Positions 1 through 64,000 of a DNA stretch of 64,000 nucleotides are shown here, piece by piece (the stretch's first letter is position 1; each line of letters begins with the position of its first letter). The stretch spans positions 620,001-684,000 of the forward strand of contig NZ_JARUBP010000001.1 in NCBI RefSeq assembly GCF_029626225.1. Reading direction: 5' to 3'. The notes under the pieces were generated by a model that was not told the DNA's origin, made no database searches, and was given only the letters and a program-made list of their open reading frames with translations. The stretch comes from Asanoa sp. WMMD1127 (lineage in GTDB: Bacteria; Actinomycetota; Actinomycetes; Mycobacteriales; Micromonosporaceae). Made by a program: the position numbers and the translations under genes.

Positions 1-774
1 GTCACCCACTGGCACGCCGACCACCACGGTTTGGCGGGCGCGGTCCGCGAGGCGTCCGGCGCGTGGATCGGCATGCACGCCCTCGACGCCGCGGCCGTGA
101 AGGGGCGCAGCGACCCGGGCGAGTTCGTGGCGACCATCAGCGCCTGGGTACGCGAGCGCGGCGGCACCGACACCGACGTGGCCGAGACGGTCGGCTCGGT
201 CGACGACGCGCGAGCCCGCCGCGCCCTGGTCGACCCGGACCGGCTGATCGACGACGGCGACCGGCCGCTCGGCGCGGCGGCCGGCGTGCGCGCGGTGTGG
301 ACGCCCGGGCACACGGCGGGCCATCTCTGCTTCCACGACGAGCAGCGGCGGCTGCTGCTCGCCGGCGACCACGTGCTGCCGCGGATCAGCCCCAACATCA
401 CCCTCCACCCCGGACAGACGGCGGACCCCCTCGGCGACTTCCTCGGATCGCTCACCCGGACGGGTGACCTGCCGGTCGACGAGGTGCTGCCGGCCCACGA
501 GTACCGGTTCGCGGGCCTGCCGGACCGGATCGCCGCGCTGCGGGCCCACCACGCCGACCGCCTGGCCGAGCTGACCCGGGTGGTCGCCGCAGCCCCCGAT
601 GCCACCACGTGGGAGATCGCCGAGCGGCTCACCTGGTCGCGGCCGTGGGCGCAGGTGCAGGGCATGATGCGGCGGGCGGCGGTGGGCGAGACGTACGCCC
701 ATCTCGCGCACCTGGCGCGGTCCGGCGCGCTGCGCCGGGCGGGCGGCGAGGTCGACCATTGGTCGATAGCCTGA
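1..774 (+). CDS. MBL-fold metallo-hydrolase, 5' end outside window
   Basis: The frame is open from the first base, so the N-terminus lies upstream. The first visible residues read THWHADHHG, the HxHxDH zinc motif of the metallo-beta-lactamase fold. Further His ligands are seen in WTPGHTAGH, LLAGDHVLP and VLPAHEYRF. The last ~75 residues form a helical, winged-helix-like tail (TWEIAERLTWSRPW...), as in LACTB2-type or ring-cleavage-associated MBL hydrolases. Substrate cannot be deduced. It ends 4 bases before the VOC gene on the same strand. Confidence 0.85.
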   Translation, partial: VTHWHADHHGLAGAVREASGAWIGMHALDAAAVKGRSDPGEFVATISAWVRERGGTDTDVAETVGSVDDARARRALVDPDRLIDDGDRPLGAAAGVRAVWTPGHTAGHLCFHDEQRRLLLAGDHVLPRISPNITLHPGQTADPLGDFLGSLTRTGDLPVDEVLPAHEYRFAGLPDRIAALRAHHADRLAELTRVVAAAPDATTWEIAERLTWSRPWAQVQGMMRRAAVGETYAHLAHLARSGALRRAGGEVDHWSIA

Positions 775-778
775 CGCG

Positions 779-1192
779 ATGAACTGGACCCTGGAAGTCG
801 TCGTCGTGCCGGTCTCCGATGTGGACCGGGCGAAGGAGTTCTATTCCACGAAGTTGGGCTTCGCCGTCGACCACGACACGCAGGGGCCGGGCTTCCGCAT
901 CGTGCAGCTGACCCCGCCCGGCTCGGGTTGCTCGGTGGTCATCGGCTTCGGCGCCGTGCCCGACATGCCGCCCGGCTCGCTCAAGGGCCTGCAGCTGGTC
1001 GTCAACGACCTGGTCGCCGCCCGGGCCCAGCTCGTCGAGCGGGGTGTCGACGTCGGCGACATCGTCGTCTACGGCGCCAACGGCCCGCGGGCGCACGAGG
1101 AGGGCGACGACCTCAACAACGTCGGCTTCGTCAACTTCACCGACCCCGACGGCAACGCCTGGGCGGTGCAGCAGATCACGAACCGGTCCTGA
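779..1192 (+). CDS. VOC/glyoxalase-family protein (137 aa)
   Basis: A single-domain vicinal oxygen chelate protein with two beta-alpha-beta-beta-beta modules. The N-terminus WTLEVVVVPVSDVDRAKEFY and the C-terminus FTDPDGNAWAVQQ are typical of the family. Such proteins are lyases, dioxygenases or antibiotic-binding proteins; the sequence does not tell which. It starts 4 bases after the upstream MBL gene, so the two are probably co-transcribed. Its last 17 bases overlap the convergent DUF2071 gene. Confidence 0.85.
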   Translation: MNWTLEVVVVPVSDVDRAKEFYSTKLGFAVDHDTQGPGFRIVQLTPPGSGCSVVIGFGAVPDMPPGSLKGLQLVVNDLVAARAQLVERGVDVGDIVVYGANGPRAHEEGDDLNNVGFVNFTDPDGNAWAVQQITNRS

Positions 1193-1874
1193 CCCGGCGC
1201 CAGCCGCTGACCCGCACCAGCACGCCGGCCGAGGCGTGCGGAAGCGGGTCGCCGACGGGCGCCGGCAGGCCCGCCGCCTCGATCAGGTTCTGGTCGAGGT
1301 CGAGGAGCTCCGCCTCCCGCAGCGGCCACGGCCCGTGCTCCGCGTCGGCGGCCACCATCCCGCCGTCCCGCACGCTGTAGAGCCGGTGCCGGGCGGTCAG
1401 GAACGTGGCGAGCGCGTCCGGCTCCGGGATCGGGGCGCCGACCCGCACGGTGGCGTCGCAGCGCCGGCCGGGCTCGCGGTGCCGGCGGCAGCGGTAATGG
1501 TGCACCGGCCCGTCGACCCGCACGGACATGGCCGACCACACGTAGGGCAGCGAATAGGTGAGGTGGGCGACGACCACGGGGGCCAGCCGGTCGGCGTCGA
1601 GCGAGAAGAACCAGATGCCGGAGCGACCGTCGGGGCCGCGCACATAGGTGCGCACGTTGGTCTCCGGGAACCGCGACAGCCACGGCAGCGCCGGCACCCA
1701 GGGCGCCCGGATGCCGGCCATCACGAACGGCACGAGCCCGACCCAGGCGTCACCGTCGTGGGTCTCGACGGTGAGCCCGCGCGGCAACAGCGCCTGGACG
1801 TCGGCGGCCGGGTAGCGCCAGTGCAGGAACGTCAGGTCCCGCCACGTCTGGAACATGACCGGACGCTCGACCAC
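1176..1874 (-). CDS. DUF2071 (YqjF-like) family protein
   Basis: Recognised from MFQTWRDLTFLHWRYPAADVQ near the N-terminus, LLPRGLTVETHDG, and the later RFPETNVRTYVR and GIWFFSLDAD segments, all typical of DUF2071. The biochemical role is unknown. The GTG start at 1874 is chosen because GGAG lies 6 bases upstream; the frame stays open to an ATG at 1931. Convergent with the VOC gene, and divergent from the alkyl sulfatase with under 70 bases between starts. Confidence 0.8.
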   Translation of the reverse strand: MVERPVMFQTWRDLTFLHWRYPAADVQALLPRGLTVETHDGDAWVGLVPFVMAGIRAPWVPALPWLSRFPETNVRTYVRGPDGRSGIWFFSLDADRLAPVVVAHLTYSLPYVWSAMSVRVDGPVHHYRCRRHREPGRRCDATVRVGAPIPEPDALATFLTARHRLYSVRDGGMVAADAEHGPWPLREAELLDLDQNLIEAAGLPAPVGDPLPHASAGVLVRVSGWRRVRTGS

Positions 1875-1942
1875 CGGCGACTCCTGCACTCCCCCACCGT
1901 ACGACCCAGGCTGATCCGAGACTTGGACCAAGTTCGCCCCTG

Positions 1943-3793
1943 ATGTCGGTAAGGTCGGGTTTCGTGGACGCCGACTACCCGTACGACGATCAACGGGATT
2001 TCGCCAACGCCCGCCGCGGACGATTGGCCGCGCTGGACCCGGCGGTGGTCCATGGTGCCGACGGCGCGGTCGTGTGGGACAACGACTCCTACGCGTTCCT
2101 GGCCGGCGAGCGGCCCGACACCGTGCACCCGAGCCTGTGGCGGCAGTCGTCGCTGGTCGTCGAGCACGGTCTGTTCGAGGTCGTCGACGGCATCTACCAG
2201 GTGCGTGGCCTGGACCTGTCGAACGTGACCTTCGTGGAGGGTGACTCCGGGGTCATCGTCATCGATCCACTGATCTCGGTCGAGACGGCGGTCGCCGCCC
2301 TGCGGTTGTACCGGTCGCAGCGCGGCGACCGGCCGGTGAGCGCCGTGATTTACACCCACAGCCACGTCGACCACTTCGGCGGGGTCAGGGGCGTCGTCAC
2401 GCAGGACGACGTCGACTCCGGCCGCGTGCCGGTCATCGCCCCGGCGGGCTTCCTCGAGCACGCCATCGCGGAGAACGTCTACGCCGGTGTGGCGATGGCC
2501 CGGCGGGCCGGTTACATGTACGGCGCCGCGCTTCCCCGCAACCCGCGCGGCGGCGTCGGCGCGGGGCTCGGCCAGACCACCTCGACGGGGACCGTCAGCC
2601 TGATCCCGCCGACGGTGGACGTCACCCACACCGGTCAGGAGCTGACGGTCGACGGCGTGCGCATGGTCTTCCAACTGGCGCCCGACTCCGAGGCGCCCGC
2701 CGAGATGCACTTCCTGTTCCCGGACCGGCGGGCGCTGTGCATGGCCGAGAACGCCACCCACACGTTGCACAACCTGCTCACCCTGCGCGGCGCGGTGGTC
2801 CGCGACCCGCACGAGTGGGCCGGCCACCTGACCCGGGCCATCGAGATGTTCGCCGGGCAGGCCGACGTGCTGTTCGCGTCGCACCACTGGCCCACGTGGG
2901 GCGCGGACGACATCGGCGAGTTCCTGGGGCTGCAGCGCGACCTCTACGCGTACCAGCATGACCAGACCGTCCGGCTGATGAACCGGGGCGCCACCGGCAT
3001 CGAGATCGCCGAGCTGCTCGAACTGCCACCGGCGCTGCGCGCGGCCTGGCACACACACGGCTACTACGGATCGATCAGCCACAACGTCAAGGCCATCTAC
3101 CAGCGTTACCTCGGCTGGTACGACGGCAACCCGGCCCGACTGTGGCAGCACCCGCCGCAGGCGGCCGCCCACCGCTACGTCGAGTTCATGGGCGGCGCCG
3201 ACGCGGTCGTCGAGAAGGCCCGCCGCTGCGCCGACGAGGGCGACCTGCGCTGGGCGGCGCAGGTCCTCGACCACGTCGTCTTCGCCCAGCCCGACCACGC
3301 GGCCGGCCGGTCGCTGCTCGCCGACGTGCTCGAGCGCCTCGGGTTCGGCTGCGAGAACGGCACCTGGCGCAACAGCTACCTGTCGGGCGCGGTCGAGCTG
3401 CGGGACGGCAACTTCGGTACGCCGACCGCGACCTCGTCACCCGACATGGCCGCGCAACTGCCGCCGCGGATGCTCTTCGACGCGGTCGCGGTGCGGGTGG
3501 ACGGACCGCGAGCCTGGGCCCTCGACCTGGCTCTGCGCTGGCACTTCCCCGACCACGGCGAGTCGTATCGCACCACCCTGCGCAACGGCGTCTTCACCGC
3601 CGTCCAGGACGGCGCCGGCGACGTAGGCGTGACGTTGACGGTTCCCCGCGCCGCCCTGGTGCACCTCGCCACCGCGGACTTCGACGGTGCCGCTGGCGCC
3701 GGCATGACCCTCGACGGCGACCGGGAGGTCCTCCGGCAGCTCGCCGGCGTGCTGGACCCGGGAGACCCCCGGTTCGCCATCGTCGAGCCGTGA
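1943..3793 (+). CDS. Type III (SdsA1/BDS1-like) alkyl sulfatase
   Basis: A 616-aa MBL-fold sulfatase that hydrolyses primary alkyl sulfates such as SDS to alcohol and sulfate. The binuclear zinc motif THSHVDH is at about residues 138-144, and MAENATHTLHNL is the second metal-site signature. After the catalytic domain come an alkyl-sulfatase dimerisation region (~330-470) and a C-terminal SCP2-like lipid-binding domain (~490-616), the usual order and size. No signal peptide is evident, unlike secreted Pseudomonas SdsA1. A GTG at 1964 is an alternative start. It abuts the convergent epoxide hydrolase with no spacer. Confidence 0.92.
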   Translation: MSVRSGFVDADYPYDDQRDFANARRGRLAALDPAVVHGADGAVVWDNDSYAFLAGERPDTVHPSLWRQSSLVVEHGLFEVVDGIYQVRGLDLSNVTFVEGDSGVIVIDPLISVETAVAALRLYRSQRGDRPVSAVIYTHSHVDHFGGVRGVVTQDDVDSGRVPVIAPAGFLEHAIAENVYAGVAMARRAGYMYGAALPRNPRGGVGAGLGQTTSTGTVSLIPPTVDVTHTGQELTVDGVRMVFQLAPDSEAPAEMHFLFPDRRALCMAENATHTLHNLLTLRGAVVRDPHEWAGHLTRAIEMFAGQADVLFASHHWPTWGADDIGEFLGLQRDLYAYQHDQTVRLMNRGATGIEIAELLELPPALRAAWHTHGYYGSISHNVKAIYQRYLGWYDGNPARLWQHPPQAAAHRYVEFMGGADAVVEKARRCADEGDLRWAAQVLDHVVFAQPDHAAGRSLLADVLERLGFGCENGTWRNSYLSGAVELRDGNFGTPTATSSPDMAAQLPPRMLFDAVAVRVDGPRAWALDLALRWHFPDHGESYRTTLRNGVFTAVQDGAGDVGVTLTVPRAALVHLATADFDGAAGAGMTLDGDREVLRQLAGVLDPGDPRFAIVEP

Positions 3794-4999
3794 TCAGGCG
3801 GCCCGCATCGGGGCGAACGCGGCGCGCATCTCGGCCGCGAACACGTCGGGCTCCTCCCACGCGGCGAAGTGACCGCCGCGGTCCGCCTCGTTGAAGTAGG
3901 CGGGATCGGGATAGACCGTCTCGACCCAGCTGCGCGGCGAGGCCCAGATCTCGCCCGGGAAGGTCGTGAAGCCTACCGGCACCCGGACCGGCGGTGGCGG
4001 CTGGCCGGACGCGGTCGCGGCCGCGAGGAACCGGCCGAACTCCCAGTACCACCGGGCGGACGAGGCGCCCGTGCCCGTCAGCCAGTACAAGGTGATGTTG
4101 TCCACGACCGTGTCCCGCGTGAGCCCACCCACCGGGTCGTCGTCGACGAACGCGCTCGCCATCTTGTAGTAGCTGTCCGTGTCGTGGTCGAGCATCCAGG
4201 CCGCCAGCCCGACCGGCGAGTCCAGCAGTGAGTAGCCGATCGTCTGTGGTCGCGTCGACTGCTCCAGGAAGTAGCCGAAGCCGTCCGTCGTGAACGTCTC
4301 GAGCGCGTCGTGCGCGACTTGCTCCTCTTTGGACTCGTTCGGGAGCATGTCCTTGATGCCGATCGCGCCGGCCAACAGGCTGACGTGGATGCCGAGCAGG
4401 CCGTCGGGCGCCTGGCGACCCAGCGCGTCGGTGACGGCGGCGCCCACGTCGCCGCCCTGGGCCACGTAACGCGGGTAGCCGAGCCGGCTCATCAGCTCCG
4501 CCCACGCACGCGCGATGCGACCGTTCTCCCAGCCGAGCTCGGTCGGTTCGCCCGAGAACCCGTAGCCCGGCAGCGACGGCAGCACCAGGTGGAAGGCGTC
4601 CTCCGCCCGTCCGCCGTGCGCCGTCGGGTCGGTGAGCGGGCCGACCACCCCGAGGAGCTCGGCCACCGAGCCGGGCCAGCCATGCGTCATGATCAGCGGC
4701 AGCGCGTCCTCGTGTTTGGACCGCACATGGACGAAGTGGACGTCGACGCCGTCGATCTCGGTCATGTACTGCGGCAGCGCGTTGAGCTTCGCCTCGAACG
4801 CGCGCCAGTCGTGGTCGTCGACCCAGTAGCGGGCCAGTTCCCGCACCGTCTCCAGTTGGACTCCCTGGGAGCGGTCGGTGACCAGCTCCTTGGTGGGCCA
4901 TCGGGTGGCGGAGATCCGGCCGCGCAGGTCGGTGAGTGATTCCTCCGGCGTGTCGAGCCGGAAGGCGTGAATTCCATTGTCGCTGGTCAAGTTCTTCAC
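3794..4999 (-). CDS. Epoxide hydrolase, alpha/beta-hydrolase with EHN N-terminal domain
   Basis: 401 aa, close to the length of microsomal-type epoxide hydrolases. The N-terminal EHN segment (~11-120) contains RWPTKE and WRAFEAKLNALPQY. HGWPGS at 106-111 forms the oxyanion hole, D184 in QGGDVGA is the predicted nucleophile, and H377 in RGGHFAAWEEP is the general base. It opens epoxides to diols; whether it detoxifies or acts in secondary metabolism is unclear. It diverges from kup across about 235 bases that contain two TTGACG hexamers 11 bases apart (5155 and 5166). Confidence 0.9.
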   Translation of the reverse strand: MKNLTSDNGIHAFRLDTPEESLTDLRGRISATRWPTKELVTDRSQGVQLETVRELARYWVDDHDWRAFEAKLNALPQYMTEIDGVDVHFVHVRSKHEDALPLIMTHGWPGSVAELLGVVGPLTDPTAHGGRAEDAFHLVLPSLPGYGFSGEPTELGWENGRIARAWAELMSRLGYPRYVAQGGDVGAAVTDALGRQAPDGLLGIHVSLLAGAIGIKDMLPNESKEEQVAHDALETFTTDGFGYFLEQSTRPQTIGYSLLDSPVGLAAWMLDHDTDSYYKMASAFVDDDPVGGLTRDTVVDNITLYWLTGTGASSARWYWEFGRFLAAATASGQPPPPVRVPVGFTTFPGEIWASPRSWVETVYPDPAYFNEADRGGHFAAWEEPDVFAAEMRAAFAPMRAA

Positions 5000-5234
5000 C
5001 TGCCAGGTGTCGACCAGCGCCGGAGCGCCGGCGGATGGTCGGTCGTCGGCCCGGGTTGACGGGCCCGAGCCGGACCGGCTGGCATCCGATCATTGTCACA
5101 CCACTCGCCGCTCGGCGGAGCGAAACGCCTCCGAAGCCAGCCGTTGGATGAGTCTTGACGCTTCCTTGACGCGGTGACCCGGGACCCGACCGGCAGGATG
5201 GACGGCGGTGTCGCGATCTCGAGAGGGCTCCCAG

Positions 5235-7166
5235 GTGCAGACAGATACTCGCCCGGCCGCGTCGCGCGGCGGACGCGACGTCGTCCGGGCGGCGGTCGTG
5301 GTCGGCGCGCTCGGGGTCGTCTTCGGCGACATCGGGACCAGCCCGCTCTACGCGCTCCAGACCGTGTTCAACCCGGCCGACCCGCATCCGGTGCCGGTCA
5401 ATGACGAAAACCTGTACGGCGTCGTCTCACTGGTGTTCTGGGCCGTCATGCTCATCGTCACCCTCACCTACGTGACGCTGGTGATGCGGGTCAGCAACCA
5501 GGGCGAGGGCGGCATCATGGCCCTGATCACCCTGTTGCGCCGGTTGACCGACGGACGGGCCCGCCGGCGGGCGCTGGTCCTGGCCGGGCTCGGCGTGTTC
5601 GGCGCGGCGTTGTTCTTCGGCGACAGCATGATCACGCCAGCGATCTCCGTGCTCTCCGCGATCGAAGGACTGGAGGTCGTGCAGCCCGGCCTCGCCGACG
5701 CGGTCGTCCCGGTCACCGCGGTCATCATCGTGCTGCTCTTCCTCGTCCAGCGCCAAGGCACGGCCGTGGTCGGGCGGTTCTTCGGCCCGGTGATGATCAC
5801 CTGGTTCCTGGCGATCGGCGCGTGCGGCATCGGCGGGATCATCCAGAACCCGGCCATCCTGCGGGCACTGTCCCCGACGTACGCCCTCGGTTTCCTGTTC
5901 GGGCACTTCCATATCGCGTTCTATGCGCTCGCGGCCGTGGTGCTGGCGGTCACCGGGGCCGAGGCGCTCTACGCGGACATGGGTCACTTCGGGCGGCGGG
6001 CGATCACCCGCGGCTGGCTCCTGCTCGTGCTGCCCGCCTGCATGCTCAGCTACTTCGGCCAGGGCGCGTTGATCCTCGACGACCAGAACGCGATCAGCAG
6101 CCCGTTCTTCCTGCTGACGCCGGGCTGGGCCCGCCTGCCGATGGTGGTGCTCGCCACGGCGGCGACGGTCATCGCGTCGCAGGCCGTCATCACCGGCGCC
6201 TTCTCGGTGGCGAGCCAGGCCGCTCAACTCGGCTACCTGCCCCGGTTGCGCATCGCCCACACGTCGGCGTCGACGATCGGCCAGATCTACGTGCCGTGGA
6301 TCAACTGGCTGCTGATGGTCTCGGTGCTGACCCTGGTATTCGCGTTCCGCTCCTCGGCCGCTCTCGCGTACGCCTATGGCATGGCCGTGGTCGGCACCAT
6401 CACCATCACCACGCTGCTGTTCTTCTATCTCGCCCACGTCCGCTTCAGGACTCCATTGTGGATAGCGGTGACCGGCGCCAGCATCCTGTTGGCGATCGAC
6501 CTGTTGTTCCTGGCGGCCAACCTCACCAAGCTGCTGCACGGCGCGTGGCTGCCGCTGCTGATCGGGCTGACCGCGTTCACGGTGATGACGACCTGGCAGC
6601 GGGGTCGCCAGGTGGTCACCGGCGAGCGGGCGCGCGCCGAGGGTTCGCTGCGAGCCCTGGTCACCTACCTGCACAGCCACGCCGGTGGGCTCACCCGGGT
6701 GCCCGGCACCGCCGTCTTCCTCAACCGCGGCAAGGAGACCACGCCGCTGGCGCTGCGGGCCAACGTCGAGCACAACCACGTGCTCCACCGGCACGTGGTG
6801 ATTCTCTCGATCGAGACCGAGACCGTGCCGTACGTGCCTGACAGCGAACGCATCGAGGTCGACGACCTGGGTTTCGCGGAGGACGGGATCGTGCACGTCA
6901 TCGCCCGGTACGGCTACATCGAGACGCCGAACGTGCCCGCCGCGCTCGCGCTGCTCGAGCCGGACAGCACGGAGGGCGTGCTCGACCTCGACGACGCGTC
7001 GTACTTCCTGTCGAAGATCGAACTGACCCGCGGCGACGCGCCGACGATGGCTGCCTGGCGCAAGCGGCTGTTCATCGCCACCTCCTACGTCACGGCGGAC
7101 GCCGCCGAGTACTTCGGCCTGCCGCGCGACCGCACGGTCATCATGGGCTCCCGCATCGCGGTCTGA
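5235..7166 (+). CDS. kup: Kup-family potassium uptake permease
   Basis: About 643 aa with roughly 12 membrane segments in the first 450 residues and a soluble C-terminal domain, the Kup/HAK/KT layout. GDIGTSPLYA at 31-40 is the family signature in the first helix. It imports K+ with protons. The GTG at 5235 is preferred because GAGAGGG lies 7 bases upstream; the frame is open from a GTG at 5208. I looked for a c-di-AMP (ydaO) riboswitch upstream and saw none. A monocistronic unit. Confidence 0.93.
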   Translation: MQTDTRPAASRGGRDVVRAAVVVGALGVVFGDIGTSPLYALQTVFNPADPHPVPVNDENLYGVVSLVFWAVMLIVTLTYVTLVMRVSNQGEGGIMALITLLRRLTDGRARRRALVLAGLGVFGAALFFGDSMITPAISVLSAIEGLEVVQPGLADAVVPVTAVIIVLLFLVQRQGTAVVGRFFGPVMITWFLAIGACGIGGIIQNPAILRALSPTYALGFLFGHFHIAFYALAAVVLAVTGAEALYADMGHFGRRAITRGWLLLVLPACMLSYFGQGALILDDQNAISSPFFLLTPGWARLPMVVLATAATVIASQAVITGAFSVASQAAQLGYLPRLRIAHTSASTIGQIYVPWINWLLMVSVLTLVFAFRSSAALAYAYGMAVVGTITITTLLFFYLAHVRFRTPLWIAVTGASILLAIDLLFLAANLTKLLHGAWLPLLIGLTAFTVMTTWQRGRQVVTGERARAEGSLRALVTYLHSHAGGLTRVPGTAVFLNRGKETTPLALRANVEHNHVLHRHVVILSIETETVPYVPDSERIEVDDLGFAEDGIVHVIARYGYIETPNVPAALALLEPDSTEGVLDLDDASYFLSKIELTRGDAPTMAAWRKRLFIATSYVTADAAEYFGLPRDRTVIMGSRIAV

Positions 7167-7174
7167 GCCCGCCG

Positions 7175-7579
7175 TCACCGCTGCCGCGCCCCCGCGGCAT
7201 CGAGATGCCCCACCGACTCAGCGACGAACGCCGGCGCGTCGCCCTCGTCAGCCAGCGCCGAGATGTCGAGCAGCTGGGACAGCGGCGCGAGGGCGCTCGG
7301 GATGACCCAGTAGTAGACCCAGGTGCCGCGGCGCTCACAGTCGATCAGCCCGGCCTCACGCAGCACGCGCAGGTGATGCGAGATCGTCGGGCCCTTGACC
7401 TGGAAGGCGTCGGTGAGGTCGCAGACGCAGATCTCCCCGCCGGCCCGCGCCGCGATCATCGACAGCAACCGTAGGCGCACGGGGTCGCCGAGCGCCTTGA
7501 AGGCCTTGGCCAGATCGGCGGCGCCCGCCTCACTCAGGGGTTCACGGACCATCGGCGCACAGCAGGCTTGCGTACTCAC
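7175..7579 (-). CDS. arsR: ArsR/SmtB arsenite-responsive repressor
   Basis: 134 aa winged-helix repressor. The metalloid site EICVCDL places C51 and C53 at the start of the DNA-binding region, as in classical E. coli-type ArsR. An extra Cys pair (C6, C7) at the N-terminus could add a ligand. The recognition helix is GPTISHHLRVLREAGL. It lies 74 bases from, and divergent to, arsM, with duplicated candidate operators between them, so it most likely represses arsM and itself until As(III) binds. Confidence 0.92.
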   Translation of the reverse strand: MSTQACCAPMVREPLSEAGAADLAKAFKALGDPVRLRLLSMIAARAGGEICVCDLTDAFQVKGPTISHHLRVLREAGLIDCERRGTWVYYWVIPSALAPLSQLLDISALADEGDAPAFVAESVGHLDAAGARQR

Positions 7580-7588
7580 CGGACTATC

Positions 7589-7642
7589 TTGACAACTGTC
7601 GAATCAGCGTGCAAGTCTCTGCCTTGACGGTTATCGAATCAG
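7589..7642. promoter_or_regulatory. Duplicated candidate ArsR operator between arsR and arsM
   Basis: Two 19-base direct repeats, TTGACAACTGTCGAATCAG (7589-7607) and TTGACGGTTATCGAATCAG (7624-7642), start 35 bases apart and agree at 14 positions. The first contains a near-palindrome, TTGACA-AC-TGTCgAA. The second ends in the arsM ribosome binding site (AGGAGGT, 7641-7647), so a protein bound there would also block translation initiation. ArsR binding is inferred from position. Confidence 0.6.
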
Positions 7643-7653
7643 GAGGTGCTGAG

Positions 7654-8409
7654 ATGGCAACGGGGTACGAGACGCCGGTGACCCGTGAGGACGTCCGCGA
7701 CCGCTACGCGGCGGCCGCGTTGAAGGTGCTCGACCAGGCCGGCTGCTGCGGTGGTGGTGGCGACGGTTGCTGCGGGCCTGCGGAGGACGAGGGCCTGTAT
7801 TCCGCCGACGAGCGTGCGGAGCTGCCGCGCGCGGCCGTGGAGGCGAGCCTCGGGTGCGGCAACCCACTGATGGTGGCCGACCTGCACGAGGGCGAGACGG
7901 TGCTCGATCTGGGCTCCGGCGGTGGCATCGACGTGCTGCTGTCGGCCCGCCGGGTCGGCCCGAGCGGCAAGGCGTACGGCCTGGACATGACCGACGAGAT
8001 GCTCGAGCTGGCCCGCCGCAACGCCGCCGAGGCCGGTGCGACCAACGTCGAGTTCCTCCGCGGCCACATCGAGGACATCCCGCTGCCGCCCGCCAGCGTC
8101 GACGTGGTGATCTCCAACTGCGTGATCAACCTGTCGACCGACAAGCCGGCCGTGTTCGCCTCGACCTTCGCGGTGCTCAAGCCCGGCGGCCGCCTCGGCG
8201 TCTCGGACGTGGTCGCCGACGACAGCCTCACCCCACGCGAGCGCGCTGAGCGCGGCAACTGGGTGGGCTGCATCGCCGGCGCGCTCTCGTTCACCGAGTA
8301 CGAGCAGGGCCTGACCGCGGCCGGCTTCGTCGACGTGGAGATCACCCCCACCCACGAGGCGGCCGAGGGCATGCACTCGGCGATCGTCCGGGCTCGAAAG
8401 CCGCACTGA
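7654..8409 (+). CDS. arsM: Arsenite S-adenosylmethionine methyltransferase
   Basis: 251 aa class I methyltransferase that adds methyl groups to As(III), giving less toxic or volatile species. SAM motif I is VLDLGSGGGIDV (~83-94). The conserved Cys residues of ArsM are present: C68 (LGCGNP), C156 (SNCVINL) and C206 (GCIAGA). A glycine/cysteine-rich stretch CCGGGGDGCCG (31-41) matches the N-terminal Cys pair region of the family. The ATG at 7654 follows AGGAGGT by 6 bases. Divergent from arsR; convergent with the aquaporin gene of the ars operon. Confidence 0.93.
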   Translation: MATGYETPVTREDVRDRYAAAALKVLDQAGCCGGGGDGCCGPAEDEGLYSADERAELPRAAVEASLGCGNPLMVADLHEGETVLDLGSGGGIDVLLSARRVGPSGKAYGLDMTDEMLELARRNAAEAGATNVEFLRGHIEDIPLPPASVDVVISNCVINLSTDKPAVFASTFAVLKPGGRLGVSDVVADDSLTPRERAERGNWVGCIAGALSFTEYEQGLTAAGFVDVEITPTHEAAEGMHSAIVRARKPH

Positions 8410-8424
8410 CCGCACGCCGCGAGG

Positions 8425-9156
8425 TCAGCGATGGACAACGCCCGCGGCCGACGTGGGGACGGCGGGCGCGCCGCGGCCCGTCCGCCGTCCCTCGTCGGGA
8501 TAGAGCACGCACAGCGCCGCGACCCCCGCCACCAGACCGACCAGCTGTGCCACGACGAACCCTGGCACCGACGCCGGCGCGATGCCGGCGAAGGTGTCCG
8601 TGAGCGCGCGCCCGACGGTGACCGCCGGGTTGGCGAACGAGGTCGACGACGTGAACCAGTAGGCCGCACCGATGTAGGCGCCGACCGCCGCCGGTGTGAG
8701 CGACGCTCGGCCGGTGCGGGCGAGGGCGAAGACCAGCAACACCAGCCCGCCGGTCGCGACGACCTCACCCAACCACAGCGGCGCGCCGGCGCGTGCGTGC
8801 GTCGACACGGTGACGGCGGGCTGGTCGAACATGAGGTTGGCGAGCACACATCCCGCGCCCGCGCCGACGAGTTGCGCGACCACATAGCCGGCGAGCGCCG
8901 CCAGCCCGGAGCGGTCGCGCCGGCCGAGCCACCACTCCGCGAGGGAGACGACCGGGTTGAGGTGGGCGCCGGAGACGGGGCCGACCACGAGGATGATGAC
9001 CGCGAGCGCCAGCGCGGTGGCGATCGAGTTCGCCAACAGCTGCAGCCCGACATCCCCGGGCGACAGTCGGGCGGCCATGATGCCCGAGCCCACCACGGCC
9101 GTCACGAGCAGGCCCGTGCCGAGCGCTTCGGCGAACAGGCGCCGAGCCGGCCCCAT
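8425..9156 (-). CDS. aqpS: MIP/aquaporin channel, AqpS-like, in arsenic operon
   Basis: 243 aa with six membrane segments and the two half-helix motifs, HLNPVVS and FANPAVTVGR (an NPV/NPA pair). The second loop is followed by arginine, as in aquaporins. Its ATG overlaps the arsC stop as ATGA, so translation is coupled to arsenate reduction. In rhizobia AqpS releases As(III) formed by ArsC; the same role is inferred here because no ArsB or Acr3 is in the locus. A phosphate-unrelated glycerol or water channel is the alternative. Confidence 0.85.
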   Translation of the reverse strand: MGPARRLFAEALGTGLLVTAVVGSGIMAARLSPGDVGLQLLANSIATALALAVIILVVGPVSGAHLNPVVSLAEWWLGRRDRSGLAALAGYVVAQLVGAGAGCVLANLMFDQPAVTVSTHARAGAPLWLGEVVATGGLVLLVFALARTGRASLTPAAVGAYIGAAYWFTSSTSFANPAVTVGRALTDTFAGIAPASVPGFVVAQLVGLVAGVAALCVLYPDEGRRTGRGAPAVPTSAAGVVHR

Positions 9157-9572
9157 CAGCTCGCGACCGGGATGTGCAGCTCGGCCAGCAACGACCGCAC
9201 GCGCCGCTCGATCTCGTCGCGAACCGGGCGCACCTCGGCGACGCCCTTGCCGGCCGGGTCGTCGAGGTCCCAGTCGACGTAGCGCTTGCCCGGGAAGACC
9301 GGGCACGCGTCGCCGCAGCCCATGCTGACCACCACGTCCGCCGCCCGGACCGCCTCGTCGCTCCACCGGTGCGGGCGCTCGCCGCTGATGTCGATGCCAC
9401 GCTCCCGCATGGCCTCGACGGCGGCCGGGTTGACCTCGGCGGCCGGGGACGAGCCGCCCGACCAGCCGACGGCGCGGGCGCCCGCCAGCCGGCGGAAGAA
9501 GCCGAGCGCCATCTGGCTCCGGCCGGCGTTGTGCACGCACACGAACAGGACGGTAGGCAGGCCGGCGCTCAC
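9156..9572 (-). CDS. arsC: Thioredoxin-dependent arsenate reductase, LMW-PTP fold
   Basis: 138 aa. The phosphatase loop CVHNAGRSQ has C12 and R18 (CX5R), and the redox pair C86/C90 occurs in MGCGDACPVF, matching the S. aureus pI258-type enzyme, which uses thioredoxin. It reduces As(V) to As(III) in the cytoplasm. The GTG start overlaps the stop of the upstream fusion gene as GTGA, and its stop overlaps the aquaporin ATG. The frame is open further upstream, but homology begins at this GTG. Confidence 0.92.
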   Translation of the reverse strand: MSAGLPTVLFVCVHNAGRSQMALGFFRRLAGARAVGWSGGSSPAAEVNPAAVEAMRERGIDISGERPHRWSDEAVRAADVVVSMGCGDACPVFPGKRYVDWDLDDPAGKGVAEVRPVRDEIERRVRSLLAELHIPVAS

Positions 9573-10237
9573 GCGGACGCTCCAATGAGGACGGAGGACA
9601 GGCGGTCGACACGGTCGGCGATGACCGCGTAGGCACGTTCGAAGGCCGCGTCGGTGTCGTCGCGCGCGGGGTCGGGCACGGACCAGTGCACCCGAGCGGC
9701 CGGCAGTTGCTCGTGGGCGCTGTCGCACACCGAGACGACCAGGTCGTCCGGCCCGACCACGGCGGCCACGTGCAGCGGCCGGGCACCGGCCAGATCGAGG
9801 CCGTGTCGCCGCCCCACCGCGACCGCCCGCGGATGCACGGCCGCCGCGGGATCGGTGCCCGCCGACCTCACCGGCATCGGGGCGCGCGACGCCAGCAGGG
9901 CGGCCGCCAGTTGGGACCGGGCCGAATTGTGGGTGCACACGAAGACAACCCGGGAAGCCGCCAGGGACGGTGGCCGCAGCAGGCCGGAGAGAACGTCGGG
10001 CACGAGCCGCAGATAGCTCCGCCGGCGATCGCCCTCCGAACGGCGCCGCCGGATCAGGCCCGCCGCGTCCAGCACGCCCAGATGGTGCGCCACGAGGTTG
10101 GTCGGCTGGCCGAGGAGCCGCCCCAGCTCGCCGGGTGACGCGTCGCTGAGCGCGAGCCGGTCGACGATGGCGAGGCGGGCCGGGTCGGCCAGCGCCGCAT
10201 GCACCCGAGCCCGCCGCTCAACGGAATAATCGCTCAT
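9569..10237 (-). CDS. ArsR repressor fused to LMW phosphatase/arsenate-reductase domain
   Basis: 222 aa with an ArsR winged helix first (SDYSVERRARVHAALADPAR..., recognition helix QPTNLVAHHLGVLDAAGL) and a low-molecular-weight phosphatase fold second. The latter has the loop CTHNSARS (CX5R) and the acid loop VPDP. The ArsR part shows no CVC motif. It leads the operon that continues with arsC and aqpS. It may sense or reduce arsenate as well as repress. The inner ATG at 10237 is chosen because an ATG at 10249 falls inside the operator palindrome. Such fusions are known in actinobacteria, but their function is poorly defined. Confidence 0.85.
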   Translation of the reverse strand: MSDYSVERRARVHAALADPARLAIVDRLALSDASPGELGRLLGQPTNLVAHHLGVLDAAGLIRRRRSEGDRRRSYLRLVPDVLSGLLRPPSLAASRVVFVCTHNSARSQLAAALLASRAPMPVRSAGTDPAAAVHPRAVAVGRRHGLDLAGARPLHVAAVVGPDDLVVSVCDSAHEQLPAARVHWSVPDPARDDTDAAFERAYAVIADRVDRLSSVLIGASA

Positions 10238-10259
10238 TGCCTCAATCATCGTTGAGGCA
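10238..10259. promoter_or_regulatory. Palindromic operator at the start of the arsRC-arsC-aqpS operon
   Basis: A perfect inverted repeat TGCCTCAA-N6-TTGAGGCA directly before the chosen start codon of the ArsR-phosphatase fusion. It is a different sequence from the repeats at 7589-7642, so the two ars transcription units probably answer to different repressors. Autoregulation by the fusion protein is the simplest reading. Confidence 0.6.
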
Positions 10260-10275
10260 TCGCGACGAAGTCAAC

Positions 10276-10304
10276 GCCGGAGGGCGTCGGCGCCGCCCTC
10301 CGGC
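10276..10304 (-). terminator. Hairpin downstream of the ABC exporter operon
   Basis: A perfect 10-bp stem (GCCGGAGGGC / GCCCTCCGGC) with a 9-base loop and no U-tract, 8 bases past the stop of the ABC permease on the minus strand and before the ars operon promoter. It separates the two same-strand operons. Confidence 0.6.
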
Positions 10305-10312
10305 CCGGCGAA

Positions 10313-11098
10313 CTACTTCGCGTCGCTGTTGAACTTCGAGGTCGCCCAGACGTAGCCCAGCACCGCCAGACCCACGCACCACGCGACCGCCAGCCAGCCG
10401 TTGTGGCCGATCTCGCTGCCGAGCAGCAGGCCGCGCAGCGTTTCGATGGCCGGCGTGAACGGCTGGTACTCGGCGATCGGCTGGAACCAGCCCGGCATCG
10501 CGTCGATGGGGACGAACGCGCTCGACAGCAGCGGCAGCAGGATCAGCGGCATCGCGTTGTTGCTGGCCGCCTCGGCGGTCGGGCTGACCAGGCCCATGCC
10601 GACCGCGACCCAGGTCAGCGCCAGCGCGAACAGCGCCAGCAGGCCCAGCGCCCCGAGCCACTCGAGCGGGCCGGCCTCCGCCGATCGGAAGCCGATGGCC
10701 ACGGCGACCAGGCCCACCAGCACGACGCTCGCGACCGACTGCAGCACGCTGCCGACGACGTGCCCGACGAGCACCGAGCCGCGGTGGATCGCCATCGTGC
10801 GGAAGCGGGCGATGATGCCCTCCGACATGTCGTTGGAGACGGACACCGCGGTGCCGATCACGGTGCTGCCGATGGTCAGCAGCAGGAGACCTGGCACGAC
10901 GTACGCGATGTAGGCCGAGCGGCCGCCGCCCCCGATGCCCGCGCCGAGCGCGTCGCCGAGGATGTAGACGAAGAGCAGCAGCAGCATGACCGGCGTCAGC
11001 AACAGGTTCAGCGTCAAAGACGGATATCGGCGCGCGTGCAGGAGGTTGCGACGCAGCATGGTGGACGAGTCGCGCGCCGTCAGGGCGAGGGTGCTCAT
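10313..11098 (-). CDS. ABC-2 type exporter permease, DrrB-like
   Basis: 261 aa with six predicted membrane segments (LLLTPVMLLLLFVYILGDAL is the first). The ABC-2 signature lies in the TPAIETLRGLLLGSEIGHNGW region near the C-terminus. Its ATG overlaps the ATPase stop as ATGA, so the two form one exporter. DrrAB-type systems pump drugs, lipids or self-made antibiotics; the cargo is unknown. Confidence 0.9.
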   Translation of the reverse strand: MSTLALTARDSSTMLRRNLLHARRYPSLTLNLLLTPVMLLLLFVYILGDALGAGIGGGGRSAYIAYVVPGLLLLTIGSTVIGTAVSVSNDMSEGIIARFRTMAIHRGSVLVGHVVGSVLQSVASVVLVGLVAVAIGFRSAEAGPLEWLGALGLLALFALALTWVAVGMGLVSPTAEAASNNAMPLILLPLLSSAFVPIDAMPGWFQPIAEYQPFTPAIETLRGLLLGSEIGHNGWLAVAWCVGLAVLGYVWATSKFNSDAK

Positions 11099-12042
11099 CG
11101 GATGGCCTCCACGGGCTGGTTGGCGCCGGTCAGGGCGAAGAAGACGTCGTCGAGGTCGGGGGTGTGCACGGTGAGCTCGTCGGCCTCGATGCCGGCCGAG
11201 TCGAGGAAGCCGAGGATCGAGCGGAGCTCGCGCTGGCTGCCGTCGCTGGCGATCCGCAGCGCGAGCGACTCGTCGTCGCGGCCGGCGTCGGGCAGCGCCA
11301 GGGCGGCCGACTGGTAGGCGACCGGGTCGGTGAACCGCAACCGGACGTGCCCGCCGGGGATGAGCCGCTTGAGCTCGTCGGCGGTGCCCTCCGCGGCGAT
11401 CTTCCCGGCGTTGAGCACGGCGATCCGGTCGGCGAGCTCGTCGGCCTCCTCGAGATATTGGGTGGTGAGGAAGACGGTGGCGCCGTCGGCGACCAGGCCG
11501 CGGACGATCTGCCACATGTTGTGGCGGCTGCGGGGGTCGAGGCCGGTGGTGGGCTCGTCCAGGAAGATGATCCGCGGGTTGCCGACCAGCGTCATGGCGA
11601 GGTCCAGCCGGCGCTTCATCCCGCCGGAATAGGTCGAGGCCGGCTTGCGCGCCGCGTCGACCAGGTCGAAGCGCTCCAGCAGCTCGGCGGCGACCCGGCG
11701 GCCCTGGCGCTTGGACAGGTGGTGCAGGTCGGCCATGAGGAGCATGTTCTCCTCGCCGGTGATCAGGTTGTCGACGGCGGAGAACTGGCCTGTGACGCCG
11801 ATGGCGGCGCGGACCGCCTGCGGCTCGGTGGCCAGGTCGTGGCCGCCGACGCGGATCTCGCCGGAGCCGGGGTCGGCCGAGATCAGCGTGGAGAGGATCT
11901 TGACGGCGGTGGTCTTGCCGGCGCCGTTCGGGCCGAGCAAGGAGAAGATCGTTCCCTCGGGTACGGCGAGGTCGACTCCGGCGAGCACGACTTTGTCGCC
12001 GTACGACTTGCGTAGGCCGTACGCCGCGATGGCGTTTTTCAT
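11095..12042 (-). CDS. ABC exporter ATPase, DrrA-like
   Basis: 315 aa. Walker A is GPNGAGKTT, the signature is YSGGMKRRLDLA, Walker B is IIFLDEPTTGLDP, and TTQYLEEADELADRI is the H-loop region. The C-terminal ~80 residues form the DUF4162 tail common in DrrA-type ATPases. The ATG at 12042 (KNAIAAYGLRKSYG) is preceded by AAGAGG. It powers the coupled permease and lies 10 bases after the GNAT gene on the same strand, so the three are likely one operon. Confidence 0.92.
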   Translation of the reverse strand: MKNAIAAYGLRKSYGDKVVLAGVDLAVPEGTIFSLLGPNGAGKTTAVKILSTLISADPGSGEIRVGGHDLATEPQAVRAAIGVTGQFSAVDNLITGEENMLLMADLHHLSKRQGRRVAAELLERFDLVDAARKPASTYSGGMKRRLDLAMTLVGNPRIIFLDEPTTGLDPRSRHNMWQIVRGLVADGATVFLTTQYLEEADELADRIAVLNAGKIAAEGTADELKRLIPGGHVRLRFTDPVAYQSAALALPDAGRDDESLALRIASDGSQRELRSILGFLDSAGIEADELTVHTPDLDDVFFALTGANQPVEAIR

Positions 12043-12052
12043 GACAAACCTC

Positions 12053-12841
12053 TTAAGGCAGGACGAGCTCGTACCTGTTGGTACGGCCGAACGGGCGGAA
12101 GCCGAGGTGTTCGCGGACGGCGAGCAGGCGCGCGTCGTCCTCGGCGGTGACGGTTTCGATCTCGTTGACGTGCGGGTGGTGCGTGCGGAGGCGCTGGACG
12201 AGCGCGGCGTTGACCCAGCGGGCCAGGCGATGTCCGCGGTGGCCGGGCAGCACGGCCGGCCCGTACTGCCGGGCCCGAGGCGGGTCGGAGTCGCCGACGA
12301 CGGCCACCGCGAAGGCCGCCGGGCCACCCCCGCCGCCCGCCTCGGCGACGGTCAGCAGGGCGCTGCCCGGACTGCTCGGACGACGCAGCAGCTCGTCGAC
12401 CCCGGCCGCGGCGGAGAGGTCGCCGGTCCAGTGCGTCAGCCGGTAGCCGGCGTGCTCGGTGTCGACCAGCTCACCGAGCCACGCCCCGTGCACATCGCAG
12501 TAGGTCAGCAGGTCGTGGCGCCGGGATCCGGTGTGCCGGAAGCCGTGCCGCCGACAGAACGCCTCCCCCGGTGAGCCGGCGACCACGTCCGCGAGCAGGC
12601 GCGGCCCGGCGGCCTGCGCCCGGGCGGCGGCCAGGAGCTGGGAGCCGACCCCCCGTTGACGCCACGCCGGCTCCACGTGCAGGCTCAGCTCCAGGCCGCC
12701 CGACTCCAGGCGCGGCGGCGGATCCGGCCCCAGGGCGACCACCGGCCGCAGGCTCACCACTCCGGCCGACCCGTCCGGCACCATGGCCCGCCACCGCAGG
12801 GCCGCCGGATCGGCCACGATCTCGATCAGGGCTTCACTCAT
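12053..12841 (-). CDS. GNAT acetyltransferase with two GNAT-like domains
   Basis: 262 aa. The first domain carries the acetyl-CoA loop RQRGVGSQLL; the second has GHRGHRLARWVNAALVQRL and ends NRYELVLP. This tandem layout resembles mycothiol-synthase-like or Eis-unrelated GNAT pairs seen in actinobacteria. Substrate unknown. The ATG at 12841 is preferred; the frame is open to 12877. Just upstream of the DrrAB-like exporter and divergent from a LysR regulator, suggesting a resistance unit. Confidence 0.75.
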   Translation of the reverse strand: MSEALIEIVADPAALRWRAMVPDGSAGVVSLRPVVALGPDPPPRLESGGLELSLHVEPAWRQRGVGSQLLAAARAQAAGPRLLADVVAGSPGEAFCRRHGFRHTGSRRHDLLTYCDVHGAWLGELVDTEHAGYRLTHWTGDLSAAAGVDELLRRPSSPGSALLTVAEAGGGGGPAAFAVAVVGDSDPPRARQYGPAVLPGHRGHRLARWVNAALVQRLRTHHPHVNEIETVTAEDDARLLAVREHLGFRPFGRTNRYELVLP

Positions 12842-12867
12842 GGAGATCACCATCGCGGCGGCGGCCA

Positions 12868-12923
12868 CCAGGAACAACGCCAGATAACGAGCCGCCGCTT
12901 AAGCCACCGGTTATCGTTCCTGG
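12868..12923. promoter_or_regulatory. Nested inverted repeats in the GNAT/LysR divergent region
   Basis: Outer arms CCAGGAAC (12868-12875) and GTTCCTGG (12916-12923), and inner arms GATAAC (12883-12888) and GTTATC (12910-12915), are perfect complements. The right arms are contiguous and end 2 bases before the LysR start. TATCGT (12912-12917) could be a -10 hexamer giving a leaderless lysR mRNA. Likely the LysR protein's own binding region. Confidence 0.5.
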
Positions 12924-12925
12924 CC

Positions 12926-13864
12926 GTGGAGCTGCGCGACATCGAGATCTTCCTGACCCTGGCCGAAGAGCTGCATTTCGGGCGTACGGCCGAGCGCCTC
13001 CGGGTGTCCCAGGCGCGGGTCAGCCAGTCGATCAAGCAGCAGGAGCGCCGGATCGGCGGCGCGCTGTTCGAGCGGACCAGCCGCAGCGTGCGCCTCACTC
13101 CCCTGGGCGAGCGGCTGCGGAACCGGCTCACGGCGGGTTACGGCGAGATCATGGCGGGCATCGACGAGGCGGCCGCCTCCGCGCGCGGCCAGGTCGGCAC
13201 CCTGACGGTCGGCACCATGGACATCCAGCACCGCGAGATCGCGGCCGTCCTCGACCTGTTCCGCCAGCGGCACCCGCAGTGCGAGCTGCGGATGCGCGAG
13301 ATCCTCCCCTCCGACCCGTTCGGCCCACTGCGGGCCGGCCGCGTCGACATCGGGCTGCTCTGGCTCCCGGTCCGCGAGCCCGACCTGGTCGTGGGTCCCG
13401 AGGTGTTCTTCGAGCGGACGGTGCTGGCCGTCGCCACCGACCACCCGCTGGCAGGTCGGGAGCGGGCCGAGATGGAGGATCTCGGCGACCACCCGGTCGT
13501 CTACATCGACGGACCGATCCCCGACTACGTCTGGGAGTCGCACACCCCGTCGGTGACACCGGGCGGACGGCCGGTCCGGCGCGGGCTCGCTGTGACGACC
13601 GTCGAGGAGGCCTTCACCGCGATCGGTTCGGGCCGCGTCATCTCCCCCATCGGCGCGTTCACGGCCGCCGCCCGGCGCCGCGACGACGTCACCTTCCTGC
13701 CCATCACCGACGCGCCGACCATGCGGTACGCGCTGGTGTGGCGCAGCGCCGGCGAAACATCACTCGTACGCGCCTTCGTGCGGGCCGCCGAGGACGCGAC
13801 CGCCACCACCAGTGACCCGCATGCCTCCAAATTGGACGAGGTCGACGGGCCCGATCCCGAGTAG
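12926..13864 (+). CDS. LysR-family transcriptional regulator
   Basis: 312 aa. The N-terminal helix-turn-helix is classic (LRDIEIFLTLAEELHFGRTAERLRVSQARVSQSIKQ, in parts), and the LysR substrate-binding domain follows from ~90. Closest in feel to actinobacterial LysR proteins with LTVGTMD and ADHPLAG-type segments. The GTG start at 12926 is fixed by the start of homology. It is divergent from the GNAT/ABC operon, its probable target. The inducer is unknown. Confidence 0.9.
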   Translation: MELRDIEIFLTLAEELHFGRTAERLRVSQARVSQSIKQQERRIGGALFERTSRSVRLTPLGERLRNRLTAGYGEIMAGIDEAAASARGQVGTLTVGTMDIQHREIAAVLDLFRQRHPQCELRMREILPSDPFGPLRAGRVDIGLLWLPVREPDLVVGPEVFFERTVLAVATDHPLAGRERAEMEDLGDHPVVYIDGPIPDYVWESHTPSVTPGGRPVRRGLAVTTVEEAFTAIGSGRVISPIGAFTAAARRRDDVTFLPITDAPTMRYALVWRSAGETSLVRAFVRAAEDATATTSDPHASKLDEVDGPDPE

Positions 13865-13901
13865 CCTGAAACGGTCGCCGTCGGCAGCGCAGGAGGTGAG
13901 C

Positions 13902-14576
13902 ATGACCGACGAAGTCGTCCTCGACGCCACCGAGGGCGCTCTCGACGCGCACACCGCCGGCGACCTCGGCGAGGGTGTCACGCAGGCCATCGCCCTGGCC
14001 GATCTGACCCCGCACCGGCGGCTCCTGGTCGACCTCCGGCACCTGGAATCTCTGGCGGCCGCCGGCGCGCGGGCGTTGCGCGACGCCGCCGTGCGGTGTG
14101 CCGGCCACGGCGTCCAGTGCCACGTCGTCGCCCCAACCGGCCACGACTCCCGCCGGGTGCTCGACCGCCTCGACGTCGGCCCGCTGCTGCGGATCATCGA
14201 CGACGACCCGACGCTCGCCGACCCGACGGACACCGGCGCCTTCGACGAGAGCTATCTCGCCGTCGAGACCCACCGGTCCGACGGCATGATCCGGCTGGTC
14301 GCGTTCGGCGACATCGACATGGAGACCGCCGACGAGCTCGAGCGGGCCCTGCACGAGGCGGTGACCGCCGAGCCCGCCCGGCCCACCATCGTCGACCTGG
14401 CCGGCGTCGCCTTCCTCGACTCCACGGGCATCAGGGTGCTGGTCCAGGCCAAGGTGCGCGCCGAGGCGCGGGGCGTGTCGTTCGGCATCACCAACCCGCA
14501 GCCCAACGTCGCGCGGGTCCTCGAGATCACCGCCGTGCTCACCGCGCTCACCGCCCTCGACCACCAGAACGGTTAG
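13902..14576 (+). CDS. Double STAS-domain protein (anti-sigma factor antagonist type)
   Basis: 224 aa with two STAS domains. The C-terminal one (~125-224) has FLDSTGIRVL, where S174 is the position phosphorylated in SpoIIAA/RsbV. The N-terminal one (~1-110) keeps the fold pattern but reads HLESLAAAGARAL at the same place, with no DSxG, so it is probably not switchable in the normal way. AGGAGGTGAG precedes the ATG. No anti-sigma kinase lies next to it, so its partner must be elsewhere. Confidence 0.85.
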   Translation: MTDEVVLDATEGALDAHTAGDLGEGVTQAIALADLTPHRRLLVDLRHLESLAAAGARALRDAAVRCAGHGVQCHVVAPTGHDSRRVLDRLDVGPLLRIIDDDPTLADPTDTGAFDESYLAVETHRSDGMIRLVAFGDIDMETADELERALHEAVTAEPARPTIVDLAGVAFLDSTGIRVLVQAKVRAEARGVSFGITNPQPNVARVLEITAVLTALTALDHQNG

Positions 14577-14580
14577 CCAC

Positions 14581-14769
14581 CCGCCTCCCACCGTCGCGGC
14601 TCTGGCCACTGTGGACCCAACACCGCTGGTTCTGGCCGGCGAGACCGTCACTGCCCCAGCCGAACGCCGGGGCCGGGCCGCGCATCGGTCGATCCTGTTC
14701 GCGCCCGTCGTCGACGGCGACGTCCTGCCCGCCACACCGTGGTCCGCGTGGGCCACCGGGGCCGGCTGA
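14581..14769 (+). pseudogene. Remnant of a type-B carboxylesterase
   Basis: A short open stretch in frame 1 without a start codon, ending at TGA 14767-14769. Its translation includes FAPVVDGDVLPATPW, which matches the FGPVVDGDVLP segment found in the second half of type-B carboxylesterases, preceded by a plausible helix (PTVAALATVDPTPLVLAGE). Neither the catalytic GESAG motif nor the C-terminal third is present nearby. Best read as a decayed fragment between the STAS gene and a membrane-protein gene; chance resemblance is possible. Confidence 0.45.
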
Positions 14770-14806
14770 TTTAGCAGGACCACTCCTTCGCCGAATTGCG
14801 ACTAGC

Positions 14807-14837
14807 GCCAATAGGTTTGTGATGGAAACATATTGGC
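14807..14837. repeat. Inverted repeat ending at a start codon
   Basis: Perfect 7-base arms GCCAATA (14807-14813) and TATTGGC (14831-14837) with a 17-base spacer; the second arm touches the ATG at 14838. The AT-rich arms stand out in GC-rich DNA. Could be an operator, or a hairpin limiting ribosome access. Confidence 0.4.
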
Positions 14838-15575
14838 ATGACTACTGGAGTGGCGAGCGTCGGCAGCGACCCGAGCCGGCTGCTGGCTGACGCCCGCGCC
14901 CTCGCGCGCCGGGTCCGGGTCGCTCAACGGGTGACCTGGCTGCCGCTGCTCGTGCTGGCCGGGGTGACGCTCGGGTCGATCCCCGTCTACCTGGTCAGCC
15001 GCCCGGTCACCGGCAGCTGCCACGCCGTCGACGGCGGCGAGCTGTGCCGGATCTGGGAACCCGTGGCCGACACGTACTGGCTGGTCGCGACGGTCGCCGC
15101 CTACGCCGCGATCGCCCGCGGCTACCTCCGCGTCGTCTACGCCCGTGGGCTGGGCTCCCGGGTGCTGCCCTACATGGTCGCCGGCGGTGGGCTCGCGGTC
15201 GCGATGTTCGCCGCCGTCGCGTTCGGCGCGGGGGCGTGGATCGTCCGCGACCCGCAACAGCTGCTGGACCCGTCGCTCTTCGTCCGCGTGCTGTTCCGGC
15301 TGCTCACCCCGACCGGCGCGATCGGCCTGGCCCTGCTGGTGCTGGCCTGGCTCGAACGGCACGTGGCGCTGCTGCTGTTCGCGCTCGGCTACCTGGCGGT
15401 GGTGCTGGCGCCGGTCAGGTTCGGCTGGCTGGGCCACTGGGGCGGCGTGTGGGCCGACGGCCCACAGCTGGTCGTCAACGGCGCGGTGCTGCTGCTGGGC
15501 AGCGCCGCCTTCGCACTGGCACAGCGGTCACCCACCGCACGGACGGAAACCACTCAGCCCCGGGCGGCCGGATGA
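14838..15575 (+). CDS. Integral membrane protein of unknown function
   Basis: 245 aa, family not recognised. About six hydrophobic segments follow a 35-residue cytoplasmic N-terminus (first near residues 35-55, WLPLLVLAGVTLGSIPVYLV). An external loop carries two cysteines (SCHAVDGGELC, ~62-72) that could form a disulfide. There is no recognisable Shine-Dalgarno sequence before the ATG. Stands alone between a pseudogene fragment and the GerW-type gene. Confidence 0.7.
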   Translation: MTTGVASVGSDPSRLLADARALARRVRVAQRVTWLPLLVLAGVTLGSIPVYLVSRPVTGSCHAVDGGELCRIWEPVADTYWLVATVAAYAAIARGYLRVVYARGLGSRVLPYMVAGGGLAVAMFAAVAFGAGAWIVRDPQQLLDPSLFVRVLFRLLTPTGAIGLALLVLAWLERHVALLLFALGYLAVVLAPVRFGWLGHWGGVWADGPQLVVNGAVLLLGSAAFALAQRSPTARTETTQPRAAG

Positions 15576-15635
15576 CCCGCGGCTCGTGCGGGGCAAAGCC
15601 GTGCCCACCGAGGCGTGATCGACCAGACTGCTGGT

Positions 15636-15965
15636 GTGGACATCAACCAGATCCTGTCGACCGCGCGGGAGGCGCTGTCCGTGCGGCGGGTGTTCGGTGA
15701 TCCGGTCGAGCGCGACGGCGTCACCCTCGTTCCCGCCGCGATCGTGGTCGGCGGCCTCGGCGCCGGCGGCGGTGAACGCGACCAGCAGTCGGGCGCCGGC
15801 GGCGGGGCGGGCGGGTTCGCGGTGCCGGCCGGGGCCTACAGCATCGCCGGCGGGCGCGTCCGCTGGCATCCGGCCGTCAACGCCAACGCGATCGCGGTGG
15901 CGGCGGCCGCGGTCGCCATGACCTGGCTGGTCACCCGGTCCCGCGGCCGGCGGCGGTGGTCGTGA
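15636..15965 (+). CDS. GerW/YtfJ-family sporulation protein
   Basis: 109 aa. The core ALSVRRVFGDPVERDGVTLVPAA followed by a Gly-rich loop (GGLGAGGGERDQQSGAGGGAGGFAVPAG) is diagnostic of the YtfJ/GerW family, which in Bacillus acts in spore germination. This copy adds one hydrophobic segment (~85-102) and a basic tail, so it is probably membrane-anchored. The GTG at 15636 starts the conserved part. Its stop overlaps the next start as GTGA. Confidence 0.8.
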   Translation: MDINQILSTAREALSVRRVFGDPVERDGVTLVPAAIVVGGLGAGGGERDQQSGAGGGAGGFAVPAGAYSIAGGRVRWHPAVNANAIAVAAAAVAMTWLVTRSRGRRRWS

Positions 15966-16594
15966 GCGGCGAGAGCGCGACCGCGCGGCAGCGGCGGATC
16001 TGGGACAAGGCCGCGCCCAGCTACGACCGGCAGATCGCGGTCTTCGAGAAGATCTGGTTCGGCGGCGGGCGCCAGTGGCTGGGCGAGCGGGCCCGCGGCC
16101 GGGTTCTCGAGGTGGCCGTCGGCACCGGCGGGAACCTGCCCTACTACCCGGCCGACGTGACGCTCACCGGCATCGAGCTCAGCCCGGAGATGCTCGCCCG
16201 CGCCCGGCAGCGGGCCACCGACCTCGGCCGCGCGGCCGACCTCCGCGAGGGCGACGCGCAGGACCTGCCGTTCCCCGACGCGTCGTTCGACACGGTGGTC
16301 TGTGGGCTGGGCCTGTGCACGATCCCGGTCCCCCGCCGGGCGATCGGCGAGATGTGGCGGGTCCTCACGCCCGGCGGCCGCCTCCTGCTGCTCGACCACG
16401 TGGTCAGCACCTCGCGCCCGCTTTACGCGGCCCAATGGCTGGTCGAACGGCTCACCATCCGGTCGGCCGGCGAGCACCTCACCCGCCGCCAGCTACCCCT
16501 GGTCGAGGCGGCCGGCTTCGAGGTGGTCGAAACGGAGCGCCTCAAGGCCGGCACGGTCGAACGCGTCCACGCCGTCAAGCCCGCGCGGGAATGA
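15962..16594 (+). CDS. Class I SAM-dependent methyltransferase (UbiE/Methyltransf_11 type)
   Basis: 210 aa. The SAM loop VLEVAVGTGGNLPYY is at ~48-62, with GIELSPEML as motif II and FDTVVCGLGLCTIP as motif IV. Such enzymes methylate small molecules, often quinones or phospholipids; LPFPDASFD and LDHVVSTSRPLY resemble phosphatidylethanolamine/UbiE-type enzymes. The GTG at 15962 gives a 4-base overlap with the GerW-like gene, so the two are translated together. Convergent overlap with the next GNAT gene. Confidence 0.85.
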   Translation: MSGESATARQRRIWDKAAPSYDRQIAVFEKIWFGGGRQWLGERARGRVLEVAVGTGGNLPYYPADVTLTGIELSPEMLARARQRATDLGRAADLREGDAQDLPFPDASFDTVVCGLGLCTIPVPRRAIGEMWRVLTPGGRLLLLDHVVSTSRPLYAAQWLVERLTIRSAGEHLTRRQLPLVEAAGFEVVETERLKAGTVERVHAVKPARE

Positions 16595-16991
16595 CGAACG
16601 CCATGCCCACCGACTCCGGCGCCGTCTCCGCGAAGCCGAACTTCGCGTAGAGGTGGCGGGCGGCGCCGTCGGCGATGAGCGAGACGTACGCCGTGCCGGG
16701 CGCCACCTCCCGCAGCCGCTCCATGAGCGCGCCCATGATCGCCGCGCCCACGCCTCGGCGCTGGTGCTCGGGCAGCACGCACACATCGACGATCTGGAAG
16801 GCCGTGCCGCCGTCGCCGATGACGCGCCCCATGCCCACCGGCTCGTCGCCCGCGTAGGCGATCACCGCGTGCCAGCCGCCGGCCAGCCCCGCCGCCGCCG
16901 CTACTGTCGACTTCGGACTCAGGCCGGCGCCGGTCCGTAGCCGACGATAGAGCTCCACCGAGGGCGTTTCCGCCCGCACGACGTAGGTCAT
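16575..16991 (-). CDS. GNAT acetyltransferase
   Basis: 138 aa single GNAT domain. The acetyl-CoA loop is EHQRRGVGAAIM, followed by the C-terminal LYAKFGFAETAPESVGMAF segment. Substrate unknown. Its ATG overlaps the MFS stop (ATGA), so it is the second gene of an operon behind an EmrB-type exporter, which fits a drug-modifying or polyamine-type acetyltransferase. The operon is probably controlled by the divergent TetR protein. Confidence 0.88.
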   Translation of the reverse strand: MTYVVRAETPSVELYRRLRTGAGLSPKSTVAAAAGLAGGWHAVIAYAGDEPVGMGRVIGDGGTAFQIVDVCVLPEHQRRGVGAAIMGALMERLREVAPGTAYVSLIADGAARHLYAKFGFAETAPESVGMAFVIPARA

Positions 16992-18379
16992 CGTGCCGCC
17001 TTCGGGGTCAGCACCGCGGCGACCAGGGCCCCGACGCCGGCCACGATCGCCGCCAGCACGAAGCCGTGCTCGAAGCCACGCAGTGTGTCGCCGACGATGC
17101 TGGCCGCGGCCACGCTGGAGATGACCGCGGCCCCGATGGACGCGCCGAACTCGTGGAACGTGCTGACGATCCCCGACGCGACGCCCGCCTCGTACGGCGC
17201 CACCTGGCCGAGCGCGGTCGCGGACGAGACGACGAACAGCGCACCGGTTCCCGCCGCCGCGACGGCCACGCCGGCGGTCACGGTCACCGGGTGCATGAAC
17301 AGCGCCGGCGCGGCCATTCCGAGCGCCGCGAGCAGCAGGCCGGCGACGGCGAGCGGCCGCGCGCCCGCCCGGGCGACGAGGCGGCCGGTGAGGTTGGCGC
17401 CGACCATGGTCGCGATCGCGATCGGCAGGAACAGCAGACCCGTACGCAGGGCGCCGTAACCCCGCGCGTGCTGGAAATAGAAGGTGCCCATGAAGAACAC
17501 GGCGATCATCAGCGCGGTGGCCAGCAGGATGAGGAACGTGCCGGTGGCCACGGGCCGGCGCGCCAGCAACCGCAGGTCCATGAGCGGCGCACGGGACCTG
17601 CGCTGCCAGAGCGCGAACGCCGCGAGGCCCACCGCCGCCAGCACGAGCAGCCAACCGGTGGTCGGCGTGAGCCAGCCCTGGTCGCCCGCGTTGACGAAGG
17701 CATAGATCAGGGTGCCGGACGACGCGGTGACGAGCAGGGCGGCCAGCACGTCGAGCCGGACCCGCGGCGCGGCGCCGTCGAGGCGCGGCAGCATCCGGGC
17801 CAGCACGGCGAGCACGACCACTCCGATCGGCACGTTGACGAAGAAGACCCAGGGCCAGCCGGGGCCGGCGGTGAGCAGCCCACCCACGAGCACGCCGAGC
17901 GCCGCGCCGCCGCCGCCCAGCGCGGACCAGACGCCCAGCGCGCGGTTGCGTTCGTCGCCGTCGAACAGCCGCACCACCAGCGACAGCGCGGCCGGAGCGA
18001 ACAGCGCCGCGCCGACACCCTGCGCCACCCGGCCGGCGATCAGCACCGCGGCCGAGCCGGCCAACCCGGTCGTCAGGGACGCGGCGGTGAACACCAGCAG
18101 GCCGGCGAGCACCACCCGCTTGGCGCCGAGCAGGTCGGCGATCCGCCCGCCGAGCAGCAGCAGCCCGCCGAACGTCAGCGTGTAGGCGCTGACCGTCCAG
18201 GTCACCGCCGCCCGGCTCAGGGCGAGGTCCGCGCCCATGTGCGGCAACGCGATCGCCACCACGGTGACGTCCAGGATCAGCATCAGCTGCGCCACACCCA
18301 GGAAACCCAACATCCGCCACCGTGCCGGGTACGCGGTCCGCGTCGCCGCCGCCTCCTCGGGCGCCTCGTTCCGGGTCAT
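16988..18379 (-). CDS. MFS multidrug exporter, DHA2 (EmrB/QacA) family
   Basis: 463 aa with about 14 membrane segments. The family motif D1 (LDVTVVAIALP, ~36-46) and motif A (GGRIADLLGAKR, ~77-88) are both clear. It exports drugs with proton antiport. It is first in the operon with the GNAT gene and diverges from a TetR regulator across two palindromic operators, one of which lies 24 bases before its ATG. Substrate cannot be read from the sequence. Confidence 0.93.
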   Translation of the reverse strand: MTRNEAPEEAAATRTAYPARWRMLGFLGVAQLMLILDVTVVAIALPHMGADLALSRAAVTWTVSAYTLTFGGLLLLGGRIADLLGAKRVVLAGLLVFTAASLTTGLAGSAAVLIAGRVAQGVGAALFAPAALSLVVRLFDGDERNRALGVWSALGGGGAALGVLVGGLLTAGPGWPWVFFVNVPIGVVVLAVLARMLPRLDGAAPRVRLDVLAALLVTASSGTLIYAFVNAGDQGWLTPTTGWLLVLAAVGLAAFALWQRRSRAPLMDLRLLARRPVATGTFLILLATALMIAVFFMGTFYFQHARGYGALRTGLLFLPIAIATMVGANLTGRLVARAGARPLAVAGLLLAALGMAAPALFMHPVTVTAGVAVAAAGTGALFVVSSATALGQVAPYEAGVASGIVSTFHEFGASIGAAVISSVAAASIVGDTLRGFEHGFVLAAIVAGVGALVAAVLTPKAAR

Positions 18380-18402
18380 CTCCGCCAGCCTCCCCGCGCA
18401 TT

Positions 18403-18464
18403 AACTCGTACTCTCGAATACGAGTTCCTGCGCCGAGGCTAACTCATACACCGGCGTACGAGCT
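18403..18464. promoter_or_regulatory. Two TetR-type operators between the MFS and TetR genes
   Basis: Site 1 is a perfect palindrome AACTCGTA-N8-TACGAGTT (18403-18426). Site 2 is AACTCATA-N8-TACGAGCT (18441-18464), with one change in each arm. Their centres are 38 bases apart and they lie close to the two divergent starts, so one repressor can control both genes. The weaker site 2 is next to tetR. Confidence 0.75.
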
Positions 18465-18476
18465 AGTGTGTTCAGC

Positions 18477-19055
18477 ATGACCACCGCCGCCGCCCGACCG
18501 CGCCGTGCGGATGCCGAGCGCAACATCGCCCGGATCGTCGCCGCGGCCCGCGCCACGCTGAGCCGCAACCCGGACGCGACCGTCGACGACGTCGCCAAGG
18601 CGGCGGGCGTCGGGCGAATGACGGTCTACGGCCACTTCCGCACCCGGCCGGAACTCGTCGAGGCGGCCCTGGTCGAGGCGTTGCGGGCCGGCGAGGAGAC
18701 CCTCTCGGCGGTGGAGCTCGGGGGCGACGCGCGCGCGGCGCTCGGCCGGCTGCTCACGTCGACATGGTCGCTCGTCGCCGAGTCGTCAGCGCTGGTGACG
18801 GCCGCCGAAGGAGTGCTGCCCCAGGGGCGCCTGCGCGAGCTGCACGCGGGCCCCGCCAAGCGGGTCGAGCAGCTGATCAAGCGGGGCCAGCGGCAGGGCG
18901 TGTTCCGCACGGACCTGCCGGTCGGCTGGCTGGTCAGCTCGGCGCACTACCTGGTCAAGGGCGCGGCCGCCGAGATCCACGCCGGCCGGCTCGAACCGGC
19001 CGACGCCCCGCGCCTGGTCACCGAGAGCGTCCAGTCACTGCTGGCCGCACGCTAA
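18477..19055 (+). CDS. TetR/AcrR-family repressor
   Basis: 192 aa. N-terminal helix-turn-helix DDVAKAAGVGRMTVYGHFRTRPELVEAAL and an all-helical C-terminal ligand domain. The ATG at 18477 is chosen over a GTG at 18468 in the same frame. It faces the MFS/GNAT operon and overlaps the sigJ-like gene by 4 bases at its 3' end. It is expected to repress the exporter until a substrate drug binds. Confidence 0.92.
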   Translation: MTTAAARPRRADAERNIARIVAAARATLSRNPDATVDDVAKAAGVGRMTVYGHFRTRPELVEAALVEALRAGEETLSAVELGGDARAALGRLLTSTWSLVAESSALVTAAEGVLPQGRLRELHAGPAKRVEQLIKRGQRQGVFRTDLPVGWLVSSAHYLVKGAAAEIHAGRLEPADAPRLVTESVQSLLAAR

Positions 19056-19969
19056 CTCCCACGGGCGGCGTTGGTCTCGCGCAGCACCGCCCAGTTGTCG
19101 CCCACCGGGCCCAGGTGGGCGAGCTTGTCGGGGTTGTGCACCACCCGGATCGCCTGGATCTGGCCGTCCACGATGTCCAGTGCCATCGTGTTGAGGATGC
19201 GGCCCTCGCGGTCGCGGAGGATCGCACCCGGTTGGCCGTTGACCTCGTGCGCCTCCACGATGCCGCCGATCCGGACGAACGGGGTGACCAGCGTCGCGAG
19301 GACCTTGGCCACCGCGGCCGCTCCGTGGAACTCCGGCCTCCACTGTGGAGACTTTCCGCCCGCGTCGCTGACGAGCTGCGCGTCCGCCGACAGCAGCGAT
19401 CGGATGCCGCCGAGGTCGCCGTCGCGGAAGGCGTCGAGGAACCGGCTCGCGAGCTGCTGGCGCTCGTGGCGGTCGGCATCGAACCGGGGCCGCCCGGCGT
19501 CCATGTGGCGCCGGGCCCGCACCGCGAGCTGGCGGCAGGCCGCCTCCGACCGGCCCACCGCCGCCGCGATCTCGCCGAAGTCGAACGCGAACACCTCGCG
19601 CAGCACGAACACCGCGCGCTCCAGTGGCGTCAGCCGCTCCAGCAACAGCAGCGCCGCCATCGAGACCGAGTCGGCCAGCTCCGCCGCGCGTTCGGGATCC
19701 TCGTAGGGATCGGTCAGCAACGGCTCCGGAAACCACGGCCCGACGTACGCCTCGCGGCGCACGCGGGCCGAGCGCAGCACGTCGATCGCGATGCGGGTGA
19801 CCACCGCTGACAGGAACGCCTTGGGCGACGCCGGCGGGGTCGGCGCGTTCGCGTAGCGCAGCCACGTCTCCTGCACCGCGTCCTCCGCCTCGCCCACACT
19901 GCCGAGAATCCGGTACGCGATCGAGAACAGCAGCGGCCGCAGGTCCTCGAACTCGTCGACGCGACTCAT
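19052..19969 (-). CDS. sigJ: ECF41-family (SigJ-like) sigma factor, copy 1
   Basis: 305 aa. Sigma region 2 is RPLLFSIAYRILGSVGEAEDAVQETWLR, region 4 is LERAVFVLREVFAFDFGEIAAAVGRSEAACRQLAVRAR (given in parts), then comes a ~110-residue SnoaL-like extension ending with NPDKL. In ECF41 factors this extension, through DGGGR- and NPDKL-type motifs, tunes activity in place of an anti-sigma factor. Here the first motif is changed to DAGGK. The ATG overlaps the stop of the epimerase (ATGA). Family knowledge links ECF41 to epimerases, oxidoreductases and carboxymuconolactone decarboxylases, as here. Confidence 0.92.
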   Translation of the reverse strand: MSRVDEFEDLRPLLFSIAYRILGSVGEAEDAVQETWLRYANAPTPPASPKAFLSAVVTRIAIDVLRSARVRREAYVGPWFPEPLLTDPYEDPERAAELADSVSMAALLLLERLTPLERAVFVLREVFAFDFGEIAAAVGRSEAACRQLAVRARRHMDAGRPRFDADRHERQQLASRFLDAFRDGDLGGIRSLLSADAQLVSDAGGKSPQWRPEFHGAAAVAKVLATLVTPFVRIGGIVEAHEVNGQPGAILRDREGRILNTMALDIVDGQIQAIRVVHNPDKLAHLGPVGDNWAVLRETNAARGS

Positions 19970-20898
19970 GCGAGTCCGTCCCGGAAGCCCTGCCGCCACG
20001 ACGGATAGCCCGGCTCCCAGCCCAGCTCCCGCTTGGCCTTCGCGTTGGAGAAGCCGCGTCCCTCGGTCATCATGATCACCGCCTGGTCGCCGGCGAGCAG
20101 CCGGGCCAACCAGACGGGTACCCGCATCGGCGGCTTCGCACCCGCGCAGGCCGCGAGATGCGGCAGCCACTGGTTGGCCGGGGCGGGGTCGTCGTCGACG
20201 ATGTTGAAGACGCCGCGCGCCTTGTGCTCGACGGCCAGCACGGTGGCGCTCGCCGCGTCGTCGAGGTGGATCCACGAGCTGTAGCCGGTGCCCTTGCCGA
20301 CCAGCGGATATTGCCGCCGGCGCAACAGCTCCACCTGGTCGTCGGTGGCGCCGGGCCCGTAGAACGCGCCGTAGCGCAGGACCGCGCCGCCGGCCCGGAC
20401 GACCACGTCCTCCACGTGCGCCATCGCCTGGAGTCCCGCGTTGGCCCGGGTGCCCGGCAGCAGGTCGAGCGGATCCTCCTCGGTCTTCACCCACCCACCT
20501 TCGCGGATGCCGTTCCAGCTGGCGTAGCCCTGCGCCACGAAGTGCGGCACCCCGGTCGCCTCGGCGGCGGCCAGCAGGTGGTCGGTGCCGGCGCGGCGCA
20601 GCCGGTTGGTCTGCGCGAACCAGCGGTCCGGGTGCTTGATGTCGGGCTTGCCGGCGTGCGCCATCGAGATGGCGGTCATCTGGTGCACGATCACGTCCGG
20701 CCGGGCCGCGGCGACCGCCTGCCCCACCGAGGCCGCGTCGAGCCCGTCCATCACGACACCCCGAGCGCCCAGGCCGGCCAGCAGTCCCAACTTGGCCGGG
20801 CCGGTCGTCGTCGCGGTCACCTCGTGCCCCCGGGCAACCAGCTGCGGCACCAGGCGCCGCCCGAGCACACCGCTGCCTCCGGCCACGAACACGCGCAT
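19966..20898 (-). CDS. NAD-dependent epimerase/dehydratase, ECF41 partner, copy 1
   Basis: 310 aa short-chain extended (atypical) reductase. Rossmann motif GGSGVLG at the N-terminus (MRVFVAGGSGVLGRRLVPQL), and no clear YxxxK pair, as in atypical SDRs. It likely acts on a sugar or a small oxidised substrate; none is known. The ATG at 20898 is preferred from a GGGGAAG sequence 9 bases upstream, over ATGs at 20904 and 20907. Directly downstream of a canonical ECF41 promoter and coupled to the sigma gene. Confidence 0.88.
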   Translation of the reverse strand: MRVFVAGGSGVLGRRLVPQLVARGHEVTATTTGPAKLGLLAGLGARGVVMDGLDAASVGQAVAAARPDVIVHQMTAISMAHAGKPDIKHPDRWFAQTNRLRRAGTDHLLAAAEATGVPHFVAQGYASWNGIREGGWVKTEEDPLDLLPGTRANAGLQAMAHVEDVVVRAGGAVLRYGAFYGPGATDDQVELLRRRQYPLVGKGTGYSSWIHLDDAASATVLAVEHKARGVFNIVDDDPAPANQWLPHLAACAGAKPPMRVPVWLARLLAGDQAVIMMTEGRGFSNAKAKRELGWEPGYPSWRQGFRDGLA

Positions 20899-20943
20899 GA
20901 TCATCACTTCCCCGTGTCGACTGACTTGGCGTTCGTCAACCGA

Positions 20944-20970
20944 GACGAGGCAGCCCGCCGGGCTGTGACA
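20944..20970 (-). promoter_or_regulatory. ECF41-type promoter of the minus-strand epimerase/sigma operon
   Basis: On the minus strand TGTCACA (complement of 20964-20970) and CGTC (complement of 20944-20947) are separated by 16 bases. This agrees with the -35 TGTCACA and -10 CGTC described for ECF41 promoters. It lies 46 bases before the epimerase ATG, so the operon is probably switched on by its own sigma factor. Confidence 0.75.
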
Positions 20971-21909
20971 TCACCTCCAGGGTCGCAGCGTCTGGTCGGC
21001 GACGGCGTCGAGCACCTGCGGCACGCTGCCCGTGCGGCGCAGCACGGCCCGCTGCCTGGTCGCCCCGTTGCCGTGCCGCCGCAGCTGGGCCAGCCCCCCG
21101 TCGACCAGCTCCGCGTCACCGGCCAGCGCCGGACGGACCAGCGCGGCGAGCTCGTCGACGAGCTCCCAGGCCGGGCGGAGCTGTCCGGCGAACGGATCGA
21201 CCAGCTCACCGTCGAGACCGCTGTGCGCGGCGCGGCGGTAGGCCACCGACAGCACGCCGTCGCGCAGCCGCGGCGCCGGACGACCCGCCCGGATATCCGC
21301 GACCGCGGTGGCGACCAGGCCACGGACGAGACCGGCCGCGAGTACGGTCTCGGCGGTGGTCAGGCACACGTCGCCGGCGTCGACGTCGACCGCCGGGTCG
21401 GCTGGCCACGGGCTGGCGTGCCAGAACGTCGTCCGACGGTCGAGCAGCCCGCGGATCGACCGCCAGCTCGCCTGACCGCTGTCGGCGCCCAGGTGGAGCG
21501 GCGAGTTGGCGGTGATCGCGTGGATGACCGGCAGCCAGACCCGCAGCCGCTCGCAGACGTCGGTGGCGACCGCCCGGTCGGGCACGCTGACGCGTACCCG
21601 GCAGCCGGCGACCGCGGTGTCGCGGTACATCCCTGGCTCGATGTCGGACACCGGCGTCGCACCGATCGCGGTCAGCCGGGCGCCGGCGCCGTGCGCGGCG
21701 ACGGCGGCGGCCCACCGCATCTTGTCGAGCCGTTCGCCGAGCTCGGCGAGGTCGCCGTAGGGCCGCGTGGTCACCACCCGATGGCCGAGCGGCACGCCCC
21801 CGCCGTCGTCGGGGTCGAGCAGGAGGAACTCCTCCTCGACGCTGACGGCGAAGGCCGGCTGGTCGAGGGTCGCGACGTCATGCCCGGCCGGACCGGGTCG
21901 CATCGTCAT
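20971..21909 (-). CDS. Degenerate GCS2/YbdK-family carboxylate-amine ligase homologue
   Basis: 312 aa, shorter than the usual ~370. The fold is recognisable from SVEEEFLLLDP (23-33), NSPLHLGADSGQASWRS and the C-terminal RRHGNGATRQRAVLRR. The segment between the first strand and GERLDKMRWAA is shortened, so the usual second Glu motif (ELLPAQVE-like) is missing. The CHVHV metal-binding motif reads CRVRV (103-107), and the EVRVAD motif reads VDVDAGD. A normal glutamate-cysteine ligase activity is therefore unlikely. ATG at 21909 or 21903. Confidence 0.75.
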   Translation of the reverse strand: MTMRPGPAGHDVATLDQPAFAVSVEEEFLLLDPDDGGGVPLGHRVVTTRPYGDLAELGERLDKMRWAAAVAAHGAGARLTAIGATPVSDIEPGMYRDTAVAGCRVRVSVPDRAVATDVCERLRVWLPVIHAITANSPLHLGADSGQASWRSIRGLLDRRTTFWHASPWPADPAVDVDAGDVCLTTAETVLAAGLVRGLVATAVADIRAGRPAPRLRDGVLSVAYRRAAHSGLDGELVDPFAGQLRPAWELVDELAALVRPALAGDAELVDGGLAQLRRHGNGATRQRAVLRRTGSVPQVLDAVADQTLRPWR

Positions 21910-22000
21910 GGTGCACCGTTTCTGCTGGAGCGGGCCGGCCCCGCCACCGGCCCGCGGGCGACCGGACTACCCGTGGGCGACGGCCGCAAACAGCGAGCTC

Positions 22001-22684
22001 TCAGAGCTGCTGCCGTACGCCCGGTTCGGTGCTTATGTCGGCGACCTGGTCGGATCTGGCGCCACTCAGCGCGGTCCGACCCTTGCCGTGCCGGCCCAGC
22101 GGCAGCACCGTCCGGCCGCGCACGTCCTCGAGGTTCGCCGCCCAGGCCGCGTACATTGCGACGGCGAACAGCACCACGCCGATCACGCCGGCGGTCCTTT
22201 CCCACGCCACCGAGCCGCTCAGCTCATAGCTGGCGGTGGCGAAGAAGCGCAGGGCGGCGAGCAGGAACACCAGCGCGGGTACGAGCTTGCCGAGCGCCGC
22301 CGACAGCGCCAGGAGCGTCATCACGCTGCCGGAGACCAGCAGGAACAGGCCGAGGGCCGGGCTCGTGGCGCCGGGACGGGACGTCACGAGGACGAGCCCG
22401 ACGACGAGCCAGGTCAGCGCCAGCGTCGCCATCGCCGTGCCGATGGTGCCGTCGCGGGCCAGCAGGCTGAACACGGCCGCCACGAGCTGGGCCACGAAGG
22501 CGAACCCGATCAGGGCCAGCGCGACCTGGTGGCCCTGGTCGGCGCCGATCCAGCCGAGCTGCAGGCCACTGAGTGGCAGCGTCGCCCCGGCCAGGCCGAA
22601 GAGCCCGATCGAGGTGGGTGCGCCGACCGGCCGCAGGACGATGGTGAGCCGGTCCCGCGGGCCGGGTTCCGCCGTGGTGGTCAT
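22001..22684 (-). CDS. GPR1/FUN34/YaaH (SatP-like) membrane protein
   Basis: 227 aa with six hydrophobic segments, the acetate/succinate permease layout. The usual NPAPLGL start of the first helix reads GAPTSIGLFGLAG here, and the region AALRFFATASYELSGSVAWERTAGVIG matches the family. It may move acetate or a related acid, or have diverged. Same strand as the GCS2-like gene, 91 bases upstream of it; they may be co-transcribed. A family assignment with moderate certainty. Confidence 0.75.
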   Translation of the reverse strand: MTTTAEPGPRDRLTIVLRPVGAPTSIGLFGLAGATLPLSGLQLGWIGADQGHQVALALIGFAFVAQLVAAVFSLLARDGTIGTAMATLALTWLVVGLVLVTSRPGATSPALGLFLLVSGSVMTLLALSAALGKLVPALVFLLAALRFFATASYELSGSVAWERTAGVIGVVLFAVAMYAAWAANLEDVRGRTVLPLGRHGKGRTALSGARSDQVADISTEPGVRQQL

Positions 22685-22844
22685 GTCCGGACGCTATCGC
22701 CGACCCATCGCCAGAACCGGTCAACCGCGCGGAAAGCGCCGTTTGTCCCGATCCACCACGGCGTACTGTGACCTGGGTAACCGCCGTTCATGACAGGCCA
22801 GGACGTCTCGTCTCTATCGCATAGGCAACGACGAAGGAGACGTC

Positions 22845-23783
22845 ATGAAGATCTTTCTTGCGGGCGCATCCGGAGCGATCGGACGCGAGCTCGTCCCCAT
22901 GCTGGTGGCACGCGGCCACGACGTGGTCGGCACGACCCGCTCGACCACCAAGACGTCGGCCCTGCGGGCGCTCGGCGCCGAACCCGTCGTCGTCGACGCG
23001 CTCGACCCGGACGCCGTCGCCGACGCGGTGGCCAAGGCCGAGCCCGACGTGATCGTGCATCAGCTCACCGGGCTGAGCGGCAGCCTCCGGCAGGCGAAGC
23101 AGATGATGGCCAACACCAACCGGCTCCGCACGGAGGGCACCGACCACCTGCTGGCCGCGGGACGAGCCGTCGGCGTACGCCGGTTCGTGGCCCAGAGCTT
23201 CGCGGGTTGGATGGAGCGGGCGGGCGGGCCGGTCGCCGACGAGAACGGCCGGCTCGAGCCCAACCCGCCGGCCGACGCCGCGCCGCTGGTGGCCGCGTTG
23301 CGCCACCTGGAGGAGGCGGTGACCGGCATCGGCTGGGCCGACGGCATCGCCATCCGCTACGGCGGGTTCTACGGTCCCGGCACCGACCTCGACTCCGCAC
23401 CGGACGCCGTCATGGGCGGACTGATCCGCAAGCGGCGCTTCCCGATCATCGGCAACGGCGCCGGAATCGCGTCGCTGGTGCACATCACCGACGCCGCCGC
23501 CGCGACCGTGTCGATCATCGAGCGCGGCCGGCCGGGCATCTACCAGGTCGCCGACGACGAGCCGGCGCCGGCCAACGAGTGGCTGCCGGCGATGGCCCGG
23601 GCGCTCGGCGCGAAGCCGCCGCGGCGGGTGCCGGCCTGGCTCGTCCGCCCGCTGACCGGCGCGGCCGCCGTCGACATGATGACCCGCGCCCGGGGCATCT
23701 CCAACGCGAAGGTCAAGCGGGACCTGGACTGGACGCCCCGCTATCCGAGCTGGCGCACCGGATTCGTCGAGGGACTGAGCTGA
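22845..23783 (+). CDS. NAD-dependent epimerase/dehydratase, ECF41 partner, copy 2
   Basis: 312 aa. Rossmann motif GASGAIG in MKIFLAGASGAIGRELVPML. It is a clear paralogue of the 19966-20898 protein: both have DVIVHQ, NRLR.GTDHLLAA, GGFYGPG/GAFYGPG, PAPANEWLP/PAPANQWLP and a C-terminal SNAKVKRDLDW/SNAKAKRELGW block. GAAGGAGA precedes the ATG. Followed after 1 base by the second ECF41 sigma gene. Substrate unknown. Confidence 0.9.
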   Translation: MKIFLAGASGAIGRELVPMLVARGHDVVGTTRSTTKTSALRALGAEPVVVDALDPDAVADAVAKAEPDVIVHQLTGLSGSLRQAKQMMANTNRLRTEGTDHLLAAGRAVGVRRFVAQSFAGWMERAGGPVADENGRLEPNPPADAAPLVAALRHLEEAVTGIGWADGIAIRYGGFYGPGTDLDSAPDAVMGGLIRKRRFPIIGNGAGIASLVHITDAAAATVSIIERGRPGIYQVADDEPAPANEWLPAMARALGAKPPRRVPAWLVRPLTGAAAVDMMTRARGISNAKVKRDLDWTPRYPSWRTGFVEGLS

Positions 23784-23784
23784 C

Positions 23785-24702
23785 GTGTCCACATCGGAGC
23801 TGTACGGCGAGCTGCGGCCCCGGGCGATGGCCATCGCCTACCGGATGCTCGGCAGCGTCGCGGAGGCCGAGGACGTGGTGCAGGAGGCGTTCCTCCGCAT
23901 GCACCAGACGCTGGAACGGGACGAGCCGATCGCCTCGCCGCGGGCGTACATCGCGACGCTCGTGACCCGGCTCGCCATCGACCAGCTCCGGTCGGCCCGC
24001 CACCGACGGGAGAGCTACGTCGGTGAGTGGCTGCCGGAACCGCTGTCCACCGGCCCGTCGCCGGCGGACCAGGTCGAGACCGCCGACTCGCTGTCGCTGG
24101 CGTTCCTGGTGCTGCTGGAGAACCTGTCGCCGGCGCAGCGGGCCGCGTTCCTGCTGCGGGAGGTCTTCGACTACCCGTACGCGGAGGTGGCCGGCATCAT
24201 CGACACCGATGTGGACAGCGCCCGGCATCTGGTGGCCCGGGCCCGGTCCCACGTCCAGGAGCGACGGCCGCGCTACTACGCGTCCCGCCAGGACCGGACC
24301 GAGCTCGCCACCCGCTTCTTCGCCGCCGCCGAGCACGGCGACCTGCCGGGGCTCGAGGCGCTGCTGACCCAGGACGTGGCGCTGCACGCGGACGGTGGCG
24401 GCAAGGCGCCGGCCAACGTGCACCCGGTCAACGGCCGCGAGCGCGTCGCCAAGGCCCTGATCACCGGTCTGTCCACGCTGCCGCGCCTCGGCGTGCGCAT
24501 CGAGGTCACCGACGTCAACGGCCAGCCGGGCGCGATGGCCTTCGACACCGGGAACCGCCTGATCGCCGTCGTCGGCCTCGACATCGTCGAGGGCCGGATC
24601 CAGACGATCCACGCCGTCGTCAACCCCGACAAGCTGCGCCACCTCGACGAGGTCGGCGACCTGGCCGGCCTCCAGCGAGCCGCGCGCAAGCGCCGCCGCT
24701 GA
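23785..24702 (+). CDS. ECF41-family (SigJ-like) sigma factor, copy 2
   Basis: 305 aa, the same length and architecture as copy 1: region 2 (AMAIAYRMLGSVAEAEDVVQEAF), region 4, then the SnoaL-like tail with DGGGK and NPDKL. Here the DGGGK motif is intact, unlike DAGGK in copy 1, so the two may differ in how the tail limits activity. GTG start one base after the epimerase stop. No upstream sequence matches the TGTCACA/CGTC consensus as well as copy 1 does. Confidence 0.92.
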   Translation: MSTSELYGELRPRAMAIAYRMLGSVAEAEDVVQEAFLRMHQTLERDEPIASPRAYIATLVTRLAIDQLRSARHRRESYVGEWLPEPLSTGPSPADQVETADSLSLAFLVLLENLSPAQRAAFLLREVFDYPYAEVAGIIDTDVDSARHLVARARSHVQERRPRYYASRQDRTELATRFFAAAEHGDLPGLEALLTQDVALHADGGGKAPANVHPVNGRERVAKALITGLSTLPRLGVRIEVTDVNGQPGAMAFDTGNRLIAVVGLDIVEGRIQTIHAVVNPDKLRHLDEVGDLAGLQRAARKRRR

Positions 24703-24773
24703 CGATTCCCTACCGTTCCACCGGCTGCCCCCACACCGGGCAGCCGGCGATGAAACCTGCGAGGAGACACCTC

Positions 24774-25163
24774 ATGGACCTCAACGTCTGGCTCTGGATC
24801 GCCACCGGCGTGCTGGCCGCCGTCCTGCTCGTCAGCACCTCGAAGATGTTCGTGCCCCGGGAGCGGATCGCGGCGGTCGGGCATGCCGGGGAATGGGTCA
24901 TGGACTTCACCCCCGGTTCCCTCCGGGCGATCGGCACCTTGGAGATCGCGGCCGCCGCCGGCCTGATCCTGCCGGCCGTGCTCGACATCGCGCCGGTGCT
25001 CGTGCCGATCACCGCCGTGTGCGTGGCGCTGCTGTTCACCGGCGCGGTGATCATGCGGTTGCGCCGCGGCGAGCGCGCGACGATCGCCGCCGACCTGGTC
25101 TATCTCGTGCTGGCGCTGTTCATCGCCTGGGGCCGCTTCGGACCAGCGCCCGTCAACGGCTGA
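24774..25163 (+). CDS. DoxX-family membrane protein
   Basis: 129 aa with four hydrophobic segments, as in small DoxX/DoxX-like proteins. LWIATGVLAAVLLVSTSKMF forms the first helix, and GTLEIAAAAGLILP matches the family's second-helix pattern. Such proteins are linked to redox or cell-envelope stress; the role is not defined. GAGGAG lies 8 bases before the ATG at 24774; an in-frame ATG at 24750 has no such signal. Downstream of the ECF41 gene on the same strand and could belong to its operon. Confidence 0.82.
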   Translation: MDLNVWLWIATGVLAAVLLVSTSKMFVPRERIAAVGHAGEWVMDFTPGSLRAIGTLEIAAAAGLILPAVLDIAPVLVPITAVCVALLFTGAVIMRLRRGERATIAADLVYLVLALFIAWGRFGPAPVNG

Positions 25164-25171
25164 GCGGTTCG

Positions 25172-26179
25172 TCAGCTGACCGGTTGGAGCACGACCTGCC
25201 ACGCCCCGGTGACGTGTTCGGGGACGATCTCGATCGTGACCTCGTCGCCGGGGCGCGGGTCGAGGCCGAACTCGGCTCGCCACGCGCCCTCCCGGTCGCC
25301 GTACATGCCGTAGCCGGCCACCTGGTAGTCCCACCATTCGCCCGTGACCACCTGCACGCCGTCGACGCGGACGTGCAGGTAGCCGGGTGTCTGCGCGACC
25401 ATGTCGATGCTCTGCAGCGGCTTCCAGGTCAGGGTGCGCCGCACCACCGTCGTCGGGTCGGCCGGATCCGATCGGATGATGACCGCGCCGGGGCACAGTT
25501 GCTCGGTGCAGCCGGCCGGCAGGGTCCCGGTGAGCGGCGCCAGCGTTCCCGACGGCCGGGGCGGCAACGGGAACTGGGCGAACTCGATCCGCTCCCCGAT
25601 GGCGAACGCGAAGGCGCCCGTCGAGGGGACCGGTGCGGCGGTGTTCTGTGCGCCGTCGAACCGCTCGGCGCCGGTGATCGTCATGACGAACGTCGTGGGC
25701 TGGCCGACCACGACGCTCGGATTGGTCCACTTCGACCACCGGGCCGCACCTCCGCAGGTGCCGTTCAGCACGTCGCGGCCGTTGACGGTGATCTTCTCCT
25801 GTAGCACGAGGTCGTCCGCGGCGTCGCAGCGGCTGAAGATGACCAGGTCCGCCGCGCCGGGGGTGATCGTCAGTTCCACCCGGCGTGCCGGCAGGGCGCC
25901 CGACTTCGCGGCCACGACGCGGGCGCCGCCGGCGTACTCGGGGAAGCCTTCGATCGTGCGTATTGCCGGGGTGATGGGCGTCGTGGTCCGGTCGGGCACG
26001 ACGACCGCGGCGATACCGGCGAGCGCGACCACCGCGCAGGCGGCCCACGCGGCGACCCGACGGCGCCGGCGGCGGCGGACCTTCGTCGCCACACCCTGCA
26101 GCCGCAGGTGGTGCATGACACGGTCGGCCGACGCGTCCGACCGCTCGTCGAGCAGCTGCCGCAGCTCCGTCGTGTTCAT
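25172..26179 (-). CDS. Membrane-anchored protein paired with SigE-family sigma factor
   Basis: 335 aa, family not recognised. A basic cytoplasmic N-terminus (VRRRRRRR at ~35-42) precedes one membrane segment (~44-62, AAWAACAVVALAGIAAVVV), and ~270 extracytoplasmic residues follow. Two possible disulfides are suggested by RCDAADD...GTCGG and GCTEQLC. Its ATG overlaps the sigma stop (ATGA), the arrangement usual for a regulator of an ECF factor, so an anti-sigma-like or sensor role is inferred. No zinc HxxxCxxC motif is seen. Confidence 0.65.
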   Translation of the reverse strand: MNTTELRQLLDERSDASADRVMHHLRLQGVATKVRRRRRRRVAAWAACAVVALAGIAAVVVPDRTTTPITPAIRTIEGFPEYAGGARVVAAKSGALPARRVELTITPGAADLVIFSRCDAADDLVLQEKITVNGRDVLNGTCGGAARWSKWTNPSVVVGQPTTFVMTITGAERFDGAQNTAAPVPSTGAFAFAIGERIEFAQFPLPPRPSGTLAPLTGTLPAGCTEQLCPGAVIIRSDPADPTTVVRRTLTWKPLQSIDMVAQTPGYLHVRVDGVQVVTGEWWDYQVAGYGMYGDREGAWRAEFGLDPRPGDEVTIEIVPEHVTGAWQVVLQPVS

Positions 26180-26673
26180 CGCAGCATCCCTTCCGGCGCG
26201 AGCGTCTCGTCGAGGCGCAGCTTGGCCATGGCCCGGCTGGCCTGACTCTTGACGGTGCCGACCGAACAGCCGAGCGCCTCGGCGATCTCCTGCTCGGAGA
26301 GGTCCTCGAAGTAGCGCAGCACCAGCACCGCCCGCTGCCGCCGGGGCAGTCGACCGAGCGCGCGCCACATCCGGTCCCGGTCGTCGAACTCCCGCTGCGG
26401 GTCGCCGGCGTCGGCCGCCTCGGGCAGCTCGGCGGTCGGCAGCTCACCCCGCCAACGGCGGCGCCACGCGGAGGCGTACGCGTTGACGAGGATCCGCCGC
26501 ACGTAGGGCTCCGGATCGCCGTCGATCCGCGTCCACGCCTCCCAGGCCCGCGCGAGCGCGGTCTGCAGCAGGTCCTCGGCCAGCGCCCAATCGCGGGTGA
26601 GCAGGAACGCGGTCCGCAGCAGCCGCGGTGAGCGGCTCACGACGAAGTCGGCGAACCCATCGGGTGTGTGCAC
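26176..26673 (-). CDS. SigE-family ECF RNA polymerase sigma factor
   Basis: 165 aa. Region 2: LRTAFLLTRDWALAEDLLQTALARAWEAW; region 4: RRQRAVLVLRYFEDLSEQEIAEALGCSVGTVKSQ (quoted in pieces of the protein). This is the SigE-type ECF group common in Streptomyces and Micromonosporaceae. GTG start at 26673. It is translationally coupled to the membrane protein downstream. A GCAACC element upstream suggests autoregulation. Confidence 0.92.
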   Translation of the reverse strand: MHTPDGFADFVVSRSPRLLRTAFLLTRDWALAEDLLQTALARAWEAWTRIDGDPEPYVRRILVNAYASAWRRRWRGELPTAELPEAADAGDPQREFDDRDRMWRALGRLPRRQRAVLVLRYFEDLSEQEIAEALGCSVGTVKSQASRAMAKLRLDETLAPEGMLR

Positions 26674-26702
26674 GTGCCCGCCCTCCTGCCATCGGTCAGC
26701 AG

Positions 26703-26732
26703 GTAGTACCGGCTGCGCGCCGAAAAGGTTGC
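26703..26732 (-). promoter_or_regulatory. Candidate ECF-type promoter of the SigE-family gene
   Basis: On the minus strand GCAACC (complement of 26727-26732) is followed after 18 bases by TACTAC (complement of 26703-26708), 29 bases before the GTG. The GCAACCTTTT sequence resembles -35 elements of self-regulated ECF genes in this group. No experimental consensus is claimed. Confidence 0.4.
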
Positions 26733-26737
26733 ACCAG

Positions 26738-27877
26738 TTATGCGGCGGATACCATCCGGTCGACGGCGGCGGTCAGGATGTCGGCGCTGGTGCCGAAGTT
26801 GAGGCGCACGAAGCCGCTGCCGGCGGCGCCGAACCGCGGACCCGGCTCGAGCGCCACGCGACCCTTGGTGAAGAACAGCTCCCGCGGCGTGGCCCCCGCA
26901 CCGATCGCGGTGCAGTCGAGCCAGGCCAGGAAGGTCGCCTCGGGCGGGCGCCAGGAGACCTTGGGAAGGCGCTCGGCGAGCAGGTCGCCGAGCAGGGTGC
27001 GCCGGTCGTCGAGAGTCGCCAGGAGGCGGTCGAGCCAGGGCGCGCCTTCGTCGTACGCGGCGATGCTGGCCAGGACGCCGAAGTGGCCGACCCGCCACGG
27101 GGTGTCCGGTGGTAGCCGGTCGGTGACGGCGGCCATCTCCGGCGCCGCGGTGACGATCGTGGCGCACTTGAGCCCGGCGAGGTTCCAGGCCTTGCTCGAC
27201 GAGACGAGGCTGATCGCCACCTCGGCGGCGCCCGGGACGGTGAGGATGGGGGTGAACTCGGCGCCCGGCAGGGTCAGCGGCGCGTGGATCTCGTCGCTCA
27301 ACACCGGCACGCCGTACGCCGTGGCAAGCCGGACGAGTTCGGTCAGCTCCTCGCGGGTGTGCACGCGGCCGACGGGGTTGTGCGGGTTGCAGAGCACGAA
27401 GGCGGCCGGGTGCGTGGCGAAGGCGCGTTGGAGGCCGGCCAGGTCGAGGCGGCCGTCGACGAGTGGCACCTCGTGCACGCGGCCGCCGGCCTCGGGCACC
27501 CAACCGAAGAACGGCGCGTAGACCGGTGGGCAGATCACCACGGGGTCGCCCGGGCGGGCCAGGACGCGCAGCAGTTCGACCACGCCGACCCCGACGTCGG
27601 TCACGGCGGTCACCGCGGTCGGGTCGATCTCCCAGGACCAGCGTTCGCCGGCGAACCGGGCGAGGGCGTCGGCGAGCGCGGGCATCGGGGCCGGGTAGCC
27701 GGTGTCGGAGCGCTCGACCGCGTCCGCGAGGGCCGCCTGGATCGGCGGGGCGAGGTCGAAGTCCATCTCGGCGACGGGCAGGGGCAGCACGTCGGCGGGA
27801 TGGCCGCGCCATTTCTGGCTGTGGCGTCGGCGCAGCGTCTCGATCGGGGCGACGGGCAGCAGGTCCATGTGGTCCAC
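26738..27877 (-). CDS. patB: MalY/PatB-type aminotransferase, probable cystathionine beta-lyase
   Basis: 379 aa fold-type I PLP enzyme. K229 in SSSKAWN is the Schiff-base lysine, D195 in LSDEIHAP binds the pyridine nitrogen, and NPHNPVG is the family loop. MalY/PatB proteins cleave cystathionine or cysteine S-conjugates to a thiol, pyruvate and ammonia. ATG at 27877, or 27868 for a shorter form. A single gene; the following ~220 bases upstream contain no gene. Confidence 0.9.
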   Translation of the reverse strand: MDHMDLLPVAPIETLRRRHSQKWRGHPADVLPLPVAEMDFDLAPPIQAALADAVERSDTGYPAPMPALADALARFAGERWSWEIDPTAVTAVTDVGVGVVELLRVLARPGDPVVICPPVYAPFFGWVPEAGGRVHEVPLVDGRLDLAGLQRAFATHPAAFVLCNPHNPVGRVHTREELTELVRLATAYGVPVLSDEIHAPLTLPGAEFTPILTVPGAAEVAISLVSSSKAWNLAGLKCATIVTAAPEMAAVTDRLPPDTPWRVGHFGVLASIAAYDEGAPWLDRLLATLDDRRTLLGDLLAERLPKVSWRPPEATFLAWLDCTAIGAGATPRELFFTKGRVALEPGPRFGAAGSGFVRLNFGTSADILTAAVDRMVSAA

Positions 27878-28096
27878 CCTGCCACCGCGGGAGTTCGTTC
27901 ACCGGGTGGCGGCCCCAGCGGCGGCGCGATCGCGGCCGGCCAGTCGACGGAGTACCCGGTCAGATAACCGCCGGTCCCGGGCGGCGCAGTCAGGCGGTGC
28001 GCCGCCCGGCCCGGATCCGACCGATGTCCCACAGATGATGATGCGCGTCATGACAGTTGTAGCGGACGAAGCACCCCAAGCCTCCACCCGGCGACC

Positions 28097-28561
28097 CTAA
28101 CGGCGACTCGCGTCCTGGCGGCGGAGGGACGGCCAGCGCACGGCCAGGGCGACCGCGCTCAAGCCGAACAGAGCACCACTCACCGCGACCCAACGCACCG
28201 CGTACGAGATGCGGGGTTGGCCGGTCGCCGCCTGGTAGGTCGCTTCGCCCAGGTCGAGGATGCCCGGCAGGAAGACCAGGAACAGCAGGGCCGCGGCCAG
28301 GGCGGGCGCGCGGAGGTGGTTGAGGACCGCGCGGCGGGTGGCGGTGCCGGTGCCCGTCGCGCGGGTGAGGAGACCGTCGGCCGCCGCGTAGAGCGGGAAC
28401 AGGATCAGGTCGTGGAACACCGCCGCGCCGATGAACCAGAGGGCCATTCGCCATAGGGTTGGCTCGCCCCAGAGGTAGAACACCGACCAGCCCGCCAGGG
28501 TGAAGCAGCCCAGCAGGAGCAGGGCGTGCGGTGTGCCGGCGCCGTAGAAGCGGTCACGCAT
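28097..28561 (-). CDS. Small membrane protein coupled to the molybdoenzyme
   Basis: 154 aa with four hydrophobic segments, family not recognised. HALLLLGCFTLAGWSVFYLW is the first, and the third contains LLFLVFLPGILDLGEATY. H47-type residues occur in AAVFHDLILFPLYAAADG. The ATG lies 8 bases inside the molybdoenzyme gene, so the two are co-translated. It could be a membrane anchor or electron-transfer partner; nothing in the sequence proves this. Confidence 0.75.
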   Translation of the reverse strand: MRDRFYGAGTPHALLLLGCFTLAGWSVFYLWGEPTLWRMALWFIGAAVFHDLILFPLYAAADGLLTRATGTGTATRRAVLNHLRAPALAAALLFLVFLPGILDLGEATYQAATGQPRISYAVRWVAVSGALFGLSAVALAVRWPSLRRQDASRR

Positions 28562-29759
28562 CGCGGAACTCGATGCGGGCGACCCACTTCGTGCAGTGCA
28601 CGCCCGGCAGCGCCGGCACGATGACGCGGGCCGGGTAGCCGTGGTCGGGCGACAGGTCCGCGCCGTTGACCCGCAGCGCGAGCAGCGCATCCCGGTCGGC
28701 GACCTGGTTGGCCTGCAGCGTCGCCTGGCGGAACAGGCCGCCGCGCTCCAGCGACACCACGTGGGCCGACGCCGGGTCAGGCACGCCGGCGAGCGCCGCC
28801 AGGTCCGCCAGGCGTACGCCGGTCCAGGTCTGCATGGTGGACCAGCCCTCGACGCAGGCGATCGGCAGCCGCGCGGTGTGCTGCGTCATCGCCAGCAGCG
28901 CGGCCCGGTCGAGCGACACGGGCCGTGCGCCGCCCGTCAGCGTCAGCCGCCAGCCCGCTCCGGTCGAGGCCGGCTCGATGCCCGCCGCCGCGGCGCTCCG
29001 GTTGACCTGGAAGCCGTTCGGGCCCCGGCCCGGGTTCTCGCCCCGCGGCAGCAGGAGCGCCGTGCGCCGCAGCGGGCCGTCGAGGTGCTGCCCGACCGTG
29101 AGCAACGCCAACAGCAGCGAGCCGCCGCCGGCCAACGCGAGCACGCCTCGCCGGCTCATGGTCCGCGGCCCAGGAGCGGCCTCGGGGTCGCGGTGGCGCA
29201 GCGCGGACACCAGCCGCGGCAGCTTCAGCGCGACGTGGGCGACGAACGCGCCGATGAACACCCACGCGCCGAAATAGTGGGCGGTGTAGAAGTCGAATCC
29301 GAAGAGGTACGCGTACTGGATGTTCAGCACGCCCGTCACGATCTCGAAGAGGATGCCACCGACGAGCAGCAGCAGGGAGAGCCGCTCCAGGACCTGCGCG
29401 AGCGACCGCGCCGGCGGCCACACGAACAGCTTCGGGATCACCGACCAGAGCTTCGCCAGCACGATGGGGATCAGCACGATGCCCAGGCCGACGTGCAGGC
29501 CCTGGGTCAGCCGGAACAGCCACGACGGCCGGGTGGGCCAGTCGAACGGCGGCAGCCGCAGCCAGCCGACCTCCAGCGGGAACGCCTGATGGAACTGCGG
29601 GCCGTAGGCGGCATAGTCCAGCAGCCCGGTGACGATCACCAAGGGCAGGGCGACGAGCAGGACGAGTCCCAGTAAGGAAGTCAGCCGCGGACCACGCACC
29701 GGGCTGCGCCAGCGCCGGTCCAGCGGACCATCCGACCGTCGATCGTCCAAGGCGGACAA
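28554..29759 (-). CDS. Cytochrome b-like membrane domain fused to sulfite-oxidase-fold molybdoenzyme
   Basis: 401 aa. Four membrane segments in residues 26-180 carry spaced histidines (H57, H89, H161, H175) that could bind two b hemes. A twin-arginine-like segment follows (MSRRGVLALAGGGSLLLALL, 201-220). The C-terminal half (~245-401) is an oxidoreductase molybdopterin-binding domain with the Mo-ligand cysteine C302 in IACVEGWSTMQTWTG. A TTG start is chosen: AGGAGGT sits 6 bases upstream. Predicted to pass electrons between quinones and an external Mo site, but without a known substrate. Divergent from the epimerase gene at 29896. Confidence 0.85.
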   Translation of the reverse strand: MSALDDRRSDGPLDRRWRSPVRGPRLTSLLGLVLLVALPLVIVTGLLDYAAYGPQFHQAFPLEVGWLRLPPFDWPTRPSWLFRLTQGLHVGLGIVLIPIVLAKLWSVIPKLFVWPPARSLAQVLERLSLLLLVGGILFEIVTGVLNIQYAYLFGFDFYTAHYFGAWVFIGAFVAHVALKLPRLVSALRHRDPEAAPGPRTMSRRGVLALAGGGSLLLALLTVGQHLDGPLRRTALLLPRGENPGRGPNGFQVNRSAAAAGIEPASTGAGWRLTLTGGARPVSLDRAALLAMTQHTARLPIACVEGWSTMQTWTGVRLADLAALAGVPDPASAHVVSLERGGLFRQATLQANQVADRDALLALRVNGADLSPDHGYPARVIVPALPGVHCTKWVARIEFRDA

Positions 29760-29788
29760 CGCCGCACCTCCTGTCGCTCAACACAAGC

Positions 29789-29845
29789 AGGCTATGCGGA
29801 CCCGACGGCGCCGGACCGTGTTTGCGCCCTTGCGAACTCCTTACG
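29789..29845. promoter_or_regulatory. Divergent promoter with GTAAG/GCAAG response-regulator motif, site 1
   Basis: The minus strand of 29828-29845 reads CGTAAGGAGTTCGCAAGG: two pentamers (GTAAG, GCAAG) starting 11 bases apart, the spacing of OmpR-family binding sites. TAGCCT (complement of 29789-29794), 34 bases beyond on the minus strand, is a candidate -10 for the molybdoenzyme operon. On the plus strand TACGCT (29883-29888) lies 7 bases before the epimerase ATG. Confidence 0.6.
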
Positions 29846-29895
29846 GATCGCCCGATCCGCCGCGCGCCGGCCCGGACGTTCCTACGCTCGACGGC

Positions 29896-30975
29896 ATGCG
29901 GGTACTGGTGACGGGCGCGGCCGGTTTCGTCGGGTCGCACGTGGTGGATCTGCTCGTGGAACAAGGGCACGAGGTGGTGGCGCTCGACGCCCTGCTGCCG
30001 CAGGCGCACGGCGGCGAACTGCCCGAGTGGTCGCGACGGCACGACGTCGTGCGGGGCGACGTGCGCGACGCCGACCTGCTCGACCGGCTGCTGTCCGGAG
30101 TGGACGCCGTCTGCCACCAGGCGGCGATGGTCGGCCACGGCCTGGATCCTTCGGATGCGCCCGACTACGCCAGCCACAACGACTACGCCACCGCGGTGCT
30201 GCTCGCCGCGATGCACCGGGCCGGCACCCGCCGGCTGGTCCTGGCGAGCTCGATGGTGGTCTACGGCGAGGGCCGCTACCGGTGCCCGGCCCACGGCGTC
30301 ACCCGGCCCGCCCCGCGCACGGAAGCCGACTTGGCCGCCGGCCGCTTCGACCCGACCTGTGGCGCGTGCGGCGCCACGCTGACGCCCCAGCTGGTGCCCG
30401 AGGACGCCCCGCTCGAACCCCGCAGCACCTATGCCGCGACCAAGCTGGCGCAGGAACACCTCGCCGCGGCCTGGGCCCGGCAGACCGGTGGCGCCGTCTG
30501 GGCTCTCCGCTACCACAACGTCTACGGGCCCCGGATGCCGCGCGACACCCCTTATGCCGGTGTCGCCGCCATCTTCCGCTCGGCCCTCGCCGCCGGCCGG
30601 CCGCCCCGGGTGCTCGAGGACGGCCGGCAGCGCCGCGACTTCGTCCACGTCACCGACGTGGCCCGCGCGAACCTGCTCGCCCTCGCCACGCCCGCCCCCG
30701 ACGCGCTGGTTCCCGTCAACGTCTGCTCCGGCGAGCCGCACACGGTCGGCGATCTCGCCACGGCGCTCGCCGACGCCATGGCCGGCCCGATGCCGCTGGT
30801 GGTCGGCGGCGCCCGGGCAGCCGACGTGCGGCACGTCGTCGCCGACCCCCGCCGGGCCACCGAACTGCTGGGCTTCACGGCCCGCGTCAGCTTCGCCGAG
30901 GGTGTCGCCGCCTTCGCCGTCGACCCGCTGCGCGCCCCGGCCGCGGTCAGGACACCGTCCAGAGCAGATGGTTGA
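29896..30975 (+). CDS. NAD-dependent sugar epimerase/dehydratase with zinc-ribbon-like insert
   Basis: 359 aa extended SDR. GAAGFVG (7-13) binds NAD; the catalytic pair is Y179 and K183 in STYAATK. Between strand 5 and YxxxK is an insert with C130, H133, C155 and C158 (CPAH...CGAC), a likely zinc site not found in typical GalE/RmlB proteins. NVYGPRMP and RRDFVHVTDVA are standard sugar-epimerase segments. The -10-like TACGCT 7 bases before the ATG suggests a leaderless mRNA. It opens the plus-strand side of a glycan/molybdoenzyme cluster. The last 29 bases overlap the convergent gene. Confidence 0.88.
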   Translation: MRVLVTGAAGFVGSHVVDLLVEQGHEVVALDALLPQAHGGELPEWSRRHDVVRGDVRDADLLDRLLSGVDAVCHQAAMVGHGLDPSDAPDYASHNDYATAVLLAAMHRAGTRRLVLASSMVVYGEGRYRCPAHGVTRPAPRTEADLAAGRFDPTCGACGATLTPQLVPEDAPLEPRSTYAATKLAQEHLAAAWARQTGGAVWALRYHNVYGPRMPRDTPYAGVAAIFRSALAAGRPPRVLEDGRQRRDFVHVTDVARANLLALATPAPDALVPVNVCSGEPHTVGDLATALADAMAGPMPLVVGGARAADVRHVVADPRRATELLGFTARVSFAEGVAAFAVDPLRAPAAVRTPSRADG

Positions 30976-32278
30976 CCGCCAGCGCGGTGAGCGCCTGACC
31001 GGCCAACCACCAGCGGTGCGTACGCGCCGGCAGCAGCGCGACCGCGGCCAGCGCCCATACGGCGAACGGCAGCCAGATCCGTTCCACCTCGGCCTTGCTC
31101 ATGCCGGACAGGTCCGCGCCGACGACCGCGAGCGCACCGGCCAGGGCGAGCAGCACCACCGGCGACCGTTCACGTAGCCCGGCCACCGCCCGCCGCAGCG
31201 CCGGACCGACCACCGGGCCGGCCGAGACGACGAACGCCGCCAGGTTGGCCCAGACCCAGTACGCGTAGGGCCGCTCGGCCGCCCAACCCTGGTTGTAGCG
31301 CCGCACCACCAGCTCGTAGCCCTCCCACCAGTGGAAGCCGGCCACCGTGAAGGCCACCACGACGGCGGTGACACCGGCGGCGCCGGCGAGCAGGGCGGCC
31401 ACGCGGCGGTCGCGCCGGCACACGAGCGCCGCCACGGCCAGCACGCCGGCGAGCACGAAGCCGTAGGAGAGATAGAGCGCGAAGCCGAGCAGCAGCCCGC
31501 CGCCGACCGCCAGCGCGGGACCGCGGGCCACCAGGAGCGCGACGCCGGCCGCCACCACGGCGGCGAAGATGCCGTCGGCGGAGGCGCCCACCCAGACCGC
31601 GCCGGGCAGCAGCACCAGGAACGGCACGGTCGCCCGGGCGGCGTCGGGCGCGCCCAGCGCCCGCAGGGTCACCGGCACCGAGACGGCCACCGTCGCGCCG
31701 ATCAGCACACAGGCGAGCCCGGCCGCGGCGCCGCCGCCGAGCCCGATGCGGTCGAGGAACACGAACAGCAGCAGGGCGCCGGGCGGGTGCCCGGCCGTGT
31801 GGGTCGACCAGGACCCGGGTTGGAAGTCCAGGATCCGATCGGCGAACCCGGCCAGCAGCGCCCCGATGTCGGTCACCCGCGGCACCTCGGTGAGGTACTC
31901 CGCCTGCGGAGTCAGTCGCTCGGCGAGGCCGGCCGACCAGCCATCCACCATGGACAGCGCGAGCGTCCAAGCCACCGAGCCCAGCCAGGCGGCGCCGAGC
32001 AGTGTGCCCCAGCGCGCGGTGCGCGCCCACGGCACACCCCAACCGATCACCGCACCGGCGATCAGCACCGCGGCCGGCGTGCCCCAGCCGACGTGCGGCT
32101 GCCAGGTCGCGAACAGCGGCGCGGCATCCGCGTGCAGGCCCACGCCGCGCCGGTTGAGCAGGAGACCGACCACCACCGCGGCGCCGAGCAGCACCGCCTC
32201 GGTGCCGAGCACGACGAGGTCGGCGGCGATCGGCCGGCGGGTCCGGGCGCGCTCCGGCGGCGCGGTGACGACAGCCAT
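30947..32278 (-). CDS. Polytopic membrane protein, probable lipid-linked-sugar glycosyltransferase
   Basis: 443 aa with about 11-12 membrane segments. The first external loop has the long soluble stretch after VDGWSAGLAERLTPQAEYLTEVP, then STHTAGHPPGALLLFVFLDRIG, resembling GT39/GT87-like (GT-C) mannosyl-type transferases that use polyprenyl-phosphate sugars. An exact family is not assigned. The ATG at 32278 is 8 bases past TACGTT, a possible leaderless promoter. It shares a divergent promoter region with the GT2 gene, so polymer building on a lipid carrier is inferred. Confidence 0.7.
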   Translation of the reverse strand: MAVVTAPPERARTRRPIAADLVVLGTEAVLLGAAVVVGLLLNRRGVGLHADAAPLFATWQPHVGWGTPAAVLIAGAVIGWGVPWARTARWGTLLGAAWLGSVAWTLALSMVDGWSAGLAERLTPQAEYLTEVPRVTDIGALLAGFADRILDFQPGSWSTHTAGHPPGALLLFVFLDRIGLGGGAAAGLACVLIGATVAVSVPVTLRALGAPDAARATVPFLVLLPGAVWVGASADGIFAAVVAAGVALLVARGPALAVGGGLLLGFALYLSYGFVLAGVLAVAALVCRRDRRVAALLAGAAGVTAVVVAFTVAGFHWWEGYELVVRRYNQGWAAERPYAYWVWANLAAFVVSAGPVVGPALRRAVAGLRERSPVVLLALAGALAVVGADLSGMSKAEVERIWLPFAVWALAAVALLPARTHRWWLAGQALTALAVNHLLWTVS

Positions 32279-32360
32279 GACGATCGAACGTAACCGCCGC
32301 ACGGCCCCGGGCAGGGCCGAACCCGGCTCCTGTCACCGGATGGTAAGAACCACGGCCGGC

Positions 32361-32416
32361 GGTAAGGGATCGGTAATCCGCGAACGCCGACGGCGGCCGG
32401 TGCGGGCCCATAGCGT
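32361..32416. promoter_or_regulatory. Divergent promoter with GTAAG/GTAAT response-regulator motif, site 2
   Basis: GTAAG (32362-32366) and GTAAT (32373-32377) start 11 bases apart in GGTAAGGGATCGGTAAT. A third copy, GGTAAG, lies at 32342. TAGCGT (32411-32416), 33 bases after the pair and 6 bases before the GT2 ATG, is a candidate -10 giving a leaderless mRNA. The spacing matches site 1 to within one base. Confidence 0.6.
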
Positions 32417-32422
32417 CGAAGC

Positions 32423-33118
32423 ATGCCGACTCCGTCCAATGCCGACAGCCACGCGATCGACGTGGTGCTGCCCTGCCTCGACGAGGCCGCCGCGCTGCCC
32501 GGTGTGCTGGCCGCGCTGCCGCCCGGCTACCGGGCGATCGTGGTGGACAACGGATCCCGCGACGGTTCGCCGGAGGTGGCGGCCCGGTGCGGGGCCACGG
32601 TCGTGCACGAGCCACGCCGGGGGTACGGCGCCGCGGTGCACGCCGGCCTCGCAGCGGCCGGGACGGACGTCGTCTGCGTGCTGGACGCCGACGGCTCGTT
32701 CGACCCGGCCGAGCTGGCGGCGCTGGTGACGCCCGTGCTCGCCGGTCGCGCGGATCTGGCGGTCGGCCGGCGGCGCCCGGTCGCCCGCGGCGTGTGGCCG
32801 TGGCACGCGCGGGCCGGCACCGCGCTGGTGGCCGCCCTGCTGCGCCGGCGCGGCGTACCGCTGCACGACCTGAGCCCCATCCGGGCCGGCCGGCGCGAGG
32901 CGCTGCTGGCCCTCGGCGTCCGCGACCGCGCCTTCGGCTATCCGTTGGAGCTGCTGATCCGGGCCGCGCACGCGGGCTGGCGGATCCACGAGATCGACGT
33001 GCGCTACGCCCCGCGCGCCGCCGGCACCCGCTCCAAGGTCTCCGGTTCGGTGCGCGGCACGCTCCGGGCGACGCGCGACTTCGCCGCCGTGCTGCGTACC
33101 GTCGGAGTGCCCCGATGA
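32423..33118 (+). CDS. Family 2 glycosyltransferase
   Basis: 231 aa GT-A fold. The N-terminus IDVVLPCLDEAAALPGVLAAL, then VVDNGSRDGS and the metal-binding DAD (88-90, VLDADGSFDP) are standard for GT2; RRGYGAAVHAGL is the nucleotide-binding loop region. No membrane segment. It transfers a sugar from a nucleotide donor, possibly to a polyprenyl phosphate as DPM1-like enzymes do. Its stop overlaps the DUF2064 start (ATGA), beginning a tightly coupled chain of three genes. Confidence 0.88.
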   Translation: MPTPSNADSHAIDVVLPCLDEAAALPGVLAALPPGYRAIVVDNGSRDGSPEVAARCGATVVHEPRRGYGAAVHAGLAAAGTDVVCVLDADGSFDPAELAALVTPVLAGRADLAVGRRRPVARGVWPWHARAGTALVAALLRRRGVPLHDLSPIRAGRREALLALGVRDRAFGYPLELLIRAAHAGWRIHEIDVRYAPRAAGTRSKVSGSVRGTLRATRDFAAVLRTVGVPR

Positions 33119-33786
33119 CCGTCCTCCTGGTGATGGCGAAGGCGCCGGTGCCCGGCACGGTCAAGACCCGGCTCTGCCCGCCGGCGACCCCGGAGCAGGC
33201 CGCCCGGATCGCGTCCGCGGCCCTGCTCGACACCGCCGAAGCGGTCCAGGGCACGACCGCGCTGACACCGGTGCTCGCCTGCGCGGGCCGGCTGCGGGCC
33301 GGGGTGGCGGGAGAGGCGCTGGTCGCGGCGTTCGCCGGCTGGCGGGTGCTGCCGCAACGCGGCGCCGGCCTGGGCGACCGCCTCGCCAACGCGCACGCCG
33401 ACGTGGCGACGGCCTTCCCGGGTCGCGCGGTGCTGCAGATCGGCATGGACACGCCACAGCTGAGCCCGGACCTGCTCGACGCCGCGGCCCGCCGGCTCGA
33501 CGACGCTTCCGCCGTGCTCGGCGCGGCCGCCGACGGCGGGTGGTGGGCGCTCGGTCTCCGCGACCCGCGGCATGCGACGGTCCTGCGCGCGGTGCCCATG
33601 TCCACACCGGACACCGGCCGCCGCACCCACGCGGCGCTGGAGAGCCGCGGACTGACGGTCGCGTCACTGCCCGTGCTGCGCGATGCCGACGAGTGGCCGG
33701 ACGCGCTGGCGGTGGCCGCGGCGGCGCCGGGCGGCCGGTTCGCCCGTGAGGTCGCCGCCGTTCGCGCCACCCTCGTGTCCGGATGA
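33115..33786 (+). CDS. DUF2064/TIGR04282-family GT-A fold protein
   Basis: 223 aa. VMAKAPVPGTVKTRLCPP at the N-terminus and AADGGWWALGL are family hallmarks, resembling sugar nucleotidyltransferases. The family occurs with GT2 genes in many bacteria and has been linked to arsenosugar loci by name only; here arsM is 25 kb away, so I do not infer that. Probably makes or transfers an activated sugar together with the adjacent GT2. Overlaps both neighbours by 4 bases. Confidence 0.85.
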   Translation: MTVLLVMAKAPVPGTVKTRLCPPATPEQAARIASAALLDTAEAVQGTTALTPVLACAGRLRAGVAGEALVAAFAGWRVLPQRGAGLGDRLANAHADVATAFPGRAVLQIGMDTPQLSPDLLDAAARRLDDASAVLGAAADGGWWALGLRDPRHATVLRAVPMSTPDTGRRTHAALESRGLTVASLPVLRDADEWPDALAVAAAAPGGRFAREVAAVRATLVSG

Positions 33787-34406
33787 CCGCGACCGGCTTC
33801 GCCGCGGCGCTCCGGGGCGACCCCGCCTGGCTCGTGCACGACGACGGGCGCCGCCAGCGCCTGCCCGTGCGGCGCTGGCACGCGACCGCCGAACCGGAGA
33901 CGGCGGCCGTGGTGAGCCGGTGCACCGGCCCGACCCTCGACCTGGGCTGCGGGCCGGGCCGGTTGACCGTGGCGCTGGCCCGGGCCGGGGTCACCGCGCT
34001 CGGGGTCGACGCCAGCGCCGAGGCGGTCGCCATCGCCCGGTCCCGCGGCGCGGTCGCCATTCACCAGGACCTGTTCGCGCCGCTGCCCGCCGAGGGGCGC
34101 TGGGCGCACGCCGTGCTGCTCGACGGCAACATCGGCATCGGCGGCGACCCGGTGGCCCTGCTGCTTCGCTGCCGGGCCCTGCTGCGACCGACCGGCACGG
34201 TGCTCGTCGAGCTCGACGGCCCCGGTACCGGCTTCTGGCGCGGCCACGCTCGGGTCGCCTCCTCGGCGCTCGGCCCCCGCTTTCCCTGGGCGCGGCTGGA
34301 CACCCGGTCCGCGGTGGGCATCGCGGCCGCCGCCGGGCTCGTGGTCCGGGAGATCGCCCACCGCCGCGACCGCTGGTTCGCCGAGCTGCTCGTGGACGCG
34401 ACGTAA
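33783..34406 (+). CDS. Class I SAM-dependent methyltransferase in the glycan cluster
   Basis: 207 aa. The SAM loop LDLGCGPGRLTV is at ~52-63, then VTALGVDASAEAV (motif II). The C-terminal RDRWFAELLVDA is common in the methyltransferases of this conserved neighbourhood. It could cap or decorate a glycan. The ATG overlaps the previous stop (ATGA). Its own stop lies inside the response-regulator motif that precedes the next gene. Confidence 0.85.
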   Translation: MTATGFAAALRGDPAWLVHDDGRRQRLPVRRWHATAEPETAAVVSRCTGPTLDLGCGPGRLTVALARAGVTALGVDASAEAVAIARSRGAVAIHQDLFAPLPAEGRWAHAVLLDGNIGIGGDPVALLLRCRALLRPTGTVLVELDGPGTGFWRGHARVASSALGPRFPWARLDTRSAVGIAAAAGLVVREIAHRRDRWFAELLVDAT

Positions 34407-34446
34407 GAAGCTGGCAAGGATCGCCCCCGCCCACCGTGGCTACGCT
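34402..34446 (+). promoter_or_regulatory. Promoter of the two-component system with GTAAG/GCAAG motif, site 3
   Basis: CGTAAGAAGCTGGCAAGG (34402-34419) has GTAAG and GCAAG starting 11 bases apart and matches site 1 at 15 of 18-19 positions. TACGCT (34441-34446), 22 bases further, is the likely -10; GGGGAGG then precedes the ATG at 34466. The site would overlap the -35 region, the place for an OmpR-type activator, giving autoregulation. Confidence 0.6.
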
Positions 34447-34465
34447 AAGCCCGGGGAGGTGGGCC

Positions 34466-35158
34466 ATGCGGCAACGCGTACTCGTGGTCGACGACGACCA
34501 GACGGTAAGCGACGTCATCTGCCGCTACCTCGACCACGCCGGCTACGCGGTAGCGCACGTCGGCGACGGCGCCGCCGCCCTGGAGGCGGTCCGCCGCGAG
34601 GCACCGCAGCTGGTCGTGCTCGACGTGATGCTGCCGACGATCAGCGGCCTGCAGGTGTGCCGTGAGCTGCGCTCCACGCCCGACGGCGTACCGATCATCA
34701 TGCTGACCGCCCGTGGCGACGAGGCCGACCGCGTGCTCGGCCTGGAGCTGGGCGCCGACGACTACCTGACCAAGCCGTTCTCTCCCCGCGAGCTCGTGCT
34801 GCGGGTCGGCTCCGTGCTCCGCCGCGCCGGGGCGCCCGCGGCGCCGGCCGCCGAGGTGCTCCGGGACGGCCCGCTGGAGGTGCTGACCGGGCCGCGGGTG
34901 GTCCGCCTGGGCGCGGCCGAGCTGACCCTGACGTTGCGCGAGTTCGACCTGCTGGCCCACCTGATGCGCCACCCGGCCCGCGCCTTCACCCGCGCCGAGC
35001 TGCTCGAACAGGTCTGGGGCTGGACGTTCGGCGACCAGTCGACGGTGACGGTGCACGTGCGCCGGCTGCGGGAGAAGATCGAGGCCGACCCGGCCGACCC
35101 GCGGCGCATCGTGACGGTGTGGGGCGTCGGCTACCGCTACGAGCCGGCCGATGCGTGA
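34466..35158 (+). CDS. OmpR/PhoB-family response regulator
   Basis: 230 aa. The receiver has D10/D11, phospho-acceptor D53 (VVLDVMLP), T81 and K103 (LTKPFSP). The winged helix (~135-225) ends in TVHVRRLREKIEADPADPRRIVTVWGVGYRY. GGGGAGG precedes the ATG. Followed by its kinase with an 8-base overlap. The shared GTAAG motif in three nearby promoters makes it the likely regulator of the whole 28-36 kb cluster. Confidence 0.94.
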   Translation: MRQRVLVVDDDQTVSDVICRYLDHAGYAVAHVGDGAAALEAVRREAPQLVVLDVMLPTISGLQVCRELRSTPDGVPIIMLTARGDEADRVLGLELGADDYLTKPFSPRELVLRVGSVLRRAGAPAAPAAEVLRDGPLEVLTGPRVVRLGAAELTLTLREFDLLAHLMRHPARAFTRAELLEQVWGWTFGDQSTVTVHVRRLREKIEADPADPRRIVTVWGVGYRYEPADA

Positions 35159-36158
35159 CCTCGCCCTGATCTTCGCGATCGCCCTGGCCGCGGCGCTGGC
35201 CGTGGGCCTGGCCGCCGCCCTGCTGCTGCGCCTGCTCCGGCGCCGCTCGATCCTCGTGCACCTGACCGTGCTGCTCACCGCCACGGTGCTGGCCGTGGCC
35301 GGCGGGGTGGCCGCGGTCGCCGAGGCGATGTTCCTCTCCGCCCACGACCTCGAGGTCGTGCTGATCACGATCGCCGCGGCGGCCGCCGTCAGTCTCGGCG
35401 TCGGCTGGCAGTTCGGGCGGCGGCTGGCCCGGGCCGCGGTCTGGGCCGACCAGGCTCGGGATCGGGAGCGGCGGCTGGAGAAGAACCGCCGGGACCTGGT
35501 GGCCTGGGTCTCGCACGACCTGCGTACCCCGTTGGCCGGTCTCCGCGCCATGGCCGAGGCGCTGGAGGACAGGGTGGTCAGCGACCCGGCCACGGTCGCC
35601 GAATATCACCGGCGGATCCGGCTCGAGACCGACCGGATGAGCCGGCTCGTCGACGACCTGTTCGAGCTGTCCCGGATCAACGCCGGCGCGCTGCGGCTGT
35701 CACCGACGGCGGTCGGCCTGGGCGAGGTGGTCTCCGACGCGCTCGCCACGGCGGCGCCGCTGGCGTCGGCCCGGCGAATCAAGCTCGTGGCGCCGGAGTC
35801 CGGCTGGCCGACGGTCACGGCGAGCGAGCCCGAGCTGAGCCGGGTGGTCGCCAACCTGCTGCTCAACGCGGTGCGGTATACGCCCGACGACGGCACCGTC
35901 CGCGTCGAGGCCGGCCACGAACCCGACACCGCCTGGCTGGCCGTCGCCGACAGCTGCGGTGGCATCGCCGCGGCCGACCTGCCGCGGCTGTTCGACGTGG
36001 CCTTCCGCGGCGAGTCGGCGCGCACCCCGGACAACGGCGCCGGCGGCGGGCTGGGCCTGGCGATCGTGCACGGCCTGGTGCAGGCCCACGGCGGCTCGGT
36101 GGACGTGCACAACACCGCCGACGGCTGCCGTTTCGTGGTCCGTCTACCGGCGGCCTGA
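35151..36158 (+). CDS. Sensor histidine kinase
   Basis: 335 aa. Two membrane segments (~5-28 and ~36-58) and a third at ~68-88, with almost no extracytoplasmic domain, so it probably senses a signal in or near the membrane. The H-box SHDLRTPLAG has H122; the N-box is NLLLNAVRYTPDD and the G-box GGGLGLAIVHGL. No HAMP domain is obvious. Overlaps the response regulator by 8 bases and the convergent squalene-cyclase-like gene by 15. Confidence 0.92.
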   Translation: MRDLALIFAIALAAALAVGLAAALLLRLLRRRSILVHLTVLLTATVLAVAGGVAAVAEAMFLSAHDLEVVLITIAAAAAVSLGVGWQFGRRLARAAVWADQARDRERRLEKNRRDLVAWVSHDLRTPLAGLRAMAEALEDRVVSDPATVAEYHRRIRLETDRMSRLVDDLFELSRINAGALRLSPTAVGLGEVVSDALATAAPLASARRIKLVAPESGWPTVTASEPELSRVVANLLLNAVRYTPDDGTVRVEAGHEPDTAWLAVADSCGGIAAADLPRLFDVAFRGESARTPDNGAGGGLGLAIVHGLVQAHGGSVDVHNTADGCRFVVRLPAA

Positions 36159-37088
36159 GTCCCACCACGCCAGCACCGACAGCGCGCGGGCCGTGTTGAG
36201 GCGGCTCGCGCCGGGCGGCTCGGCCTGAAACCACTGCTTCCCCGGGTACGCCGAGTAGGTCGGCCACCGGCCGTCCTTGCGGCGGGCCCGCGCCACGACG
36301 TCGACCGCGTCGGCCAGGCGGTCGTCGCGCGCGCCGGTCCGGGCGAAGTATTCCAGCCCACGCAGCACGTCGAAGTGCCACTCGGGGAAGGCCGGGAAGC
36401 GCACGCTCCCGCGGACCGCGACCTCGCCCGTACGGTGGGAGCGGTAGAGCCGGTGCGCCAGGAAGAACTCTCGACCCCGCTCCGCCGCGACCGCGTCCGG
36501 ACCGCCGGCCGCCTCCAGCGCTTCGAGCGCCATGATGCTCGTGTGGAACGAGCTGTGCTTCGCCCGGTCCCCGCGGGCCGCGCAGTTCCACCCTCCGTCG
36601 TCCTGCTGCTGGTCGAGCAGGAAGGCGATCGCCTCGTCGACCTCGCCGGTCCGGTGGCCGAACGCGCACGACACCCGCACGAACATCGACACGACGCAGG
36701 TCTCCGCGACCCGTCGGCGGTCCTGCCACTCCCACAGCCGCGCGCAGCCCCGCAGCGCCGCCGGATGTCCCGGCACCAGACCGAGCCAGAGCAACCGCAA
36801 CAGGGTGTACGTCGTGGAGGTCCACTTCGGTGTGTAGACCCCGCCGCCCCAGGTGCCGTCGGGCGACTGCTCCGCGAGCAGGCGGGCACCCCAGCCTTCC
36901 GTGGCGACCCGGGCCCGTTCCCGGGTCACCTCGGGCTCGCCGGCCCCGGTCAGGTCGCGCAGCACGCGCCAGCGGACCGCCGGGTCGCCGTCGAGCAACC
37001 AGGTGCGCAGCTCGTCATCGATGGCCGACAGCGTAGCGCGACGCCGTGACCAGCGCGGCCAGCCCGGTGGTGACCGGCACCGCCGCAA
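36144..37088 (-). CDS. Squalene-cyclase/prenyltransferase-like alpha-toroid protein
   Basis: About 290-314 aa. Repeats such as QSPDGTWGGGVYTPKW, QQQDDGGWNC and RKDGRWPTYSAYPGK (QxxDGxW type) indicate an alpha/alpha toroid like terpene cyclases, but there is no DxDD motif, so catalysis is unsure. The start is unclear: homology appears to begin near LSAIDDELRTWLLDGDPAVRW (~37035), where no ATG or GTG fits, and the ATG at 37088 lies inside the YibE/F gene; TTG near 37000 is an option. Function unknown. Confidence 0.65.
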   Translation of the reverse strand: MRRCRSPPGWPRWSRRRATLSAIDDELRTWLLDGDPAVRWRVLRDLTGAGEPEVTRERARVATEGWGARLLAEQSPDGTWGGGVYTPKWTSTTYTLLRLLWLGLVPGHPAALRGCARLWEWQDRRRVAETCVVSMFVRVSCAFGHRTGEVDEAIAFLLDQQQDDGGWNCAARGDRAKHSSFHTSIMALEALEAAGGPDAVAAERGREFFLAHRLYRSHRTGEVAVRGSVRFPAFPEWHFDVLRGLEYFARTGARDDRLADAVDVVARARRKDGRWPTYSAYPGKQWFQAEPPGASRLNTARALSVLAWWDSGRR

Positions 37089-38172
37089 CCAGCCCGATCG
37101 TCCCGACCACGCTGCGGACGATCTCGTCGACGATGAACTCGCTGGTGAGCACGGTGGACGCCGGCTGCCCGCCGATGATCACCAGAAGCAGCAACGGGAG
37201 CGACGCGCCGGCGTACGCCAGGACGATGGTGTTGACCGTCGAGGCGATGTGCGATCGGCCGACCCGGGTCGCGGCGCGGTAGAGACCGCGGGCGTCGAGC
37301 GTCGGGTTGGCCTGCGCGAGCTCGCCGACGGTGGCCGCCTGGGTGACCGTCACGTCGTCCAGCACACCGAGCGTGCCGATCACGATGCCGGCCAGCAGCA
37401 GGCCGCGCGGGTCGATCTCGCCGAGGAAGACGGCGAGCAGGCCGGTGTCCTCGCTGCCGAAGCCCGTCAGGTGCAGCGCTTCCGTCGCCGCGACCGCCAG
37501 CCCGCCGGTCAACGTGAGGCTGACCAGCGTGCCGAGCACGGCCACCGAGGTCTGCACGCTGAAACCGTGGGTGAGGTAGAGGACCATGAACATGATCGCG
37601 GAGGCGCCGACGATGGCGATCAGCAGCGGCGGCTTGCCTACCGCGATCGCCGGGAGGATGAACGTCAGCAGGATCGCGAAGCTGACGCCCAACCCGATCA
37701 GCGCGGCCACGCCCTGCCACCGCCCGAACGCCACGATCACGAGCGCGAAGATCCCGATCAGCACGGCGAGCGGCACGCCGCGTTGGTGGTCGAGGACGGC
37801 GTACTGCGGTGGTCCCTCCGGCGCGACGCTCTCCGCCACGACGATGTCGTCGCCGACCGACACGACGGGCGAGCCGGGTCCTTCGGGGATGGTCGCGGTC
37901 ACCGTCTGGCCGGACTGCGGCCCGTTGGTCAGCCGGACCGTCACGGACCCGCACTGGCGGGCCGTCCGCTGCTGGCACGGCTCCGGCTGGACGGCGGTCA
38001 CGGTCGCGTCGCGCCGGGCCGGCTGGTCGGTCGCGATCGTCGCGGGCCCGGTGTACGGCCAGAGCACGGCGAGCCCGATCCCGGTCAACACGGCCAGCGG
38101 TACGAGGATCGCCGCCACCACGATCTGGATGCGCCGCGGCGACGGGCCGACCGGTCCGTGCGCGTGCGACAT
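37015..38172 (-). CDS. YibE/F-family membrane protein
   Basis: 385 aa. One N-terminal membrane segment, an OB-like extracellular region with CQQRTARQCG (possible disulfide), then about seven membrane segments. GEIDPRGLLLAGIVIGTLGVLDDVTVTQAA is the YibE/F signature. The family is thought to be a transporter, with substrate unknown. The ATG at 38172 lies 9 bases after a TATAGC hexamer, a possible leaderless start; a GTG at 38181 is in frame. Its 3' end is where the squalene-cyclase-like frame opens. Confidence 0.85.
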   Translation of the reverse strand: MSHAHGPVGPSPRRIQIVVAAILVPLAVLTGIGLAVLWPYTGPATIATDQPARRDATVTAVQPEPCQQRTARQCGSVTVRLTNGPQSGQTVTATIPEGPGSPVVSVGDDIVVAESVAPEGPPQYAVLDHQRGVPLAVLIGIFALVIVAFGRWQGVAALIGLGVSFAILLTFILPAIAVGKPPLLIAIVGASAIMFMVLYLTHGFSVQTSVAVLGTLVSLTLTGGLAVAATEALHLTGFGSEDTGLLAVFLGEIDPRGLLLAGIVIGTLGVLDDVTVTQAATVGELAQANPTLDARGLYRAATRVGRSHIASTVNTIVLAYAGASLPLLLLVIIGGQPASTVLTSEFIVDEIVRSVVGTIGLVAAVPVTTGLAALVTASRYAVGHR

Positions 38173-38185
38173 GAGGCTCACGCTA

Positions 38186-38198
38186 TATGTCCGTTATA
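38186..38198. promoter_or_regulatory. AT-rich 13-base motif in the yibE/F promoter, copy 1
   Basis: TATAACGGACATA on the minus strand (complement of 38186-38198), directly before the -10-like TATAGC of the YibE/F gene. The identical 13 bases occur at 62331-62343 between secA and a GNAT gene. Nine of its bases are A or T in strongly GC-rich DNA, so a shared regulator is plausible. Confidence 0.4.
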
Positions 38199-38263
38199 TC
38201 CCATGGCCGCGAAAGCGGGGCAACCCGTTGACCATCACCCGGCCGGCGTGCCGCCATGGTGGA

Positions 38264-38749
38264 ATGAGCGCCGTCAGCCTGGCCGGGGTCGCGGTCGTCG
38301 GATTCGCGTCGGCGTTCCAGCCGTTCACCCCGGTCGAGGCCTATCTGGTCGGCGTCATGGCCACGACCGGCACGGCGCCCGTCGCGGCTGGGGTCGCGGC
38401 CGCGGTCGGCCAGACCGCCGGCAAGGTGCTCATCTTCCTCGCGACCCGCGGCCTGCTCCGCGGGTCGTTGCTCCAGCGGATCGTGGACCGGACCCGCCGG
38501 CCGGCCCGCCGCCCGTCGGCGTTCCGCGACCGGATGACGGCGCTGATCGCACTCCTGGACCGCCCGCGCTGGTCGGCGGCCCTGCTCTTCACGAGCGCGG
38601 TCGCCGGCATCCCACCCTTGATCGCGGCCACGGTCTACGTCGCCCGTACGCCCATGTCGCTGTCGCTCTTCACGATCCTGTGCGTGACGGGCCGCATCGT
38701 CCGCTTCGTCGCCCTGGCCTTCGCCCCAGCCCTGGTGCTGCCGTCCTGA
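38264..38749 (+). CDS. Small integral membrane protein, VTT/DedA-like
   Basis: 161 aa with four hydrophobic segments. VAGIPPLIAATVYVARTPMSL resembles the glycine/proline loop of VTT (SNARE-associated, DedA) proteins, and FQPFTPVEAYLVGVMA the first re-entrant segment, but the full DedA pattern is not present. Role unknown; DedA proteins recycle lipid carriers. ATG at 38264. A single gene, divergent from YibE/F. Confidence 0.65.
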   Translation: MSAVSLAGVAVVGFASAFQPFTPVEAYLVGVMATTGTAPVAAGVAAAVGQTAGKVLIFLATRGLLRGSLLQRIVDRTRRPARRPSAFRDRMTALIALLDRPRWSAALLFTSAVAGIPPLIAATVYVARTPMSLSLFTILCVTGRIVRFVALAFAPALVLPS

Positions 38750-38858
38750 GCGATTGACTCCTGTGCATGTGTCGTGGCAGGCTGGGCGCGCTGTTGCGGG
38801 AGCGACGTAGCGAAACGGAAGCGAGGGCGGCTTCCGGCCTCGACTCCTGGAGCTCTCC

Positions 38859-39938
38859 ATGCGCATCGCCCGACTCCTGGCGGCGCCGTTGATCGCGCTG
38901 GCCGCCGTCATCGTCGTCGTCCTCCCCTCCTCGCCCGCCTCCGCACACGGCAGTGTGGTCAATCCCGCGTCCCGCAACTTCGGCTGCTGGGAACGTTGGG
39001 GTTCCCGCTTCCAGGCGCCGGAGATGGCCACCGAGGACCCGATGTGTTGGCAGGCCTGGCAGGCCAACCCCAACGCCATGTGGAACTGGAACGGCCTCTA
39101 CCGCGAGAACCTCGGCGGCAACCACCAGGGCAACATCCCCGACGGCCAGCTGTGCAGCGGCGGCCGGGCCGAAGGCGGTCGCTACAACGCGATGGACACC
39201 GTCGGCAACTGGCGGCCGGCCAATGTGGGCACCTCGTTCTCGTTGCGGCTCAACGACCAGGCCAGTCACGGCGCCGACTACATCCGGGTGTACGTGACCC
39301 GGGCCGGCTACGACCCGACCACCCAGCCGTTGCGGTGGAGCGACCTGCAACTGGTCAACCAGATCGGCAACACGCCGGCGTCGCAGTGGCAGCCGGCCGC
39401 CCAGGGCGTGCAGATCGACATCCCGGTCAGCGTGCCGGGGCGCACCGGGCGGGCCATGTTCTACACGATCTGGCAGGCCAGCCACTCGGACCAGTCCTAC
39501 TACTTCTGCAGTGATGTCTCCTTCGGCGGCTCCGGCGGCAACCCGACCAACCCGCCGACGAACCCACCGACCAACCCACCCACCAACCCACCCACCAACC
39601 CGCCGACGAACCCGCCCACCACGCCGCCGGCCGGGCCGGGCAGCTGTGCCGCCAGTTACAGCCTGGTCGGCTCGTGGACCGGCGGCTTCCAGGCCGACGT
39701 GCGGGTGACCGCGGGCTCGGCGGCGATCCGCGGGTGGACGGTCACCTTGACCTACGCCAACGGCCACCAGGTCGCGCAGGTCTGGAACGGCACGGTCACC
39801 ACGAGCGGATCGACCGCGACCGTACGCAACGCCGGCTACAACGGCGCCCTCGGCGCCGGCGCGAGCACCACGTTCGGCCTGCTCGGCTCGTCCAGCGGCG
39901 CGCACACCGCGCCCACCGTCAGCTGCGCCGCGGCCTGA
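38859..39938 (+). CDS. Secreted lytic polysaccharide monooxygenase, AA10 with CBM2
   Basis: 359 aa. The signal peptide is cleaved before H30 (SPASA|HGSVV), which with H137 (ASHGADY) forms the copper brace; F216 (YYFCSD) is the axial residue. The spacing H30-H137 is like that of cellulose-active Streptomyces CelS2. Residues ~227-259 are a linker of NPPT repeats, and ~262-359 a CBM2 cellulose-binding module. It oxidatively cuts crystalline cellulose outside the cell. GGAG lies before the ATG. No other cellulase is in the window. Confidence 0.93.
   Translation: MRIARLLAAPLIALAAVIVVVLPSSPASAHGSVVNPASRNFGCWERWGSRFQAPEMATEDPMCWQAWQANPNAMWNWNGLYRENLGGNHQGNIPDGQLCSGGRAEGGRYNAMDTVGNWRPANVGTSFSLRLNDQASHGADYIRVYVTRAGYDPTTQPLRWSDLQLVNQIGNTPASQWQPAAQGVQIDIPVSVPGRTGRAMFYTIWQASHSDQSYYFCSDVSFGGSGGNPTNPPTNPPTNPPTNPPTNPPTNPPTTPPAGPGSCAASYSLVGSWTGGFQADVRVTAGSAAIRGWTVTLTYANGHQVAQVWNGTVTTSGSTATVRNAGYNGALGAGASTTFGLLGSSSGAHTAPTVSCAAA
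39549..39620 (+). repeat. Six 12-base tandem repeats coding the NPPT linker
   Basis: Six consecutive 12-base units of the type AACCCRCCSACS, each coding Asn-Pro-Pro-Thr, in frame inside the LPMO gene. The units differ only at third positions. Copy number could vary by slippage and change linker length without a frameshift. Confidence 0.85.
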
Positions 39939-39948
39939 CGTCGGTAAG

Positions 39949-39981
39949 GAGCGGCATCGCCCGCAGCGGACGGTGCCGCTC
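39949..39981 (+). terminator. Hairpin after the LPMO gene
   Basis: Perfect 8-bp stem GAGCGGCA / TGCCGCTC with a 17-base loop, 11 bases after the LPMO stop and before the type VII gene group. No U-tract. Confidence 0.45.
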
Positions 39982-40006
39982 GCACCCGGCTGATAGAGTT
40001 CGGCCG

Positions 40007-40834
40007 ATGTCGAGCGACCGGGGGGACGACTTCGCGGCCAGACTGCGGGCCGCGCGGTCGCAGAGGGGGGCCGACGCCGCGCCGTCGGGGTCTGGCGAGG
40101 GTTCGTCCTTCGCCGGGCAGGTGCGCGCGTTCGCCGCGGCCGGCCGGCTCGACCGGCTCGAGCTCGAGCCTCACCTGCTGCGGCTCACGCCCGACGAGCT
40201 CGGCGCATACGTGCTCGAGGCGGCCAACGCGGCCCTCGCCGCGTCGGCGACGGGCGACACCGGTGACGCGCCGCCCGATCCCGAGGCGCTCGCCGCCGCG
40301 CTGGGCCCGGCCATGGAGTCCGGCACGGCGATGATGCGCACGATCTCCGAGTCGCTCGGCGACGTCATGTTCCGGCTCCGCGAGCGCACCGGGATGAGCG
40401 GCGACCCGGGCACCCAGGGGCTGGCGTCGATCCTCGACGAGACCAGCGACCTGTTGCGGCTCGCCGCCGGCACGACCACCGACGAGCCCGGCCCCGCCCC
40501 GGAGCAGAGCGCCCAGAGCGACGACGGCTCCGTCGTCGCGACCGTACGGCCCGGGCCACGGGTGGTGGCGCTCGACATCGCGGGCCGGGCGCTGCGGGCC
40601 GGGGCGGGCACGCTGGCCGGCGAGATCGTGACCGCGGTCAACAACGCCCTCGACGGCCTCGCCGCCTCGGCCGGTCCGGCGGCCGGTCCCGCCATGCCGC
40701 TCGAGGGGCGGGTGCGCGACCTCCAGGACGCCAGCCTGGCGCACATGCGGGCCTACACCGGCGCGCTGCGGGCGCTGCTGGGCAGTGTCGGCGGGCCGGA
40801 GCCGGTGACACGCGAACGGAGCGGGGATGGCTGA
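40007..40834 (+). CDS. YbaB/EbfC-like protein at head of type VII effector locus
   Basis: 275 aa. Alpha-helical, Ala-rich, with two related halves; the segment GPRVVALDIAGRALRAGAGTLAGEIVTAVNNAL has the YbaB DNA-binding-like strand-helix pattern seen in proteins encoded with WXG100 genes in actinobacteria. A chaperone-like role for the secreted partner is an alternative. ATG at 40007; its last 8 bases overlap the WXG100-like gene. Function inferred only from neighbours. Confidence 0.6.
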   Translation: MSSDRGDDFAARLRAARSQRGADAAPSGSGEGSSFAGQVRAFAAAGRLDRLELEPHLLRLTPDELGAYVLEAANAALAASATGDTGDAPPDPEALAAALGPAMESGTAMMRTISESLGDVMFRLRERTGMSGDPGTQGLASILDETSDLLRLAAGTTTDEPGPAPEQSAQSDDGSVVATVRPGPRVVALDIAGRALRAGAGTLAGEIVTAVNNALDGLAASAGPAAGPAMPLEGRVRDLQDASLAHMRAYTGALRALLGSVGGPEPVTRERSGDG

Positions 40835-41150
40835 CCTCAACATCGACTCGGCGGCGCTGCGCTACTCGGGCAGCGGCGTGCAGACGACGGCCGAGGACAT
40901 GGGCCAACGGTTCACGGCCTTCCAGGCGGAGCTCGCCTCGTTCGGCCAGCCGTGGGGCAACGACGACCTGGGCTCGCTGATCGGCATGGCCTACGAGGTC
41001 GTCATGGAGGTGGCGATGGACTGCATCAGCGGCAACCTCGACGGCCTCGTCGAGGACGGCGCCGGGCTGCTCGGCATGGCCGACAACTACGACGCGGTCG
41101 AGCAGGAGAACGTGGCCGGCAGCCAGGCGTTCGACGGCCTGGTGGGCTGA
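40827..41150 (+). CDS. WXG100-superfamily (Esx-like) protein
   Basis: 107 aa, helical hairpin with WGND at the turn (ASFGQPWGNDDLGSLIG), the place of the WXG motif. Such proteins are type VII secretion substrates or chaperones and pair with effectors. Slightly longer than the usual 95-100 aa. It lies 1 base before the CpnT-like N-terminal protein, its likely secretion partner, as EsxE/F are for CpnT in mycobacteria. No ESX core genes are in the window. Confidence 0.75.
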   Translation: MADLNIDSAALRYSGSGVQTTAEDMGQRFTAFQAELASFGQPWGNDDLGSLIGMAYEVVMEVAMDCISGNLDGLVEDGAGLLGMADNYDAVEQENVAGSQAFDGLVG

Positions 41151-41151
41151 C

Positions 41152-41646
41152 GTGGGGCTGCAGCTGCCAGGCGAGCTCACCTCGCTGCTCGCGATGCTCG
41201 GCTACAACTGGCCCGAGGCCGACGAGGAGAAGCTCTTCGAGATGGGCCAGAGCTGGCTGCGGTTCGGCGGAGGGCTGCCGGCCGACCTCGAAGCCGCCAA
41301 CGCGTACGCCCAGCAGGTCTGGACCCGCAACGAAGGCCAGGCGGTGGCCGCGTTCCAGGCCGCGTGGTCCGACCCCGAGTCGTTCAGCGCCAACCTGGAC
41401 GACGCCGGCGTCGCCTCGACCATCGTCGGCGCGGCCCTGATCGCCTGTGCCGGCATCGTGCTGGCCCTGAAGATCAACGTCATCGTCCAGCTGGTCCTGC
41501 TGGCGATCCAGATTGCCCAGGCGATCGCCACGGCCGTCGTCACCTTCGGCGCGTCCCTGCTGGAGATCCCCATCTTCAAGATGATCACCAGCCTGATCCT
41601 GGACCAGCTGATCGACCTGGCCCTCAACGCGGTCCTCAATGGATAG
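41152..41646 (+). CDS. CpnT-like N-terminal domain protein lacking a toxin domain
   Basis: 164 aa. GLQLPGELTSLLAMLGYNWPEADEEKLFEMGQSW (in parts) is the start typical of WXG100-like polymorphic toxins. Residues ~85-164 contain two or three hydrophobic segments (STIVGAALIACAGIVLALK, VIVQLVLLAIQIAQAIATAVV). In typical members the same polypeptide continues into a C-terminal toxin, but here TAG at 41644 ends it and the EndoU frame starts 2 bases later. It probably delivers or anchors the nuclease. GTG start one base after the WXG100 gene. Confidence 0.75.
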   Translation: MGLQLPGELTSLLAMLGYNWPEADEEKLFEMGQSWLRFGGGLPADLEAANAYAQQVWTRNEGQAVAAFQAAWSDPESFSANLDDAGVASTIVGAALIACAGIVLALKINVIVQLVLLAIQIAQAIATAVVTFGASLLEIPIFKMITSLILDQLIDLALNAVLNG

Positions 41647-41648
41647 TC

Positions 41649-42131
41649 ATGGCGCGGGCTAGCCGCGGCGGCAGCGCCGGCATCTTCGAGCCGGCCCTGA
41701 AATGGATGCGCAAGAAGGTGCAGCGCAGCCGCCGTCACCACCACGTCTTCCGCGGCGAGGTCCGCCGCGGCCCGGGCGGCGGCCTGCGCGGCAGCGGCTG
41801 GCACCACCGCTTCATGGGCCAGGACCCACCGGACCGCCGGGTCACCCAGGTCACCCGCCGCGGCGCGGACGGCACCTACGCCGCCGACGTGGAGATGCGC
41901 GGCGGCCCCACCGGCGCCTGGTACCCCAAGCCCGCCGGCAGCAGCTTCTTCCCTGATAATTGGACCCCACAACAGGTCGACCGAGCGATCGAAAGCGCCT
42001 TCGCCAACAGCACCCCGGTGCCCGGCACCAACGGCCGCCGCTGGCGAGGCGTGGCCGACGGCGTCCTCATCGAAGGCTCGTACCACCCCAACGGAAGGGC
42101 ATGGAACTCAGGATGGCCGATCGTCCAATAA
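41649..42131 (+). CDS. EndoU-family endoribonuclease toxin domain
   Basis: 160 aa. After a basic leader (KWMRKKVQRSRRHH) the bacterial EndoU domain runs from ~31 to the end: HHVFRGEV with H32, GWHHR with H52/H53, K94 (WYPKPAGSS), then SSFFPDNWTPQQV and YHPNG. These fit the two catalytic His, Lys and the FFPxxW motif of the family. EndoU toxins cut tRNA or other RNA. No Shine-Dalgarno sequence is seen; TAG-TC-ATG suggests restart after the upstream gene. The next gene is the immunity candidate. Confidence 0.85.
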   Translation: MARASRGGSAGIFEPALKWMRKKVQRSRRHHHVFRGEVRRGPGGGLRGSGWHHRFMGQDPPDRRVTQVTRRGADGTYAADVEMRGGPTGAWYPKPAGSSFFPDNWTPQQVDRAIESAFANSTPVPGTNGRRWRGVADGVLIEGSYHPNGRAWNSGWPIVQ

Positions 42132-42538
42132 GCGGCGTCACCTTCCACCGCGACGACCACGGCGCCCCCGCCTTCCACCCAACGGACGACACCTGGAGCG
42201 CAATAGGCTCCCTGATGACCAGCGACGTCCAAAACGTAGCTCTCTGGGCCCTCCGCCTCCTAGCCAACGTAGACGACGTAGAAGCCGGCCAAACCGACCT
42301 GGAAACCTGGCAAGGCAACAGCTGGCAAGTAGAAATCACCAAAAAAGGCATGCACCTACAGGACCTGTACTCAGACGACTGGTCAGGCACCCACTCGCTG
42401 AGCGAAGCGAAAGCAGTACTCCTGGCCTACCTAAAGTTCCTCCTGCCCAGCAACACGCAGCGCCAGTCAGAACTAGCAAACTGGGAACAGCAGGAGGGCC
42501 GCCCACACCCCAGCCGCGAAGCCATCGAGGCCCTGTAG
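42113..42538 (+). CDS. Candidate immunity protein for the EndoU toxin
   Basis: 141 aa acidic protein of unrecognised family (an ATG at 42101 would give 145 aa). It overlaps the EndoU 3' end by 19 bases, the normal place for an immunity gene. Codon use differs sharply from its neighbours: A-ending codons (GTA, CTA, CAA, GAA, AAA, ATA) are frequent, a sign of recent transfer. The last codons and stop come from the first unit of the tandem repeat that begins at 42527, so its 3' end may have been reshaped by that element. Confidence 0.65.
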   Translation: MADRPISGVTFHRDDHGAPAFHPTDDTWSAIGSLMTSDVQNVALWALRLLANVDDVEAGQTDLETWQGNSWQVEITKKGMHLQDLYSDDWSGTHSLSEAKAVLLAYLKFLLPSNTQRQSELANWEQQEGRPHPSREAIEAL

Positions 42539-42769
42539 GTCCTGCGCCGGCGGCAATATCTCCACCGTGACCACACGCGCGGGGTTCCCCGGGCGCTCGG
42601 CCCCCGAGAGGCCCTGTAAGTCCCGCGCCGGCGGCAACATCTCCACCGCGACCACACGCGCGGGATCCCCCCGGGCTCGGCCCTCGGAGGCCCTGTAAGC
42701 CCTGTGCCGGCGGCAATGTCTCCACCGTGACCACACGCGCGGGGTTCTCCGGGGGCTCGGCCCCCGGAG
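42527..42769. repeat. Three tandem ~80-base repeats with hairpin potential
   Basis: Units begin at 42527, 42608 and 42687 (period 81 then 79; a fourth start is cut at 42767). Each has GAGGCCCTGTARG, CGGCGGCAA.RTCTCCACCG and GACCACACGCGCGGG. The third unit ends in a perfect 10-bp hairpin, CTCCGGGGGC-TCG-GCCCCCGGAG (42747-42769); the others have decayed versions. It fills the space between the immunity gene and the tmRNA terminator. Looks like a REP-type non-coding element rather than a gene. Confidence 0.85.
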
Positions 42770-42781
42770 CAGACATAACGA

Positions 42782-42822
42782 GTGGGCGGGGCGTGCGCTT
42801 TTTGCACGCACACCCCGCCCAC
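42782..42822 (-). terminator. Terminator hairpin of tmRNA
   Basis: A long stem: GTGGGCGGGG (42782-42791) pairs with CCCCGCCCAC (42813-42822) and CGTGC with GCACG, with a 7-base loop containing TTTTT and a 4-base bulge. It lies 8 bases beyond the tmRNA 3' end on the minus strand. Confidence 0.75.
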
Positions 42823-42829
42823 CCACTCG

Positions 42830-43204
42830 TGGAGGTGCCGGGAATCGAACCCGGGTCCTTCGGCGCCTTGTCAGGGCTTCTCCGAGCGCAGCTCGCTGTG
42901 TCCTTACTCGGCCCCACCGATCACGCGAGCGAGTCGGTGAGACGGGCCCAGTCGCTGATTGATCTCGCCGCGCGGCCCCCGCGACCGGGGCCGGTTGGCC
43001 AGCCTTCTAGCTGATGCCGGCTAACTGGGCCGAAGGCACTCCCAGGCCGACAAGTTCGCTAACCCGCCGTCAGGCGGCGAGGGCGAACTGAGCGCGATTC
43101 TGCTTGGCGCTTATTGGTTTCCAACGACCGATTATCGAGACGACGTTGGCTTCCTCGGCTCGCTTCCCCTGTCGCAACGGACGAAGTCGAAACCAGTCAC
43201 CCCC
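42830..43204 (-). ncRNA. ssrA: Transfer-messenger RNA (tmRNA)
   Basis: About 375 nt. The 5' end GGGGGTGACTGGTTTCGACTT and the 3' end GGTTCGATTCCCGGCACCTCC form the tRNA-like part: 5' GGGGGTG (43204-43198) pairs with 3' CACCTCC (42837-42831). The T-loop GGTTCGATTCCC is exact. The CCA is not encoded (ACG follows), so it must be added. The mRNA part codes a 12-residue tag ending FALAA. It rescues stalled ribosomes with SmpB, encoded just upstream. Confidence 0.95.
43070..43108 (-). other. tmRNA proteolysis-tag reading frame
   Basis: Read on the minus strand from 43108: resume codon GCC, then AKQNRAQFALAA and TGA (43072-43070). AATAAGCG directly precedes the resume codon. The terminal LAA is the ClpXP/ClpAP recognition end. 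Confidence 0.93.
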
Positions 43205-43249
43205 TCGTGCTGCGCCTGCCGCAGCCACTACAGATTAACGTGCCGCGCC

Positions 43250-43281
43250 ACGGGTTTCTTCCCGAGGTGGGAACCGCCCGT
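43250..43281 (-). terminator. Hairpin downstream of smpB
   Basis: ACGGG/CCCGT and TTCCC/GGGAA arms with a small internal loop and a GAGGT terminal loop, 12 bases past the smpB stop and upstream of tmRNA. Probably ends the smpB transcript before the ssrA promoter. Confidence 0.5.
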
Positions 43282-43292
43282 TGGCGGACATA

Positions 43293-43769
43293 TCACTCCA
43301 TGCCCTTGCCCCGCCGGCCGGCGGCTCGCTGGATCTCCCGATCGGCGTCGCGTTTGGCCAGATCCTGCCGCTTGTCGTAGGACTTCTTGCCGCGCGCCAG
43401 GCCGAGCTCGACCTTGGCCCAGCCGTCGTTGAAATAGACCGAGAGCGGCACCAGGGTCACGCCGTCGTCCTTGAGCTTGCCCAGCAGGCGGTCGATCTCG
43501 AGCCGGTTGAGCAGCAGCTTGCGGGTGCGGCGCGGCTCGTGGTTGGTCCACGTGCCCTGGCTGTATTCGGGGATGTGCATCCCGTAGAGGTAGAGCTCGC
43601 CGCCCTGCGCCTGGGCGAACGAGTCGACCAGCGACGCCCGGCCCGCGCGCAGCGACTTGACCTCGGTGCCGGTCAGCGCCATCCCCGCCTCGTAGGTGTC
43701 GAGGATGGTGTAGTCGTGCCGGGCGCGGCGATTCGACGTCACGACCTTGCGGCCCTTTTCCCGTGGCAC
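43293..43769 (-). CDS. smpB: SsrA-binding protein SmpB
   Basis: 158 aa. [30 protein letters not shown] at the N-terminus and the C-terminal [24 protein letters not shown] tail are diagnostic (quoted in parts). It binds tmRNA and brings it to stalled ribosomes. The GTG at 43769 is set by AAGGGAGGT just upstream; the open frame continues to 43796. Located beside ssrA. Confidence 0.96.
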
Positions 43770-43836
43770 GACAACCTCCCTTAGACAACCGTGCAATGTT
43801 ACCCGTCACGGCCGCGATCGACATCCGCATAACGAC

Positions 43837-43870
43837 AGTGGGCCCGCGCCACAATCGGCACGGGCCCACT
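43837..43870 (-). terminator. Terminator after the M23 peptidase gene
   Basis: Perfect 10-bp stem AGTGGGCCCG / CGGGCCCACT with a 14-base loop, 12 bases beyond the stop of the M23 peptidase gene and 67 bases before the smpB start. Confidence 0.6.
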
Positions 43871-43882
43871 CCGGAGGCGGGT

Positions 43883-45139
43883 TCAGCAGAGGCAGGGGGC
43901 CAGGAAGTCCAGCGGCTGCACCGGGTCACCGTTGAGCCGCACCTCGAAGTGCAGGTGGTCGCCGGTCGAGGCGCCGGTCGTGCCGACCCGGCCGATGACC
44001 TCGCCGCGCTTCACCTCCTGTCCCTCGTGGACCAGGATCTTGGACTGGTGCCCGTAGCAGGTCGACATCGACCTGCCCCGGTACTTGCCGTGGCTCAGGC
44101 ACGTGTAGTTGCCGTAGCCACCGTTCCAGCCCGCCATGATCACCTTGCCCGCGGCCGCGGCGTGGATCGGCGTGCCACCGCCGGCCGCGATGTCCATGCC
44201 CGCGTGCAGCTGCCACACGTGGTAGTACGGGTCGAACCGGTTGCCGAAGTCGCTCGACTTCTCGCCGTGCACCGGCATGAACAGCCGCCCCGCCGACAGC
44301 TTGGCCTCGGCCGCCGCCTGCTGCTTGGCCTCCCACGCCCGGAGCGCCGCCGCGATCTTCGCCGACTCCGCCTTGGCCTCCTTGTACTTCTGGAGGCTCG
44401 CGGCCCGCTCCTCCTGGGCCACGGTCAGCGCTTCCTCTTTCTGCCGAACGAGCTGCGCGACCTCCCGTACGGCGTCCTCGGCCTGGTCTTCCGCGACCGA
44501 GGCCTCGTCGACCGCCGTGTCCGCGGTCAGCATCGCCTCGTCAGCCGCGGCCCGGGCCACCGTCGCGTCGTTCTCCTCGTGCCGGGCGACCGCGACCGCG
44601 TCGAGGTAGCTGCGCACCATCCGCCTCTGGTCGGAGATCACCCGGTCGACGTAGCCGAACCGGTAGAGCGCGTCGGTCGGGTTGTCAGCCCGGATGAGGA
44701 CGTTGATGTTGGCGATCGTGCTGCCCTTGTAAGCGGCGGCCGCGAGCTCGACGATCTGCTGCTGTCCCTCGCGCCGGTCCCGGTCGGCCGCCGCGAACCG
44801 CTTCTGCGCGCTGGCCACGGCCGCCTGGGCGACGTCGGCCTTGCGCTGCGCCGTCTCGGCCCGCACCTGCGCGGCGACGACCTGACCCTTGCTCTCGATC
44901 ACCAGCTGCTCCGCCGCGGGCATCTTGCCCGTCGCCGCGACCAGCTGGCGGGCCGCCTCCTGAGCACGCTCGGTGGCGCCCTCGAGTATCGACGACGCCC
45001 GGGCGACCTCGGCGTCGATCCGTTTCTTGTCGTCCCGTGGATCTCCTCGGGCGGCGCCGGCCGGCTGGATCGCCGCGAGGACGACCACGGCCAGCACCAG
45101 CACCGCTAACTTCGGACGTTTTCTGCGATAGGAGTACAT
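43883..45139 (-). CDS. Secreted M23 peptidase with coiled coil, EnvC-like partner of FtsEX
   Basis: 418 aa. A signal peptide (LAVLVLAVVVLAAIQPAGA) is followed by ~250 residues of Ala/Glu-rich coiled coil, then a LytM domain with HAGMDIAAG and DHLHFEV (zinc ligands H, D and HxH). Encoded next to ftsEX, the same position and layout as peptidoglycan hydrolases activated by FtsEX (EnvC, PcsB, RipC types). All zinc ligands look present, so it may be an active endopeptidase. Two cysteines at the C-terminus (APCLC) are odd. Confidence 0.88.
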   Translation of the reverse strand: MYSYRRKRPKLAVLVLAVVVLAAIQPAGAARGDPRDDKKRIDAEVARASSILEGATERAQEAARQLVAATGKMPAAEQLVIESKGQVVAAQVRAETAQRKADVAQAAVASAQKRFAAADRDRREGQQQIVELAAAAYKGSTIANINVLIRADNPTDALYRFGYVDRVISDQRRMVRSYLDAVAVARHEENDATVARAAADEAMLTADTAVDEASVAEDQAEDAVREVAQLVRQKEEALTVAQEERAASLQKYKEAKAESAKIAAALRAWEAKQQAAAEAKLSAGRLFMPVHGEKSSDFGNRFDPYYHVWQLHAGMDIAAGGGTPIHAAAAGKVIMAGWNGGYGNYTCLSHGKYRGRSMSTCYGHQSKILVHEGQEVKRGEVIGRVGTTGASTGDHLHFEVRLNGDPVQPLDFLAPCLC

Positions 45140-45215
45140 CTCGCACCCTTCACCCGCACGTGAGCATGACGCTACCTACGGCACACAGGGCGCAAAGGCG
45201 AAACGGAATAACAAG

Positions 45216-45280
45216 CGGCACACAGCACGGCGCCCGCCACGCCGCTCTCGCGACGTGACGGGCGCCCCAGCCGTGTGCCG
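45216..45280 (-). terminator. Two-part hairpin between ftsX and the M23 gene
   Basis: Outer arms CGGCACAC (45216-45223) and GTGTGCCG (45273-45280), and inner arms of 13 bases (45229-45241 and 45254-45266, one mismatch), enclose a 12-base loop. Only 3 bases after the ftsX stop. Either ends the ftsEX transcript or reduces read-through into the peptidase gene. Confidence 0.65.
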
Positions 45281-45283
45281 AAG

Positions 45284-46159
45284 TTAGACCCGCAGATAGA
45301 AGCGGAGGGTGACCCAGGCGGTGATCGAGCTGACCAGGGTGCCGGCCAGCGCCATCAGCGGCAGCATGATCAACACCTTGCCCCACGACAGCGGCGTCAA
45401 CAGGTCGGTCAACTCCTGCAGCGACCCGTCGAGCAACAGCACCTTGCCGAGCGCCAGCGCACCGAAGCCGATGATCGCGCCGAGGAGACCGGCGACCACC
45501 GCCTCCAGCACGAACGGCGCCTGGATGAACCAGTTGGACGCGCCGACCAGCTTCATGACCGCGACTTCTCGGCGTTTGCTGTAGGCCGCCACCTGGATCG
45601 TGTTGCCGACCAGCAACAGGGCGGCGATCGCCATCACGCTGGCCGCCACCAGCGCCATGGTCTGCACCGAGCCGAGGATGTTGAAGATCTTCTCCAGCAG
45701 GTTCCGTTGGTCGATGATCTGGTCGACGCCGTCCTTGCCCACGTAGGCCTCGCGGACCTGCTGGTATTGCTCCGGGTTCTTCAGGCCGACCCGGAACGAC
45801 TCGGGCAGCTGGCCGGGCTTCACCGCGTCGACGACCGCCGGCACGTCGGCGAACATCTCCTGGAACTTGGTGAAGGCCTGGTCCTTGGACTCGTAGATGA
45901 CCTCACGAACCAGCGGGTCGGCCTTCAGCGCGCCCTCGAGGCTGCTGCGCTGGTCGTCGGTGATCTCGGGCTTCAGGAAGATGGCGACTTCGATCTTGTC
46001 GTAGTAGTACGCCTTCATGTCCTTGACCTGCGTGTAGATCAGGCCGCTGGCGCCGAGCATGGTCAACGAAACTGCCATCGTGATGATCATGGCGACGGTC
46101 ATCGTCACGTTGCGCCACAGTCCGACCATCACCTCGGACATGACGTACTTCAACCGCAT
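45284..46159 (-). CDS. ftsX: Cell division protein FtsX
   Basis: 291 aa. Four membrane segments: one at ~20-40 (VTMTVAMIITMAVSLTMLG), and three in the C-terminal third, with an extracellular domain in between. KRREVAVMKLVGASNWFIQAPFVLEA is the FtsX signature. It signals through the membrane to a peptidoglycan hydrolase during division, together with FtsE. 79 bases separate it from ftsE. Confidence 0.96.
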   Translation of the reverse strand: MRLKYVMSEVMVGLWRNVTMTVAMIITMAVSLTMLGASGLIYTQVKDMKAYYYDKIEVAIFLKPEITDDQRSSLEGALKADPLVREVIYESKDQAFTKFQEMFADVPAVVDAVKPGQLPESFRVGLKNPEQYQQVREAYVGKDGVDQIIDQRNLLEKIFNILGSVQTMALVAASVMAIAALLLVGNTIQVAAYSKRREVAVMKLVGASNWFIQAPFVLEAVVAGLLGAIIGFGALALGKVLLLDGSLQELTDLLTPLSWGKVLIMLPLMALAGTLVSSITAWVTLRFYLRV

Positions 46160-46238
46160 CGGGGGGATTCCTTCCGGAGCTCCACTGGACTAACCGACTT
46201 GCCGGGGGGCGAGTTGCGCGCGAGGGGGGTTGCGCGGC

Positions 46239-46919
46239 TCAGCCGTATACGCCCCGGGCCTGGTCGCGAACGATGCGACCACTTTCGATCTCGATGACGC
46301 GCCGGCGCATCTGGTTGACGATGTTGGAGTCGTGGGTGACCATCACGACCGTCGTGCCGGTCCGGTTGATCCGGTCGAGCAACCGCATGATCTCGATCGA
46401 CGTGTCGGGGTCGAGGTTTCCGGTCGGCTCGTCGGCCAGCAGGATCAGCGGCCGGTTGACGAACGCGCGCGCCACGGCGACGCGCTGCTGCTCACCACCG
46501 GACAGCTCGTGGGGGTAGCGGTGCTCCTTGCCGCCCAGGCCGACCAGCTCGAGGACCTCGGGGACCACGCGCCGGGCGACCGCCTTGGTCTTGCCGATCA
46601 CCTCGAGCGCGAACGCCACGTTCTCGTAGGCGGTGCGGTTGGGGAGCAGGCGGAAGTCCTGGAACACGCACCCGATCTGCCGGCGGAACGCCGGGATCTT
46701 CCACGACCGCATCGCCGTCACGTCGCGTCCGTTGACGTGCACCCGACCGCGGTTGGGGGTGACCTCGTGCAGCAGCAGCTTGATGATCGTCGACTTGCCG
46801 GATCCCGACGGGCCGATGAAGAAGACGAACTCGCCCTTCTCGATCCCGACAGAGACCTCGTCAAGCGAAGGCCGCGAAGCCTTGGGGTAGGTCTTGGTCA
46901 CGTGCTCGAGCTGAATCAC
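46239..46919 (-). CDS. ftsE: Cell division ATP-binding protein FtsE
   Basis: 226 aa ABC ATPase: Walker [10 protein letters not shown], signature [14 protein letters not shown], Walker [13 protein letters not shown]. The GTG at 46919 ([11 protein letters not shown]) is the family start; a promoter -10 ends 8 bases before it, so the mRNA may be leaderless. Works with FtsX in septal cell-wall hydrolysis. Confidence 0.96.
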
Positions 46920-46927
46920 GGGTCGTG

Positions 46928-46955
46928 AGTCTACGCGGTGTAACGAAAACTCCAA
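46928..46955 (-). promoter_or_regulatory. Promoter of ftsEX
   Basis: On the minus strand TTGGAG (complement of 46950-46955) and TAGACT (complement of 46928-46933) are 16 bases apart. The -10 ends 8 bases before the ftsE GTG and there is no ribosome binding site, the pattern of leaderless transcripts. Confidence 0.55.
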
Positions 46956-47053
46956 GCCTCCAGGCACCCCTGCTGCCCGTAATGCCGGAAAGGCCGAAAT
47001 TTATTCCACACATTAGACGGAGACGCACACGCAGCGTCACCGAAAATAACGGG

Positions 47054-48175
47054 CTAGGCCGGGTTCGTCTCGAGCTCGCGCTGCTTGCGCCAACGGATTC
47101 CGGCCTCGATGAACTCGTCGATCTCGCCGTCGAAGACCGAGGACGGGTTGCCCGTCTCCTCCTCAGTTCGAAGGTCTTTCACCATCTGATAAGGATGGAG
47201 GACGTACGAGCGCATCTGGTCGCCCCACGACCCGGCCGCATCCGTCTTGAGCCCGTCGAGCTTGGCCTGCTCCTCCTGCCGCTTGCGCTCGAGCAGCCGG
47301 GCCTGGAGCACCCGCAGCGCCGACGCCTTGTTCTGGAGCTGAGACTTCTCGTTCTGGCAGGTGACCACGATGCCGGTCGGGATGTGGGTGATCCGGACCG
47401 CCGAGTCGGTGGTGTTGACGCTCTGGCCGCCGGGACCCGACGACCGGTAGACGTCGACCCGGATGTCGTTCTCGGGGATGTCGATGTGGTCGGTCTGCTC
47501 GGTCACCGGCAGCACCTCGACGCCGGCGAAGCTCGTCTGCCGCCGGCCCTGGTTGTCGAACGGGCTGATCCGGACCAGCCGGTGGGTCCCGGACTCGACG
47601 CTCAGCGTGCCGTAGGCGTAGGGCGCCTTCACCGCGAAGGTCGCCGACTTGAGACCCGCCTCTTCCGCGTACGAGGTGTCGTAGACCTCGGTCGGGTAGT
47701 TGTGCCGCTCGGCCCACCGCAGGTACATCCGCAGGAGCATCTCGGCGAAGTCGGCGGCGTCGACGCCACCCGCACCGGCCCGGATCGCCACCAGCGCCTC
47801 CCGCGAGTCGTACTCGCCGGAGAGCAGGGTGCGGACCTCCATCTCCTCGACCGACTTGTGCAGCGCGGTCACCTCGGTGCCGACCTCGGCCAGCGCGCCC
47901 GGGTCGGACTCGGCCTCGGCCAGCTCCAGCAGCACGTGGGCGTCGTCGAGCCGGCCGCGGAGGGCGGCCAGGCGGTCGATCTCGCTGTTGACGTGGGAGA
48001 GCTTGGAGGTGACGGCCTGCGCGCGGGCCTGGTCGTCCCACAGGTCCGGGGCCGACGCCTGCTCCTCCAGGTCAGCCTTGTCCCGGCGCAGCTTGTCGAG
48101 GTCGAGCACGGCCTCGATGTTGCGCAGGGTGGCATCGAGAGTCTTGAGCTGTTCGGCGTAATCGGCAGCGGTCAC
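47054..48175 (-). CDS. prfB: Peptide chain release factor 2
   Basis: 373 aa. SPF at 204-206 recognises UGA and UAA stop codons, and GGQ at 249-251 triggers peptide release. The reading frame is continuous, with no programmed UGA frameshift near codon 25 as in E. coli. GTG start at 48175. Upstream of ftsEX on the same strand, the usual order in actinobacteria. Confidence 0.96.
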
Positions 48176-48254
48176 AACACTGAAGCGTACCGCTGTCACG
48201 CCGGATCCCCCGCTCAGCGGGTTGCCCGCCGAGCGAGGGAGCTCCGATCGGGAC

Positions 48255-48770
48255 CTACTTCGCGGGGGCTGCCTTCAGCCAGCTGAGGGCCGCCTTGTGG
48301 TAGTTGACCGCGAAGTCGAGGGCCGCGGCGCCGTAGGCGTCGCCTTCCTTCTTGGCCTCGCGGGACTGCTCGCGGGCCGAGGCGAGCGCCTCGGTGTGGT
48401 AGGCGTTCGCGTTGGCGTAGAGCTCCTTGAGCTGTCCGCCGGAGTGCTGCTGGCCGAACGCCACGCGAAGGGCCGTCGGGTTACGCACGGCGTCGCGGCC
48501 GGGCGTCTCGCCGAGCCACCGGGTGAAGGCCCGCTTGCCCGCCGCGGTGATCGCGTAGGGCTGACTGGATCGGGGACCCGGCTTGCCGAGACGCACGTAG
48601 CCCTGCTCGGCCAGCGCCGGCAGCTCGCGGTAGACCTGGCTGCGGGTCATCGACCAGTAAGGGCCGAGCCGACGCTCGGCGGACGCCATCAGCTGCCCGC
48701 CGGTCATCGGTCCTTCGTGGAGCAGACCGAGCAGTGCGGCCGCCGTGGGGTTGATGTCATTATCCGCCAT
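48255..48770 (-). CDS. PadR-family transcriptional regulator
   Basis: 171 aa. N-terminal winged helix ([49 protein letters not shown] in parts) and a helical C-terminal dimerisation region with a VirR/AphA-like pattern. A perfect 19-base palindrome 75 bases upstream is its probable operator. The neighbours do not reveal a regulated transporter. ATG start. Confidence 0.9.
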
Positions 48771-48844
48771 ATCTCAAAGGTCGCACCTCGACGGCCCCTC
48801 GTCCAGGATTTCCGCTGATCAAAAACGGAGCGTCTCCACAATGC

Positions 48845-48863
48845 ACTGTCTGGGACAGACAGT
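48845..48863. promoter_or_regulatory. Palindromic operator upstream of padR
   Basis: ACTGTCTG-GGA-CAGACAGT, perfect 8-base arms with a 3-base spacer, in the 144-base gap between padR and the kinase gene. Probably bound by the PadR protein itself. Confidence 0.6.
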
Positions 48864-48914
48864 CTGCTGAGGACAATGAAGCCAGGCGGGCAGGATCGGC
48901 GGCAAAAGCCTTGA

Positions 48915-50153
48915 TCATGTCGTCCCGGGCATGGAAGGCATGAGATCACCGATACCGGGCAGCGATCCCGGCGTCGGCACACCGGCGGGTGACGGCGCGG
49001 GTGAGGTGGCGGTGGGAGCGGTGGGACCACTGGGGACGGTGGGGTCCGGCAGGGCGAGCGCCGCCAGGGTCACGACGGTGACCAGCGCCACGCCGCCACC
49101 GAGCAGCGCGACACGCGGGCCGGCGCGCCGGGGCCGGGGATCCGGTCGACGTTCTGGTCGAGGTTCCGGCCGGGGTTCCACAGGGGCCGGTGGTGGCGCC
49201 GGGAGTCCGGCGACGGGGATGGCGACCAGACCTCCGGCGTACGCGGACGCGGGCGAGACGGGCGCGGCCTTCAGGGGCACCCAGGCGACCGGGGCACGGG
49301 CCACCGTGGACCCGCCCGGTCGGGGCCACCAGGTGACCTGCTCCCCGCCCAGCGGGTCGAGTGTCGGCGCGCCGTCGAGGGCCGGCTCCAGCCCGCGCAG
49401 CCGGCCGGCGAGCAGTCGCGCCGGTGGCCGCCGGTCGGGCGCCGGCGCCAGGCAGTCCTCGATCACCGGCCAGACGACGGCGGGCAGGCCCGGCGGTGGT
49501 ACCGGTGTGCACGTGGTGTGCCGGGCGAGCACCTGGGTCGGCTGGCCACCACGGTAGGGACTGCGACCGGTGAGCATCTCGAAGAGCACGATGCCGAGCG
49601 CGTAGACGTCGGCGGCCGGGCTGGCCGGCTCGCCGGCGACCACCTCGGGCGCGACGTACTCCGGCGTGGCGTGGATGACCGCGGGCCGGCCGTGGGCCAG
49701 CCGCCGCGCCACGCCGAAGTCGGTGACCCGTACCCGCCCGCCGTCGGCCGGCACGAGCAGGTTCGCCGGCTTGATGTCGCCGTGCACGACGCCCCGGCCG
49801 TGCAGATAGGCGAGCGCGTCGGCCACCTGGGCCGCGATGTGCGCCGCGACGGCCGGCGGCACCGGCCCGTCCCGCCGGATCCGCCGCCGCAGGTCGAGGC
49901 CGACGACCAGGTCCAGCACGAGCGCGGGCGCACCGTCGATCGTGGTCACGTCGCGCAGCCCGACGATGCCGGGATGGTCGAGCTCGCCCAGGATCTCCGC
50001 CTCGGCCGCGAAACCGGCGACGAGCTCGCGCTCGGCGGCCGCCTCCGGCCGCAGCACCTTGACCGCCACGGGCTCGCCGCGGTCCCGGTCGACACCGCGC
50101 CACACGGCGCCGACCGCGCCCCGCGCGATCTCGTCCCCCAGCTCGTACGCCAT
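48915..50153 (-). CDS. Membrane-anchored Ser/Thr protein kinase
   Basis: 412 aa. Kinase domain 1-260: K32 in VAVKVLRPE, catalytic D126 in HGDIKPANLL (HGD, not HRD), DFG at 145-147, and APE-like VAPEVV. A Pro-rich juxtamembrane region, one membrane segment (~350-370, VALLGGGVALVTVVTLAAL) and a short Pro/Ser/Thr outer tail follow; there are no PASTA repeats. The missing Arg before D126 suggests activation without the usual loop phosphorylation. The ATG at 50153 follows GGGAGG by 6 bases. Confidence 0.92.
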   Translation of the reverse strand: MAYELGDEIARGAVGAVWRGVDRDRGEPVAVKVLRPEAAAERELVAGFAAEAEILGELDHPGIVGLRDVTTIDGAPALVLDLVVGLDLRRRIRRDGPVPPAVAAHIAAQVADALAYLHGRGVVHGDIKPANLLVPADGGRVRVTDFGVARRLAHGRPAVIHATPEYVAPEVVAGEPASPAADVYALGIVLFEMLTGRSPYRGGQPTQVLARHTTCTPVPPPGLPAVVWPVIEDCLAPAPDRRPPARLLAGRLRGLEPALDGAPTLDPLGGEQVTWWPRPGGSTVARAPVAWVPLKAAPVSPASAYAGGLVAIPVAGLPAPPPAPVEPRPEPRPERRPDPRPRRAGPRVALLGGGVALVTVVTLAALALPDPTVPSGPTAPTATSPAPSPAGVPTPGSLPGIGDLMPSMPGTT

Positions 50154-50234
50154 CACGAACCTCCCCGCGGCCCAAGCTAGGCGCGGGAATGCCGGCGCCG
50201 GCCCGACGACCGTCGGGATGGCACGAATCAGGGT

Positions 50235-51035
50235 CTAGAGGCGGCTGCGGAACTCCCACAGCTCCGGATAGAACCGCAGCTCGATCCGGGAGCGCAGGTA
50301 GGCGCCGCCTGCCGAGCCGCCGGTGCCGGGCTTCGTGCCGATCTGGCGCTCGGCCATCAGCACGTGCCGGGCCCGCCACAGCGAGAACGCCTGGTCGTGC
50401 GCGACCAGCGCCTCGGCCAGGTCCCAGAGCTGACCGAACCGTTCGCGGTCGTTGGCTATCGCCGCGTACGCCGTGAATCGCGCCTCGGCATTCGACACGT
50501 CGAAGCCGGCCTTGGCCAGCACCGCCAGGAAGCCCTCCCAGAGGCTCGGCTGGTCGAGGCGCGCCTGCAACCGGGCCCGGTCGTCGTCGGCGAGCCCCTT
50601 GAACCGCCGCAGGAAGCCGGGGTCCTTGGCGCCGGAGAGGAACTCGATCTCGCGGAACTGGGCCGACTGGAAGCCGGAGGCCGGCGCCAGCTTGTTGCGG
50701 AAGGCGAGGAAGTCCTGCGGCGTCATCGTGTCGATCACGTCGACCTGGTTGATCAGCACCCGCTCCACCACCAGGCAGCGCTCCAGCCGCACGCGTGGCA
50801 GGTAGCTCTCCCCGACCAGCATCCGGTCGCGGGCGTCGGTCAGCTCCGACAGCAGCAGCTTGAACCACAGCTCGTACACCTGGTGGATGGTGATGAACAG
50901 CAGCTCGTCGTGGGCGGGCGGTGACGACTCCGGCACCTGCTGGTCGAGCAGGTCCGGCAGCCGCAGGTAGGCGCCGTACGTGAGGCGGCCACCCTGCTCA
51001 CCGAAATGGGCGTCGTGAAGGATCTCTTCGGTCAC
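50235..51035 (-). CDS. kynA: Tryptophan 2,3-dioxygenase
   Basis: 266 aa heme enzyme that opens the indole ring of tryptophan to N-formylkynurenine. H224 (RARHVLMAERQIG) is the heme ligand; H51 in ITIHQVYELWFK and R128 in GFQSAQFREIEF line the substrate site; GTGGSAGGAYLRS is the family loop. GTG start at 51035. No kynureninase or formamidase is adjacent, so this may serve catabolism or a kynurenine-derived metabolite. Confidence 0.94.
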   Translation of the reverse strand: MTEEILHDAHFGEQGGRLTYGAYLRLPDLLDQQVPESSPPAHDELLFITIHQVYELWFKLLLSELTDARDRMLVGESYLPRVRLERCLVVERVLINQVDVIDTMTPQDFLAFRNKLAPASGFQSAQFREIEFLSGAKDPGFLRRFKGLADDDRARLQARLDQPSLWEGFLAVLAKAGFDVSNAEARFTAYAAIANDRERFGQLWDLAEALVAHDQAFSLWRARHVLMAERQIGTKPGTGGSAGGAYLRSRIELRFYPELWEFRSRL

Positions 51036-51098
51036 CTTCGCACGGTATCCCCTCAGGGTGTTTGACCTGCCGGGGCGGGTGGAGCAGGCTGACTGGCC

Positions 51099-53510
51099 GT
51101 GGTGTCCGCGTTGGTGGGTTGGCTGGCTCTCCGCACGCCCGAGGAGCTCGCCGCGATCATGCGCCGGCGCCCCGACGCACTGCCGGCCGCCGACCTGGAA
51201 GCCCTCGCGGCCCGGCTGGCCCGCGACGGCTCGGTGGCGGCCGCCCTGTCCACTGTGCCGCTCCCCCAGGCCCAGGTGGTCGAGGCGCTGGCGGGCCTCG
51301 GCGGCCCCGGCGTCCGGCCCGACCGGCTCGCCCGCCTGCTCGGCCGCGCGGAGCACGACGCCGACCTGGCCGAGGCGCTGGCCGAGCTGGCGGAGCTGGC
51401 GCTGGTGTGGCCGGACGAGACGGGCGCGCTGCGGATGGCCGACCCGCTCTGGTCCCACCCGGAGTTCCCGCTCGCCCTCGGCCCGCCGGCCGCCACGCTG
51501 CTCGCGCCGGTCGACCGGGAGCGGCTGGCCGGCATCGCCGCGGCCTGGGGGCTGCGGCCCGACCGGCCGCGGACACTGGTGGCCGCGGTGGCCGCGGCGC
51601 TCGGCGACGAGCAGCGGGTACGCGCCGCGCTCGCGGACGCGCCCGCGCAAACCCGGGACCTCCTCGACGAGTTGGCCCATCAGGGCCCGACCGTGCCGCT
51701 GCCCGAGCCGGCGCTGGCCTGGGCCCTCGATCGGGGTCTGGTGATCGCGGACGGCTGGCGGCGGGCCACCATGCCGCACGAGGTCGCGGCGGCCCTGCGC
51801 GGGCCCGAGTGGCGTGCGCCGTTCGACCCACGGCCGCCGGTGCTCGCGGTCGGCCTCGCGCCGGCCGCCGCGGTCGAGCGCGAGGCGGTGTCCGCCGGCA
51901 CGCTCGCGGTGCACCGGGTGGGCGCGTTGCTCGACGCGGCCGAGCGCGCGCCGCTGGCGGCGCTGAAGTCTGGCGGCGTCGGCGCCCGCGAGGTGCGGCG
52001 GGTGGCCAAACTGATGGGCGCGATGGATGGCGAGACCCGGCTGTGGCTCGAGGTCGCGTCGGCGGCCGGGCTGCTCGGGTTGGCCGACGAGACGCTCGCG
52101 CCGACGGCGGCCTACGACGAATGGCGCGCCGCCAGCCCGGCCGAGCGGCTCGCCAGCCTCGCCACCGCCTGGCTGACCGTGGCGAGCCTGCCCTCGACCG
52201 ACCACCGGCCGGGCGGCGGTCCGCCGATCGCCGCGCTGCAGCCGGACCTCGCCTGGGCGGCCGTGACCGAGGCCCGCCCCCGGTTGCTGCGGCTGCTGGC
52301 CGCGCTGCCACCAGGGCGGGGCGCGGCGGCGGCCGCTCCGCGCGACGACGGTCGTCCCACCGATCCGGCCGCGGTCGTCGCGGCGCTGCGCTGGGAGCTG
52401 CCAGTGCTGCTGCCCACCGCCGACGCGGCGACCGTCCTCGTCGAGGGCACCCTGCGCGAGGCCGGGTGGCTCGGCCTGGTGGCGCTCGGCGCGCTGAGCC
52501 CGGTCGGCCGGGCACTGGTCGAGGCGCCCGACAAGGTGGCCGGGGCCGCCGCCGAGCTGCTGCCGGACGCGGTGGCCGAGGCGATCTTCGAGAGCGACCT
52601 GACCGCGCTCGTACCCGGGCTGCCGGCGGCGCCGCTAGCGACCCTGCTGGACGCCGCCGCCGAGCGGACGGCGGCCGACGGCAACGCGGCCGGCTGGCGG
52701 TTCACCCCCGACTCGGTGCGGTCCGCGCTGGACGCGGGCTTCACGGCCGGCACGCTGCTGGAGGCGCTGCGGATCGTGGCCGCGGACGGCGCGCTGCCGC
52801 AGGTGCTGGAGTACCTGATCGAGGACACCGGCCGGCAGCACGGCCAGGTGCGGGTGCGCGCCGTCGGCTGCGTGCTGCATACCGAGTCGGCGGCGCTGGC
52901 CGCGGAGCTGCTCGGCGCCCGGCCGCTGCGCGGGCTCGGCCTGGTCGCGCTGGCGCCGACGATCCTGACCAGCCCGCGCGCGGCCGAGGAGACGCTCGAC
53001 GCGCTGCGGGCGGCCGGCTACGCGCCGGCGAGCGAGGACGCGACCGGCGCGCCGACCGTGCGGCGGGTGCCCCGGGCCCGCGCCGCGCCCCGCCGGCGGC
53101 ACGTTCCCGCGGCGCGGCCGGCCCCGGCCGGCGACCTGGTCGAGGTGGCGGAGCGGCTGCTGGAGGCGGACGTCGTGGTGGCCGTCCCGGCGAGCGGCGC
53201 CGACGAGCCGGCCCGGCCGATGCTGTGGCTGGTGCCCGACGAGACCGCCGCCGAACCGGCGCCGGACGTGGCCGCCGAGGTTCGGCGGCACGCGCCCCAG
53301 CTCGACCAGCGGCAGCAGGAGCTGCTGGTCTACGCGATCGTGGCCGGCGAGCCGGTCACCATCGACTACCGCACGGGCGGCGGCGACTTCTCCAGCCGGG
53401 TCGTCGAGCCCCGTGAGCTCGACGGCAAACGGCTGGTCGCCTGGTGCCGGCTCCGCGACGACGAACGCGTCTTCGGCCTCAACCGGATCGAACGCGTCCG
53501 ACCGGGCTAG
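51099..53510 (+). CDS. Helicase-associated/WYL-domain protein (Rv0862c-like)
   Basis: 803 aa. Ala- and Leu-rich helical N-terminal part similar to the XPB/Ssl2 N-terminal (helicase-associated) domain, no Walker A, and a C-terminal WYL-like domain (~730-800) ending QQELLVYAIVAGEPVTIDYR...NRIERVRP. In mycobacteria the homologue sits next to the XPB helicase; here no helicase gene is near. Probably a DNA-repair accessory or regulator. GTG start; the last 4 bases overlap pruA. Confidence 0.8.
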   Translation: MVSALVGWLALRTPEELAAIMRRRPDALPAADLEALAARLARDGSVAAALSTVPLPQAQVVEALAGLGGPGVRPDRLARLLGRAEHDADLAEALAELAELALVWPDETGALRMADPLWSHPEFPLALGPPAATLLAPVDRERLAGIAAAWGLRPDRPRTLVAAVAAALGDEQRVRAALADAPAQTRDLLDELAHQGPTVPLPEPALAWALDRGLVIADGWRRATMPHEVAAALRGPEWRAPFDPRPPVLAVGLAPAAAVEREAVSAGTLAVHRVGALLDAAERAPLAALKSGGVGAREVRRVAKLMGAMDGETRLWLEVASAAGLLGLADETLAPTAAYDEWRAASPAERLASLATAWLTVASLPSTDHRPGGGPPIAALQPDLAWAAVTEARPRLLRLLAALPPGRGAAAAAPRDDGRPTDPAAVVAALRWELPVLLPTADAATVLVEGTLREAGWLGLVALGALSPVGRALVEAPDKVAGAAAELLPDAVAEAIFESDLTALVPGLPAAPLATLLDAAAERTAADGNAAGWRFTPDSVRSALDAGFTAGTLLEALRIVAADGALPQVLEYLIEDTGRQHGQVRVRAVGCVLHTESAALAAELLGARPLRGLGLVALAPTILTSPRAAEETLDALRAAGYAPASEDATGAPTVRRVPRARAAPRRRHVPAARPAPAGDLVEVAERLLEADVVVAVPASGADEPARPMLWLVPDETAAEPAPDVAAEVRRHAPQLDQRQQELLVYAIVAGEPVTIDYRTGGGDFSSRVVEPRELDGKRLVAWCRLRDDERVFGLNRIERVRPG

Positions 53511-55135
53511 CCCATGTGCGGGTAGCGGTGGTCGGTCGGCGGCACGAAGGTCTCCTTGATCGTGCGGGGGCTGACCCAGCGGATCAGGTTGTGCCACGAG
53601 CCGGCCTTGTCGTTGGTGCCGCTGGCCCGCGCGCCGCCGAACGGCTGCTGGCCGACCACGGCGCCGGTCGGCTTGTCGTTGATGTAGAAGTTGCCCGCCG
53701 CGAAGCGGAGCACCTCGGCGACCTGGTCGACGACCCGGCGGTCGTTGGCGAAGATCGAGCCCGTCAGCGCGTACGGCGCGACGTTCTCGGCCTGGCACAC
53801 CACCTCGTCGAACTTCGCGTCGTCGAAGACGTGGACGCCGAGGATCGGCCCGAAGTATTCGGTCGTGAACACCTCGTGGGTCGGGTCGCTGCTCTCGACG
53901 ACGGTCGGGCGGACGAACCAGCCCTCGCTGTCGTCGACGGTTCCGCCGGCCAGCACGGTGCACGACGCGGAGTTCTTGATCCGGTCGAGCGCGCCCGCAT
54001 GCTTGGCGAACGCCCGGGCGTCGATCACGGCGCCACCGAAGTTACTGAAGTCGGTGACGTCGCCGTAGGTGAGGCTGTCGGCGGTCGCGGCCAGCCGGTC
54101 GCGCAGGCCACCCTCCCAGATCGACCGCGGGACGTACGCGCGGGAAGCCGCGGAGCACTTCTGGCCCTGGAACTCGAAGGCGCCGCGGATCAGCGCGGTG
54201 TGCAGCGCGTCGACGTCGGCGCTGGTGTGCGCGATCACGAAGTCCTTGCCGCCGGTCTCGCCGACGATCCGCGGGTAGCCCCGGTAGCGGTCGAGGTTGC
54301 CGCCGACCTCGTGCCACAGGTGGCGGAAGGTGGCCGTCGAACCGGTGAAGTGGATGCCGGCCAGGTCGGGGTCGGCCAGCGCCACCTCGGAGACGGCCAG
54401 GCCGTCGCCGGTCACCATGTTAATCACGCCGGGCGGCAGGCCGGCCGCCTCGAACAGCCGCATCGTGAAGTGCGCCGCGAACTGCTGGGTCGGCGACGGC
54501 TTCCAGATCACCGTGTTGCCCATCAGCGCGGGCGCGGTGGGCAGGTTGCCGGCGATCGCGGTGAAGTTGAACGGCGTGATCGCGTAGACGAAGCCCTCGA
54601 GCGGGCGGTGGTCGAACCGGTTCCACACCCCGTTGGCCGAACGGGGCTGGTCGGCCAGCAGGTCGCGGCCGAAGTGCACGTTGAACCGCAGGAAGTCGAT
54701 CAGCTCGCAGGCCGCGTCGATCTCCGCCTGGTAGGCGGTCTTCGACTGGCCGAGCATGGTCGCCGCGTTGAGCGTGTCGCGCCAGGGACCGGCCAGGAGG
54801 TCGGCCGCCCGGAGGAAGATGGCTGCCCGGTCCTCGTAGGGGAGGGTCCGCCACATGGGTGCCGCCGCCTTGGCGGCCGTCACCGCCGCCTGCGCGTCGG
54901 CGTTGGACGCGTTGTGGGTGACCCCCAGCACATGCCGGTGCCGGTGTGGCTGCACGACGTCGATGGCGTCGCCGGCGCCCATGCGCTGCTCGCCGTCGAT
55001 CGTCATGGTCAGCTCGGCCCGCTCACCGGCGAGTTCGGCCAGGCGGCGCTGAAGGCTGTCCCGCTCGGCGCTGCCGGGCGCGTAGTCACGCACGGGCTCG
55101 TTGCGCGGCTCGGGGGTCTGGAATATGGCGTCCAT
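53507..55135 (-). CDS. pruA: L-glutamate gamma-semialdehyde dehydrogenase
   Basis: 542 aa, the length of 1-pyrroline-5-carboxylate dehydrogenases. Catalytic C327 (GQKCSAASR) and E293 (VGETGGKDF), with the NAD fold between ~180 and 300 (ITPFNFTAIAGN). It oxidises the proline-breakdown product glutamate semialdehyde to glutamate. No proline dehydrogenase gene is adjacent, unlike in many actinobacteria. ATG start with a weak GGAG upstream. Confidence 0.95.
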   Translation of the reverse strand: MDAIFQTPEPRNEPVRDYAPGSAERDSLQRRLAELAGERAELTMTIDGEQRMGAGDAIDVVQPHRHRHVLGVTHNASNADAQAAVTAAKAAAPMWRTLPYEDRAAIFLRAADLLAGPWRDTLNAATMLGQSKTAYQAEIDAACELIDFLRFNVHFGRDLLADQPRSANGVWNRFDHRPLEGFVYAITPFNFTAIAGNLPTAPALMGNTVIWKPSPTQQFAAHFTMRLFEAAGLPPGVINMVTGDGLAVSEVALADPDLAGIHFTGSTATFRHLWHEVGGNLDRYRGYPRIVGETGGKDFVIAHTSADVDALHTALIRGAFEFQGQKCSAASRAYVPRSIWEGGLRDRLAATADSLTYGDVTDFSNFGGAVIDARAFAKHAGALDRIKNSASCTVLAGGTVDDSEGWFVRPTVVESSDPTHEVFTTEYFGPILGVHVFDDAKFDEVVCQAENVAPYALTGSIFANDRRVVDQVAEVLRFAAGNFYINDKPTGAVVGQQPFGGARASGTNDKAGSWHNLIRWVSPRTIKETFVPPTDHRYPHMG

Positions 55136-55377
55136 CTTCGGCTCCTGACCGATCTCGACGGCTCTGGCGACATCGGGCCCGCCGGCGCCGGGCGGTCAAC
55201 CGGGCGCGCGCCCGCGACCACCGGCGGGTGCCGGCGCCACGGTGGTGGGACCTCACGCCATATTCGCACGTCCGACCGCGTGGCGGCCCGTCCGCGCCCG
55301 CGCCCGGGGGCGCTCAACCGGCCCGCGTACGCTGGGCTGTCGAGCGGACCGGGGTCGAGCCGACCGAAGGGGAGACG

Positions 55378-56451
55378 ATGAGCGAGCGCACCGGGGCTGT
55401 GGACTCGCCCCCCGCCGACGAGACGCCGGCCGTGGTCGAACAGCGCAAGCCCGTCGAGGAGGCGGTCGCCGACCGGCCGTCCGTCGACGAGCCCGCTGAC
55501 GACGAGGCGGCCGCCGACGAGGTGGTGGGCGACACCGAGCCGGTCGCTGCCGAGGAGGCCGCCGACGACGAGACGCCCGTGCGGATCTCGTCGCGCCCGA
55601 CCGGGCGTACGACCGGGCTGATCCCCGCCCCCGGCGCCGGACTGCTCGCCCTGTTGGCGCTGGCCTGGTTCGGCACGACGCTCTGGGTGTTGCAGCGGGA
55701 GATCTCGACCTCCGTGACCGACGCGGTGGCCATCGCATCCGCCGCCATCTCGCTGCCCACGGTCGTCTCGGCCAGCCTGGTCGCGGGCGCGGCGGCGGCG
55801 CTGGTGACGGTCAACCTGATCGCCCGCGCCGGCTGGACCCCGGCGGCCTCGACCCGGTGGGCGGGCGCGCTGGTGACCAGCATCGTGGTCGGTCTGCTGG
55901 GCGCGCTCGGCGTGCTGGCCGGGTACGACGGCCCGGGCAGCCGGGTGCTGGCGGCCACGATCGCGGCGGCCGCGGTGGTCGGCGGGGCGCTGGCCGGCCT
56001 GCGCCCCACGTCGGTGGTGGCCGCGATCTGCTCCGGCGCGCTCGCGGTGTTCGCGGTGCAGTTCGTGCTCAACTACCTCGGCGCCGGGGTGATCTCCGGG
56101 GCCAGCATGCTCGCGGCGATCGTCGCGGGGCTCGTCGGGGGCCTGGTGCCCTACTTCTACCTCCGCAAGGTCGGCAAGCGGGAGACCACCGAGGGCGGCC
56201 CGCTGCGCTGGCCGGCCTACATGGTGACCGGCGCCGGGGTCGGCCTCGCGCTGCTGGTGACCGAGGTGATCACCCGGGTCGGCGGCGCGCAGGTGCTCGA
56301 CGCGGTGGCCGCGCTCAGCGACCTCGACCGGGCGTACCGGGCGCACGTGGACGCGGACCGCCTCACGTACGCCCTCGTCGTGCTCTTCGTGGGTGCGCTG
56401 GCCACCACGATCGCCTTCGGGCGGACGCTGCCGTCAAAGAAGCGTGTCTAG
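55378..56451 (+). CDS. Membrane protein with long acidic N-terminus
   Basis: 357 aa, family not recognised. The first ~75 residues are acidic and disordered ([16 protein letters not shown]). Then come about eight hydrophobic segments in paired hairpins, ending in [11 protein letters not shown]. No catalytic motif seen. GGGGAGA precedes the ATG at 55378. Its last 18 bases overlap the convergent DUF6912 gene. Typical of conserved hypothetical actinobacterial membrane proteins. Confidence 0.7.
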
Positions 56452-56931
56452 CTCCGAGACGTCGTACCACTCGAGCTCGTGGTCCTCGGCCCCGTCGACG
56501 GTGAACTGCGCGTCGGGGTCGCCGGCCAGCGCCTCCTCCACCTGATCGGCGGCCGCGGCCACGTCGGGCTCGGCGTCGGCGCTGTCGACGTGGATGGCCG
56601 CGACCGCCTGCACCGGCACGGGACCGGTCAGCCTGACCATGCTGGAGCCGAGCTCCGCGTCGACCCGCTGCACGGCTGACCGGGCCAGGTCGGCCGAGAC
56701 CACCACCCGCCGGCGGGGCGCGGTCGGGTCCTGGCGGAGGAGCCGCAGGGCGCTCTGGGCGGCCCGGGTGAAGGCGACGTACTCGAGCTCCTCCTCGTCG
56801 CCCTCGGCGTACCACTCCCGGAGGTCGGCGGTCACCGCGTGCGCGGCGGCGGCGGTCAGGCCCTCGTTGCGGAGGGCGGCGAGCATCGGCAGCGTCGCCG
56901 GCAGGTAGACCCGGATCAGAGCGTCTGGCAC
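56434..56931 (-). CDS. DUF6912-family protein
   Basis: 165 aa. Begins [19 protein letters not shown] and ends [14 protein letters not shown]; this shape is common and conserved in actinobacteria, with no known function. The GTG at 56931 is chosen because conservation starts there; an ATG at 56946 is in frame. It lies 8 bases after the rhodanese gene on the same strand, so the two are probably one operon. Confidence 0.8.
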
Positions 56932-56938
56932 CGCACGT

Positions 56939-57352
56939 TCATACACTGCCGCCGGGTGTGGCCGCCAGCGGCGCGGTCAACGGGTCTGCCGGCCGGGTGA
57001 CCAGGCCCTCGGGGGTGACGACCGGGAAGCCCTCGCGGATCCAGTACTCGATGCCGCCGATCATCTCCTTGACCTCGTAGCCGCGGCGGGCCAGGTCGTA
57101 GGCCGCCTTGGTGGCGCCGTCGCAGCCGGGGCCCCAGCAGTGCACGACGATCGGCTTGTCCTTGTCGAGCAGCTTGTCGGCGCGCATGGGGATCATGCGC
57201 CGTGGGAGGTGGATCGCCTGCTGGATGTGAGCCTGGCGCCAGGAGGCGAGGTCGCGGACGTCGACGAGGGTGACGGTCTCGATCTCCGCGTGTACGTCGG
57301 AGACGTCGGTCTGGAAGGCGAGCTTGGCGGCGAAGAAGTCCTGGGCGTTCAT
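56939..57352 (-). CDS. Rhodanese-like domain protein
   Basis: 137 aa single rhodanese domain with the active-site loop [14 protein letters not shown] (C72 the persulfide residue). The loop is longer than the usual CxxGxR type and carries a second Cys (C77). It may transfer sulfur to a thiol or cyanide. Divergent from the Lrp-type regulator, which could control it. Confidence 0.88.
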
Positions 57353-57446
57353 GGTGGTTGACGGTATGCGGGTTTGCTCCCCTGATGAATGGGCGATCGG
57401 TGGTCTTGGCGTTGTTCGGCCGCTGGATCGACGGTAGTTTGGCGGC

Positions 57447-57938
57447 GTGGCCGCTTCTTCCCCGGTGCTCGACCCGACCGACTGGCGATTGCTCGCTGCG
57501 CTGCAGGAGGCGGGGCGGGCGTCCTATGCCGAGCTGGCGCGGATGGTGGCGATGTCGCCGAGCGCGGTGGCGGAGCGGGTGCGGCGGTTGGAGGAGGCCG
57601 GGGTGGTCTCCGGGTACCGCGCGGTGGTGCCGCCGGCGGTCGTCGGCCTCGAGATCATGGCCTTTGTCCGGCTGCGTTACCCGACGGGCAACTACAAGCC
57701 GTTCTACGCACTGCTCGACAGCACGCCGGAGATCATCGAGGCCCACCATGTCACGGGCGAGGACTGCTTCGTGCTCAAGGTGGTGGCCCGGTCGATGCGT
57801 CACCTCGAGTCGGTGTCGGGCCGGATCGCCGGCCTGGGCGCGGTGACGACCAGCGTCGTCTACTCGAGCCCGCTGCCCGGCCGCGACGTCTCGGCCGCCG
57901 CGGCGCTCGATCCGGCTGGCCCCGGGGCCAGGGCATAG
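57447..57938 (+). CDS. Lrp/AsnC-family transcriptional regulator
   Basis: 163 aa. The helix-turn-helix is in ALQEAGRASYAELARMVAMSPSAVAERVRRLEEAGVV, followed by the RAM ligand-binding domain (VVGLEIMAFVRLRY ... EIIEAHHVTGEDCFVLKVVA). It likely senses an amino acid and controls the divergent rhodanese gene. GTG start at 57447. Confidence 0.92.
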   Translation: MAASSPVLDPTDWRLLAALQEAGRASYAELARMVAMSPSAVAERVRRLEEAGVVSGYRAVVPPAVVGLEIMAFVRLRYPTGNYKPFYALLDSTPEIIEAHHVTGEDCFVLKVVARSMRHLESVSGRIAGLGAVTTSVVYSSPLPGRDVSAAAALDPAGPGARA

Positions 57939-58001
57939 GTGCTGCCGACAGGCAGTCGATGGCAAACTGAGGCGACCGGACCGATCTGGGGAGTGATTTC
58001 G

Positions 58002-58226
58002 GTGGCCGAACCGAGATTCCTGCAGCTGTCCGAGGTGGCCGAGGAGCTGGCCGTCTCGGACTCGCAGGTCTACCACATGGTCCGCAGCGGCGAGCTTCCG
58101 GCGATCAAGATCGGCGGTCGGGGGCAGTGGCGGGTCGAGCGGGTCAGGCTCGAGGAATACATCGCCCGGAAATATGCCGAGACCGCCGAGTGGGTCCAGA
58201 GCAACCCGCTGATCGACAAAGAGTGA
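58002..58226 (+). CDS. Excisionase-type (MerR-like) helix-turn-helix protein
   Basis: 74 aa. FLQLSEVAEELAVSDSQVYHMVRSGELPAIKIGGRGQWRV is a winged HTH of the excisionase/AlpA type. Such small proteins next to Rv3235-like and secA genes are conserved in actinobacteria and are not phage-related. The GTG at 58002 follows GGGGAG by 9 bases; the frame is open from 57939. Confidence 0.85.
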   Translation: MAEPRFLQLSEVAEELAVSDSQVYHMVRSGELPAIKIGGRGQWRVERVRLEEYIARKYAETAEWVQSNPLIDKE

Positions 58227-58235
58227 TTTCCCGGT

Positions 58236-58270
58236 AAGTGGGGTGTCCGCGGTGCGCGGACACCTCACTT
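58236..58270 (+). terminator. Strong hairpin after the HTH gene
   Basis: 15-bp stem with one G-T pair (58236-58250 with 58256-58270) and a GGTGC loop, 9 bases after the stop of the excisionase-type gene; followed by TGCC, not a T-run. Confidence 0.75.
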
Positions 58271-58384
58271 TGCCTGCCCGCCATTGACGGTGGCCGAAGT
58301 CTGAGCGCAGAATGAGCTGGTCGAAGGCAAACGAAAGCAAACACAAGATTCTTTGTCTGATCAGCCCACCGGGGAGGCTGCTCG

Positions 58385-59149
58385 ATGTCGACCACGACCC
58401 TCAACCACCGACTACCAGCACGGGCGCGGGCCACCGGGACAGGATGGCCGAGTCCTGCAACGCGCCACCGTGTCGCAACCCTCAGCGGGCGCGGTCAGCC
58501 CGACAGCAACGGCGGGGCAACCCCTCGCCGTGTCGTGCATGATGCGGGGGCGTCGTTGATTCGGCGGTCGCCGCAGCAGCGGCGGACGGTGACCCGCGGC
58601 GGCTACTACCCACCGATCCGGGTGCGGCCGGCGCCGTCGTTCGAGACGCCGTTCGCGCACGAGGACGGCGCCGACGAGTGGTATCGCGAGGCTGGCGGCC
58701 AGCTCTCCTTCGACTTCGCCGCGCTGACGCGGCGGGCGGAGCCGATCCGCGAGATCCCCATGGCGCCACCGCCACCGGCCGAGCCGCGCCCCGTCGCGTC
58801 GCCCGATGCCCGCCGCGCGGCCGGCCGGTTCACGCGGACCTGTCTGGAGATCCTCAACGGCTACCGCCCGGTGGCCCACGTCCGGCCGCTCGCCAAGCCG
58901 GCGACCGCCCACACGCTGATCGACCAGCTGCTGGACGCCCTTCGCCGCATGCCGGTCGCGCCGACCGTGCCGCGGCGACAGCAGCAGCCGGAGCTGGTGA
59001 GGCTACGCCGGCTACGCATCAGCGAGCCGACGCCCGGCGTCGTCGAGGCCGCCGCGGCGCTGGGCACCGACGCCCGCACGTGGGCGATGGCCTTCCGCCT
59101 GGAACACACCAGCACTCGATGGCTCGGCACGGTCCTGCAGGTCCTATGA
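58385..59149 (+). CDS. Rv3235-family protein
   Basis: 254 aa. The last ~110 residues (FTRTCLEILNGYRPVAHVRPLAKP ... WAMAFRLEHTSTRWLGTVLQVL) match the Rv3235 family conserved next to secA in actinobacteria. The first ~110 residues are low-complexity and Arg-rich. The ATG at 58385 is the first possible; conservation begins far later, so the true start is uncertain. Function unknown. Confidence 0.8.
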   Translation: MSTTTLNHRLPARARATGTGWPSPATRHRVATLSGRGQPDSNGGATPRRVVHDAGASLIRRSPQQRRTVTRGGYYPPIRVRPAPSFETPFAHEDGADEWYREAGGQLSFDFAALTRRAEPIREIPMAPPPPAEPRPVASPDARRAAGRFTRTCLEILNGYRPVAHVRPLAKPATAHTLIDQLLDALRRMPVAPTVPRRQQQPELVRLRRLRISEPTPGVVEAAAALGTDARTWAMAFRLEHTSTRWLGTVLQVL

Positions 59150-59151
59150 CT

Positions 59152-59198
59152 CCCCGGAGCGCCCACCAGGCCCGGGCACGCCGGTGGGCGCTCCGGGG
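59152..59198 (+). terminator. Hairpin after the Rv3235-like gene
   Basis: Perfect 16-bp stem CCCCGGAGCGCCCACC / GGTGGGCGCTCCGGGG (59152-59167 with 59183-59198), 15-base loop, 2 bases after the stop codon. Confidence 0.75.
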
Positions 59199-59280
59199 CT
59201 CCACCACCACCGCGCGCGCGACGCCGCTGGGACCGCGTCGTCGGGTCGTGCCCACGCGTCGAGAGGAGGTCCAGCGAAGG

Positions 59281-59316
59281 CGAAAGCCCGCCCCCACAGC
59301 GGGGGGCGGGCTTTCG
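59281..59316. terminator. Bidirectional terminator next to secA
   Basis: Perfect 15-bp stem (59281-59295 with 59302-59316), 6-base loop, with AAAG/CTTT at the base on both sides. Between the ends of the Rv3235-like and secA genes; can serve secA on the minus strand. Confidence 0.75.
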
Positions 59317-59328
59317 TGGCCTTGAACG

Positions 59329-62244
<2,916 letters not shown>

Positions 62245-62330
62245 GGATCAACGCTCCCCTAGACGGTCTGCCGAACTATGGTAGGCGCTCATCCGGGGTG
62301 ACTGTCAGGGGCGGTTCCCGACGAGCAGGT

Positions 62331-62355
62331 TATAACGGACATAACGAAGCTAACG
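62331..62355. promoter_or_regulatory. AT-rich motif and 9-base repeats between secA and GNAT gene
   Basis: TATAACGGACATA (62331-62343) is identical to the sequence before YibE/F at 38186-38198. It is part of three phased units, ATAACGgac ATAACGaag CTAACGccg, starting at 62332, 62341 and 62350 (9-base period). GTTATAAC (62329-62336) is an 8-base palindrome. Likely a protein-binding site; which gene it controls is open. Confidence 0.4.
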
Positions 62356-62406
62356 CCGGAGGAAATCCGGTTATGCCCCAGCAGAAGTGTCCGGCAGGAT
62401 GACCGC

Positions 62407-63564
62407 GTGGAGCCACCGAAGATCATCACGGACGGCCTGGTCATCCGGGCGTGGCAACCCGACGACGCGGCCGCTGTCGACCGCGCGTGCCAAGATCCGG
62501 ACATCCAGCGCTGGACGACCGTTCCGGTGCCCTACCGCCGCGAGCACGCCGACTTCTTCGTGGGCGAGTTCACCACGGCGGCTTGGCGCAACGGCACGAC
62601 GGCGCCGCTGGGCGTGTTCGACCACACCACCGGCGAGCTGGTCGGTTCGTCCGGTCTGGTGAAGATCAGCGGCGACCAGGCCGAGGTCGGCTACTGGACG
62701 GCGCCCTGGGCCAGGGGGCGCGGCGCGGCCACCGCCGCCACCCGCGCGGTGGCCCGGTGGGCGCTCGACGAGCTGGGCGTACGGCGGCTCGTATGGCGCG
62801 CCGAGGTCGGCAACCACCTGTCCCGGCTGGTCGCCCTCCGCTCCGGCTTCACGATCGAGGGCATCGCCCGGCACGACCTCGAGGACCGTGACGGCACCCG
62901 GCGGGACGCGTGGGTCGGCTCACTCCTGCCCGGCGACCCCACCGACCCAGACACCGCCGCGCCCGGCTCGGCCGAGGCCCGCCGCGCGGTGACGTTCAGC
63001 CGGCCGCAGCCGGAGCTCTTCGCCGCGACCCGCGACGGGGAGATCAAGCTGCGGGCCCTGGAGGAGCGCGACGTCGACCCGATCGCGGAGAGCGCCAACG
63101 ACCCGGAGGCGGTGCGCTGGACGACGATCCCGCACCCCTACGAGCGCGCCCACGGGGAGAGCTTCGTCCACGACTACGCCGCCGGGGTGTGGCTGCGCGG
63201 CACGGGCGCCGTGTTCGCGATCGGCGATCCCGCCGACGACGCGTACGCCGGGGTCATGGAACTGCGCCTGCACCCCACCCGGCCGGCGCTCGCCGACGTG
63301 GGCTTCATGGTCCCGCCGCAGGCGCGCGGTCGTGGTTTCGCCCCCGCCGCGCTGGCCGCCATGTCCGCCTGGGGCTTCACCGCGCTCGGCCTGCACCGGA
63401 TCGGCTGGTGGGCCAACGTCGGCAACGAGGCGTCCCGGCGGGTCGCCGAGAAGGCCGGTTTCACCTTCGAGGGCACCAGCCGCGGCTACCTCGACCACCG
63501 GGGCGAGTGGACGGATGCCTGGACGGCCGCGCTGCTGGCGTCCGACGGAAAGGCTCAGCGATGA
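62407..63564 (+). CDS. Tandem-domain GNAT (RimJ/RimL-type) acetyltransferase
   Basis: 385 aa with two RimJ-like GNAT domains. The first (~5-180) has YWTAPWARGRGAATAATRAV and ALRSGFTIEGI; the second (~200-385) has FMVPPQARGRGFAPAALAAM and VAEKAGFTFEGTSRGY. The halves are clearly homologous, so the gene arose by duplication and fusion. They may acetylate an N-terminal amine or an antibiotic. GTG start at 62407; the stop overlaps the next gene (ATGA). Confidence 0.88.
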   Translation: MEPPKIITDGLVIRAWQPDDAAAVDRACQDPDIQRWTTVPVPYRREHADFFVGEFTTAAWRNGTTAPLGVFDHTTGELVGSSGLVKISGDQAEVGYWTAPWARGRGAATAATRAVARWALDELGVRRLVWRAEVGNHLSRLVALRSGFTIEGIARHDLEDRDGTRRDAWVGSLLPGDPTDPDTAAPGSAEARRAVTFSRPQPELFAATRDGEIKLRALEERDVDPIAESANDPEAVRWTTIPHPYERAHGESFVHDYAAGVWLRGTGAVFAIGDPADDAYAGVMELRLHPTRPALADVGFMVPPQARGRGFAPAALAAMSAWGFTALGLHRIGWWANVGNEASRRVAEKAGFTFEGTSRGYLDHRGEWTDAWTAALLASDGKAQR

Positions 63565-64000
63565 GACGGGAACCCATCGAGCTGCCGACGGTACGGCTGC
63601 GCGCGCTGCGGGACGACGACACCGACGACGTCGTGGCCGCTTGCAACGACCCGCTGATCCAGCGGTTCCTGCCGGCCCTGCCGCGGCCCTACACGGCCGA
63701 GCACGCGCTGACCTGGATCCGGGACGACGCGCCGTGGGCGGCCGGCGGCGCCAGCTGGGCGATCGCCGACCCGGCCAGCGACCGGCTGGTGGGCACGATC
63801 GGCGTCCACCACGTCGACCGCGACCGGATGCAGGGCGAGATCGGCTATTGGGCGGCGCCGTGGGCGCGCGGCAAGGGGCTGACCACCGAGGCGACCCGGG
63901 CGACCGCCGAGCGGGCGTTCGCCGACGGCTTCGAGCGGCTCGAGATCCTGGTCGACCTGGCCAACCCGCGGAGCGTACGGATCGCGCTGGCGGCCGGGTT
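63561..64000 (+). CDS. GNAT (RimJ/RimL-type) acetyltransferase, 3' end outside window
   Basis: The first 146 residues are visible: PIELPTVRLRALRDDDTDDVVAACNDP at the start, then GEIGYWAAPWARGKGLTTEATRAT, the acetyl-CoA loop, and VDLANPRSVRIALAAGF. Similar to each half of the preceding gene and coupled to it by a 4-base overlap, so three related domains lie in a row. Confidence 0.88.
   Translation, partial: MRREPIELPTVRLRALRDDDTDDVVAACNDPLIQRFLPALPRPYTAEHALTWIRDDAPWAAGGASWAIADPASDRLVGTIGVHHVDRDRMQGEIGYWAAPWARGKGLTTEATRATAERAFADGFERLEILVDLANPRSVRIALAAG

Follow-up and report, generated by a model that had tools for sequence, protein, structure and literature searches.

The promoter regions of a gene cluster in the window, the 64-kb stretch of DNA analyzed here, carry a 16-bp direct repeat that, to judge from its conservation, appears to define a conserved, autoregulated OmpR-family regulon; the repeats are very probably docking sites of the response regulator (RR; 34466-35158, plus strand; 230 aa) encoded beside them. 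Three exact 16-mers of the form GTAAG-N6-GYAAK are present, as the initial annotation had claimed: site 1 (29829-29844, minus; GTAAGGAGTTCGCAAG), between the divergent molybdoenzyme and sugar epimerase genes; site 2 (32362-32377, plus; GTAAGGGATCGGTAAT), in the promoter of a GT2 glycosyltransferase operon; and site 3 (34403-34418, plus; GTAAGAAGCTGGCAAG), in the promoter of the RR and its adjoining histidine kinase (HK), where it would be autoregulatory. The half-sites start 11 bp apart in all three, again as annotated, and a count by eye over the 18-base span used in that annotation finds 15 identical bases between sites 1 and 3. A degenerate member of the motif, site 2b (32332-32347, plus; GTCACCGGATGGTAAG), was absent from the initial annotation; it lies 30 bp upstream of site 2 and brings the set to four sites for five promoters.

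All three sites are confirmed, at a frequency far exceeding chance. The window contains three exact matches versus 0.03 expected, a number reached in none of 100 shuffles. Because the pattern was built from the same three window sites that it counts, counting across the whole genome is fairer: six matches occur in 7.97 Mb, three of them inside one 4.6-kb stretch of the cluster, and a backwards control pattern has seven matches in the same 7.97 Mb. A relaxed pattern matches three times in the window versus 0.79 expected and is not rare alone; the weight of site 2b comes from its conservation. Nor is the motif equally common at random: 46 cluster scaffolds from related genomes hold 74 matches, whereas 300 letter-permuted patterns average 0.8 (sd 2.0, largest 25). 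The choice of pattern followed the sighting of the sites, which is what one would expect if a pattern-seeking reader had simply picked pentamers from 64 kb; we give this explanation almost no credence in view of the genome count, the permuted-letter controls, the spacing and the conservation tests, which already refute it.

Conservation was assessed in 46 Micromonosporaceae genomes that have the cluster. Upstream of the RR gene, an exact site occurs in 31/46, and a site with at most one mismatch in 43/46, a figure that includes an otherwise uncounted reversed match in G047; the forward site is absent in G030 and G047. Exact sites precede GT2 in 20/23 upstream regions, with G001 and G002 lacking one, and a site is present in 15/21 molybdoenzyme upstream regions. 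As a control, windows upstream of internal operon genes gave one match in 93; this match precedes the DUF2064 gene of G001, which heads its own unit there. The motif is kept in relatives that keep the cluster, including those with rearranged gene orders, and the sites stay with their promoters through at least four such orders. Neither of the two outcomes that the initial annotation named as refuting its reading is therefore seen. Outside the family, RR orthologue loci carry the site, reversed, in 25/27 cases (at most one mismatch); this count takes in L153, whereas the letter-permuted controls covered 26 loci without it, and no site was found before the RR gene in L140 and L153. Many out-of-family sites, like site 2b, have GTCAC in one half. 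In genus g12, a recognizable site before GT2 was found in 0/17 genomes, and the fetched locus of 16/17 encodes a diverged RR (53-58%); in G016, the member inspected for gene order, GT2 lies behind DUF2064. From the motif, one further member not linked to the cluster was predicted: a DM13 electron-transfer gene, which has the site in 13/14 genomes (at most one mismatch), the sole failure being G236, a genome without RR.

The genes behind the sites form several units. Leftward of site 1 lie a membrane-anchored molybdopterin oxidoreductase (28554-29759, minus; PF00174, 90.4 bits over residues 267-400; membrane anchor by hydropathy; start codon uncertain) and, downstream of it, a small membrane protein recognized by hydropathy (28097-28690, minus; start uncertain) with no Pfam or NCBIfam match. 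Rightward is an NAD-dependent sugar epimerase/dehydratase of the SDR type (29896-30975, plus; PF01370, 171 bits). A multi-pass membrane protein (30947-32302, minus; hydropathy) has no family match in Pfam or NCBIfam and is probably a GT-C-type transferase; we refer to it as the membrane transferase. The operon behind site 2 encodes the GT2 enzyme (32423-33118, plus; PF00535, 76.4 bits), which resembles polyprenyl/dolichyl-phosphate sugar transferases and has AglJ as its nearest NCBIfam family (83.9 bits, under the cut-off of 325), followed by a DUF2064 protein (33115-33786, plus; PF09837, 101.3 bits; TIGR04282, 133.6 versus a cut-off of 134) and a SAM-dependent methyltransferase (33783-34406, plus; PF13649, 41.4 bits).

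Each promoter has a -10-like hexamer: TAGCCT (29789-29794, minus) for the molybdoenzyme gene, TACGCT (29883-29888, plus) for the SDR gene, TACGTT (32287-32292, minus) for the membrane transferase gene, TAGCGT (32411-32416, plus) for the GT2 operon and TACGCT (34441-34446, plus) for the RR/HK operon. Because such hexamers also occur on the SDR and membrane transferase sides, two regions each contain a pair of divergent promoters; the SDR gene (start 29896) and the membrane transferase gene (ATG at 32278) are probably leaderless. The gaps between site and hexamer are 34, 33 and 22 bases for TAGCCT, TAGCGT and the 34441-34446 TACGCT, as first reported, and the difference of one helical turn noted at that time is borne out across dozens of genomes. 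For each orientation, the distance to the -10 falls into two classes separated by one turn: roughly 38 or 49 bp when the site is forward and 44 or 55 bp when it is reversed. Every molybdoenzyme promoter with a site (15/15) has it 50 bp from the -10, and read in reverse, site 1 is 54 bp from the SDR -10 and site 2b is 55 bp from that of the membrane transferase gene. Among 21 GT2 promoters there are 20 matches to a second site 28-30 bp upstream of the first. A sigma-70 -35 element was looked for at the five promoters, where the best match reached only 1-3 of 6 bases, and a scan returned no promoter-like pair.

These distances bear on the direction of control. Strict one-turn spacing is typical of activators that touch RNA polymerase, and repressors need it less. 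Repression by RR, either throughout or at some promoters with activation at others, would fit the sites at 38 bp, which overlap the -35 region, and direction is not decidable by sequence alone; the missing -35 match at every promoter and the strict spacing classes argue the other way, and we regard repression as an unlikely though serious alternative. Activation is the reading we prefer, and we are confident, on sequence grounds, that the sites are operators through which the neighboring RR would activate a regulon.

The initial annotation had placed an OmpR/PhoB-type regulator in the cluster, and RR does have both expected domains, Response_reg (PF00072, 110 bits; cut-off 30.2) and Trans_reg_C (PF00486, 96.1 bits; cut-off 26.2). 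In the receiver, D53 and K103 are present in 72/72 orthologues, as is T or S at position 81, and the acidic pocket residues D10 and D11 are present in 71/72, the remaining one lying outside the match coverage. The combination of receiver and winged helix, phosphoacceptor residues and candidate operators with direct repeats of about 11 bp is what would be expected of the OmpR/PhoB family. The best NCBIfam match is MtrA (NF040689; 227.9 bits, under the cut-off of 300), the PhoB profile TIGR02154 scores 213.3 bits (under its cut-off of 296.2), and the best PDB match is RegX3 (2oqr, E 6e-60). RR resembles MtrA and RegX3, both actinobacterial OmpR-family regulators, but falls below the MtrA cut-off and differs from RegX3 in its recognition helix, which reads STVTVHVRRLREK versus TKTLDVHVKRLRSK in RegX3 and RegX3-like proteins; positions 192, 194, 195, 199 and 203 differ, and the RR residues are kept in 71-72 of 72 orthologues. 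By alignment, the RR paralogues are RegX3-like and not MtrA-like. The HK gene (35151-36158, plus; 335 aa; HisKA and HATPase_c) overlaps the RR gene (35151 versus 35158). Its product has two to three N-terminal hydrophobic segments with short loops by hydropathy, and HAMP is not among its Pfam matches.

Several described regulators use similar sites, which makes another OmpR-family protein of the RegX3, MtrA, GlnR or AfsQ1 type, with the neighboring RR incidental, a competing explanation of who binds them. Published passages give GTnAC-n6-GTnAC for Streptomyces AfsQ1 (PMC6988585) and GtnAcC-n5-GTnAcn for Streptomyces MtrA (PMC13189361); because these half-sites, and that of GlnR, are so close to ours, with spacers of 5-6 bp, cross-binding is possible. 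The AfsQ1/GlnR sites share with ours the 16-bp length, the 6-bp spacer and the GT-A core, but GTnAC is not found in both repeats here; the core is GTAAG, its last base being G rather than C, and the gene neighborhood is different. According to PMC6988585, AfsQ1 exerts no direct control on its own expression; in our cluster, by contrast, a site precedes RR. Also against another regulator, a site lies before RR in nearly all family genomes examined and in 25/27 out-of-family loci, and in G058 and G120 the DM13 and RR genes are adjacent behind one site.

Where the RR gene has been lost, the sites tend to have decayed, so far as comparison of the genomes can tell, and this covariation also weighs on the question. 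A GT2-promoter site of at least 15 bits, a threshold picked after the scores were seen, is found in 26/30 genomes with RR versus 1/11 without (rank test on scores, p 7e-6, uncorrected for relatedness); ten promoters fall short although RR-lacking genomes still have other OmpR-family RRs. At 8.8 bits, the 99th percentile of internal-gene windows, the proportions are 28/30 versus 4/11 (Fisher p 4e-4, likewise uncorrected for relatedness). For the 37 genomes that have GT2 and no RR match at E 1e-75, 20 loci were fetched and 18 scored, G217 and G016 being excluded as unclear; not classed as RR-lacking were G006, where RR occupies two reading frames, G154, where the contig ends, G259, with the first 27 RR residues in the fetched stretch, and G110, G169, G177 and G179 (53-56% RR). 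The GT2 upstream region of the remaining 17/37 (G053, G069 and 15 of genus g12) was the only part inspected, and contains no site. Favoring a different regulator, G024 (8.2 Mb in 2 contigs, 98% complete), with no RR above 50% identity, still has sites at GT2, between the molybdoenzyme and SDR genes, and at DM13 (one mismatch). Among other RR-lacking genomes, a single exact site persists at the molybdoenzyme gene of G274, and a single relaxed-pattern site in each of G158 and G236. Other OmpR-family RRs, with best matches of 47-49%, were found in the ten of these 11 genomes that were searched, and by their recognition helices the best matches in G024, G236, G158, G090, G264 and G274 are RegX3-like. 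On balance, we consider it improbable that another regulator is the main user of the sites. The regulon reading of the initial annotation gains support from the association of the sites with the RR, GT2 and molybdoenzyme promoters and from their apparent decay with RR loss.

In the mechanism that we propose for RR, a head-to-tail dimer would in all likelihood occupy an operator of two 11-bp half-site units with the consensus GT[A/C]A[G/C]-N6-G[T/C]AA[G/T/C], and, presumably once phosphorylated by the adjoining HK in response to one membrane or redox signal, would activate promoters that have a -10 and no evident -35. Its predicted targets are its own RR/HK operon, the GT2-DUF2064-methyltransferase operon with the divergent membrane transferase gene, the molybdoenzyme operon with the divergent SDR gene, and the unlinked DM13 gene. 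Sites could act in either orientation, the distances placing the dimer on one helix face relative to RNA polymerase; an operator made of two 11-bp units would have its edge 16, 27-28 or 39 bp from the -10, each of these positions falling on that face. Such an arrangement recalls the PhoB/PhoP type, for which passages in the literature describe a 7-bp motif plus 4-bp spacer repeated directly in M. tuberculosis PhoP (PMC4832192) and 11-nt units in the Streptomyces PHO box (PMC6988585). The 11-bp direct repeat, the expected tandem dimer and the domain architecture are alike, but the PhoB/PhoP-type half-site is GTTCACC, versus GTAAG here, the target genes are other ones, and both orientations are used here.

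We found no published description of the RR/HK system in the literature searched. SCO5282/SCO5283 of S. coelicolor, compared by description only, is likewise an OmpR-type RR with a translationally coupled kinase, but that kinase has HAMP, and the pair is reported from Streptomycineae and not other suborders (PMC6629963); neither it nor CepRS was retained as the Streptomyces counterpart, nothing in the published passages on them having matched. Tentatively, and with somewhat more doubt than belief, we propose an undescribed two-component system, conserved in many families of the class, that governs a single unit for extracytoplasmic redox and glycosylation chemistry through an orientation-dependent spacing code. 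If so, the unit would comprise the membrane molybdoenzyme, the DM13 protein, the polyprenyl-sugar transferases, the epimerase and the methyltransferase; the code would be 38 or 49 bp forward and 44 or 55 bp reversed; and HK, which has few membrane segments and lacks a large outer domain, would sense how oxidized or reduced the membrane or envelope is. The analysis gives this two-component system a predicted DNA site, a list of targets and a rule for their geometry, and it brings together a DUF2064 protein, a membrane transferase without a family, a molybdoenzyme and a DM13 protein as one pathway open to testing. How sites decay once their regulator is gone can be followed here as a natural experiment on regulon evolution. 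The spacing classes, one turn apart and present in both orientations, lend themselves to work on how activator and polymerase are positioned in actinomycetes.

The relaxed form GTMAS-N5-S-GYAAK produced 189 matches over six genus genomes versus 131 for its backwards control (1.0-2.4 times per genome) and was set aside as a regulon finder, being too noisy without gene identity. The strict match at C1:1924251 lies where another kinase gene ends, ahead of a lipoprotein-like gene, and reads GTAAG-N6-GTAAG in 6/6 genomes of the genus. The kinase is present in 24/26 searched non-genus genomes and the strict repeat is missing in all 24, which ruled this locus out as a regulon member; most Micromonospora-like genomes have CTTACC-N5-CGAAC there, as do the RR-lacking G274, G236 and G264. 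The match at C1:2960281, before a sugar-binding protein/GH3 pair, is present in 6/6 genus genomes and is uninformative because it is embedded in a longer conserved block. A further strict match lies at C1:2439683.

The pattern GTAAG-N6-GYAAK occurs exactly three times in the window, against 0.03 matches expected, at 29829-29844 (minus strand), 32362-32377 (plus) and 34403-34418 (plus). These are the three 16-mers of the initial annotation, whose positions, strands, 11-bp half-site period and gaps to -10-like hexamers (34, 33 and 22 bases) were all reproduced on re-measuring; a fourth, degenerate site that it had missed, GTCACCGGATGGTAAG, lies at 32332-32347 (plus). The whole 7.97-Mb genome holds six matches, three of them within the window, and seven matches to a control pattern read backwards. 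Classification of the cluster genes with Pfam and NCBIfam gave a membrane-type molybdopterin oxidoreductase (molybdoenzyme; 28554-29759, minus) accompanied by a small membrane protein, an SDR sugar epimerase (29896-30975, plus), a multi-pass membrane protein belonging to no family in either collection, a GT2 glycosyltransferase (32423-33118, plus) nearest to polyprenyl/dolichyl-phosphate sugar transferases with a score below cut-off, a DUF2064 protein whose score falls slightly short of the TIGR04282 threshold, a methyltransferase, an OmpR-family response regulator (RR; 34466-35158, plus) and a histidine kinase (HK; 35151-36158, plus) with two to three N-terminal hydrophobic segments joined by short loops. 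RR scores under the curated cut-offs for both MtrA and PhoB, and the recognition-helix residues that differ from its RegX3-like paralogue are kept in 71-72 of 72 orthologues.

Elsewhere in the genome, a perfect GTAAG-N6-GTAAG (C1:1924251-1924266; L041:9252-9267) occupies the 3' end of a different histidine-kinase gene, lies 68 bp ahead of a gene that by eye is lipoprotein-like, and is kept in six of six genomes of the genus. Because the equivalent place in other genera often reads CTTACC-N5-CGAAC, including where the cluster RR is missing, this match probably belongs to that other kinase's two-component system. At C1:2960281-2960296 (L043), GTAAGGCCAGCGCAAG lies within a highly conserved intergenic block flanked, by eye, by sugar-binding-protein-like and GH3-like genes; with variants, and together with the palindrome CGAAAGTTTCG, it is kept in all six genomes of the genus.

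Of 300 Micromonosporaceae genomes, 236 had an RR match at E ≤1e-75, and the cluster locus was compared in 46 genomes, our own and 45 hand-picked relatives; RR identity was 80% on a Micromonospora contig and 67% on an Actinoplanes contig. Although gene order and orientation vary among the 46, the motif stays with the RR, GT2 and molybdoenzyme promoters in most of them. Within 250 bp upstream, exact sites precede RR in 31/46 genomes (43 with at most one mismatch, 42 of these forward), GT2 in 20/23 and the molybdoenzyme in 13/21, plus two with a misplaced gene start. The same interval held no site before the methyltransferase (0/24) or the kinase (0/45), and one before DUF2064 (1/24), in G001, where DUF2064 starts its own unit. 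In the six genomes whose molybdoenzyme lacks a site (G001, G002, G003, G119, G071 and G058), that gene is found next to the methyltransferase, where the GT2 gene run ends. The scaffolds of the 46 genomes contain 74 matches, compared with a mean of 0.8 (sd 2.0, largest 25) for 300 letter-permuted patterns. One relative, G006, has its RR gene split over two overlapping reading frames (L271, 5498-6183), owing to a recent break or to an error in sequencing; the adjoining kinase is 70% identical and the GT2 site is strong. Separately, GTAAGGACGCCGCAAG is common to G001 and G003 (L185 at 4058, L194 at 4011), in the divergent region between two genes that by eye encode SARP-like regulators.

We measured spacing between the respective first bases of site and -10 hexamer in promoters having a site, using hexamer patterns chosen after the alignment had been seen. 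RR promoters showed 37-39 in 21/42 and 48-50 in 21/42, with no intermediate distance, molybdoenzyme promoters 50 in 15/15 and GT2 promoters 49-50 in 20/21; a hexamer of this kind turned up in 0.5-2% of shuffled flanks. For the divergent SDR and membrane transferase (30947-32302, minus) genes the site orientation is reversed, with distances of 54-55 in 13 of 21 genomes and 45 in one for the former, and of 54-56 in 17 of 22 for the latter, the remainder being without such a pair. Within the window the distance is 38 for the RR promoter, 49 for GT2, 50 for the molybdoenzyme, 54 for SDR and 55 for the membrane transferase. An operator made of two 11-bp units, the pentamer on the 5' side, would in every case have its edge 16, 27-28 or 39 bp away from the -10, on one helix face. 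The five window promoters have no match to a -35 (TTGACA; best 1-3 of 6 bases), and a promoter scan detected no promoter-like pair.

Genomes that have GT2 and lack RR provided a natural experiment. Among the 64 without an RR match at 1e-75, GT2 was present in 8/20 and 29/44. We examined 20 GT2-positive loci: in seven an RR was recognised after all, with its frame broken, at a contig end, as a fragment or at 53-56% identity; 11 lacked RR (G085 as judged from the family-wide 1e-75 search and 18.5 kb of locus only), and two, G217 and G016, were left as unclear. The sites covary with RR: scored by a matrix built from RR and molybdoenzyme sites alone, GT2 promoters reached at least 15 bits, a threshold set afterwards, in 26/30 genomes with RR versus 1/11 without (rank test p = 7e-6, Fisher p = 9e-6, uncorrected for relatedness), and 8.8 bits in 28/30 versus 4/11. 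In the Micromonospora-like G274, G158, G264 and G236, site decay is readable base by base against relatives. Several observations count against RR-dependence. Good sites occur in G024, a genome without RR, and among other genomes without RR, G274 retains one exact molybdoenzyme site, and a single relaxed site survives in each of G158 and G236. In genus g12, GT2 has no upstream site in 17 of 17 genomes, and a diverged RR lies in the locus of 16. The G024 cluster (L270, 5158-11226) sits in a 19-kb locus without the RR or kinase of this system, in a genome with no RR orthologue; a neighbouring gene (11335-12327) has, by eye, an AraC-type look.

In G058 and G120, which belong to two other genera, a DM13-domain gene (PF10517, 104.8 bits in G058) is immediately followed by the RR gene, and the site precedes the DM13 gene. 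Of 24 genomes searched, 14 contain relatives of this gene, and in 11 of those it lies away from the cluster. An exact site precedes it in 10/14 (permuted control: mean 0.055, largest 1) and a site with at most one mismatch in 13/14, the sole failure being G236, which lacks RR. Our own genome carries the gene at C1:5348886-5349434 (L395), unlinked to the cluster, with a one-mismatch site, GTCATCACTCGGTAAG, near C1 5348833, 50 bp before the start. Site-to-start-codon distances form two groups, 50-51 and 60-64. The DM13 gene is a probable new member of the regulon.

The system is most likely a classical two-component activator. The sequences show the motif, its conservation, its spacing and its covariation with RR, while we infer signal, phosphorylation, binding and activation. 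The kinase would phosphorylate RR; as a tandem dimer, RR would then bind both 11-bp units and bring RNA polymerase to promoters that have a -10 and no evident -35, and the RR/HK operon would be under the control of its own RR. Taking -12 as the first base of the -10 hexamer would place the operator centre near -39, -50 or -62. Because the targets are a membrane molybdoenzyme, a DM13 protein and polyprenyl-sugar transferases, an extracytoplasmic redox or envelope-glycan function is suggested. Repeats of 11 bp are well known for OmpR-family regulators, as papers on the PhoP structure (PMC4832192), on the PHO box, AfsQ1 and GlnR (PMC6988585), and on MtrA (PMC13189361) indicate. This regulator type is already known; no description of the present regulon or gene set was found in the open-licence literature as judged by top titles and abstract openings.

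Beyond the family, a class-wide search gave an RR match at 1e-70 in 116 of 296 genomes. The best 30 of those loci include three from the window or the same family (L007, L129, L147) and 27 from outside it. At these best 27, a generalised site at RR was exact in 17 and within one mismatch in 25; L140 and L153 have no site before RR. Permuted patterns, applied to 26 of the 27, averaged 0.06 exact matches (largest 6) and 0.77 with one mismatch (largest 23), and none of 200 reached the observed count. A -10-like hexamer lies at 44-45 in ten of the 25 sites, at 54-56 in ten, at 52 in two and at 40 in one, with none in two; three of the 25 loci have a second in-range hexamer. GT2 and DUF2064 adjoin RR in several out-of-family loci. 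The site is reversed in all 25 loci that have one (L130-L157), whereas the autoregulatory RR site is forward in the family, as at 34403-34418 in the window.
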